This document shows positions 1-34,166 of a DNA stretch of 34,166 bases, piece by piece; within the stretch, counting starts at the first letter, position 1, and each line of letters opens with the position of its first letter. The notes beneath the pieces were generated by a model. That model ran no database searches. It was given only the letters and a program-made list of their open reading frames with translations, and had not been told where the DNA came from. The stretch covers positions 1-34,166 of the forward strand of contig CAMAUE010000047.1 of NCBI GenBank assembly GCA_945861245.1. Direction: 5' to 3'. The translations under genes and the position numbers were made by a program. The DNA is from Singulisphaera sp. GP187. GTDB taxonomy: Bacteria > Planctomycetota > Planctomycetia > Gemmatales > Gemmataceae.

Positions 1-26
1 CTCCCCGGCCTTTGCCGAAAACGGCC

Positions 27-285
27 AAGCTCGCCGGGGCAGGCGTGTTCGTGGCGACAATCAGCGTGGCCGGCGCAGCCTGGCGGACATCGACCGCATC
101 TCGCTGGCGGAACGTCGGCGCGAGATCGTGGCGAGGAAGGCGAAGGCGAATCAGGAGAAGACGGGAAAAAACGCTCCACGAAATCCTAAAGGCCAGTTGC
201 AACCGGTTTGGGCAATTTTGCCCAAACCGGTAAACACCCGCGCCGAACTCGCTAAGCTCGCCGGGGTAGGCGGGTTCGTGGCGAC
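27..285. repeat. Imperfect 32-bp direct repeat pair (27-58 and 254-285)
   Basis: The two copies share the segment aagctcgccgggg, then aggcg, then gttcgtggcgac, with two mismatches over 32 bases. Their starts are 227 bp apart, not a multiple of three. The repeat is therefore read in different frames, as ARRGRRVRGD in the first copy and KLAGVGGFVAT in the second. This suggests a small duplication or recombination scar rather than a protein repeat. Confidence 0.7.
203..230. repeat. Perfect 13-bp-arm inverted repeat
   Basis: The arms ccggtttgggcaa and ttgcccaaaccgg are separated by two bases. A strong hairpin would form on either strand. It has no adjacent T tract, so it is not a canonical terminator. 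It lies within the decayed reading frame at the left edge. Confidence 0.7.
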
Positions 286-287
286 GC

Positions 288-322
288 CGAAAAAGAAAAA
301 AGCGGTTGTCAGTGACAACCGC
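288..322 (-). terminator. Rho-independent terminator, minus strand
   Basis: A perfect 9-bp stem (302-310 paired with 314-322, gcggttgtc / gacaaccgc) has a 3-base loop. Read on the minus strand it is followed at once by a T-rich tract, since the plus strand has aaaaagaaaaaa just before 302. The nearest transcription signal pointing into it is the minus-strand tRNA half ending at 433-470, about 110 bp upstream. It may be the surviving terminator of that tRNA unit or of an element inserted in it. Confidence 0.6.
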
Positions 323-432
323 AAAGGCGCATATTCGAGCGTTTCCAAGCACATTTACCTACAGGCTCAAAAGTGCGTTTCGCTAGGTTATTTGCTTGTT
401 TTTTGGGGTTTTTGAGGGAAGTGGAAGCTACC

Positions 433-470
433 TTAAAAGTGCCGTGCTCTACCAGCTGAGCTACGAGCGC
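433..470 (-). pseudogene. 5' half of a tRNA-Lys(UUU) gene, truncated in the anticodon loop
   Basis: Read on the minus strand from 470, the sequence gives a 7-base acceptor strand (gcgctcg), TA, a D arm (gctc agctggta gagc), a 5' anticodon stem (cggca) and the loop CTTTTAA with anticodon TTT. The matching 3' stem tgccg is absent: the next bases are ggtag. I find no T-arm (ttcga) or 3' acceptor strand (cgagcgc) in the following several hundred minus-strand bases. The 5' half is close to canonical, so the break is at or just after the anticodon. It is most likely a non-functional remnant, perhaps left by integration or excision of an element at this tRNA. Confidence 0.65.
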
Positions 471-569
471 AATCGCGGTCCCGATTGCTCGGTTTCACGA
501 CGAAGGAAATTACATTCTACAGAGCTATCGCGATCCATCAAGGCCAGGGTGATAGAGAACGAGCGAATC

Positions 570-1039
570 ATTCGTTATCGTCCCAATCGGCGTGCGGGCC
601 GCCGTCGTTGCGGACGATGAGGGCACGCAGCGTTTCCTCGGAAATGTCGGCACGCAGGAAACGCACACTCCCATCTGCAAGCGCAACGAGTGCCCCCGGA
701 TTGCGCCTAAAGCAAGGGAACGGCCAATGAGCCTTGGTGAGATAGTCGCCCCCCAGTTTGGGCAGCGGAATGTTCGGGCCGAACGGAATGTCAGCGGGCT
801 TGGTCCACGGGACATGGTCGGCTGCCTCGACGATCAAGATGGTGTTGCGTGACGAGTTTCGTGTGCCAGGCGAGTGACGCAACGAAGCAGAACAGGGCGA
901 CATAGCTGAGAAACGAGAATGCTTGCTGTATCACGCCAGATTGGGAGGGACTCGCAGCAAATCCAACGGCGAGCGTGGCGACACTGAGCAGCGACGTGAA
1001 TAGCAGCAATCGATCGGCCCAGGAAGATTGTTGAGACAT
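570..1039 (-). pseudogene. DUF1559-type (H-x9-DG) protein remnant, frameshifted
   Basis: Two overlapping minus-strand frames join into one product. The first, starting at 1039, gives about 60 residues with two hydrophobic segments (LLLFTSLLSVATLAVGFAA and AFSFLSYVALFCFVASLAW). The second frame, ending at 568-570, gives ILIVEAADHVPWTKP, then a GALVALADGSVRFL block and SEETLRALI. The latter is the usual C-terminal module of planctomycete DUF1559 proteins, although the His of H-x9-DG is Arg here. The frames cross near 840-855. The central part of a normal DUF1559 protein and its prepilin N-terminus are missing, so deletion plus frameshift is likely. A genuine two-gene overlap is possible but less likely. 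Confidence 0.55.
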
Positions 1040-1112
1040 GGTTCTGTCACCTTTCTGGGGATATTATACTCGGAACGAGCAACATCAATGTTGCAATTAA
1101 AGCGATCTTCTT

Positions 1113-1166
1113 CGTTTAGCGCCCGCTGGATGCCTCGACGGCATGGCATCGCGCGGACGCTAAACG
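1113..1166. repeat. Palindromic intergenic repeat upstream of the amidohydrolase
   Basis: Outer arms cgtttagcg (1113-1121) and cgctaaacg (1158-1166) enclose a smaller hairpin, gatgcc/ggcatc. It lies in the divergent spacer between the DUF1559 remnant and the amidohydrolase and shares the gtttagcg motif with other spacer palindromes in this window. Confidence 0.55.
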
Positions 1167-1195
1167 CGGAACTCACCACACTCCAGGCGAACATC

Positions 1196-2866
1196 ATGCG
1201 ACACGCACTTCCCTTGCTTTGGCTCCTTCCCGCCATCCTCTTCGTCACCGTCTGTGCCACGACACCTGCTCAACCGCCCCCTGAGTTCGATCTCGTGTTG
1301 CGCGGCGGCAAAGTCGTCGATGGCACGGGCAATCCCTGGTTTCACGGCGATGTCGCCATTCTCCATGACAAGATCGTCGCCGTCGGCAAGGTCGCGGGCA
1401 AAGGCAAACGCGAGATCGACGCCAAGGGCCTGATCGTCGCGCCGGGCTTTATCGACGCTCATTCGCATTCCGACTTCACGTTGCTCGAAGATGGCAATCT
1501 GCAATCCAAAATCCGCCAAGGCGTGACTACCGAAGTGCTCGGCGAAAGCACATCGCCCGGCCCATTTCAAGATAAGCTCACGCCGCCGAAAATGTCGATC
1601 GCCGGAAAACCCGTGAGCTGGACGACGCTCGGCGGCTACTTCGACACCGTCGATAAATCGGGTGTCTCCGCGAACGTCGTTTCCTACGTCGGGCTGGGCA
1701 CGGTCTGGCGTTGCGTCATGGGCGATTCACATGCGAGACCGACGCCGGCGCAGTTTGGCCGTATCAAAGAACTCGCCCTAGAAGCGATGAAGAACGGCGC
1801 CAAAGGCATGTCGTGCATGCTTGCTGCGCCGCCCGATTCGCTCGCTACCAAAGACGAACTCGTCGAACTGTGCAAGGTCGTCGCCAAGCACGGCGGCATC
1901 TTCGTCTCGCACATTCGCAACGAAGGCACGGGCGTATTCGACGCCATCCGCGAGGTCATCGAGATCGGTCGGCTCGCGAATATCGTCGTCGAGATTCTGC
2001 ACATCAAAATCGCCGATCAACAATATTGGGGCCGCATGAATGAGATCGTACGACTGATCGACGATGCCCGCAAATCAGGCGTGAACGTCGGCGCGAACGT
2101 CTATCCCTACACGCGGGGCAACAACAATCTCGCCACGATTCTCCCGCCCTGGGCGCACGAAGGTGGCACGGCGAAGATGCTCGAACGTCTCAAAGACTCT
2201 GCCGATCGCAGCACCATGAAAACCGACATCACCAAGGGCATCCCCGGCTGGTACAACCATTACACCGCGATCGGCGGCGATTGGAGCCGAATGCTCATCA
2301 GCGCCAACCACGCTTACAAAGGCCTGACGATGGACCGCGTGCTTGCCGAGCGCACCAAGGGTAAGAAGAACGCCGACCTGATCGAAGCATTCTTCGACTT
2401 TCTGTTCGATTCAGGTGGCTCCGTCGGCACGGTGTATGACCATCACACCGAGAAAGATATGAATCTCGCCATGACCCAACCGTGGTGCACGATCGGGTCC
2501 GATGGCTTCGGCCTATCGATCGAAGGCCCGCTTCGCCGAGGGCATCCGCATCCGCGCAGCTTCGGCACATTTCCGCGCGTGCTCGGCGTTTACGTTCGGC
2601 AAAAGGGATTGCTTAAGCTGGAGGACGCGGTGCGGAAGATGACATCGCAAAACGCCGCCAAGCTCGGCATCTTCGATCGCGGCCTGGTGCGCGCGGGGCA
2701 ATATGCGGATATCGCGATTTTCGATGCCGACAAGGTCATCGACCGCGCGACCTACATCGAGCCGTTTCAATACAGCGAAGGGATTGAGTATGTGATTGTC
2801 AACGGCCAGATCGTGCTCGACCAAGGCAAGCACACCGGCGTGAAACCGGGAAGGGCGCTGCGGTAA
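1196..2866 (+). CDS. Secreted N-acyl-D-amino-acid deacylase-like amidohydrolase
   Basis: The 556-residue product belongs to the D-aminoacylase branch of the amidohydrolase superfamily, which removes acyl groups from N-acyl-D-amino acids. The start at 1196 is chosen because it gives a signal peptide (MRHALPLLWLLPAILFVTV); the frame stays open upstream through a spacer palindrome. The N-terminal composite domain has LRGGKVVDGTGNPW, followed by the metal-binding APGFIDAHSHSDF (His89 and His91), then the family-typical RQGVTTEVLGE. Further conserved points are FVSHIRNEG, EILHIK and GSDGFGL, which match the other metal and catalytic ligands. The end, GLVRAGQYADIAIFD, is typical of the family. Substrate is not deducible from sequence. 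An exported form suggests a role on peptide-derived or acylated amino acids outside the cytoplasm. Confidence 0.85.
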   Translation: MRHALPLLWLLPAILFVTVCATTPAQPPPEFDLVLRGGKVVDGTGNPWFHGDVAILHDKIVAVGKVAGKGKREIDAKGLIVAPGFIDAHSHSDFTLLEDGNLQSKIRQGVTTEVLGESTSPGPFQDKLTPPKMSIAGKPVSWTTLGGYFDTVDKSGVSANVVSYVGLGTVWRCVMGDSHARPTPAQFGRIKELALEAMKNGAKGMSCMLAAPPDSLATKDELVELCKVVAKHGGIFVSHIRNEGTGVFDAIREVIEIGRLANIVVEILHIKIADQQYWGRMNEIVRLIDDARKSGVNVGANVYPYTRGNNNLATILPPWAHEGGTAKMLERLKDSADRSTMKTDITKGIPGWYNHYTAIGGDWSRMLISANHAYKGLTMDRVLAERTKGKKNADLIEAFFDFLFDSGGSVGTVYDHHTEKDMNLAMTQPWCTIGSDGFGLSIEGPLRRGHPHPRSFGTFPRVLGVYVRQKGLLKLEDAVRKMTSQNAAKLGIFDRGLVRAGQYADIAIFDADKVIDRATYIEPFQYSEGIEYVIVNGQIVLDQGKHTGVKPGRALR

Positions 2867-2874
2867 CGGATTCG

Positions 2875-4011
2875 TCAGCGCTGTATACGCAGGTTCGCAG
2901 AGCGGATCGCATGCTGCTGCAGGTAGTGATGCGCGTTTTGGCGGATCGTCTCGCTTGGGTCGTGCTGGGCCATTTCGCGTAGTCGATCCGTGAGATCGAC
3001 ATTGGCGAAATCGCCGGCGGCGCGCACGGCGGCGGCGCGGACGGCCGACTCGGTGTCGTTGCTTAGCTGCCTCAGCCATTCCGCAAGATTCAAATCGGAC
3101 ATATGCGGCAAATGATGCAGAATGTTCAGACGAACCGCAGGCTCCTTGTGGCTAATCATCCGCGCCAGTTTGATGTCGTCATCGGTTAAGTTGCGGCGGC
3201 GCAAGGCCATCTCGCTCAGGTATTGAAGCTCGATATCGTCATCGTGAAGCAGCGGCAGGAAATGCTCCTCGCGGACAATTTCGGTTTCTCCGGCAAGGGC
3301 CAGAATCGCTGCTCGCCGAACCGTTGCGGTCCTATCGGTCAGCAGCGGAATGGCTTTTTCGAGCAGCGCCCGATCGTGCTTCATCGGGCCGCGTTTGACG
3401 AGATGCAAGGCAGCGATGCGCGTGTTCGGCCAAATCTCACCCAGCCCGCGATCAGCCACGGCGCGCAGCTCGGCAACCCATTGGCCGGGAGCGACGCAAT
3501 CGACCAGTTCGGCGGCGAGAAAAAGTGCGCCAGATCTCAGTTCGATCTTCGACTCGGCATTAAGGAGGATTTCGCAGACATTTTGTGTGATCGCCGGCGG
3601 CAACGGTTTCGGCGCGTCCTGTGCCAGATATTTTGTCAGGAAGAGCAATGTCTTCTCTTGGCCCGGCAGGCTGAACATCTCAAACTGTGCGTGCATGCGT
3701 TCGATGAGCCGCTGAGAGCGCGGATCGGTGGTTCCCCATTGGTGGGCGAGCAAATTCAAGGTGTGCTGCATATTGCCACAAACCAACGCATCTTGCGAAT
3801 GGAGTTGTTGCAGAAGGCGTGGGACCGCATATTCGTCGAGCCTGACGACCCGTTTCGCCCAGGTCTCGCGATTCTCCAAATATGCAAAACTTAGCTGACG
3901 GACGTAGTACCACGACAGCGCCCATTCCTTCTGCGTCCACACAAAACCGGCGAAGACCACGCAGAAGGCGAGCGTTACCCAGTTTTTCTTCTTGCCGAAA
4001 TATTTGTTCAT
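2875..4011 (-). CDS. Membrane-anchored HEAT-repeat protein
   Basis: The product has 378 residues. Residues 11-25 (NWVTLAFCVVFAGFV) form a single N-terminal membrane segment after a basic start, with the rest probably on the periplasmic side. From about residue 60 the sequence is a run of paired helices with HEAT/PBS-lyase-type spacing, clearest in ALLEKAIPLLTDRTATVRRA, SHKEPAVRLNILHHLP, NDTESAVRAAAVRAAGDFA and HDPSETIRQNAHHYLQ. Such repeats act as protein-binding scaffolds, and no enzyme motif is visible. It converges with the amidohydrolase gene, with 8 bp between their ends. No function can be assigned. Confidence 0.75.
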   Translation of the reverse strand: MNKYFGKKKNWVTLAFCVVFAGFVWTQKEWALSWYYVRQLSFAYLENRETWAKRVVRLDEYAVPRLLQQLHSQDALVCGNMQHTLNLLAHQWGTTDPRSQRLIERMHAQFEMFSLPGQEKTLLFLTKYLAQDAPKPLPPAITQNVCEILLNAESKIELRSGALFLAAELVDCVAPGQWVAELRAVADRGLGEIWPNTRIAALHLVKRGPMKHDRALLEKAIPLLTDRTATVRRAAILALAGETEIVREEHFLPLLHDDDIELQYLSEMALRRRNLTDDDIKLARMISHKEPAVRLNILHHLPHMSDLNLAEWLRQLSNDTESAVRAAAVRAAGDFANVDLTDRLREMAQHDPSETIRQNAHHYLQQHAIRSANLRIQR

Positions 4012-4125
4012 CTTCTACCTCTCTGCCTATTGCGGGAAAAAGCATCCCAAGTTGCGTATAGGCGATGAAGAGGCACGCGGGCAAGGTCAGTTTGTCGTGT
4101 TGGCTGCGTGAACCGTCATTTTTCT

Positions 4126-4190
4126 GTTTTCCGTTTTCGGCTAAGCGCTCGCGTGGGCTGCTCCAAGCGGTAAGCTGCAATGCGGAAAAC
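4126..4190. repeat. Degenerate copy of the ctt-gcggcttagcgctcg palindrome family
   Basis: The left arm (gttttccgttttcggctaag) and right arm (agctgcaatgcggaaaac) share the outer gttttccg/cggaaaac pairs and parts of the inner core seen at 15510-15580. Several mismatches make it an old copy. It sits in the divergent spacer between the HEAT gene and the gene at 4295. Confidence 0.45.
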
Positions 4191-4294
4191 CAGGTCCGGT
4201 CAATCCGGCATAATCCAAAAAATCGTTCATGTCACTTTGCTCCATAACACGATGTTTAAGGGGGATGCTAATTTTTCATTGCGACGAGGTGATC

Positions 4295-5044
4295 ATGCGA
4301 CGCCTGATCCTTGCGTGCATCGGCGCGGTTTGGCTTGTGCAAGGGGTTTCGGTCAACGAGACAAATGCGCAGGGGCTCCTGCCCTTCCGCAAGACCGAGC
4401 CGGCGACCGTTGTCGTGGACGTGCCCTGGAACCAACTCGACGCCAAGTCGGCAACCATCGCGAAGTCGATGCTCGATAAAGCCACCGTGCAAGCGCGTGG
4501 TCCGGCGGAGACGTTCACCTGTGTGCCCGAGCAATACCACTGGCTGCTCGATAATCCGGATCGCGCTGTCACCGCCTGGCGACGCCTTGGCGCCAAGTGT
4601 GTGTCGATTCTGCCACGTGGTCAAGGCAAATTCGGTTACACCGACGACGGCGGCAGCGATTTAAGCTGGGAGACGATTCATCAATCGCCAGGCGCGCGTA
4701 TCTGGTACGCCGACGGCAAAGTGAAGCCGAGCGCCGTGTTGCCGCTCGTGTCCGTGAAGGCGCTGGTCGTGCTGCATTACAGCGAAGGCAAGAATGCCGA
4801 CGGGCATACGACGATGCGCCATTTCACCGAGGTCGCGGTCCACACCGACAGCAAAGCCGCATCGGCGGTGACGAGGATGATGGGTCAATCCGCGCCGCGG
4901 CTCGCGGAACAGGGATTGAGCCAGGTTCAGATGTTCTTCGCGGCTCTGTCGTGCTATGTCGAACGCCATCCCGACCAGGCCGAGGCGCTGTTCCGCCCCG
5001 ATAACACGGGCGCCATCCAGCGTGTCAACAAGACAGGTCGCTGA
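4295..5044 (+). CDS. Putative secreted protein of unknown function
   Basis: The product has 249 residues. The ATG at 4295 is preceded by a gcgacgaggtg Shine-Dalgarno-like stretch and opens a signal peptide (MRRLILACIGAVWLVQGVSV, then a cleavage region ending NAQG). The mature part holds a conserved-looking block, PEQYHWLLDNPDRAVTAWRR, with two Cys-containing strands (FTCVPEQ, AKCVSIL). It ends in a helical segment, MFFAALSCYVERHPDQAEAL. I recognise no domain. The style resembles planctomycete-specific families of exported proteins. The gene is followed by a palindrome at 5071-5127. Confidence 0.7.
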   Translation: MRRLILACIGAVWLVQGVSVNETNAQGLLPFRKTEPATVVVDVPWNQLDAKSATIAKSMLDKATVQARGPAETFTCVPEQYHWLLDNPDRAVTAWRRLGAKCVSILPRGQGKFGYTDDGGSDLSWETIHQSPGARIWYADGKVKPSAVLPLVSVKALVVLHYSEGKNADGHTTMRHFTEVAVHTDSKAASAVTRMMGQSAPRLAEQGLSQVQMFFAALSCYVERHPDQAEALFRPDNTGAIQRVNKTGR

Positions 5045-5070
5045 GCGAGTCCTCCGCCAAGCCCACGAGT

Positions 5071-5127
5071 GAGGTACTCCGAACCCTTAGATTGGTGCGG
5101 TCTGATCCCAGAGGTTCGGAGTACCTC
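5071..5127. repeat. Palindrome with tactccgaacc core
   Basis: Arms gaggtactccgaacc (5071-5085) and ggttcggagtacctc (5113-5127) are perfectly complementary over 15 bp with a 27-base loop. A related tactccgaaccc string occurs in the loop and right arm of the palindrome at 24134-24171. It may end transcription of the upstream gene, or be a mobile repeat. Confidence 0.75.
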
Positions 5128-5161
5128 GCCTACCATGAATACCAAAATACTGGGAACGCGA

Positions 5162-5527
5162 ATGAATCTGCCGAAACCAGAAATCGTGCGTTGTTTTTTC
5201 GATGGCGGCACCGAGTCGCCGCTCTCCGCAATGGAATTGCGCTGGGACGACGATGCGCCTGCCGTCGTCGATAATGTTTGGCATCTGCCCGACGGCGTCG
5301 TCGTCAAAGGCTCGGCGCCGAAGCGGTTTGGCGTGATCGTTCGCCGTACCGGACGCAACGCCTATCACGTGCGCGTGCTGTGGAACCGCCTGTCGCTGGC
5401 GTGGTATGGCTTAACCGCTCGGCAAATCCTGGCGAGTTCGTTGTGCATCATCCTGCGCTCGCTCGACACCGAAGTCGCGGACCTGCTCAGTCAACCGATC
5501 GAAGAATCGTGCAGCCTGGCGGCGTGA
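5162..5527 (+). CDS. Small conserved-looking protein of unknown function
   Basis: The product is 121 residues with ATG at 5162; an in-frame ATG at 5135 would add nine residues. Frames further upstream cross the 5071-5127 palindrome, so the later starts are preferred. The sequence is cytoplasmic-looking. It includes CFFDGGTESPLSAMELRWDD, a beta-rich centre (VVVKGSAPKRFGVIVRR and AYHVRVLWNRLSLAWYGL) and a C-terminal helix (ILASSLCIILRSLDTEVADL). No catalytic motif or known domain is visible. The codon use looks like that of its neighbours, which supports a real gene. Confidence 0.6.
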   Translation: MNLPKPEIVRCFFDGGTESPLSAMELRWDDDAPAVVDNVWHLPDGVVVKGSAPKRFGVIVRRTGRNAYHVRVLWNRLSLAWYGLTARQILASSLCIILRSLDTEVADLLSQPIEESCSLAA

Positions 5528-5554
5528 AACCCACGCGATCGACGATAGTCGAAT

Positions 5555-5616
5555 GACGAGCCGGAGGCGTTACCGACGGATTTCGTCAGTCCGTCGCTGA
5601 CGTCTTCGGCTCGTTA
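5555..5616. repeat. gacgagccgga palindrome with following T tract
   Basis: The left arm gacgagccggaggcgttacc and right arm, which ends gtcttcggctcgtta, form a long imperfect hairpin. The inner part ccgacgga/tccgtcg also pairs. It is followed by attttttggg, so it can serve as a terminator for the plus-strand gene at 5162. A shorter relative with gagccggaag/cttccggctc lies at 22054-22105. Confidence 0.6.
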
Positions 5617-5686
5617 TTTTTTGGGAATGAACAAAATCGCGCGGATTCCATTCTCCATCTTTGCGTGCCGGTCATAAAATGACCAC

Positions 5687-6793
5687 ATGTCGAAACCAAA
5701 GCTCACCTATGAATCCGCGGGCGTTGACCTGAAGCTCTACGAGCAAAGCCTGACCGGCATGCTTCCGCTGCTCAAACGCACGCATTCGCCGCGAGTTATG
5801 CCGCCGCCATTTCCGTTGCGCCCTGGCGGTGGGAAGAAGGCGGGTGGTGGATTCGCGAGCCTGTTCAGCCTTGACTACAACCTGCGGCTCTTTGCCCAAA
5901 ACTACCGCCATCCCGTGCTCGTCACTTGCACCGACGGCGTGGGCACGAAGCTCAAAGTCGCCGGCTGGATGAACAAACACGACACCGTCGGCATCGATCT
6001 CGTCGCCATGTCGGTCAACGATGCCATCTGTACAGGCGGCGAACCGCTGATGTTTCTCGACTACCTCGCGCTGCCCAAAGATGATCCGCCGTTGATTCAG
6101 CAACTCATCAAAGGCATTTCCGACGGCTGCATCGACGCCAACTGCGCTCTCGTCGGTGGTGAGACTGCGATCCTGCCCGATTTCTACAAACCCGGCGACT
6201 ACGACATGGCCGGCTTCTGCGTCGGCGTCGTCGAACGCGATAACATCATCGATGGCCGAGCGATCCAGACGGGCGACGTGGTCCTCGGTCTCGCCAGCAC
6301 GGGGCTGCATTCCAACGGCTACAGCCTCGCGCGTAAGATTGTGTTCGACCACGCAGGTTTGATGATCAACGATTACGTGCCCGAACTCGGCAAGACGGTC
6401 GGCGAGGAGTTGCTCACGCCGACGCGCATCTATGTCAAAGCCGTGCATGCGGTGCTCAAGCATTACCCGATCAAAAAGCATGTCGTCCGCGGCCTGGCGA
6501 ACATCACCGGCGAAGGGCTGCCCGGCAACGTGCCTCGCGTGCTTCCGCCGGGCAAACGCGTCTTCCTCAAGCGTGGCAGTTGGCCGATGCCTGCGGTGTT
6601 TTCGTTGTTGCAGAGGCTCGGCGATGTCGAACAAGCGGAGATGGACACCGTCTTCAACAACGGCATCGGCTTCGTGATGATCGTCAGTCGATTTTACGCC
6701 GACAGCATCCAGCGCCAGCTGCACGAGCACGGTGCACCGGCATACGTCATCGGCGACGTGCGTGACGGCGAACCGGAGGTGGAGTGGTGCTGA
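5687..6793 (+). CDS. purM: Phosphoribosylformylglycinamidine cyclo-ligase (AIR synthetase)
   Basis: The product has 368 residues and catalyses the ATP-dependent closure of FGAM to AIR, the fifth step of de novo purine synthesis, in the cytoplasm. The N-terminus YESAGVDLKLYEQSL is the family signature, followed by an FASLFSL segment. The nucleotide/phosphate-binding motif VTCTDGVGTKLKVA is near residue 85. GIDLVAMSVNDAICTGGEPL, VGGETAILPDFY, GLASTGLHSNGYSLAR and HVVRGLANITGEGLPGNVPR are all family-typical, and VFNNGIGFVMIV is the C-terminal block. There is a slightly long, Pro-rich loop near residues 36-50. The length fits the family. It is a single gene, with no other purine gene adjacent. 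Confidence 0.95.
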   Translation: MSKPKLTYESAGVDLKLYEQSLTGMLPLLKRTHSPRVMPPPFPLRPGGGKKAGGGFASLFSLDYNLRLFAQNYRHPVLVTCTDGVGTKLKVAGWMNKHDTVGIDLVAMSVNDAICTGGEPLMFLDYLALPKDDPPLIQQLIKGISDGCIDANCALVGGETAILPDFYKPGDYDMAGFCVGVVERDNIIDGRAIQTGDVVLGLASTGLHSNGYSLARKIVFDHAGLMINDYVPELGKTVGEELLTPTRIYVKAVHAVLKHYPIKKHVVRGLANITGEGLPGNVPRVLPPGKRVFLKRGSWPMPAVFSLLQRLGDVEQAEMDTVFNNGIGFVMIVSRFYADSIQRQLHEHGAPAYVIGDVRDGEPEVEWC

Positions 6794-7023
6794 GACGGGC
6801 TTCAGAAGGGCGGTGTGTTTCGGCCATTACTTGAACTGATCGAGTTCGTGGTGATCTCGAGGCTCAATGACATGTCCAGAGAGGAACTTACGCCGTTGAC
6901 CTAGACTATTCCTTTTGACTCGCTGCATGAAAATACCCACTAAGAGAGGTGACAGAGTAGGTACACATGGTTGCTTCCGGAAGTGAATTGAACCGTCCCT
7001 TACGCTGCCAGCTCTGAGATTTT

Positions 7024-9066
7024 CTACCGCCTCATCGGCAGCGTCGTCGGCCAAGCGTAGTTGACGCCAGGCGTTGCGGCTTTCTCTCCCGTGGCCTGTT
7101 TGTAGCGGGCGAGCGCCATAAGCGGGAAGTAGAGGCGGTACATGTGGTAACGGAGGTAGAAAACCTTCGGGAATCCGGTGCCGGTAAACTGCGGTTCGTC
7201 CCAGTTGCCTTCGGCGTTCTGCGTGTCGATGAGATACTGCACGCCTCGCCGAACCGCGTCCGAGTTTGCTTCACCTGCCGCGATTAGTCCCGCCAAGGCC
7301 CACGCGGTCTGCGATGGAGTAACCTCGCCTGTGCCCGCTAACGACGGATCATCGTAGCTCAGACACGTCTCTCCCCATCCGCCTGACGCTTGTTGGACGT
7401 GCTTCAGCCAATCGACGGCTCGGCGAATCATCGGCTGCTGCATATCTAAACCGCCGGCCTCGAGGCCGATGAGTACCTGCCAGGTTCCGTAAAGATAATT
7501 GACGCCCCATCGGCCGATCCAGCAGCCACGCCGATCTTGCGTCCTGGCAACGAACTCGACGCCGCGATCGACTTGCGGATGGCCGACTTTGATGCCGAAT
7601 TGGGCAAACGTTTCGATAACCCGCGCGGTGATGTCCGGGCAACTCGGATCGAGCATGGCGTTGTGGTCGGCAAACGGAACCTTGGTAAGGATTTCGTGGT
7701 TGATATCGCGGTCGAACGCCGCCCAGCCGCCGTCCTGGTTTTGCATCCGCATCAGCCAATTCAAGCCGCGCCGAACAGGCGGGATGATCTCTTTGCAACC
7801 CGTTGCCGACGGCGTGGCATTGTCGAACGCGCTGCCGCTGCGGGCCAGGCCCATGAGGACCATGGCGGTGTCGTCGATGTCGGGATAGAAGTCGTTGCGA
7901 TATTCAAAGAACCACCCGCCCGGTTCGAGATCGGGGTTCATCAGGCTCCAGTCGCCGGGTTGCCGGACCTCTTTCTCCAGCAGCCAATGTGTCGCCTTGG
8001 CAACAGCGGGATCGTCGGCCTCCGTACTCGAAAGTGCCAGCGCATTCAGCGAAAGGGCCGTATCCCAAACCGGCGAGAAGCACGGCTGAAGGCGTAGCGT
8101 GTCGGCTTCCTCGATCATCAGATCATCGAGTTGCTTGAGGGCGTAAACCATCTCCGGAGAGTCGATCGCATAGCCCAGGCAGTTCAGGCTGATGATCGTA
8201 TAGACGATCGGCGGAAAGATCGCGCCGACGCCGTCGGAATCGCGGAAATGATCGAGCATCCAGCTCTTCGCCAACTCGATCGCCTTCTTGCGAATAAACT
8301 TCGGGCCCCACACTTCAAACCATTTGATAATCTGATCGCCGGCGAGAAAGAAATTCGTCCAGGTGAATAGCCGATTGGTCGGCGGGCAGGGCCAAAGTGC
8401 CTTGAACTGATCGTCGAGGAAAAGTTCAGGAATGCCGAGTTCCGGTGGCAGCCGACGTATTGGCTTATGCGCGTAGAAAAGGCTCAACGGCACAATGATC
8501 GTACGCGTCCACGCCGACATCGCGTAGATGTTGAAGTACATCCACTTCGGGAGGAACATCATCTCCGGCGGCACGGCGGCGCAGTTCTCGTAGGGGAATT
8601 GGCCCAAGAATGCTAAGTAGAACTTCGTATAGCTGTTGCACTTCGTTGCGCCGCCAGCCTTCCGTATCTCCTCGCACGCCTGGCGCATGTACGGTTCATC
8701 GGCGGAATGGCCGGCAAGTTTGAGAGCATAATAAGCCTTCACCGAGACGTTGATATCAACCGGCCCGCCGGGATGGTTCGCCCAGCCGCCGTCGGGACGA
8801 CGTTGTTGCAGCAGGTAATTGCCGGCCTTGCGAACGCGTTCTTCGCCCTCGCGACCCAGGAACGTCATCAGCAGGATATACTCCGACTCCAGGATCGTGT
8901 CGCCCTGCAATTCGCCGCGCCAATGCCCATCAGGATTTTGCAGCATATGCAAACAGGCACGAGCGCGTTGAATCGTCGCCGTCGCGTCATGGTCGGCATC
9001 AGGTCGTTCAGGCGATGTCAGCAGTTTAGATTCTTGGATACGAAGTGACGTTGCGAGCGCGGACAT
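7024..9066 (-). CDS. shc: Squalene-hopene cyclase
   Basis: The product has 680 residues and belongs to the terpene cyclases of the alpha/alpha-barrel fold. It converts squalene to hopene/hopanol for hopanoid membrane lipids and acts as a monotopic membrane enzyme. The catalytic DxDD motif is intact (DIDDTA, Asp396-Asp399). Multiple QW repeats are present, for example QNPDGHWRG near residue 43, RRPDGGWANHPGG near 89, MQNQDGGWAAFDRD and TQNAEGNWDEPQFTGTGFP near the C-terminus. The substrate-channel region FLPKWMYFNIYAMSAWTRT and the end FYLRYHMYRLYFPLMAL are typical. Length and motif order match bacterial SHC rather than the longer oxidosqualene cyclases. No other hopanoid gene (hpn) is adjacent. 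Confidence 0.95.
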   Translation of the reverse strand: MSALATSLRIQESKLLTSPERPDADHDATATIQRARACLHMLQNPDGHWRGELQGDTILESEYILLMTFLGREGEERVRKAGNYLLQQRRPDGGWANHPGGPVDINVSVKAYYALKLAGHSADEPYMRQACEEIRKAGGATKCNSYTKFYLAFLGQFPYENCAAVPPEMMFLPKWMYFNIYAMSAWTRTIIVPLSLFYAHKPIRRLPPELGIPELFLDDQFKALWPCPPTNRLFTWTNFFLAGDQIIKWFEVWGPKFIRKKAIELAKSWMLDHFRDSDGVGAIFPPIVYTIISLNCLGYAIDSPEMVYALKQLDDLMIEEADTLRLQPCFSPVWDTALSLNALALSSTEADDPAVAKATHWLLEKEVRQPGDWSLMNPDLEPGGWFFEYRNDFYPDIDDTAMVLMGLARSGSAFDNATPSATGCKEIIPPVRRGLNWLMRMQNQDGGWAAFDRDINHEILTKVPFADHNAMLDPSCPDITARVIETFAQFGIKVGHPQVDRGVEFVARTQDRRGCWIGRWGVNYLYGTWQVLIGLEAGGLDMQQPMIRRAVDWLKHVQQASGGWGETCLSYDDPSLAGTGEVTPSQTAWALAGLIAAGEANSDAVRRGVQYLIDTQNAEGNWDEPQFTGTGFPKVFYLRYHMYRLYFPLMALARYKQATGEKAATPGVNYAWPTTLPMRR

Positions 9067-9309
9067 CCGATCCCCAATCGTAACGAATACCTACCGATTA
9101 ATGTTCGATGCGTGCCATCATCCTCGAATGGTCGATAAAGCCACGCATTTTTACCTATACGAGGAGATTTTTTCTTATAACGATACTTGTAGAAAAGAAC
9201 AAGTGCAGAGGCAAGCTGGTTTCACACACGCGAATGGGATAAAGATAGTACGTCTGGCAAAGATGGGAAGGTGAACCCGCAATCAATGGCGGGCTAACTA
9301 GGAACCGCA

Positions 9310-10026
9310 TCATCGCCGAAAGACCCACTCGGCTTGATCGTATCGTTCGGCTACGAGCTGTTCCACCATCGCCTCGGGCCAGGCGCTCATCGTTTGATCC
9401 ACATGCCAGATCTCACGCAAGAGTTGTGTCAGCGTCCCGGCATCGGTCGGCAGGTGCGTCAGAAATTCGTCGTGCGGGCGATCATGGCGATATTCCGGTC
9501 GTCGCGGCGGCAGCTTGAGATAGCGTGATACCGCGCGAGTGTCGAAGCCGTGCAGCAATAGCGTGCCATGATGGAGCAGGTGCGTACGCTTGCGCTGCTG
9601 GGCGTTGCCGGAGAATTTGCGCCCCTGCCAGGTCAGATCGCTGAAGCCGTGGATTGTCAACGGCGAGGCAATCGGTGCAAGAGATTCAACAATGGTGCCG
9701 AGGATATAGCGATAAGACGCACGCAGGTCGCTCAGCATCGGGTCGCGGTCGAAGCGAAGCACGAGGCTGTAGAGCAGGCACCCCGGACCGAGCAACACCG
9801 TACCGCCCCCGGACGACCGCCTGGCGATTGGCACGCCGTCTGCGTTGCATGCGGCAACGTCCACGTCGTCGCCAACTTTTCCGCCGGCGCCGAGCACAAC
9901 CGCTTGGCTTGGCCAATGCCATACGCGCAGACACTCCACACCGCCATCCTCGGCAGCGAGAAGAAGTGCCTCATCCAACGCCAGATTGGCGGGCAGCGTC
10001 GGCAGCGTAAGATCGAGGAATTGCAC
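9310..10026 (-). CDS. Lipoate-protein ligase family protein
   Basis: The product has 238 residues with a GTG start at 10026. The frame is open further upstream, but that part is a word-like repeat (tccttggtccttagtccgta), so the later start is preferred. It has the BPL/LplA/LipB fold signature: RRSSGGGTV (69-77), GPGCLLYS (80-87), and the lipoyl/adenylate lysine in GRKFSGNAQQRKR (Lys137). The ending DAGTLTQLLREIW is as in short LplA-like proteins. These enzymes attach lipoate or octanoate to the lysine of E2 and GcvH proteins. The size fits the ligase/amidotransferase forms that lack a separate C-terminal domain. LplA-type ligase versus LipM/LipL-type transferase cannot be told apart from sequence alone. 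Confidence 0.85.
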   Translation of the reverse strand: MQFLDLTLPTLPANLALDEALLLAAEDGGVECLRVWHWPSQAVVLGAGGKVGDDVDVAACNADGVPIARRSSGGGTVLLGPGCLLYSLVLRFDRDPMLSDLRASYRYILGTIVESLAPIASPLTIHGFSDLTWQGRKFSGNAQQRKRTHLLHHGTLLLHGFDTRAVSRYLKLPPRRPEYRHDRPHDEFLTHLPTDAGTLTQLLREIWHVDQTMSAWPEAMVEQLVAERYDQAEWVFRR

Positions 10027-10120
10027 GATTAGTCCTTGGTCCTTAGTCCGTAGCAAAGTGAGGCCGGTTGTCATAGGATTGGTTTCGCTACGGACCACGG
10101 ACATTTTTGCCGGAGCGAAT

Positions 10121-10939
10121 ATGTTACGATTCATTCGCGTACTGACAGTGTTGATCGTATTGATAGGTTCCGCTCGCGCCATCGGCGGCGAGGTGGTGAA
10201 GCCCAACGCCGATGGCGTGCGAGTGCATCGCATCGTCAGCGAGCACCAGGCCGGACCGACCGAGATTCGCGTTCTCGCACCGGACGTGATGGAAAAGGGT
10301 AAACGCTATCCCGTCGTTTACGTCCTGCCCGTCGAAGCAGGACAGGGCAAGGTCTATGGCGATGGTCTCGCCGAGATCAAGAAACACAATCTGCACAACA
10401 AACTCGGCATCATCTTCGTCGCGCCGACGTTCAGCCATCTGCCCTGGTATGCCGACCATCCGACGAATGCGAAGATTCAGCAGGAGACCTATTTCATCAA
10501 GGTCGTGTTGCCATTCGTGGAGAAGCATTATCCCGTATCGATGATCCGCTGGCTGCTCGGCTTCAGTAAGTCGGGCTGGGGCGCGTTCTCGCTGTTGCTG
10601 CGACAGCCCGAGGTGTTTGCCAAGGCCGTCGCCTGGGATGCACCGGTGCTGATGACGCAACCGAACAAGTATGGCATGGCGGAAATCTTCGGCACGCAAG
10701 CGAACTTCGAGAAATACGACATTGCCAAGCAGCTGACGGCCCGCGCTAGAGACCTCGGCAAAGAGCCACGCCTGGCGCTCATCGGTTACGCCAGTTTCCG
10801 CACGCACCATGTCGAAGCAAATATCCTGATGAAGCGACTCAGCATCGCCCACGAATACCGCGACGACAAAAAGACGCCACACACCTGGCATTCGGGTTGG
10901 GTCGTTGAGGCGGTGCAGTGGTTAGTACTTGGTACTTAG
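10121..10939 (+). CDS. Secreted alpha/beta-hydrolase, esterase family
   Basis: The product has 272 residues starting at ATG 10121, which opens a signal peptide (MLRFIRVLTVLIVLIGSARA). The frame extends far upstream, but that part is antisense to the lipoate ligase gene. The core follows the putative-esterase family: KRYPVVYVLPVE, then KLGIIFVAPTF, the nucleophile region LLGFSKSGWGAF (Ser149 likely) and KAVAWDAPV. A late His in TPHTWHSGW would complete the triad. The substrate is unknown. The last codons (WLVLGT) are read from a tandem repeat of tacttggtact, and the stop codon lies inside it, so the native C-terminus may have been altered. Confidence 0.75.
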   Translation: MLRFIRVLTVLIVLIGSARAIGGEVVKPNADGVRVHRIVSEHQAGPTEIRVLAPDVMEKGKRYPVVYVLPVEAGQGKVYGDGLAEIKKHNLHNKLGIIFVAPTFSHLPWYADHPTNAKIQQETYFIKVVLPFVEKHYPVSMIRWLLGFSKSGWGAFSLLLRQPEVFAKAVAWDAPVLMTQPNKYGMAEIFGTQANFEKYDIAKQLTARARDLGKEPRLALIGYASFRTHHVEANILMKRLSIAHEYRDDKKTPHTWHSGWVVEAVQWLVLGT

Positions 10940-10965
10940 TACTTGGTACTTGGTGCTTAGTCCGT
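10922..10965. repeat. Short tandem word repeat (tacttggtact / tagtacttgg)
   Basis: The segment consists of near-identical units of about 14 bp built on tagtacttggtact. A related array (tagtccttggtccttagtcc) lies at 10030-10048 before the esterase gene, so the two arrays bracket that gene. The downstream array contains the esterase stop codon. Similar wording with the C/A change at the third unit position suggests one family. Confidence 0.6.
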
Positions 10966-11054
10966 CAGTTTCTGCCGAAGGACGAAGCACGAAGCACGAA
11001 GGTCGATTTGGGCACTTGCCAGGCGAAGCAAGGTCGCTACAACGTACAATCTAA

Positions 11055-11224
11055 CGATAGGTGCCTCGGCTTGGGGCCGGGGACAATAGGGAAAACGGTG
11101 TAAATCCGTTGCGGGGCCGCCGCTGTAATCGGCCAGGTTTGTCGCGTTATGCCACTGCTCACGGAAGTGATCGGGAAGGCGCGAGCGAACCGAATGAGCC
11201 GAGAGCCAGAAGACCTGCCTGTCG
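11055..11224 (+). promoter_or_regulatory. Cobalamin (B12) riboswitch aptamer
   Basis: The conserved order of the cobalamin aptamer is present: aggtgcc (11059-11065), aatagggaa (11085-11093), acggtgtaaatccgt (11095-11109), the gcggggccgccgctgtaa junction, gccactg (11151-11157), gggaaggc (11173-11180) and the B12 box agccagaagacctgcc (11204-11219). It is on the plus strand, 150 bp ahead of the DUF1559 gene at 11377 with no gene between. A tacaat string at 11045-11050 could be the -10 element. Riboswitches of this class bind adenosyl- or methylcobalamin and usually reduce expression when the ligand is abundant. Confidence 0.93.
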
Positions 11225-11332
11225 TGTCAACCCTCGGGGCTTCGGACCCAAGCCACCGCGCGGAGATCGTCTATCATCTAAACCTGCCATTCATGGCGGG
11301 TCGAATGCCATCCTCCACGCGTGTATGTCCGT

Positions 11333-11373
11333 TGCCTCTTTTCCTGCCCGAGCCTGGCAGAAAAGGATAGGCA
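11333..11373 (+). promoter_or_regulatory. Hairpin covering the ribosome binding site of the DUF1559 gene
   Basis: The left arm is tgcct-ctttt-(c)-ctgcc (11333-11348) and the right arm is ggcag-aaaag-(gat)-aggca (11356-11373). These pair over 15 bp with one single-base bulge, one three-base bulge and a 7-base loop. The right arm contains the Shine-Dalgarno stretch aaaagga just before ATG 11377, so folding would block ribosome entry. There is no T tract, so translational rather than transcriptional control is likely. It is the natural expression platform for the upstream riboswitch, although about 110 bases lie between them. Confidence 0.6.
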
Positions 11374-11376
11374 CAC

Positions 11377-12192
11377 ATGTTTTCGTTTCGTCGTCGCGCC
11401 GGTTTCACTCTCATCGAGCTGTTGGTCGTTATTGCGATCATCGCGATTTTGATTGCGTTGCTCGTACCCGCAGTGCAAAAGGCGCGCGAGGCCGCCTCCC
11501 GATTGCAATGCTCGAACAATCTCAAGCAACTCGTATTGGCGGTGAACAGTTACCATGGAGCGTTCAAGCGGTTTCCGCCGAACTTCACGACGCCCAATCC
11601 GTCAACCTGGCCCTACAGCTCGACCTACTGGTTCGGCGTCGTCGATCCGGCAAGCAACGTGGATTCGACGAAAGGCCACCTGACGCCCTACTACGAGAAT
11701 CAGACTGCGGCGATCAAATGCCCGTCATTACCGTCCGGCCAACTCAAGGCTGTCTACAGTTCGTTGACGGGCGGCTACGGCTACAATCGCTGTCTGGGCG
11801 GCGTGTATTGGGTCTCGCCGGACTGGTCTACGCCGCTTTCGTACACGAAGCGATTTTCTGATTTTGAATCAACGGGAGAAACGATCGCATTCACCGATTC
11901 GGCTCTGGTAAGCGGAGCGACCGGCGCGACCCCAGCGTTGCAGGAATCCTTTGCCTTGGCGGCGCCGGCGACATCGTTTGTCGGCGGGCCGAACATCGGC
12001 GGGCCGCAACCGACGACGCATTTCCGTCACGGCGGGCTTGCGAATGTGGCGTATCTGGATGGCCATGTGGATGTGCGAACGGAGGTTATCGTCGCCAGTC
12101 CCACGACCTGGACCGCCGCCGCCAACACGCTGCGAGCCCAGAATAACATCGGCTACCTGGCGACAACAAACTTCCCGTACGAGGGGCGCTAA
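11377..12192 (+). CDS. DUF1559 prepilin-like protein (H-x9-DG) under B12 riboswitch control
   Basis: The product has 271 residues. The N-terminus is a type IV pilin/type II secretion prepilin signal, [20 protein letters not shown], with the cleavage Gly at residue 9, Phe10 and Glu14, followed by the usual long hydrophobic helix. [21 protein letters not shown] is the DUF1559 start signature. The C-terminal [17 protein letters not shown] is an exact H-x9-DG motif. Such proteins are highly duplicated in planctomycetes and are thought to be exported pseudopilin-like surface proteins of unknown role. The length is at the short end for the family. The cobalamin riboswitch and RBS hairpin upstream make it unusual. 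Confidence 0.9.
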
Positions 12193-12257
12193 ATTGCAAC
12201 TTGCCACTAATAGCACTCGCAAGGCACCACGAGAGCGTTAAGCGGCAAGCGGCAAAT
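12186..12257. repeat. Degenerate palindrome between convergent genes
   Basis: The right portion gttaagcggcaagcggc resembles the right arm of the cgctaagccgcaagcgg family. The left portion gcgctaaattgcaacttgcc pairs with it only in part. It overlaps the DUF1559 stop codon and separates that gene from the convergent DUF1080 gene. Confidence 0.35.
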
Positions 12258-12266
12258 CATCGCTGG

Positions 12267-12965
12267 CTACTTCGCCTTTGAAGTGATACGAATATTACGG
12301 AACGCGACCGGGCCGTGGTCGCCCTGGAACAACAGCGGGCCGGTCGGGACTTCGTTGTTCTGCAACGCTCCGCCGGTTGCGCCTTTCAATACCTCGGCGT
12401 TTTCGTGGATCACTTTGCCGTTGAGTTCGACTTTCAGAAACTTCGCATTGGCCGTTTTCTTCTTGCCGTCGAATCGCGGGGCCTGGAAGTCGATTACATA
12501 TTTCTGCCATTCTCCAGCTTTGAGACAAGCGTTGAACTTCGGGACGGCAATGCTGTAGATGGCGCCCATGTCACCCATGCCAAGCTTGTCGCGGCCGTAG
12601 CTGTCGAGAATTTGGAGTTCGTATCGGCCCATGAGATAGATGCCGGAGTTGGAGCCTTTGGGGACCATGACTTCGCATTCGACGATGCAGTCGCCGAACT
12701 CGGCGGTGGAGTAGATATCGATGCCGCCGCCGGCGGTGTTGACGAGATCGCTGCCGCCCTTGGTGTAGGTGAGCGCACCTTTGGCATCAACGCCGGCGGT
12801 GCCGACCTGCCATTTATTTTTGTCGTCTTTGCCCTTCACCTTCCAGCCGGTAAGGTCTTTGCCGTTGAATAGCGATGCCGGTGTCGATTTCTCACCGGCG
12901 TGGCCGAGGAGAGTTGCACCGAGGAAAAGCGTGAACATTGTGGTACCGAGAAGCGAACGTTTCAT
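12267..12965 (-). CDS. DUF1080 (3-keto-disaccharide hydrolase-like) secreted protein
   Basis: The product has 232 residues with a signal peptide (MKRSLLGTTMFTLFLGATLLGHA). The fold is a concanavalin-like jelly-roll: SLFNGKDLTGWKVKG opens the domain. FGDCIVECEVMVPKGSNSGI, YLMGRYELQILDSYG, MGAIYS and WQKYVIDFQAPRFD follow in the canonical order, and the end is GPLLFQGDHGPVAFRNIRI. The family is named for 3-keto-disaccharide hydrolase activity and is strongly expanded in planctomycetes. The real substrate here is unknown. It is one complete domain with no fused partner. Confidence 0.92.
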   Translation of the reverse strand: MKRSLLGTTMFTLFLGATLLGHAGEKSTPASLFNGKDLTGWKVKGKDDKNKWQVGTAGVDAKGALTYTKGGSDLVNTAGGGIDIYSTAEFGDCIVECEVMVPKGSNSGIYLMGRYELQILDSYGRDKLGMGDMGAIYSIAVPKFNACLKAGEWQKYVIDFQAPRFDGKKKTANAKFLKVELNGKVIHENAEVLKGATGGALQNNEVPTGPLLFQGDHGPVAFRNIRITSKAK

Positions 12966-13326
12966 GAGGAAGCTCCTGTGGAATGACTCGGCGTAAACCG
13001 CGAGACGCCCCCGTCTGCCGGCTTCGCCGTGTGCAATGGTTTGCTATTGGCATATGGAAGCAAGAATTGAGCTGCAATGAGTGTCTCGATTTGGCCTTCG
13101 CCCGTGGGTCAGGCTTTCCGGCCTGCCCCACGGGCCAATCAACCAACCGAGCACGGGTGTTGTCCGTGGATTAGGCTTTTCAGCCTGCCGCACTTTGACG
13201 ATCATGGGCAAGCTACGGCAGGCTGGAAAGCCTGACCCACGGCCCACGGACGAATCCAAGAGTTCGCCTTTCCGCAATCAAGAGAATAAGTTAAACTCTG
13301 ATGTAATAAAATCAAGAGAACATCGC
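12966..13326. repeat. Spacer with ccgtgggtcaggctttccggcctg palindromes, no gene
   Basis: This 361-bp spacer holds at least two palindromes of one family. The first is a tight hairpin at 13101-13134 with arms cccgtgggtcaggc and gcctgccccacggg. The second is a long one with arms at 13164-13190 and 13216-13242, built on ccgtgggtcaggctttccag and its complement. The piece gacgatcatgggcaagctac (13198-13217) recurs with one change near 16962-16981. No gene is supported. The DUF1080 and glycosyltransferase genes diverge from here. Confidence 0.75.
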
Positions 13327-14460
13327 ATGGACGCAATGTCATCCCTTCGGGTCGTTTTGGTGCACGATTGGCTTACCGGCATGCGCGGCGGCGAGAAGGT
13401 ACTCGAATCGCTGTGCCGACGCTGGACTGACGCACCGCTGTACACGCTCATCCACAAGCGTGGCTCGTGCAGTAAGGCGATCGAAAATCGGCCCATCGTC
13501 ACGAGCATGTTGCAAAAGCTGCCCAAGGTCGATCGTTACTACCGCTGGACGCTGCCGTTGATGCCCTGGGCGGTCGGCTGGCGTTTGCCTAAGTGCGACC
13601 TGGTGTTTAGCTCTAGCCATTGCGTGGCCAAAGGCGTGAACGTGCCCACCGGCGCGAAACACATCAGCTACTGCCATACGCCGATGCGCTACGCCTGGCA
13701 TATGCAGGAATCGTATTTTCATGATCGTGGCTGGTGGGGGCCGAAGAAATGGCTGGCCTCGGCGGTGCTGTCGCGTCTGCGGGAATGGGATCGCCGAACC
13801 GCCGCCGGCGTGACGCACTTCATCGCCAATAGCAACGTCATCCGCGAACGCATCCGCGATTGTTATCAGCGTGACGCCGTCGTCATCCATCCGCCGGTGG
13901 ATACTGATTATTACTGTCCAGGCAATGTCGTACGGGAAAACTACTATCTCATCCTGTCGGCTTTTGCACCGTATAAACGGCTCGATTTGGCGATCGACGC
14001 CTGCAAAAAGCTCGGTCGTCGGTTGGTCGTCATCGGTTCCGGGCAGGATGAGGCCAAGCTCAAAGCGCGAGCCGAGGGCAAGGTTGAATTCCTCGGCTGG
14101 CAGCCCGACAGCGTCCTGCGTGACCATCTCCGCCGCTGCCAGGCCTTGCTCTTTCCCGGCGAGGAAGACTTCGGCATCGTGCCCGTCGAGGCGCAGGCGT
14201 GTGGTACGCCCGTCATCGCCTTCGGACGCGGCGGCGCAACTGAAACCGTAATCCATGGCCGGACGGGCATCTGGTTCCCCGATCAGAGTGTGGATTCCCT
14301 CGTTGCCGCCTTGGAGCTGTTTGAAGCCCACCGCGATTCTTTTGATCCCGATAAGCTGCGCACGCATGCTCTGCGATTTCGGACGGAGCGTTTCGAGGAA
14401 GAAGTGTTTGGCTTCGTCGAGAGCGTCATGGCCGGCCGCGGATTGCAACGGGCGGCGTGA
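13327..14460 (+). CDS. Glycosyltransferase family 4 protein
   Basis: The product has 377 residues. The ATG at 13327 is preferred (ATG 13336 is an alternative), because upstream in-frame codons run through the spacer repeat. It is a GT-B fold retaining glycosyltransferase. The N-terminal domain starts RVVLVHDWLTGMRGGEKVLE, the acceptor-side loop typical of GT4, and the linker has YYLILSAFAPYKRLDLAI. The donor domain has VVIGSGQDEAKL, GKVEFLGWQPDSVLRDHLRR and the E-x7-E motif EDFGIVPVE (Glu280 and Glu288), then ACGTPVIAFGRGGATETV. It probably adds a sugar from a nucleotide-sugar in surface polysaccharide or glycolipid synthesis. Donor and acceptor are unknown. No other polysaccharide gene is adjacent. 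Confidence 0.88.
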   Translation: MDAMSSLRVVLVHDWLTGMRGGEKVLESLCRRWTDAPLYTLIHKRGSCSKAIENRPIVTSMLQKLPKVDRYYRWTLPLMPWAVGWRLPKCDLVFSSSHCVAKGVNVPTGAKHISYCHTPMRYAWHMQESYFHDRGWWGPKKWLASAVLSRLREWDRRTAAGVTHFIANSNVIRERIRDCYQRDAVVIHPPVDTDYYCPGNVVRENYYLILSAFAPYKRLDLAIDACKKLGRRLVVIGSGQDEAKLKARAEGKVEFLGWQPDSVLRDHLRRCQALLFPGEEDFGIVPVEAQACGTPVIAFGRGGATETVIHGRTGIWFPDQSVDSLVAALELFEAHRDSFDPDKLRTHALRFRTERFEEEVFGFVESVMAGRGLQRAA

Positions 14461-14527
14461 CAAATGTCTGAAAAGCCCGTGGCCCGTGGCCCGTGGTCGG
14501 TTGCTTGGTGTTGATTCATGCGTATTC

Positions 14528-14608
14528 GTTTAGCCGCTCGCCTTGGGCGCGCGCGGGTGTGTGGTGCACAGTTCGTAGGCCGCGCTCGCCCAAGGCAAGC
14601 GGCTAAAC
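14528..14608. repeat. gtttagccgctcgcc palindrome, copy 1
   Basis: Arms gtttagccgctcgccttggg... (14528-14549) and its complement (14587-14608) pair over 22 bp with one mismatch and a 37-base loop. The same core appears with 28-bp perfect arms at 32093-32156. The palindrome sits between the glycosyltransferase and folD genes. Confidence 0.8.
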
Positions 14609-14633
14609 TTCCATTTTTGGACGCGAGATTACG

Positions 14634-15497
14634 ATGACCTTAATTCTCGACGGCAAGAAACTCGCGCAAACGATGCAGGTGGAGATCGCCGTCGGTGTCG
14701 CGGACTTCGTGCGTAAACAGGGCTTCGCCCCAGGTTTGGCGGCCGTTCTCGTCGGCGAGGATGCGGCAAGTCAGGTTTACGTGCGCAACAAACGCAAAGC
14801 CTGCGAGAATGTCGGCATGCAAAGCTGGCTGCATGCACTCCCTGTGGACACCACGCAAGACGCCTTGCTCCACCTCATCGCTCAGCTCAACACCGATACG
14901 AACGTGAGCGGCATACTCGTGCAGCTGCCGTTGCCTAAACAGATCGACGAAAGCGCGATCGTCGATGCCGTCGCACCGCTCAAGGATGTCGATGGGTTCA
15001 GCCCGATCAGTCTCGGGCTGATGATGTCCGGCCAGCCGCGCTTTTTTCCGTGCACGCCCTATGGTGTTCAACAGATTTTGGTGCGTAACGGTATCGCGAT
15101 CGACGGAAAGCATATCGTAATCGTTGGGCGGAGCAACATCGTCGGCAAACCGCTGGCGATGATGCTGATGCAAAAAGCGGACGGTGCCAATGCCACGGTC
15201 ACGGTGTGTCACAGCCGATCGCGCGACATTGGCGTGTTGACTCGGCAAGCGGACATCGTCGTGGTGGCGATCGGCAAGGAGCGGTTTCTCAAGTGTGATA
15301 TGATTAAACCAGGCGCGGTAGTTGTTGATGTGGGTATCAATCGTACCGCCGAGGGGAAGCTGGTGGGTGACGTTGACTTTGACGCAGTTAAGGAAGTCGC
15401 CTCCGCGATCACCCCTGTCCCGGGCGGTATTGGTCCGATGACGATCACAATGCTGTTGCAGAATACGCTGCGAGCGGCCATACTACAGCACGGGTAG
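14634..15497 (+). CDS. folD: Bifunctional methylenetetrahydrofolate dehydrogenase / methenyl-THF cyclohydrolase
   Basis: The product has 287 residues, the normal FolD length. It oxidises 5,10-methylene-THF to methenyl-THF with NADP and hydrolyses that to 10-formyl-THF, which feeds purine synthesis. Key motifs are SQVYVRNKRKACENVG with the catalytic Tyr49 and Lys53, ILVQLPLP with Gln97, and KDVDGFSP with Asp120. The NADP-binding loop is VIVGRSNIVGKP (165-173 core). VVDVGIN and ITPVPGGIGPMT complete the C-terminal signature. All active-site residues look intact. Confidence 0.96.
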   Translation: MTLILDGKKLAQTMQVEIAVGVADFVRKQGFAPGLAAVLVGEDAASQVYVRNKRKACENVGMQSWLHALPVDTTQDALLHLIAQLNTDTNVSGILVQLPLPKQIDESAIVDAVAPLKDVDGFSPISLGLMMSGQPRFFPCTPYGVQQILVRNGIAIDGKHIVIVGRSNIVGKPLAMMLMQKADGANATVTVCHSRSRDIGVLTRQADIVVVAIGKERFLKCDMIKPGAVVVDVGINRTAEGKLVGDVDFDAVKEVASAITPVPGGIGPMTITMLLQNTLRAAILQHG

Positions 15498-15509
15498 GTG
15501 GACCTCCCT

Positions 15510-15580
15510 GTTTTCCCGCTTGCGGCTTAGCGCTCGGGCTCGGAATACCCAGAGCGAGCGCTAAGCCGCAAGCGGAAAAC
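15510..15580. repeat. cgcttgcggcttagcgctcg palindrome (fullest copy)
   Basis: The left arm starts gttttcccgcttgcggctta and spans 15510-15536. The right arm spans 15555-15580 and is its complement but for one extra C in the left arm. Other copies are at 25184-25237 (perfect 21-bp arms), 20337-20390, 30048-30090 and 34060-34098, with a degenerate one at 4126-4190. It lies between folD and the transporter. Confidence 0.85.
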
Positions 15581-15636
15581 AACGTCGGTACCTTCCTAAT
15601 CGACACGCGAATGCCAAGCGGCGCGCGGAGAAAAAT

Positions 15637-16743
15637 ATGCTACCGCTGAATACAGCCACGCGCATTGGATTAAGCATACTGCTGCTTCTCGCCGGCGTTG
15701 TTGCACTGCATTTGGGCGCATCGGTCTTTATGCCGATGTTTGTCGCTTTGCTACTCGCTACGGTGCTCGGCCCAGCAGCGGTTTCGCTGCACGAAACGTT
15801 CAAGATACGCTGGGGCGTTGCGTGCATGACCGTCGTGGCGACACTGGTGCTCATTAACTTGCTGCTCGTCGCGATTTTCTCCGCCAACGCCACCGTCATG
15901 GTCACGAAGATGTCGGACGAGAAGCAAATTCTCGAAATCTACAATTGGAAACTTCGTCCGAAGCTTGAGAAAGTCTGGCCTGTCGAGTTGGACCCCGACG
16001 TATTCCCGAAAAACGCCAAGGATATTCGGAGTATCGGTGCTCTGCGTTACTTTATCGATGCCGCCCCGGATTATTTCCGCAAGACGGCCCGCGTTACTGC
16101 TGACTGGAGCTGGCAGGTAATTCTGACCTTGTTCATCACCTTCTTCGTGTTGCTCGAAGGAAAGATGCTGGCAAAACGTGTCGTCGCGATCTTCGGGCCT
16201 ACGCCGGAGATTCAGGGCAAAGCCACCGAAGTGCTGTTCGAGATGGCAAAACAAGTGCGGAACTATCTCGTTTGGCGAACCCTCATCAACCTCGGCTTGG
16301 CCATCGTGATGGGCATTCTCTACCAGATGTTCGGTCTGACGCAGGCCTGGAACTGGGCGGTCCTGCTGGCGGTGCTCAATTACGTACCGTATCTCGGTCC
16401 GTTGCTTGCGATAGTGCCGCCGTTCCTGGATGCGTTCATCTTCGTCGATCCCGCCGCCGCGATCGTGTTGACGGTTCTGTACATCGTTGTGATCGTATTG
16501 GAAGGGTATCTCGTGGTGCCGTTGGTCATGGGCCGCAGTATGGATTTGAATGCGACGACGGTGATGCTGGGCTGCCTGTTCTGGGAATTGGTGTGGGGCA
16601 TGACGGGCCTGTTCTTGGCGATGCCGATTATGGCCGGCTTGAAGGCGATATTGTTCCACGTACCCGAATGGCGGCCGTGGGCGAATCTGATGAGCGCGGA
16701 AGAGCATCCGCTGGAGAATCCCCCGGCACCGCCGGCTGGCTAA
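15637..16743 (+). CDS. AI-2E family transporter (YdiK/TqsA/PerM family)
   Basis: The product has 368 residues and belongs to the eight-helix AI-2 exporter-like family. Helices are visible at about 10-28, 30-52 and 63-84 (VACMTVVATLVLINLLLVAIF), then a soluble loop of about 70 residues. A helix follows near WQVILTLFITFFVLLEGKML. Next come a cluster around LGLAIVMGILYQMFGLTQAW, the family motif AVLNYVPYLGPLLAIVPPFL, and the last helices with VLEGYLVVPLVMGRSMDLNA and FWELVWGMTGLFLAMPIMA. Members include TqsA, implicated in AI-2 export, and Na/H antiporters; the substrate cannot be read from the sequence. The C-terminal tail is Pro-rich (ENPPAPPAG). Confidence 0.88.
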   Translation: MLPLNTATRIGLSILLLLAGVVALHLGASVFMPMFVALLLATVLGPAAVSLHETFKIRWGVACMTVVATLVLINLLLVAIFSANATVMVTKMSDEKQILEIYNWKLRPKLEKVWPVELDPDVFPKNAKDIRSIGALRYFIDAAPDYFRKTARVTADWSWQVILTLFITFFVLLEGKMLAKRVVAIFGPTPEIQGKATEVLFEMAKQVRNYLVWRTLINLGLAIVMGILYQMFGLTQAWNWAVLLAVLNYVPYLGPLLAIVPPFLDAFIFVDPAAAIVLTVLYIVVIVLEGYLVVPLVMGRSMDLNATTVMLGCLFWELVWGMTGLFLAMPIMAGLKAILFHVPEWRPWANLMSAEEHPLENPPAPPAG

Positions 16744-17195
16744 TCTCCTGTGATTTTCAAAATCCAAAAGCACAAACGTAGTCCGTATTCAGGAATCGAC
16801 GGGCCACTAACTACGACCAACCCCTTCGGCCCGGTGATCGTCGGAATTGGCGTGGTCGGTTGGTTGCTTGGTGTTGCATCCGTGGTCCGTGGGTCAGGCT
16901 TTCCAGCCTGACTAATTTTGACGACTTCGTGGGGCAGGCTTTCCTGCCTGCCGCATTTTTTGACGATCAGGGGCAAGCTACGGCAGGCTAGAAAGCCTGT
17001 ACCACGGACTCCTGACTCCTGACTCCTGACCAACCACGGCACGGCCTCAACTTTTCGGCGTGGCCATGTCATGTTGGGAATAGAAAGCTTTTTCATCTTG
17101 GGAAATCGCGGCGCATGCTATAGAATGCGAGGACTGGGCGGAAGCGGTCGCCGATAACATTTTGTGTAGAACGAACGTCAAGGGGGGCCTTTTCG
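16744..17195. repeat. Spacer with aggctttccagcctg palindromes, no gene
   Basis: This 452-bp spacer holds a palindrome family shared with 13101-13242. Segments are ccgtgggtcaggctttccag at 16887-16906, gtggggcaggctttcctgcc at 16929-16948, and the complementary cggcaggctagaaagcctgt at 16981-17000. Just before it, ggtcggttggttgcttggtg repeats a string found at 14496. A tatagaatg string at 17119-17127 may be part of the promoter for the DUF1501 gene. No gene is supported. Confidence 0.75.
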
Positions 17196-18500
17196 ATGGC
17201 ATCCAACATCACACGCCGAGATACACTTAAACTCGGGCTTGGCACGCTCCTTGGCACGGGGCTGGTTGATCTGCTTCGCTTGCAATCGCAGGCGGCGGGG
17301 ACCTCGGCGGCGCCGGCGCGTAGCTGCATCCTCATCTGGATGGACGGCGGGCCGACGCACTACGAAACCTTCGATCCCAAGCCGAATGCTCCCAGCGAGA
17401 TTCGTGGCGAGTTCACGCCCATCGCTACGCGGACCACGGGCATGATGTATTCGCAGCACATGACCAAGCTGGCGAGCATCTCCGATAAATTCACGACCAT
17501 TCGCTCGATTCGCCACGACCAGGGCAATCATGGCGCGGGCAACCATTACATGATGACCGGTGCGCCGCCGCGGATCCCGGTCGGGTGTGGGGCGTTCGTC
17601 AGCTTTCATCCGAGCATGGGTTCCGTCACCGCGCATGAACGCGGCGCTCCGCACGGGCTGCCCGCGTATTTTTCGATGCCGACGATGTCACGCTCGGGCG
17701 GGCCGAATTTTCTCGGCGCTCGCTATGCGCCGTTTGTCGTTGAAGACAATCCGAACGTGGCCGACTTCCGCGTGCGCGATGTTGCCTTGCCGCGTGGGTT
17801 GTCGGAAGGGCGATTCGACTCCCGGCGTGAGATTCGCTCGGAAGTAGATCGTATGCAGCGCATCCTCGATCAGCAAGCGGGCGATCCGGTCAACGCGCTC
17901 GAAGAACATTACACGCAGGCCCACAACCTGATGCGTTCGCGCGAAGCCCAGGCGGCATTCGACATCACACGCGAACCCGACCGGGTGCGCGACGCCTATG
18001 GCCGCAATCCGCTGGGCCAGCGTGCACTGCTGGCGCGTCGTTTGGTGGAAGCGGGCGTGCCGTTCATTACGCTGTACGATGGCGGCTGGGATCATCACGT
18101 GGATCTGTTTGCGTCGTGTCACCAGCGACTGCCGTCGTGGGACAACACCGTGGCGACGCTTATCGAAGACCTGGATCAACGCGGCCTGTTGGCGAGCACG
18201 ATGGTCATCGCGCTCGGCGAGTTCGGCCGCACGCCGCAGATCAATCCACGGGCCGGGCGCGATCACTGGAGCAACTCGATGTCGGTATTGTTCGCGGGCG
18301 GCGGGACGCCAGGCAATCAGGTCATCGGCGCGACGGATGTCCGTGGCTACGCACCGGTTGGCCGCACGAACAGCCCGGAGCAGTTCGTCTCCAGTGTTTA
18401 CCTCAAGCTCGGCATCGACCCGGGCAAGATACTCTACACGCCACAAGGCCGACCGACGCATCTGGTGAGCGATCACAACCCGATCGCGGAGTTGATGTAA
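17196..18500 (+). CDS. DUF1501 protein with Tat signal
   Basis: The product has 434 residues. The ATG at 17196 follows the SD-like aaggggggcc. The N-terminus NITRRDTLKLGLGTLLGTGL is a twin-arginine signal, so the folded protein is probably exported. The DUF1501 domain is of alkaline-phosphatase/sulfatase-like fold. CILIWMDGGPTHYETFDPKP carries the metal-binding Asp/His region. HMTKLASISDKFTTIRSIRH, VTLYDG-like PFITLYDGGWDHH, MVIALGEFGRTPQINPRAGRDHW and FVSSVYLKLGIDP are the later signatures. In planctomycetes it is usually next to DUF1549/DUF1553 and PPC genes. Here a PPC gene follows after 77 bp, suggesting co-transcription. The substrate is unknown. Confidence 0.93.
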   Translation: MASNITRRDTLKLGLGTLLGTGLVDLLRLQSQAAGTSAAPARSCILIWMDGGPTHYETFDPKPNAPSEIRGEFTPIATRTTGMMYSQHMTKLASISDKFTTIRSIRHDQGNHGAGNHYMMTGAPPRIPVGCGAFVSFHPSMGSVTAHERGAPHGLPAYFSMPTMSRSGGPNFLGARYAPFVVEDNPNVADFRVRDVALPRGLSEGRFDSRREIRSEVDRMQRILDQQAGDPVNALEEHYTQAHNLMRSREAQAAFDITREPDRVRDAYGRNPLGQRALLARRLVEAGVPFITLYDGGWDHHVDLFASCHQRLPSWDNTVATLIEDLDQRGLLASTMVIALGEFGRTPQINPRAGRDHWSNSMSVLFAGGGTPGNQVIGATDVRGYAPVGRTNSPEQFVSSVYLKLGIDPGKILYTPQGRPTHLVSDHNPIAELM

Positions 18501-18577
18501 GCGGCGTCGGATCGTGGAGTTGCAGGCGATACTGTCGAGGTGTAAGAACGCTCTCGGGCTGGCGGAGAAAATCGAGC

Positions 18578-20164
18578 ATGAAGAGATGCCTCGCATCTTT
18601 CGTCGCACTGACGATCTTTACCTCTGTCACAGGCGTTTCCCACGCCGCGCCACCGAAGCTCGACTTCCTCTTCCCCGCCGGCGGCCAGCGCGGCACGACC
18701 GTGGATGTCACAGCGAGTGGCACGTTTGAACGCTGGCCGGCCAAAGCCTTCGTTGATCGCGAGGGCATCGAAATCACGCCTGCCAAGACCTCCGGAAAAC
18801 TCAGCATTGCGATTGCCAAGGACGCGGAGCCGGGCGTCTATTACCTACGCTTGCAAGACGCTGACGGCGCCAGCGCGTTGAAGCCGTTTATCGTTGGTAT
18901 ACTGCCCGAAGTCATGGAGAAGGAACCCAACGACGATCCGAAGAAGCCACAGATACTCGACAGCTCCTCCGTTGTCGTCAACGGTCGGCTCGATAAGCCC
19001 GGCGACGTCGATACGTTTTCCGTCAAACTCACCAAGGGCGAAACGCTGGTCGCGGCCCTCGATGCCAACAAGACACTTCGCTCCCCGATGGACGGCGTGC
19101 TGCAAATCCTCTCGCCTGATGGATTCGTCCTCGAACAAAACGACGACTACCACGGCCTCGATCCGCAAATTGCCTTCACCATTCCCAAGGACGGACTTTA
19201 CCTCGTACGCGTTTTCGCATTCCCAGCAATCGCGGATTCCACGGTCCGCTTCGGAGGTAAGGAAACATTCGTATATCGGCTGACGATCACGGCAGGGCCG
19301 TTTGTCGATCACACGTACCCGCTGGCGGTGCCGCGCGATGGGCCGAGCGATGTCGGACTTGTCGGCTGGAACTTGCCTGACGACCTCAAGCGATTCAAAG
19401 TCTCACCGCGCCTGGACCTCGACCTGCTGAATCTGTTCGATGCTCGCATCGCCAATCCGTTCGCTGTTCAGCTCGCGCCGAATCCAAGTATCGTGAAAAC
19501 GAAGGCAACTCGCGCCGAGTCGCAGAAGGTCGCAATTCCGACGACGATTACGGGCCGACTTGAGAAGCCTGGCGACATCGACGTGTTCGAGTTCACGGCG
19601 AAGAAAGGGGACAAACTTTCGTTCGCCGTCGCGTCGCGCACTCTCGGATTCCCGCTCGATTCGGTACTGCGTCTGACGGACTCGGCCGGCAAAACGTTGT
19701 TGCAATCCAAAGCCGCAAAGATCGGCGATGACCCGGCACTGAACTACGCAGTCACGCAGGATGCGGCCTTTCGCCTGGAGATCAGCGACCTGCACGATCA
19801 CGCTGGCCCGCGTTATGTTTATCGTTTGCGCATCGGCACACCTGTGCAGGACTTTGACGTTAAAGTTACCGGCGACAACTTCACAGTCGTTGCCGGCAAG
19901 TCACTGGAGATTCCCGTTGCGATCACACGATTCGGCGGCTTTAAGGACGAAATCACACTTCAGGTCGAAGGCCTGCCCAAGGCGATCAAAGCCACGCAGA
20001 CACCGAAAGGAATCACGCTGCAAGCCGCGAACAGGCCACCGATTGGCCATGCGATCCGCATCGTCGGGGTTTCGTCCACAGGCGTTACGCGCATCGGCCA
20101 TGCGACCGTGGCCGATTTGGGGCGATCGACGATGTCACTCTGGTTGACGGTGAGCGGGAACTAA
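18578..20164 (+). CDS. Secreted PPC-domain (bacterial pre-peptidase C-terminal) protein
   Basis: The product has 528 residues. ATG 18578 opens a signal peptide (MKRCLASFVALTIFTSVTGV, cleavage after SHA). The mature start PPKLDFLFPAGGQRGTTVDV is a Tig/IPT-like strand pattern common to this planctomycete family. Two PPC-like domains follow. The first is near residues 112-235, with EKEPNDDPKKPQ, GRLDKPGDVDTFSVKL and GLYLVRVFAF. The second is near 315-425, with TTITGRLEKPGDIDVFEF and FRLEISDLHDHAGPRYVYRL. PPC domains are beta-sandwiches that often bind Ca or accompany secreted enzymes. No protease domain is present. It probably works with the DUF1501 protein encoded just upstream. Confidence 0.88.
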   Translation: MKRCLASFVALTIFTSVTGVSHAAPPKLDFLFPAGGQRGTTVDVTASGTFERWPAKAFVDREGIEITPAKTSGKLSIAIAKDAEPGVYYLRLQDADGASALKPFIVGILPEVMEKEPNDDPKKPQILDSSSVVVNGRLDKPGDVDTFSVKLTKGETLVAALDANKTLRSPMDGVLQILSPDGFVLEQNDDYHGLDPQIAFTIPKDGLYLVRVFAFPAIADSTVRFGGKETFVYRLTITAGPFVDHTYPLAVPRDGPSDVGLVGWNLPDDLKRFKVSPRLDLDLLNLFDARIANPFAVQLAPNPSIVKTKATRAESQKVAIPTTITGRLEKPGDIDVFEFTAKKGDKLSFAVASRTLGFPLDSVLRLTDSAGKTLLQSKAAKIGDDPALNYAVTQDAAFRLEISDLHDHAGPRYVYRLRIGTPVQDFDVKVTGDNFTVVAGKSLEIPVAITRFGGFKDEITLQVEGLPKAIKATQTPKGITLQAANRPPIGHAIRIVGVSSTGVTRIGHATVADLGRSTMSLWLTVSGN

Positions 20165-20194
20165 AATGAATACGTTCAACGGGTGATTTTATCG

Positions 20195-20285
20195 CTTTTC
20201 CGAGCCGCGACCCGTCAGGGAGCGGCCGACAATGTGCGCACGGCATACAGTCGGCCGCTCCCTGACGGTCGCGGCTCGGAAAAGG
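20195..20285. repeat. ttttccgagccgcga palindrome, 35-bp arms
   Basis: The left arm (20195-20230) and right arm (20250-20285) are complementary over 35 positions, apart from one extra C in the left arm. The core is gagccgcgaccgtcaggg followed by gcggccgac. A half copy of the same family starts at 34134 and runs off the window end. It lies downstream of the PPC gene. Confidence 0.85.
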
Positions 20286-20336
20286 TTCGATTCGTCCGAA
20301 AATGCGACATTTCCAACCGTGCGAAGGATGTTTTCG

Positions 20337-20390
20337 CTTTCCGCTTAGCGCTCGCATGGAGTCGTGTGAGCGCTAAGCCGCAAGCGGCAT
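20337..20390. repeat. cggcttagcgctcg palindrome, deleted left arm
   Basis: The right arm gagcgctaagccgcaagcgg (20370-20389 region) is the family consensus. The left arm ttccgcttagcgctcgca lacks the internal ttgcgg. It lies 30 bp before the PQQ-propeller gene start. Confidence 0.7.
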
Positions 20391-20420
20391 TCAGCCAAAT
20401 TCCATTGCAGGAGACATTCC

Positions 20421-22037
20421 GTGTTGCCACGTTGTTTTGTCCTCGCGTTGATTCCACTGTCGTTTGTCACCGCCGAGCTTATCGCCGGTGGCAACAAAAA
20501 ATATCCGCTCGATGCCCAGCTCAAGGTGCTGGAGGCGGATGTCAAAAATCCCGTCTATCGCAAGCTTGTGCTGGAGAAGATGCTCATCACCGACATCGCC
20601 GCCGAGTGGCAGCGCGTCGCGACGGTGGACAACGCTGACAGCTTCATCGAAAAGCACGGCGGCAAGGAAAAGGTGCTTGGCGACGCCGAGTTGAAGAAAG
20701 CTTACGAGCGCCGGCTGAAGATTCGGACGGACTATCTGGAACTGATGCGCGATGGCTATCGCAAGTACAAACAGATTCCGCCATTCGACAAAGGCGCGAA
20801 GGCCGAGCCGGCGGGCACATCGATTCGCAAGACGAACGCGGCGGCGCTGGAGCTTTCCGTCATCCTGCCGTCGCCTGGCGCGGATAAGCATTGGCCTCGC
20901 TTCCGCGGTCCCGATGGCCAAGGCGGCGCGGGCGACATGACGTTGCCAACGACGTGGGACAAGGACGGCCGCAATATTGCCTGGCGGACGAAGCTCACGG
21001 GCCTGGGCAACTCGTCTCCCGTCATCTGGGGCGATCATATCTTCCTCACCAGCTCCAACGTCAAGGGCACGGAGCGTTTCATCCACGCCTATCATCGCGT
21101 CACCGGCAAGCCGCTCTGGACTCGTCAAGCCCCCGCGCGCGATCCCGAGCCAGGCGTGCGCGACAAGAACGGCTACGCCTCGGCCACGCCCGTTACCGAT
21201 GGCGAACGCGTCATCGTCTTTCTCGGTTCATGCGGCATCCTCTGTTACGACTTCGACGGCAAGCTACTTTGGCATTACGATTCGCTCAAAATCAAAACCA
21301 CGCACGGTACCGGCTCCAGCCCCGTTCTCTACAAAAACCTCGTCATCCTTGCCCAAGACCAGAACCAAACCGATTCCATCTTCGTAGCGCTCGACAAAAC
21401 AACAGGCAAACTCGTCTGGACCGCCAAGCGTGGCAAAGCCATGACCTGGACTACGCCGACACTGGCCCGCATCGGCGAGCGCGACGAACTTCTCATCGCC
21501 GGCGCGGAAACGGTTCGCAGCTATGACCCGAACACCGGCACCGAACTCTGGTCGCTCCGCGGGCCTACCGTCGAAGTCGTGCCGATGGTCGTCGTCGGCA
21601 AAGACATGTTGTATTCGTCGTCCGGCCGCAACGGGCCGACGCTCGGTTTTCGTCCCGGCGAGAAAGGCGATGTCACGCAGACGCATCTCGTTTGGCGCGC
21701 AGTCCGCGGCGGACCGCACGTGCCCACGCCGGCGCTGCACAAAGGTCGCCTTTACACGGGTAACGACACCGGCATCATTAGCTCGCTCGACGCCCAGACT
21801 GGCAAGCTCGTCTACCTTGAGCGGGTCGATGACCGCTTCGCCGCCTCGCCGATCGTCGCTGGTGGTCTGCTGTATTTCGCGGGAGAGACCGGCATGACCT
21901 ACGTCGTCCGCGCTGGCGATACGCTCGACATTGTCGCCCGCAACGATCTCGGCTCGCCGATCCTCGCATCGCCAGCAGCGGTGCAAGGGCAATTCTTCAT
22001 TCGCACGGAAGCCGAACTCGTGTGCATCGGGAAGTGA
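20421..22037 (+). CDS. Secreted PQQ-like beta-propeller protein
   Basis: The product has 538 residues. The start is GTG 20421, supported by caggaga (20408-20414) at a good distance. The N-terminus MLPRCFVLALIPLSFVTAEL is a signal peptide. Residues about 25-135 form a charged helical domain. The propeller begins near KHWPRFRGPDGQGGAGDMTL, the usual start in planctomycete PQQ-repeat proteins. The blades carry GNSSPVIWGDHIFLTSS, ASATPVTDGERVIVFLGSCG, GTGSSPVLYKNLVILAQDQ, LDKTTGKLVWTAKRG, SLDAQTGKLVYLERVDDRFA and ASPIVAGGLLYFAGETG. No quinoprotein dehydrogenase catalytic Ca/PQQ site is evident. A structural or binding role, as in BamB-like propellers, is as likely as enzyme activity. It follows the DUF1501-PPC pair on the same strand after a repeat-filled spacer. 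Confidence 0.88.
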   Translation: MLPRCFVLALIPLSFVTAELIAGGNKKYPLDAQLKVLEADVKNPVYRKLVLEKMLITDIAAEWQRVATVDNADSFIEKHGGKEKVLGDAELKKAYERRLKIRTDYLELMRDGYRKYKQIPPFDKGAKAEPAGTSIRKTNAAALELSVILPSPGADKHWPRFRGPDGQGGAGDMTLPTTWDKDGRNIAWRTKLTGLGNSSPVIWGDHIFLTSSNVKGTERFIHAYHRVTGKPLWTRQAPARDPEPGVRDKNGYASATPVTDGERVIVFLGSCGILCYDFDGKLLWHYDSLKIKTTHGTGSSPVLYKNLVILAQDQNQTDSIFVALDKTTGKLVWTAKRGKAMTWTTPTLARIGERDELLIAGAETVRSYDPNTGTELWSLRGPTVEVVPMVVVGKDMLYSSSGRNGPTLGFRPGEKGDVTQTHLVWRAVRGGPHVPTPALHKGRLYTGNDTGIISSLDAQTGKLVYLERVDDRFAASPIVAGGLLYFAGETGMTYVVRAGDTLDIVARNDLGSPILASPAAVQGQFFIRTEAELVCIGK

Positions 22038-22053
22038 CGGCACGCGGAAACCA

Positions 22054-22105
22054 GAGCCGGAAGCCCGCGATAAACGAGAATCACCGTCATCGACACTTCC
22101 GGCTC
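22054..22105. repeat. gagccggaag / cttccggctc inverted repeat
   Basis: Ten-base perfect arms with a 32-base loop lie between the convergent ends of the PQQ-propeller gene and the RidA gene. It shares the gagccgga core with the palindrome at 5555-5616 and may end transcription on one or both strands. Confidence 0.5.
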
Positions 22106-22111
22106 CGAAAA

Positions 22112-22510
22112 TCACTCAATCACCGCGATCAATTCGATCTCGATAAGCCAATCTGGATTCACCAACGCTTGCACACCGACCAGCGTGCTCGTGGGCGGAT
22201 TTTGCTGGTTGAAATAGCGTGCTCGCACTTCGCGCAGGATTGGCACCTGCTCCGACTTCAGACCTACGACATAAAAACTTGATTTCACCACATCCTTGAA
22301 CGTTGCGCCGGCAGCAGCCAGGGCATTTTTCAAATTTTCGAACGTCTGCGTTACTTGAGCGTGAAGGTCACCTTTACCGACGACTTCACCCTTCTCGTTC
22401 ACGCTGACCTGGCCCGATATGTAGATCGTCTTCCCGCCGCGTGACGAGGCAACATGCGTCCACCCAAACGTTGGGCAGAGCGATTTTCCATTGCTGAATT
22501 CAATCGTCAT
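22112..22510 (-). CDS. RidA family protein (YjgF/YER057c/UK114)
   Basis: The product has 132 residues, the standard size of one RidA subunit, which forms trimers in the cytoplasm. It hydrolyses reactive enamine/imine intermediates, for example those from PLP enzymes, or acts as a related deaminase. Motifs are FGWTHVASSRGGKTIYISGQ near the start, DLHAQVTQTFENLKNALAAAG and FKDVVKSSFYVVGL. The C-terminal block PTSTLVGVQALVNPDWLIEI includes the active-site-region Glu. The Arg that closes the canonical RidA carboxylate site is not obvious. A subfamily other than the archetype is therefore possible. Confidence 0.88.
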   Translation of the reverse strand: MTIEFSNGKSLCPTFGWTHVASSRGGKTIYISGQVSVNEKGEVVGKGDLHAQVTQTFENLKNALAAAGATFKDVVKSSFYVVGLKSEQVPILREVRARYFNQQNPPTSTLVGVQALVNPDWLIEIELIAVIE

Positions 22511-22596
22511 TATGGACTCCGGTTATTAGAAGGAAACGGAAAGCGTTCGGCGGATGCCTCACCAGATGGAAGCGTTTGACGAAGGCGAGCGGTCGA

Positions 22597-24093
22597 TCAC
22601 TCAGCGTCTGTGTAGCCAAGCAATTCACGAATCGAGGCAAGCAACTGTTTGTACTTAATCGGCTGAATCAGGCACGCGACGCCCGGGGTATCGGCTAATT
22701 TTTTCTGAAACGGCGTCTGCTCCGGGCCGAGCATCAAGATTCCTTTGCACGGTATATTCTGACGGCGGGCGTCTTCAAGAATGCTCTCGAAGACATAATA
22801 ACCGGTTTCGCCCGTGGTGGCAGCATCGACGATGAGGAGGTCGAACGGCTGCTGGCGAAACCGCTCCAACGCCCGCACCGGGTCGGCGGCGATGAGGACG
22901 CGGAAGCCCTGTTTCTTGAGCTTCTCACGCAGGGCGTCCTGGAGCGTTTCATCGCTCTCGGCCAGGAAGATCGTGGTCTGAGCTTTGGCCTTGGCCGACT
23001 CACCGGGTTGTGAAACGCCGCCGAGTTCGCGTCGGCATTCGCGGACGCGGTCCACCAATTGCGACGGCGTCTGGATGCGCAAATCGGGATTCAGAGTAAG
23101 CAAGCTCTCGACGACGCGGCCGACCGATACAGGAACGTCGAGTTGCTCGGCTTTGAAGGATGCGAGTTTGAGAAACCGCTGAGCGGACATGCGTGCCTCG
23201 GCTCCGCGTTTTGTGTCCAGTGGCGACTTCCCGGTGAGCAGTTCGTAGGCGACGCAGCCGACGAAAAACAGATCGCTACGCGGATCGCCATGCGGTGCGT
23301 TGGTTGCTTTTTCGAGGCCGGCGTAATCGACCGTGCGATCGACATCGACTTCATCCTTGTCGTCGTCCGCGCCAGCGGTTGACGCCGCTACCGTGGCGGC
23401 GATAGCGGCATGGCCCGCATGTACGCCGGCGAGGCCGAAATCCACGAGCTTGGCATGGCCCTGACTGGCCAAGAGCACGTTCGTGAGTTTCATATCGCGA
23501 TGCGTCGTGCCATGGGCGAACGCCGCCGCCAGGCCTGCCGCGATGTCTTCCAAGATGCGCAGCATTTCCGCGGGTTGGAGCGTCTTGCGAATATTGAGAA
23601 TATCACGCAGGTTCCCGCCTTCGACGAACTCCATTACGATGTAATACTGGTTGCTAGATTTCTCGTGATTGACGGCAAGAATCTCGACAATATTGGGATG
23701 GCGCAGCGTCATGCCCATGCGGCCTTCGCGGACGAAGAGTTCGATCTTGTGCTTATCCTCCGACCATTTCTTGCGCAGAATCTTGATCGCAACTTGCGAT
23801 CCCGTGCCAGGTTCGACGGCACGGTAGACCCGTCCGAAACTGCCGGACGCGATTTTGTAAAGGAGCTGATAGCCGCCCAGAATGTAGCCGTTCTTGTCGC
23901 CGCGGATGAGTTTGTTGGTCTGGAATGGGGTGAGGTATTGCTTGCGCTCCATGCATCGCAGAAATTTCTCGGCAGGGCCATTGCGGGCCCCCAGTTCATC
24001 CCACGCTTCGTCGACCTGTCTCGAGGTCAACAAACCAAGTTGCATCGCGGCGTTAGCCAGGGCGGCAGCATCCGAACTCACCATACTCTCCAT
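22597..24093 (-). CDS. Ser/Thr protein kinase with C-terminal response-regulator receiver domain
   Basis: The product has 498 residues. ATG 24093 is chosen because the longer frame upstream runs through a palindrome (24134-24171). Residues 15-70 are a planctomycete-type N-terminal region (LGLLTSRQVDEAW, YLTPFQTNKLIRGD). The kinase domain spans about 74-340: glycine loop ASGSFGRVYRA (82-92), VAIK (Lys104), HRDMKLTN (Asp200, Asn205), DFG (218-220) and DPRSDLFFVGCVAYELLTG. The receiver domain is at about 373-495, with acidic pocket Glu379/Asp381, phosphorylatable Asp423 and Lys480 in PIK. The switch Ser/Thr position appears to be Gly. No transmembrane segment is evident, so it is likely cytoplasmic. 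It would link eukaryotic-like kinase signalling to histidine-kinase phosphorelay. Confidence 0.92.
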   Translation of the reverse strand: MESMVSSDAAALANAAMQLGLLTSRQVDEAWDELGARNGPAEKFLRCMERKQYLTPFQTNKLIRGDKNGYILGGYQLLYKIASGSFGRVYRAVEPGTGSQVAIKILRKKWSEDKHKIELFVREGRMGMTLRHPNIVEILAVNHEKSSNQYYIVMEFVEGGNLRDILNIRKTLQPAEMLRILEDIAAGLAAAFAHGTTHRDMKLTNVLLASQGHAKLVDFGLAGVHAGHAAIAATVAASTAGADDDKDEVDVDRTVDYAGLEKATNAPHGDPRSDLFFVGCVAYELLTGKSPLDTKRGAEARMSAQRFLKLASFKAEQLDVPVSVGRVVESLLTLNPDLRIQTPSQLVDRVRECRRELGGVSQPGESAKAKAQTTIFLAESDETLQDALREKLKKQGFRVLIAADPVRALERFRQQPFDLLIVDAATTGETGYYVFESILEDARRQNIPCKGILMLGPEQTPFQKKLADTPGVACLIQPIKYKQLLASIRELLGYTDAE

Positions 24094-24133
24094 CGTCTCT
24101 CGTTGGTTCCGCGCATGATTGTGGATAAATGAG

Positions 24134-24171
24134 CAAGCCCAGGGGTGAGTTACTCCGAACCCCTGGGCTTG
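24134..24171. repeat. caagcccaggggt palindrome with ttactccga loop
   Basis: Perfect 13-bp arms (24134-24146 and 24159-24171) have a 12-base loop gagttactccga. The tactccgaaccc string is shared with 5071-5127. It lies just upstream of the kinase start on the minus strand, in the divergent spacer with the HEAT lipoprotein gene. Confidence 0.75.
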
Positions 24172-24332
24172 TTTGCCCATTTCCACAGTCTTCGACGCGT
24201 AACGCTTTTCCTTAGTTCCGGGTTTGCAGGAAAATCCCCTTGCTATTTTTCGTACTCCACATTATACCGCGCCGCACTGAATTAGATGGGGATTTTTTTG
24301 TTCACCCAATCCCATGCCCAAGGAGGCTCGCG

Positions 24333-25172
24333 GTGGCGTATTCCACGTGCTCATTCGTACACTTATCTCGTAGGTCGGCCGGGTTGGCGGCAAGCATGGG
24401 CTTTTTCGCCCTCGCCCTTGCCATGACCGGTTGCGCGGGGCTTTGGGAAGAACTCTCGAGCCACGAACGAGACTGGTCCTACGTCACGGGTGTTGGTAAG
24501 CCACATCCGTTGACGGTAATTGAGAAGACTACCGACGGCGCTCGCCGGGCCGAGGCATTGGGTCGACTCAAGGAACCGATTCTCAACGGTGGCAACGCCC
24601 AGGATCAGGATGCCTACCTCCGTATCCTCGGCACGGCTGCCCAGACCGATGCGCAGCCGTTATGCCGCCTGACCGCGATTCGGGCGTTAGGCAAATACAA
24701 GGACCCTCGCGCGGCTCGCCATCTCGAGGAAGTCTATCAGCAGCGCAATATGCATCCGATCTCGATGCCGGACCAGATCGCCATGATCCGCAAAGAAGCG
24801 CTGGTCGCCTTGGAGCAAACCGGCGACAAGGACGCACGCCATCTGTTGATTCGCGTCGCACGCCAGCCGGGACCGTCGCTGGAATCCAACCTGACGGATC
24901 GCCAACAAACTCAGGACGAAAAGCTGATCGCCATTCGCGCATTAAGCAAGTATCGCGATGCCGAGACGGTCGAGGCCTTGAAATATGTAATGCGATCGGA
25001 GAAGGACGTCGCCCTGCGTCATCGCACGTTGGAATCGCTGGAAATAGTTACCGGCAAGAAATGGCCCTCCCATCGCGAAGCATGGTTGAACGAAGATCAG
25101 TCGCCGCAACCGCTTCCGGGTGGGAATGAGAAGAATCCGATTCTGCGTGTTGGCGCTTGGTTCAAAAATTAA
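24333..25172 (+). CDS. HEAT-repeat lipoprotein
   Basis: The product has 279 residues. The start is GTG 24333, decided by a strong Shine-Dalgarno aaggagg at 24320-24326. The N-terminus ends in a lipobox-like ALAMTGC (Cys34), suggesting lipid anchoring. The mature part carries HEAT/PBS-type repeats: LCRLTAIRALGKYKDPRAAR, MIRKEALVALEQTGDKDARH, EKLIAIRALSKYRDAETVEA and VALRHRTLESLEIVTGKKW. These are scaffold-type repeats with no enzyme motif visible. It is divergent from the kinase gene and convergent with hemE. The role is unknown, and it resembles other planctomycete HEAT lipoproteins. Confidence 0.8.
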   Translation: MAYSTCSFVHLSRRSAGLAASMGFFALALAMTGCAGLWEELSSHERDWSYVTGVGKPHPLTVIEKTTDGARRAEALGRLKEPILNGGNAQDQDAYLRILGTAAQTDAQPLCRLTAIRALGKYKDPRAARHLEEVYQQRNMHPISMPDQIAMIRKEALVALEQTGDKDARHLLIRVARQPGPSLESNLTDRQQTQDEKLIAIRALSKYRDAETVEALKYVMRSEKDVALRHRTLESLEIVTGKKWPSHREAWLNEDQSPQPLPGGNEKNPILRVGAWFKN

Positions 25173-25183
25173 AATCCTGTCTT

Positions 25184-25237
25184 CCGCTTGCGGCTTAGCG
25201 CTCGCATGGGTTGTATCGAGCGCTAAGCCGCAAGCGG
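25184..25237. repeat. cgcttgcggcttagcgctcg palindrome between convergent genes
   Basis: Perfect 21-bp arms (25184-25204 and 25217-25237) have a 12-base loop. It fills the 67-bp gap between the HEAT lipoprotein stop and the hemE stop, ending 2 bp before the latter. A bidirectional terminator role is plausible, although T tracts are lacking. Confidence 0.85.
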
Positions 25238-25239
25238 TA

Positions 25240-26241
25240 CTACACCTGCCCCTTGGCGGCACGGATGAACGCCTCGAAGTTCGCGACTGGCATGGCCTTG
25301 TCGCAGCCGTGGTTCAGATTCAGGATATGCCGTCGCCCGCCGCCTTCGTGGAGACATCGTTTCGTAGCAGCGATAACCTCGTCCGGCGTGCCCGTCTTCA
25401 ACAATTCCTCATCGACATTGCCTTGAAACACAAGATTCGGATAATCCCGTCGCGCCGCAGCCAAATCATGGCAACGCCCAAGGCTGACCACGTCCGCGCC
25501 GCTACTTGTGAGCAGATCGAGATACGGGCATTCCTTCACGAACAACACTCGTGGCACGCTCGCAGCGCCTTGGAAGATGCGCTGATGGTACGGGTGTGCC
25601 AAGCGCAAATATTCCTCGCGAGTCAACTCGCCGGCCCAGGAATCGAAGAGCTGATAAAGCGCCGCCCCGCCCTCGATGAGCGTGTTGACGAAGCGAATCG
25701 TGGCCGACTGGATGCGCTCGTTCAGCGCCTGCCAAACCTCCGGACGCTCCTTGATAAACGATCGCGTCGCCGGCAGGTCTTTGCCCGTGCCGATGCAATA
25801 GGTCGCCACGGTAAACGGCGCGCCAGCGAAGACGATCGCCGGTAGCTCGCCTTTCAATTCCTGGCGCACTTTGCGCAGCAGTTGCACGATATGCGCGAAC
25901 GTCTCTGGTCCCGGTTCTGGATTGAGCCGCTCGACATCTGCCATCGTACGAATTTCGCGGTCAGGCACGGGACCGCGATTCGGCTGCAACGTAAACGGTA
26001 AGCCCATCGACACCGTCAGCGTGGTGATGTCGTAGAAGAGGATAATCGCGTCCACGCCGAACCGCCGAGGCAGCAGCGACGCTTTCGCCGACAATTCGAC
26101 GTTCTCTGAAAACTCGAAAAACGACAGCCCGGAGCGCACCTTGTTGAACTCCGGATCCCAACGCCCGGCCTGACGCATCGCCCACACCGGCGGCCGTTCG
26201 ACGGCTTCGCCCCGCGCGGCACGGACGAGTAGATGATCCAT
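25240..26241 (-). CDS. hemE: Uroporphyrinogen decarboxylase
   Basis: The product has 333 residues and catalyses decarboxylation of uroporphyrinogen III to coproporphyrinogen III in heme synthesis, as a cytoplasmic dimer. ATG 26241 is preceded on the minus strand by ggagaacgaaa. Motifs are PPVWAMRQAGRWDPEF (the MRQAGR substrate loop), ELSAKASLLPRRFGVDAIILFYD with the catalytic Asp at the end, and GFAGAPFT-like VFAGAPFTVATYCIGTG. YQLFDSWAGEL and FQGNVDEELL also fit, and HILNLNHGCDKAMPVANFEAFI is the C-terminal signature with His. The variant ILFYDITTL differs slightly from ILFSDIL of many homologues, but the Asp is kept. It is downstream of the quinone methyltransferase on the same strand. Confidence 0.95.
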   Translation of the reverse strand: MDHLLVRAARGEAVERPPVWAMRQAGRWDPEFNKVRSGLSFFEFSENVELSAKASLLPRRFGVDAIILFYDITTLTVSMGLPFTLQPNRGPVPDREIRTMADVERLNPEPGPETFAHIVQLLRKVRQELKGELPAIVFAGAPFTVATYCIGTGKDLPATRSFIKERPEVWQALNERIQSATIRFVNTLIEGGAALYQLFDSWAGELTREEYLRLAHPYHQRIFQGAASVPRVLFVKECPYLDLLTSSGADVVSLGRCHDLAAARRDYPNLVFQGNVDEELLKTGTPDEVIAATKRCLHEGGGRRHILNLNHGCDKAMPVANFEAFIRAAKGQV

Positions 26242-26258
26242 TTTCGTTCTCCATTTTT

Positions 26259-26337
26259 TCAGAGCCACGCACGAAGTAAACGGTTTGAACACACCGTCCT
26301 TGCCAGTTTGGACCCCTTACTTCGTGCGTGGCTCTGA
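26259..26337. repeat. tcagagccacgcacgaagta inverted repeat, 21-bp perfect arms
   Basis: The arms are 26259-26279 and 26317-26337, perfectly complementary, with a 37-base loop. The right arm, read on the minus strand, is exactly the last six codons plus stop of the methyltransferase gene (SEPRTK-stop). The left arm is in the hemE leader, 18 bp before its start codon. It could act as a terminator between the two genes. Confidence 0.85.
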
Positions 26338-27081
26338 CGCTTCCTTCGTTCCCATATACAGTGTCGCGATTCCGAACGTCATAGGCTGCCACGATACATT
26401 TTTCAGCCCATGCCCGCGCAGACGCTCGGCCAGCGCTTCGCCGTCGGGGAATTGCATGACGCTTTCGGGCAGATATCGGTAGGCATCATCCTTCGAACGC
26501 GAAATCAATTGGCCCAAGCGAGGCAGTATGTGCTTGAAGTAAAACCGATACATCGGGCCTAACAGGAAGCCGCGAGGCTGCGAGAACTCAAGGATCGCGA
26601 TCCGCCCGCCGGGATGGGTCACGCGGATCATTTCGGCGATTCCTTTGTCGGTGTCGGTGACGTTGCGCAGTCCGAAGGCCACCGTCGTGATCTGAAACAT
26701 ATCGCTGGGGAACGGCAAGTGTTGGGCGTCCGCTTCCAGGAAGCGAATCCTTTCGCCGGCGTTCTTGCGCTTCGCTTTTCCTTCGGCGCGAACGAGCATC
26801 TCGTGACAGAAATCGGCGCCGATGATCGGCACCCGGCCCTTCGCCGCTTTGTCGTACGCCAACGCCAAGTCCCCTGTGCCCGTACACAAGTCGAGAATCG
26901 GCGCCGATGCGGAAGCGATAGGCGGCACGAGCTTTGTCGTCCGCCATCGCCAATAGTGATCGATGTTGAGGCTGAGTAGATGATTCAGAAAATCATAACT
27001 CGGAGCGATGTTGTTGAACATGCTCCGTATCTTCGTCTCACGTTTGTCGAGTAACAGTGAATTCACGTACACACCAGTCAT
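26317..27081 (-). CDS. ubiE: Demethylmenaquinone/ubiquinone C-methyltransferase
   Basis: The product has 254 residues and is a class I SAM-dependent methyltransferase that methylates the quinone ring; in this bacterial group the menaquinone role (MenG) is likelier. ATG 27081 is preceded on the minus strand by gaggagccgacg. UbiE signatures are MFNNIAPSYDFLNHLLSLNIDHYWR, SAM motif I ILDLCTGTGDLAL (63-74), FLEADAQHLPFP, VAFGLRNVTD and PGGRIAILEFSQP. QFPDGEALAERLRGHGL is near the end. The last residues SEPRTK come from the inverted repeat arm described at 26259-26337. hemE follows 75 bp downstream. Confidence 0.93.
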   Translation of the reverse strand: MTGVYVNSLLLDKRETKIRSMFNNIAPSYDFLNHLLSLNIDHYWRWRTTKLVPPIASASAPILDLCTGTGDLALAYDKAAKGRVPIIGADFCHEMLVRAEGKAKRKNAGERIRFLEADAQHLPFPSDMFQITTVAFGLRNVTDTDKGIAEMIRVTHPGGRIAILEFSQPRGFLLGPMYRFYFKHILPRLGQLISRSKDDAYRYLPESVMQFPDGEALAERLRGHGLKNVSWQPMTFGIATLYMGTKEASEPRTK

Positions 27082-27198
27082 CGTCGGCTCCTCTCGTCAG
27101 CAGGTGGGTTTAGAGAAGAAACCGTATCGCACGTTGGTAGGCAACAGACCTCAATGTTGTTTTATGATGGGAGCATCGATTTGGCAGGAATGAATCGC

Positions 27199-27270
27199 CC
27201 AAGCCCCATCATGAGCGAAGTGATTGTTGGGGGGCTACCCCCAGGAATCGCCGTGCTCATCCTGGGGCTT
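27199..27270. repeat. caagcccc / ggggcttg nested palindrome
   Basis: Outer arms caagcccca and tggggcttg enclose ggggctaccccc and the hairpin ccccaggaatcg...tcatcctgggg. It is followed on the plus strand by gagggttttt. It lies between the start of the methyltransferase gene and the end of the TolC-like gene, both on the minus strand. It may end the upstream TolC-like transcript. Confidence 0.6.
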
Positions 27271-27308
27271 GAGGGTTTTTGAAACGGATTCCATGTCGCA
27301 AGCGTAAA

Positions 27309-28814
27309 TCAAGATGGCTGCCGCCGTTGCTGAATCAACTCCGGGAGTCGGCGGGGTGTTTCGCGAACGGGAACGGTTGGCAATGGCTCGACCGACGTAG
27401 GATCGACCGCGCCGATCAAAATAAATAACCGGAGCTGAGCCTTGTTCAAGTCGCGCACGGCCTGGATGTACTCCAGGCGAGCACCGCTCAGTGTGCGCAA
27501 CGCCAGCAGCACTTCGCTCGACGATCGGCCTTTGATATTCTGCCGCAAACGTTGGTCGCTGAGCTTGTACGACTCCTCGGCGTGGCGGATGTGTCGTTCA
27601 GCAAATTTGACCTGTTCACGGTTGGAATGCGTCGCTTCGCGAGCTTCTTGTACGCCGAGCGTGAGCTTGGAGCGAAGGTCGTGGATCGACAGATGCACTT
27701 GTTGGATATTCGCGTCGGCCTGATGGCGTTTTTGCTTGGCGTAGACGAACTCGTTGAGGTTCCAACGCATATGCACGGCGGCATCGAAACGGTTCGCCCA
27801 TTCGATCTGTCGCCCGGGGCCACCGCCGAAACTGCCTTCGACGATATTCAACTCGACGCTCGGCATCCAGTGCGTCGCACCGTAGTTGGTGTTGCGTGCG
27901 GCCTGGACGGTTCGCAAGAGTCCTTCGAGTTCGCGCACGCCTGGTCCACGGCTCAAGGCGCGATCGACGAGTTTGTCCACCGGCGTGTGGGCATCGACGA
28001 GACTGATCGTCGCGAGGTATTTATCGGCGATGATGATATCGCAGCACGGATTGAGGCCGAGCAGGTAGGCCAGCTTCGCCGCCGAGCCTTTGCCCGCTTC
28101 GCGCAGTTTGGCGGAGAGAACGGTTTGAGCCATCAACTCGGTTTCGATGCGCGAGACTTCGACGCGAATGCCGGGATCGACTTGGGCCAAAGCAATGGTT
28201 TGATCGAGCAGGTCCTTGAGCTTGACTTCGGTTTCCAACGAAATGATTGCGCCGGTTCGTGCCGCCACGAGAGCGACGTAGGTCGTTGAGGCGTCGAGCA
28301 AGTTCTCGCTGGTGAGTTTGCTGAGTTCGCCTTTTTGCTGCCAAACACGGCGTTCGGCCTCGACGCGGCGGAAGAGGGTTTCCTTCCAGTCGTACTTACC
28401 GGTCAATTCGAGGCCGGCGAGGGCTGAGCCATAGCTGGAACGAACGATGTTACCCTGAAAATCCTGGATGGCGCCCTCATGCCGATAGGTGCCAATGCCG
28501 ACGGAGAGATCGGGCAGCCAATGTTTGGCGGCCCAGTGTTGGTCGTAGGTGGCGTCGTCGAGACGCATGCGAGCGAGGCGGATTTGGCCGTTGTTGTCTT
28601 GAGCGCTTCGCAGCACGATGTCGAGACTGATCGGAATCGGTTTGCCGTCCTGCGTCGGCGCCTCCACGGTGTAGGTGACAGGCACGAGTTCCGGGACGCG
28701 CGCCGGAACTAGCACCTCGGCGGTCGGGATGGAATGGCAGCCCGACAATAAGAGGAAACAGCAGAGACGCCAATTTGGCCAATGCCAGCGTCCTCCGGTG
28801 TTTTTCGGATTCAT
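27309..28814 (-). CDS. TolC-family outer-membrane efflux lipoprotein
   Basis: The product has 501 residues. Lipobox LLLSGC (Cys26) predicts a lipid-anchored protein. The body follows the TolC/OEP pattern of two similar halves rich in long amphipathic helices: ISLDIVLRSAQDNNGQIRLARM near residue 62, and LLRTVQAARNTNYGATHWMP in the second half. DAAVHMRWNLNEFVYAKQKRH is the beta-strand/helix transition typical of the barrel end. The last helices are KFAERHIRHAEESYKLSDQRL and EVLLALRTLSGARLEYIQAV. Such proteins form trimeric outer-membrane exit ducts for efflux or secretion. No inner-membrane pump or adaptor gene is adjacent, so its partners are elsewhere. Confidence 0.88.
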   Translation of the reverse strand: MNPKNTGGRWHWPNWRLCCFLLLSGCHSIPTAEVLVPARVPELVPVTYTVEAPTQDGKPIPISLDIVLRSAQDNNGQIRLARMRLDDATYDQHWAAKHWLPDLSVGIGTYRHEGAIQDFQGNIVRSSYGSALAGLELTGKYDWKETLFRRVEAERRVWQQKGELSKLTSENLLDASTTYVALVAARTGAIISLETEVKLKDLLDQTIALAQVDPGIRVEVSRIETELMAQTVLSAKLREAGKGSAAKLAYLLGLNPCCDIIIADKYLATISLVDAHTPVDKLVDRALSRGPGVRELEGLLRTVQAARNTNYGATHWMPSVELNIVEGSFGGGPGRQIEWANRFDAAVHMRWNLNEFVYAKQKRHQADANIQQVHLSIHDLRSKLTLGVQEAREATHSNREQVKFAERHIRHAEESYKLSDQRLRQNIKGRSSSEVLLALRTLSGARLEYIQAVRDLNKAQLRLFILIGAVDPTSVEPLPTVPVRETPRRLPELIQQRRQPS

Positions 28815-29253
28815 GGGTTCGTCCGTTCGCTGTTTCCGCAGTGATCTTCCGTGCTAACTACCGGAATCGAGCCAGGGCCAAGATATTTCCGGCACACCTT
28901 TCACGATGTAGTAATTTCATCGAATCTTGGTGATGGGAAAGTTGACAGGAATTAGCAAAAGTAACGATATTGCGGCCTGTTTTTAAGTGCACCAGTTCAT
29001 CGCGCGGTTGCGTATTCGACGCAACTTGACACATCACAACGCGCAGGCCGTAAGATGGAGCGGATTTGCGAATGACGGGAACATTGCGAACTTGGGCAAG
29101 GCGCAAGCCTGCGTGGCCATCGCAAAGCGCCCTTCATTCGCTGGTGACTTGTTGCTATACTTCGCGCTGGAATTACTGATGCATTGTCCGAGAAGCTTGT
29201 CCTTCGCTGGCGCTCAGGCTCGGATTCATGTGGCGAATTCAGGAGATCGATAT
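28815..29253. other. Divergent spacer with no convincing gene
   Basis: This 439-bp region separates the TolC-like gene (minus) from the TIGR03009-like gene (plus). Short reading frames on both strands lack recognisable motifs and SD sequences. The region is less GC-rich around 28900-28980. It probably holds promoters and leaders for both genes. Confidence 0.6.
28942..28970 (+). promoter_or_regulatory. Candidate sigma-70 promoter
   Basis: ttgaca at 28942-28947 is followed after exactly 17 bases by cgatat at 28965-28970. It points toward the gene at 29254, leaving a long leader of about 275 bases. A second ttgaca near 29027 with taagat 19 bases later is a weaker alternative. Planctomycete promoters are poorly defined, so this is tentative. 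Confidence 0.3.
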
Positions 29254-30027
29254 ATGCGAATTCTTTCGCTTGCCCTGGTTCTGTGTCTTGTCGTCGTCCT
29301 CACGGCATCGGGCCAAGGTGTCGCGCAACCTCAGTCCGCTGCGGACCTGGATGCGGTGCTGCGCGGTTGGGAGAAAGGCATGACCGACCTGCGAACCTTC
29401 GTCGCCGACGTCAATCGGACGACGCTGGATAAATCGCTCGGCGCACGCGACGAGTTTCAGGGTTATGCCATGTTCAAGAAAGCGGAAGGCGCCGCAGCCA
29501 CAAGTCGGGCACGCCTGGAACTAGCGAAAGTGAAGAATACCAATCTGTTTGAAAAGTTCATCTGCACCGGCATTTACCTCTATGAATACGCGCCGGCGAA
29601 CAACAAGGTCCGCGTGCACAACATGCCTCAGCAACAGAACGGGCAACAGCAGCAGAGCTTTCTGTCGTTCCTGTTCGGCATGGGCGCCAAGGACGCCAAG
29701 CAACGCTACGACATGGTGCTCGACTCTAATTCCGCGAAAGATGTGAACTATTATTACATCCACGTGAAGCCCAAATTGCCTCACGACAAGACCGATTTTA
29801 CCCAAGCACGCTTGACGCTTTATCGCAACAACAGTCTGCCTGCGCAGATTTGGTATCACCAGCCGAACGGCAACGAAATCACGTGGAATTTCACGAAGCT
29901 GCAAATTGACGTACAGATTCCGCCCGAATTCTTTGAGCCGGCGATTCCGAAAGGCTGGGTCATGGAACGGGTTCAGCCGAAGGGCGACCCGGAAATCGCG
30001 CCGGCGGTCCGCAAACCGGGGTCGTGA
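29254..30027 (+). CDS. TIGR03009-like LolA-fold exported protein
   Basis: The product has 257 residues. ATG 29254 has an SD aggaga at 29241-29246 and opens a signal peptide (MRILSLALVLCLVVVLTASG, cleavage near GVAQ). The mature part begins DLDAVLRGWEKGMTDLRTFV and has strand-rich LolA/LolB-like features: FQGYAMFKKAEGA, RLELAKVKNTNLFEKFICTG, YLYEYAPANNKVRVH, RYDMVLDSNSAKDVNYYYIHVKP and EITWNFTKLQIDVQIPPEFF. The Gln-rich insert QQQNGQQQQS is unusual. I assign it to the planctomycete paralogous family TIGR03009 from memory. LolA-type proteins carry lipoproteins or lipids across the periplasm; this function is inferred only. Confidence 0.75.
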   Translation: MRILSLALVLCLVVVLTASGQGVAQPQSAADLDAVLRGWEKGMTDLRTFVADVNRTTLDKSLGARDEFQGYAMFKKAEGAAATSRARLELAKVKNTNLFEKFICTGIYLYEYAPANNKVRVHNMPQQQNGQQQQSFLSFLFGMGAKDAKQRYDMVLDSNSAKDVNYYYIHVKPKLPHDKTDFTQARLTLYRNNSLPAQIWYHQPNGNEITWNFTKLQIDVQIPPEFFEPAIPKGWVMERVQPKGDPEIAPAVRKPGS

Positions 30028-30047
30028 GGTGGTGTTACGACGCATTC

Positions 30048-30090
30048 TGCTTGCGGCTTGGCGCTCGCATCAAACCGTGCGAGCGCTAAC
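30048..30090. repeat. Truncated gcttgcggcttggcgctcgc palindrome
   Basis: The left arm tgcttgcggcttggcgctcg (30048 on) is near consensus. The right arm is only tgcgagcgctaac (30078-30090), so its outer half has been lost. A poly-A run (aaaaaaac) follows directly. It lies after the TIGR03009-like gene. Confidence 0.65.
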
Positions 30091-30140
30091 AAAAAAACTC
30101 AAGTCTTGGCGCAGACACACCGACGACGGTTTGTTATCTC

Positions 30141-30177
30141 CCTCCTAGTCCGAACCAATTCGGATTCTTTTTGGAGG
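30141..30177 (+). promoter_or_regulatory. Hairpin with anti-Shine-Dalgarno ahead of the gene at 30185
   Basis: The inner stem tccgaa/ttcgga (30149-30154 with 30159-30164) has a CCAA loop and is followed by ttcttttt, so it also resembles a weak terminator. The outer pair cctcc (30141-30145) with ggagg (30173-30177) would mask the Shine-Dalgarno site of the next gene, whose ATG is at 30185. The two stems are separated by unpaired tag and ttcttttt. It could be an attenuator or a translation switch. A chance arrangement is possible. Confidence 0.45.
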
Positions 30178-30184
30178 ATGAACA

Positions 30185-31120
30185 ATGCAATATTTCCGCA
30201 CGATGATGTTAACTGCCGGGCTGTTCGCCTGGGCGAGTGTTGTCCACGCCTCACCGCCGACAAAAGCTTCGACGCAAGGCCTCGGCGATCAGCAACAGGC
30301 TGCGAAGGCCTCGCTGCTTGAGGTGTTTCTTGCGCAGTTCATGGGTTCCGCCAAGCCGAGCGACGGGCCGGCAGCGGTCATCAACAACACCAAAGCCGCT
30401 CGATGTGAAGCATGCGAACCGACGATCGTTCGCGACAAGGGCCCCCAGAGCGCACAGGCGGCGAAGTCCACTGTTGCGATCCAGGCTAGTGAGCAGGGGC
30501 GGGACACATGCATGGATTGGGGCTGCATTCGTTTTCCAAGCAGTAGTGAAATCGCTGCCGCGCTGATGAGGATGCGAGATCAAGCGTCCTCGCCGGGCCT
30601 GAAAGCGTTCTTTCAGGTGCCGATGCCGATGTCGGGCGAAGCCATCGACGCGAAACCCGTGACGGTCTTTCGCGTGCCTGGTGTGCCGCTGTCGACGCCT
30701 CTGCCGCCGCCGTTTCCAATCGCTCACGAGATCATGCCAATCGTCGCGTCGCCGATGCCGATGCCGCACCGGATTGTGCCGATCGCCTCGCTGGCCAAGC
30801 ACGTTCATTTTGTCACGCCTGATCTTGAAGCGCACTGCGAGCGGATGACGCATCGTGGCGACGTGGTCGTTCTTGAAGGCGATGTCAAGCTGCACTGCAA
30901 GAAGCACGGCCAGAGCATTCGCATCGAAGCCCAGCGTGTGATTTTGAATATGAAGGATGGCACGTTCACGGTGGAATCGGAGATCGCCTCGTCACGAGCG
31001 ACGGCGCGCATGGCGTTGCCGCCACTTGTGGAAACGCGCCAGATGCAGTGGATGCTGGTCCCGCCGTCTGTGCCAACGCCGGTTTTCGGGCCGTATCATA
31101 ATCCGTTGTTCAAGCGGTAG
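30185..31120 (+). CDS. Exported protein with an LptA/OstA-like segment
   Basis: The product has 311 residues. ATG 30185 follows ggagg at 7 bp. The signal peptide is MQYFRTMMLTAGLFAWASVV, cleaved near HA-S. Residues about 25-205 are low in predicted structure and Pro/Met-rich (VPMPMSGE, PLPPPFPIAHEIMPIVASPM). Residues about 217-265 (THRGDVVVLEGDVKLHCKKH, then IRIEAQRVILNMKDGTFTVE) read like one LptA/OstA repeat block (GDVxL, AQRVxxNxxDG). LptA-type proteins bridge LPS transport. With only one block here, binding of a lipid or polymer is a guess. The gene follows the LolA-like gene at 29254 on the same strand. Confidence 0.7.
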   Translation: MQYFRTMMLTAGLFAWASVVHASPPTKASTQGLGDQQQAAKASLLEVFLAQFMGSAKPSDGPAAVINNTKAARCEACEPTIVRDKGPQSAQAAKSTVAIQASEQGRDTCMDWGCIRFPSSSEIAAALMRMRDQASSPGLKAFFQVPMPMSGEAIDAKPVTVFRVPGVPLSTPLPPPFPIAHEIMPIVASPMPMPHRIVPIASLAKHVHFVTPDLEAHCERMTHRGDVVVLEGDVKLHCKKHGQSIRIEAQRVILNMKDGTFTVESEIASSRATARMALPPLVETRQMQWMLVPPSVPTPVFGPYHNPLFKR

Positions 31121-31135
31121 GGTCGAATAGGCATG

Positions 31136-31165
31136 AAAAAACAGCCGCGACCAATTGTCGCGGCT
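31136..31165 (-). terminator. Rho-independent terminator of the Tyr-rich protein gene
   Basis: Stem agccgcgac (31143-31151) with gtcgcggct (31157-31165) has a 5-base loop caatt. On the minus strand it is followed by a run of Ts (plus-strand aaaaaa at 31136-31141). It lies 30 bp past the stop of the minus-strand gene at 31195. The hairpin could also slow transcripts from the plus-strand gene ending at 31120. Confidence 0.85.
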
Positions 31166-31194
31166 ATCTTCGTTTGTTGAATGCGTACGGCTGA

Positions 31195-31926
31195 TTATTT
31201 CCGTCGCACGGGTGTGATCGGCTCCTCGCCATAAGCCGGGTAGGAGACGCGAACCGTGGAACTCGCGGTCGAGCCGATGATGTTGCGCGGGTTTGGGGTC
31301 GGGATCGGTGACACGCCGCCGAACGAAACCAGCTTGCCATCGAGCGGCACGAGGCCTTGCGGCCCCTTCACGGGATCGGCATTCACCGGCGCAGGCATCG
31401 GTACGATGTTGCGCGGTTCGCCGTCATAACGGAACGACCCGTCGCCCGCAGGCGGCATCAGCGGGACATTCTTTACCGGCGGCGGCGTATAGCCCTGTGG
31501 CGCTGGCAGCAGTGTGCTGCGTGACGTCGCCTGCAATGCGAGCGTCGGCGTCTCTTCACCGACGCATGGATAATAATACGAGCTATAGTACGGCGAGTAA
31601 TAGCTCTGGGAGTAGTAGCTGTGCGGGTAGTAGTACGAGCTTGAGTAATAGGACGGCCTGTGGTAGTAGGACCGTGAGTAATAGCTGTAATGGGCGTACG
31701 GCGAGTAATACCGTGCCCCGTAGCCACCGCCGTAGTAACTGCCGCCATAACCGCCGCGGTTGTAGCCGCCGCGACCTCGGTGCACCAGTTCGGTGTTGGT
31801 TCCGCCGGTGATGTCGGCTTGGGCTTGTGGCCCGCCGAGCCGAACGGTGTCGTTCGCCCAAACTACCCCGCTGCCCGCGAGCATCAGCCCGACGGCAGCA
31901 AGCGCAATCCACGTACCTTTTCGCAT
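31195..31926 (-). CDS. Secreted Gly/Tyr-rich protein
   Basis: The product has 243 residues from ATG 31926, chosen because minus-strand ggaggg sits 7 bases upstream. The signal peptide is MRKGTWIALAAVGLMLAGSG, ending VVWA. Residues about 50-70 are Arg/Gly/Tyr-rich (RGRGGYNRGGYGGSYYGGGY). From there to about 119 the sequence is made of YY, YYS, SYY and HSYY units; I count 27 Tyr between residues 55 and 119. The C-terminal half is Pro-rich (APQGYTPPPVKNVPLMPP, FGGVSPIPTPNPRN). There is no enzyme motif. Tyr-rich exported proteins can cross-link or stick to surfaces, but this is only analogy. A clear terminator follows. Confidence 0.8.
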   Translation of the reverse strand: MRKGTWIALAAVGLMLAGSGVVWANDTVRLGGPQAQADITGGTNTELVHRGRGGYNRGGYGGSYYGGGYGARYYSPYAHYSYYSRSYYHRPSYYSSSYYYPHSYYSQSYYSPYYSSYYYPCVGEETPTLALQATSRSTLLPAPQGYTPPPVKNVPLMPPAGDGSFRYDGEPRNIVPMPAPVNADPVKGPQGLVPLDGKLVSFGGVSPIPTPNPRNIIGSTASSTVRVSYPAYGEEPITPVRRK

Positions 31927-32092
31927 GGTCATGCCCTCCAATAAAAAGAGCCAACTCTTCCACTATCATCCTTGGTAGACGGCGTTTTCCGCTGGCATGC
32001 CATCTCCCCTCATTGTAACCATGCCGATGTTCATCTGTCAACAATGCGATTGGTCTTGCTGGAAAAAAAAATCTGCGGTACGACACATTTCC

Positions 32093-32156
32093 CGTTTAGC
32101 CGCTCGCCTTTGGCGAGCGCGGAACGTCGCGCTCGCCAAAGGCGAGCGGCTAAACG
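32093..32156. repeat. gtttagccgctcgcc palindrome, copy 2 (28-bp perfect arms)
   Basis: Arms 32093-32120 and 32129-32156 are perfectly complementary with an 8-base loop. Each arm contains a smaller palindrome (cgcc-ttt-ggcg). It lies 30 bp before the BON-domain gene start and shares its core with 14528-14608. Confidence 0.88.
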
Positions 32157-32185
32157 AAAGTCATTAACACAAGGGAATCCGTGCC

Positions 32186-32584
32186 ATGGTCAATCGATAC
32201 ACGCTGATGATCGCGTTCCTGATTGTCCTCATCAACCAAACAGGCTGCAATCGCAACGACGCCGAATGCCTTTCGCGGGCCGGACAAAAAGTCGCCGTTC
32301 ACGCCAAGGGCAACTTCAGCGAAATCGGCGGCAAGGTCGATGTCTCCTGGCCGGGCGTCCGACGCGAGCCGACGCTGCACGAAAAAATCCACGATCGGTT
32401 GCGTTTCGACAAACTGATGAAGGACGCCACGCTCGAAGTTCACGTCAAAGACAAGGAAGTCGAACTGAAGGGAACCATCGCCAATCTCGAGCAACGCCAA
32501 CGCGCGATCGAGTTGGCCGAGTCGGTCGTCGGCGTCGAAAAAGTGACCGACGCATCTCAGCTGCGCGAACCGATGGTGGACTAA
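32186..32584 (+). CDS. BON-domain lipoprotein
   Basis: The product has 132 residues. The N-terminus is a lipoprotein signal ending in NQTGC (Cys21). Residues about 64-128 form a BON domain, the osmY/nodulation fold. It begins LHEKIHDRLRFDKLMKDATL, continues VHVKDKEVELKGTIANLEQR with the conserved Gly in LKGTI, and ends AIELAESVVGVEKVTDASQL. BON domains bind membranes or phospholipids and are found in stress and outer-membrane proteins. Only one BON domain is present. The gene is flanked by palindromes on both sides (32093-32156 and 32593-32676). Confidence 0.85.
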   Translation: MVNRYTLMIAFLIVLINQTGCNRNDAECLSRAGQKVAVHAKGNFSEIGGKVDVSWPGVRREPTLHEKIHDRLRFDKLMKDATLEVHVKDKEVELKGTIANLEQRQRAIELAESVVGVEKVTDASQLREPMVD

Positions 32585-32592
32585 TATGAGGA

Positions 32593-32676
32593 ATTGGCGA
32601 GCCTAGCCGCGTAAGCGGCAGGTTGAACCGACGATCGCTGATTCAACCTGCCGCTTACGCGGCTAGGCTCGCCAAT
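32593..32676. repeat. attggcgagcctagccgcgt palindrome, 35-bp perfect arms
   Basis: Arms 32593-32627 and 32642-32676 are perfectly complementary over 35 bp with a 14-base loop. It is the longest perfect inverted repeat in the window. It lies between the convergent BON-domain and phosphoesterase genes. Perfect arms of this length suggest recent origin or active maintenance. Confidence 0.9.
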
Positions 32677-32701
32677 CGATTCAAATCCAATCGCCTATCG
32701 C

Positions 32702-34033
32702 CTATCGCCGAACGCGCATCAGGACCAACACAATCACCAGGCCCAATACCGCGAGCACGGGAACCCAATTCGTCGATGGATTTTGAGGCGAAGTTTTGCT
32801 CTCCGGCGCCGCGGGGCCGTCCTCCAGCACATTCATTTTACCTTCGGGTTGCTTGGTTAAGTCAAAGCTATCGTGCAATTCGCCGGTCGCGCTGCGGGCT
32901 TCATAGTGCAAGCGGTCGCCGTCGATGGTGATCGCCTGAAAGAGTTGCTTACCCTCACCCCAGCGCCGCATCCAGCCGAGCTGATCGACCTTGTAAAACC
33001 CCGGCCCGCTGACAGAGACGACGAACATTGTGCCACGTCCGCCAGCGTCGCGAAAGCCATCAAGACCGCTGCGGGCATAGGAATGGTCATGGCCTTGTAA
33101 AACGAGATCGACGCGATGCTTGTCGAGGATCGGTAGCCAGCGTTTGCGGAGGTCGGTGTTGTCTCGGCTGAACGCGGATGACATTACGGGATGGTGGAAC
33201 GCCACGATCGTCCAGCGGTTCGGATTGTCGGCCAACACGCGATCGAGCCAGGCCGCCTGCTCGGCACGTTTTTCGTTGCTGTTCAAACAAACGATGCGGG
33301 CACCCTGAATGTCGAGATAGTAAACGCAATGCTCCAACCCGGCAGGGCCGTTGGCGGGTAGTGCGAACTGCGCTTTCCAGTGCGCGGTCACGCCGGACTC
33401 GTCTTTGGCGCCGAAGCCAGAGAATTCGTGGTTGCCTGGGCTCGGCAACACCGGAATCCTGGCGTTAATGAAGCCTGCCGCCTGATGCCATTCGCCCCAT
33501 TCCGAATCGCTGCCGGCGATGTTGATAAGATCGCCGGCGTGGAGTGTGAAGCGTGCCCTCGGCGCATGAGCGTATGCTTCGCGGATCAGCCTCGACCAGA
33601 GGCTGCGGATTTCGTGCTGGGCGTCGCCGAAATAGAGAAAGGTGAACGGCTCGGGCTTCGCGCTGGCGGTGCGGAAGTGGTGCCATTCGCTGAATCGTAC
33701 GCCATCGCCGACGCGGTAGGCGTATTGCGTTGCCGGCGCGAGGTCTTGAAAGTTGACGACATGATAATGAGCCGCGCCGAGATCTGTCGTGAGCGGCGTG
33801 GTCACGGCTTTGTGCGACGCAATTTTCGCCAGAAACGCCCGCCCGCCATCAGCCGGCGCGATCTCGGCAACGCCGTCGCGCACGCTGACATCGGTCCGCC
33901 ACGTCACCGCTTGCGACCGGGCCGGATCGCCGCGCCACGTCAGCACGACGCGGTCCGGCCAGGCGCTGGGCTTATGCAGTTCCGCCTCGACGGGTTGCGC
34001 ATGGGCGATGCAGGGCGCGAACGCAAGGATCAC
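32702..34033 (-). CDS. Purple-acid-phosphatase-like metallophosphoesterase, membrane-anchored
   Basis: The product has 443 residues from GTG 34033. An N-terminal fibronectin-III-like domain is at about 25-125 (RVVLTWRGDPARSQAVTWRT, YHVVNFQDLAPATQYAYRVG). The metallophosphoesterase core follows with GDAQ (Asp137), HAGDLIN (Asp168), PGNHEF (Asn201, His202), FHHPV (His280/281) and GHDHSYAR (His315, His317). Together these form the dimetal site. A C-terminal membrane segment (WVPVLAVLGLVIVLVLM) ends in RVRR. It hydrolyses phosphate esters outside the cytoplasm; the substrate is unknown. The start is uncertain: in-frame codons upstream (KWRALI) would complete a better signal peptide but have no start codon, and a palindrome lies there. 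Confidence 0.88.
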   Translation of the reverse strand: MILAFAPCIAHAQPVEAELHKPSAWPDRVVLTWRGDPARSQAVTWRTDVSVRDGVAEIAPADGGRAFLAKIASHKAVTTPLTTDLGAAHYHVVNFQDLAPATQYAYRVGDGVRFSEWHHFRTASAKPEPFTFLYFGDAQHEIRSLWSRLIREAYAHAPRARFTLHAGDLINIAGSDSEWGEWHQAAGFINARIPVLPSPGNHEFSGFGAKDESGVTAHWKAQFALPANGPAGLEHCVYYLDIQGARIVCLNSNEKRAEQAAWLDRVLADNPNRWTIVAFHHPVMSSAFSRDNTDLRKRWLPILDKHRVDLVLQGHDHSYARSGLDGFRDAGGRGTMFVVSVSGPGFYKVDQLGWMRRWGEGKQLFQAITIDGDRLHYEARSATGELHDSFDLTKQPEGKMNVLEDGPAAPESKTSPQNPSTNWVPVLAVLGLVIVLVLMRVRR

Positions 34034-34059
34034 GATAAGCGCTCGCCATTTTCCGTTTG

Positions 34060-34098
34060 CCGCTTGCGGCTTAGCGCTCGGATAATCCAGCGTTAGCG
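34060..34098. repeat. cgcttgcggcttagcgctcg palindrome, degenerate right arm
   Basis: The left arm (34060-34080) is the family consensus. The right part (cagcgttagcg, 34088-34098) is degenerate. It is immediately upstream of the phosphoesterase gene on the minus strand and may have replaced part of its leader or signal-peptide codons. Confidence 0.65.
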
Positions 34099-34133
34099 TT
34101 TGGTCATTCCTTCGACAGGTGAACGTGTCGTAT

Positions 34134-34166
34134 TTCCGAGCCGCGACCGTCAGGGCGCGGCCGACA
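34134..34166. repeat. Half of a ttttccgagccgcga palindrome at the window end
   Basis: tttccgagccgcgaccgtca and the following gggcgcggccgaca match one arm of the repeat at 20195-20285, with one change (gcgcgg for gagcgg). The other arm would lie beyond the window. Confidence 0.75.

Follow-up and report, generated by a model that had tools for sequence, protein, structure and literature searches.

Why does a cobalamin (vitamin B12) riboswitch lie just upstream of a gene for a pilin-like protein? The question is raised by a locus in a stretch of 34,166 nucleotides from a genome of the planctomycete family Gemmataceae (hereafter, the window), where the gene behind the riboswitch encodes a DUF1559 protein. 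Comparing this locus with others leads us to propose that the riboswitch probably stops translation of the DUF1559 gene when B12 is plentiful, and that the protein, which is likely to serve in corrinoid acquisition, would be made when B12 is scarce.

A cobalamin riboswitch before a pilin-like gene

A preliminary description of this DNA placed a B12 aptamer, with its B12 box, directly upstream of a DUF1559 gene with a prepilin signal, and our searches bear this out. The aptamer scores 109.6 bits against the Rfam model RF00174, whose gathering score is 31.5 bits, and it is the sole Rfam match in the window (covariance search); the protein exceeds the Pfam cut-offs for N_methyl (35.3 bits vs. 21.2) and for DUF1559/SBP_bac_10 (PF07596, 56.8-61.6 bits vs. 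23.3). The extent first proposed for the element, 11055-11376, runs to the end of the leader, directly before the start codon, but the aptamer itself begins 13 nt earlier, at 11042. A gene-free interval of 140 nt separates the end of the aptamer from the start codon. The identification of the aptamer rests on the covariance score and not on energy folding, as the aptamer by itself folds no better than shuffled sequences (z = -0.61). In scans of 10800-12400, we found 0 promoters and 3 terminator-like sites (vs. 1.7 in shuffles), none of which lies between the aptamer and the gene. Because the downstream neighbor (12267-12965) is on the minus strand, the DUF1559 gene is the only annotated gene that this leader can serve (Table 1). 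A search of the whole genome (6.04 Mb in 289 contigs; the assembly is 94.66% complete) gave no second RF00174 match. Elsewhere in the window, a squalene-hopene cyclase gene (7024-9066, minus strand) lies near a lipoate-ligase-type gene (9310-10233), which is ordinary.

Table 1. Features of the riboswitch locus, in coordinates of the window
Feature	Position	Strand	Basis
Cobalamin riboswitch aptamer	11042..11236	+	RF00174, 109.6 bits, E 7.7e-27, model 1-189 (full length)
B12 box AGCCAGAAGACCTGCC	11204..11219	+	Sequence; aligns with the conserved 3' part of RF00174
Leader hairpin CTGCC-CGAGCCT-GGCAG, predicted expression platform	11344..11360	+	Minimum free energy (MFE) fold of 11331-11382
Putative Shine-Dalgarno sequence AAGGA	11363..11367	+	Sequence; paired in the extended stem of the MFE fold
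DUF1559 pseudopilin-like protein P0001, 271 aa, riboswitch target	11377..12192	+	Pfam; relatives with the same riboswitch
Prepilin peptidase site G/FTLIE, residues 9-14	11401..11418	+	RRRAG/FTLIELLVV; Pfam N_methyl; NCBIfam TIGR02532
Long N-terminal helix, type IV pilin-like, residues 12-63	11410..11565	+	AlphaFold2 model
GGYGYN signature, residues 132-137	11770..11787	+	Motif comparison; conserved among relatives
THFRH...DGH signature and H-X9-DG motif, residues 214-230	12016..12066	+	Motif comparison; conserved among relatives
3-keto-disaccharide hydrolase gene	12267..12965	-	PF06439, 126.5 bits; bounds the unit, outside the system

With its prepilin site and its modeled N-terminal helix, the window protein fits the type IV pilin/pseudopilin class. 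It matches NCBIfam TIGR02532 (30.3 bits, cut-off 16.3), and the AlphaFold2 model has a mean pLDDT of 89.3. In a profile search of the PDB, the best matches are pilins, over the N-terminal part; residues 140-169 also match five designed TPR proteins, and no stretch passes alone. By Foldseek, the model resembles pilins only, and weakly. The C-terminal domain had no fold match at E = 0.001, either within the whole model or as residues 64-271 alone (a second model, pLDDT 77.5), and there was no B12-binding fold among the structure matches of the model. The alignment to PF07596 is confined to columns 1-63 of 268, but the C-terminal H-X9-DG motif is nevertheless present. Pfam and fold searches of the protein found no enzyme domain or clear enzyme-like fold, and the domains or folds of BtuG, BtuH, and DUF4465 were not among the matches; Pfam found no TonB plug or barrel domain either. 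The protein differs from type IV pilins and type II secretion pseudopilins in its larger C-terminal domain, in being under a riboswitch, and in its equivalog scores, which are below the cut-offs for GspG (35.9 vs. 88.85) and for PilA (33.2 vs. 400 for the Myxococcus model). In viral contigs, matches are mostly to the N-terminus of the pilin.

Conservation of the link and a distinct DUF1559 subfamily

Among close relatives of the protein in named genomes, RF00174 was found upstream at 15 of 17 loci (two lack it, and the sequence of one of these, L017, starts within the gene), as compared to none of the 16 loci that hold other DUF1559 relatives. Across the Gemmataceae, RF00174 matched in 83 of 95 genomes, at 132 places; weak riboswitches are undercounted in our surveys, with 23 candidates scored per genome in the Gemmataceae search and six, under stricter filters, in the phylum-wide search. 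Two of the 132 places are below the gathering score: one in G060 (27.2 bits, a second match before the same gene) and one in G091 (29.3 bits). When we tabulated the first downstream gene, a pilin-like DUF1559 gene was in this position at 82 of the 132 places, corresponding to 81 genes. (Our script called 80 of these places, one of which is the weak second match; one more was recognized by Pfam and another is cut by the contig end.) The target had been called unexpected, but in Gemmataceae the pilin-like gene is the commonest target of this riboswitch. The link is present in 75 of the 95 genomes and in 31 of 39 genera, and where a genome has exactly one RF00174 match, it is on the DUF1559 pilin gene in 51 of 59 cases. 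At 79 loci, the aptamer ends a median of 117 nt before the start called for the gene.

Three other places precede apparent pilin remnants. At these loci (L094, G010:C1:522426; L095, G009:C1:904198; and L114, G012:C1:7358290), the riboswitch lies before a short pilin-like start, such as GFTPVELLIVV, and the rest is missing. At another locus (L174, G011:C1:1322683 and 1324193), there are neighboring copies of the riboswitch, each with its own DUF1559 gene, and L192 (G091:C797) has three neighboring riboswitch matches.

Outside the Gemmataceae, we examined 109 places, mostly the best-scoring matches of the phylum-wide search, and found a pilin-like gene behind 24 of them. Twenty of the 21 places in a second family (f2) have the link; there are single cases in the families f92, f8, f4, and f87 and none in the other 42 families. 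Seven f2 genomes, all from one genus, had no RF00174 match in that search. The frequency of the link among close relatives and across the family, as compared to its absence from the other DUF1559 relatives, rejects a chance neighbor. A sub-threshold RF00174 score, or a link that related genomes do not share, would have refuted the preliminary description; we observed neither. (A binomial calculation for chance adjacency assumed 65 DUF1559 genes among 5000 and gives only the order of magnitude.)

The linked pilins form a distinct subfamily of DUF1559, as judged from motifs and a phylogenetic tree. A loose G[YF]xYN-type motif is present in 73 of 98 riboswitch-linked proteins and an HFRH-type motif in 62 of 98 (both together in 44), vs. 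0 of 71 other DUF1559 proteins tested for either motif. In a tree of 168 DUF1559 proteins, of which 97 are linked, the linkage label needs just 3 changes. A branch with SH-aLRT support of 100 has 89 linked and 0 unlinked proteins on one side, including all 19 proteins from f2. The 8 linked proteins outside this main branch imply that the riboswitch probably joined related DUF1559 genes more than once. The tree took 97 of the 106 linked proteins, 58 of 60 paralog loci, and 13 of the 16 other relatives; the nine linked proteins left out were 4 that are cut by contig ends, 1 short protein, 2 that were added by hand, the double match in G060, and one from G461 (strict motif). The paralog loci come from two genomes, with the 30 highest-scoring of 65 PF07596 matches taken from one and the 30 highest-scoring of 80 from the other, so divergent paralogs are under-sampled. 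There are 65 PF07596 matches in the window's genome and 65-80 per genome in the two that we examined, and the linked protein is among the weaker matches of its own genome (56.8 bits for the window protein and 43.4 bits in G375).

Other planctomycete DUF1559/H-X9-DG proteins share the N-terminal PF07596 region and the H-X9-DG motif with the linked subfamily, which differs from them by its G[YF]xYN and HFRH-type signatures and by the riboswitch. DUF1559 is the largest group of paralogs in Planctopirus limnophila, with 68 genes, two of which are essential (PMC10632474), and Rhodopirellula baltica has 74 DUF1559 genes (PMC2754498). In the portions of these two papers that were available, we found no connection of DUF1559 to B12, and in the open-licence literature, as far as it was accessible, we found no report of a cobalamin riboswitch before a pilin-like DUF1559 gene. 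The riboswitch gives one subfamily of DUF1559 a ligand to test.

Predicted control, the B12 regulon, and the need for B12

The leader of the window's gene is predicted to form a hairpin next to the ribosome site (z = -2.04 for the fold of 11331-11382; 7 of 200 shuffles were equally stable). Our search pattern for this element required a perfect 4-bp stem, a loop of the form CG..CC, and a ribosome site shortly after it. It was found in 61 of 79 Gemmataceae DUF1559-linked loci with aptamers above 80 bits, vs. 26 of 4540 plain shuffles, and also at 16 of 39 Gemmataceae riboswitch places that our script had not called pilin; these 39 include 2 later-recognized pilin genes and 3 places with pilin remnants. 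We identified 14 of the 16: 9 precede DUF6580 or MetE, 2 pilin genes, 2 pilin remnants, and 1 DUF4465. Among 51 distinct copies with a 6-nt loop, which do not include the window's hairpin (7-nt loop), the next outward pair is not fixed by the search pattern, and it pairs in 49 (as T-A, C-G, or T-G); pairing further outward is patchy (18 to 38 of the 51). None of the 24 linked loci from other families has the Gemmataceae hairpin. The recurrence of a hairpin that adjoins the ribosome site suggests translational control. Given the riboswitch family, and given that the platform is shared with genes for times of B12 scarcity, B12 likely represses the pilin-like gene.

Setting aside the pilin genes and the pilin remnants, there are 47 riboswitch places in Gemmataceae. 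Of these, 39 precede genes of the B12 regulon (19 DUF6580, 8 NrdA, 3 MetE, 2 CbiM, 2 CobN, 2 ChlI-type (ChlI-VWA), 2 FecCD/BtuCD, and 1 CobB) and 8 are unassigned. This resembles other RF00174 riboswitches, with the same full-length aptamer, the B12 box, and a regulon that consists otherwise mostly of B12 genes; it differs in the most frequent target in Gemmataceae, which is a pilin-like gene. DUF6580 (PF20221) is a small protein (for example, L111:4317-4880) that recurs between the B12 riboswitch and a BtuF-like gene: a BtuF-like match comes next at 16 of the 19 DUF6580 places. DUF6580 also occurs behind the pilin in f2 loci, and we consider it a candidate for the inner-membrane part of B12 uptake. 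Other genes behind the riboswitch include an NrdA gene with NrdB behind it (L113:4276-7900) and, in Limnoglobus roseus, a 1484-aa protein with DUF4465 and Big_3_5 domains whose gene begins 341 nt after the riboswitch (L131:4628-9082). A hemopexin-repeat gene (L204:4215-4775) lies behind a weak RF00174 match (35.2 bits).

Behind the pilin itself, corrinoid genes or associated genes (DUF6580 and DUF71) were found at 9 of the 82 Gemmataceae places and at 5 of the 24 places in other families, or 14 of 106 loci, by a tblastn survey of the same strand with 15 references; many of these loci have only 1.5-4 kb of downstream DNA. No such gene was found at any of 76 control loci, which comprise 60 paralog loci (flanks of about 1.5 kb) and 16 relatives; the flanks of the controls are partly shorter. 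Four of the 14 positive loci (in G093, G370, G175, and G116) have only DUF6580 or DUF71, and the one in G034 has a BtuF-like fragment in a frame that matches no Pfam family. In G007, DUF6580 lies in the stretch that was read and PF01497 further on. The clearest run, at L342, is all in one direction: riboswitch, DUF1559, DUF6580, BtuF, FecCD, an ABC ATPase, CobU, and a second BtuF. At L339, DUF1559 is followed by DUF6580, a BtuF-like gene, a DUF71-type gene, CobT, and CobS, and L349 is alike. The Limnoglobus roseus locus, L350, has CbiB, an aminotransferase, a CobU match, and BtuF behind DUF1559; our guess is that the aminotransferase has a CobD-like role.

Do these bacteria need to import B12? 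The activation domain of MetH (PF02965) is present in 85 of the 95 Gemmataceae genomes, CbiC in 6, and a TonB plug in 21 (over the cut-off in 19). Because MetH is common while CbiC and TonB receptors are rare, B12 import is called for, and Gemmataceae with the link are predicted to need B12 but not to make it. In the window's genome, MetH is present, FecCD gives a match below the cut-off, and a single PF01497 gene was found, with no ABC gene in the three neighboring frames that were tested; profile searches of this genome did not find CbiC or the TonB Plug domain. Across the family, PF01497 (the BtuF type) is present in 61 genomes; 25 of the 34 genomes without it carry the link, which rejects BtuF as an obligate partner. 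FecCD is found in 82 genomes at E = 0.001 and over the cut-off in 60, with E below 1e-70 in just 8; outside of those 8 genomes, the matches are weaker than 1e-11 and mostly partial. A BtuC-like permease may be encoded elsewhere in Gemmataceae genomes.

CbiC is present in 1 of the 75 linked genomes vs. 5 of the 20 unlinked genomes (Fisher exact test, p = 0.0014; p = 1.1e-5 among the 83 genomes with RF00174), but these p values overstate independence, as the genomes are related. The contrast comes from 6 genomes of 5 genera in one family. In five of the six CbiC genomes, the riboswitch is on other genes (ChlI or CobN; unassigned in G031). Within one genus (g16), two genomes with CbiC have the riboswitch on CobN and two others have it on DUF1559. 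In other families, we found CbiC in none of 50 genomes, which include some that bear TonB receptors, so there is no contrast there.

We also considered whether the absence of TonB receptors explains the link inside Gemmataceae. This is unsupported: the link does not track plug absence (15 linked genomes with a plug and 60 without; 6 unlinked genomes with and 14 without; Fisher p = 0.37), and the contrast is between families only. In f2, a plug is present in 6 of 32 genomes tested, and all six are linked (6 of the 20 linked genomes).

What the pilin-like protein may do

In some other planctomycete families, TonB receptors occupy the same place behind the riboswitch. Outside Gemmataceae, a Plug match lies right behind the riboswitch at eleven places (the non-Planctomycetia genomes in this survey were chosen partly for receptor-like targets), and the largest non-pilin target group has 22 of 85 places, linked by BLAST, with TonB receptor domains in two members by Pfam. 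The best reading of these gene orders, we think, is that the pilin-like gene holds the regulatory place that TonB-dependent receptors such as BtuB hold in some other planctomycete families. Unlike a BtuB-type receptor, the window protein has no plug or barrel match, and the window's genome has no Plug match.

There are precedents for extracytoplasmic capture proteins at B12-riboswitch loci. BtuG of Bacteroides was once an uncharacterized extracytoplasmic protein of such a locus and proved to be a B12 capture protein (PMC6143338); BtuH is another extracytoplasmic B12-binding protein, best known from Bacteroides (PMC8941943); and DUF4465 (BtuJ), also from B12-riboswitch loci, was recently shown to bind B12 (PMC13398666). 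The likeness is that these are extracytoplasmic proteins of B12-riboswitch loci; corrinoid capture by the DUF1559 protein is putative. BtuG is a beta-propeller, DUF4465 is a jelly roll, and they work with BtuB-type uptake, whereas the protein here is pilin-like and is found in genomes that mostly lack plugs.

In the mechanism that we propose, the riboswitch would shut off translation of the pilin-like gene when B12 is plentiful. When B12 is scarce, the DUF1559 protein would be made, exported, and processed as a pseudopilin; its C-terminal domain would bind B12 directly; and the B12 would be handed to an inner-membrane importer, which could be BtuF-like/DUF6580 or, where present, BtuCD. In its full form, this proposal is tentative, and we would not yet bet on it: Gemmataceae and the related family might import B12 via a pseudopilus, with a B12-repressed DUF1559 protein that binds corrinoids in its C-terminal domain, carries them across the outer membrane, replaces BtuB/TonB, and delivers them to a BtuF-like/DUF6580 importer. 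If this is true, a large cofactor would cross the outer membrane by a new, pilin-based route, a pilin would have a job in vitamin uptake, and a branch of DUF1559 would have a function. The question at stake is how bacteria with MetH, in most cases without CbiC or a TonB plug, and rarely with a strong BtuC-type permease, take up B12. Given the link, pilin-based uptake can be tested in strains in culture, for example Limnoglobus roseus.

Of the readings offered in the preliminary description, B12 capture is favored over an unrelated reuse of the riboswitch, because the same riboswitch class is on B12 genes, because runs of corrinoid genes lie behind some of the pilins, and because five of the six CbiC genomes are unlinked. 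A different role is nevertheless conceivable: the pilin could be a B12-repressed adhesion or motility factor, with which a cell short of B12 would build a pilus-like fibre that attaches it to B12 producers or to particles without handling B12. The prepilin site and the pilin-like model would fit such a factor, as would the independence of the link from detected BtuF and the lack of any corrinoid or associated gene in view downstream at 92 of 106 linked loci. But the runs with BtuF, FecCD, CobU, CobT, CobS, and CbiB point to corrinoid handling, and it is mainly one special subfamily that is linked, among 65-80 PF07596 matches per genome, so we consider this role unlikely. The same 14 loci with corrinoid or associated genes could instead mean that the pilin gene is a passenger between the riboswitch and a neighboring B12 operon. 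For the window, this is rejected by the opposite strand of the next gene; more broadly, most linked loci have no corrinoid gene in view downstream and the recurrent hairpin is at the pilin gene's own ribosome site, and we give the idea very little credence.

Two other alternatives concern what the regulation is for. NrdA and MetE belong to the same regulon, so the pilin might, like NrdAB and MetE, be a back-up that takes the place of a B12-dependent function, and not a part of uptake. This seems highly improbable given that the protein has no enzyme domain or clear enzyme-like fold and that the genes behind the pilin are for uptake and salvage. Alternatively, since sequence by itself does not give the direction of control, B12 might turn the gene on, and the protein might store or export excess corrinoid. 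However, the same hairpin and ribosome-site platform is found at scarcity genes (the 9 DUF6580 or MetE places among the 14 identified above), and we would be very surprised if the gene were induced by B12.

Other targets of the riboswitch in planctomycetes outside Gemmataceae fall into several groups of proteins linked by BLAST. Ten proteins (L267, L286, L275, L251, L297, L312, L322, L308, L318, and L323) form one group; of the two that we scanned, one has a dockerin match and the other has no Pfam family. These are possible further B12 capture proteins. Six proteins of 444-526 amino acids (L287, L263, L290, L223, L295, and L310) form another group, and the one that we scanned has a weak match to the SGL propeller, below the cut-off; these are candidates for BtuG-like proteins. 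The last group has four proteins from f75 and f47 (L248, L257, L262, and L289), of which the one scanned is an OprB-type porin.
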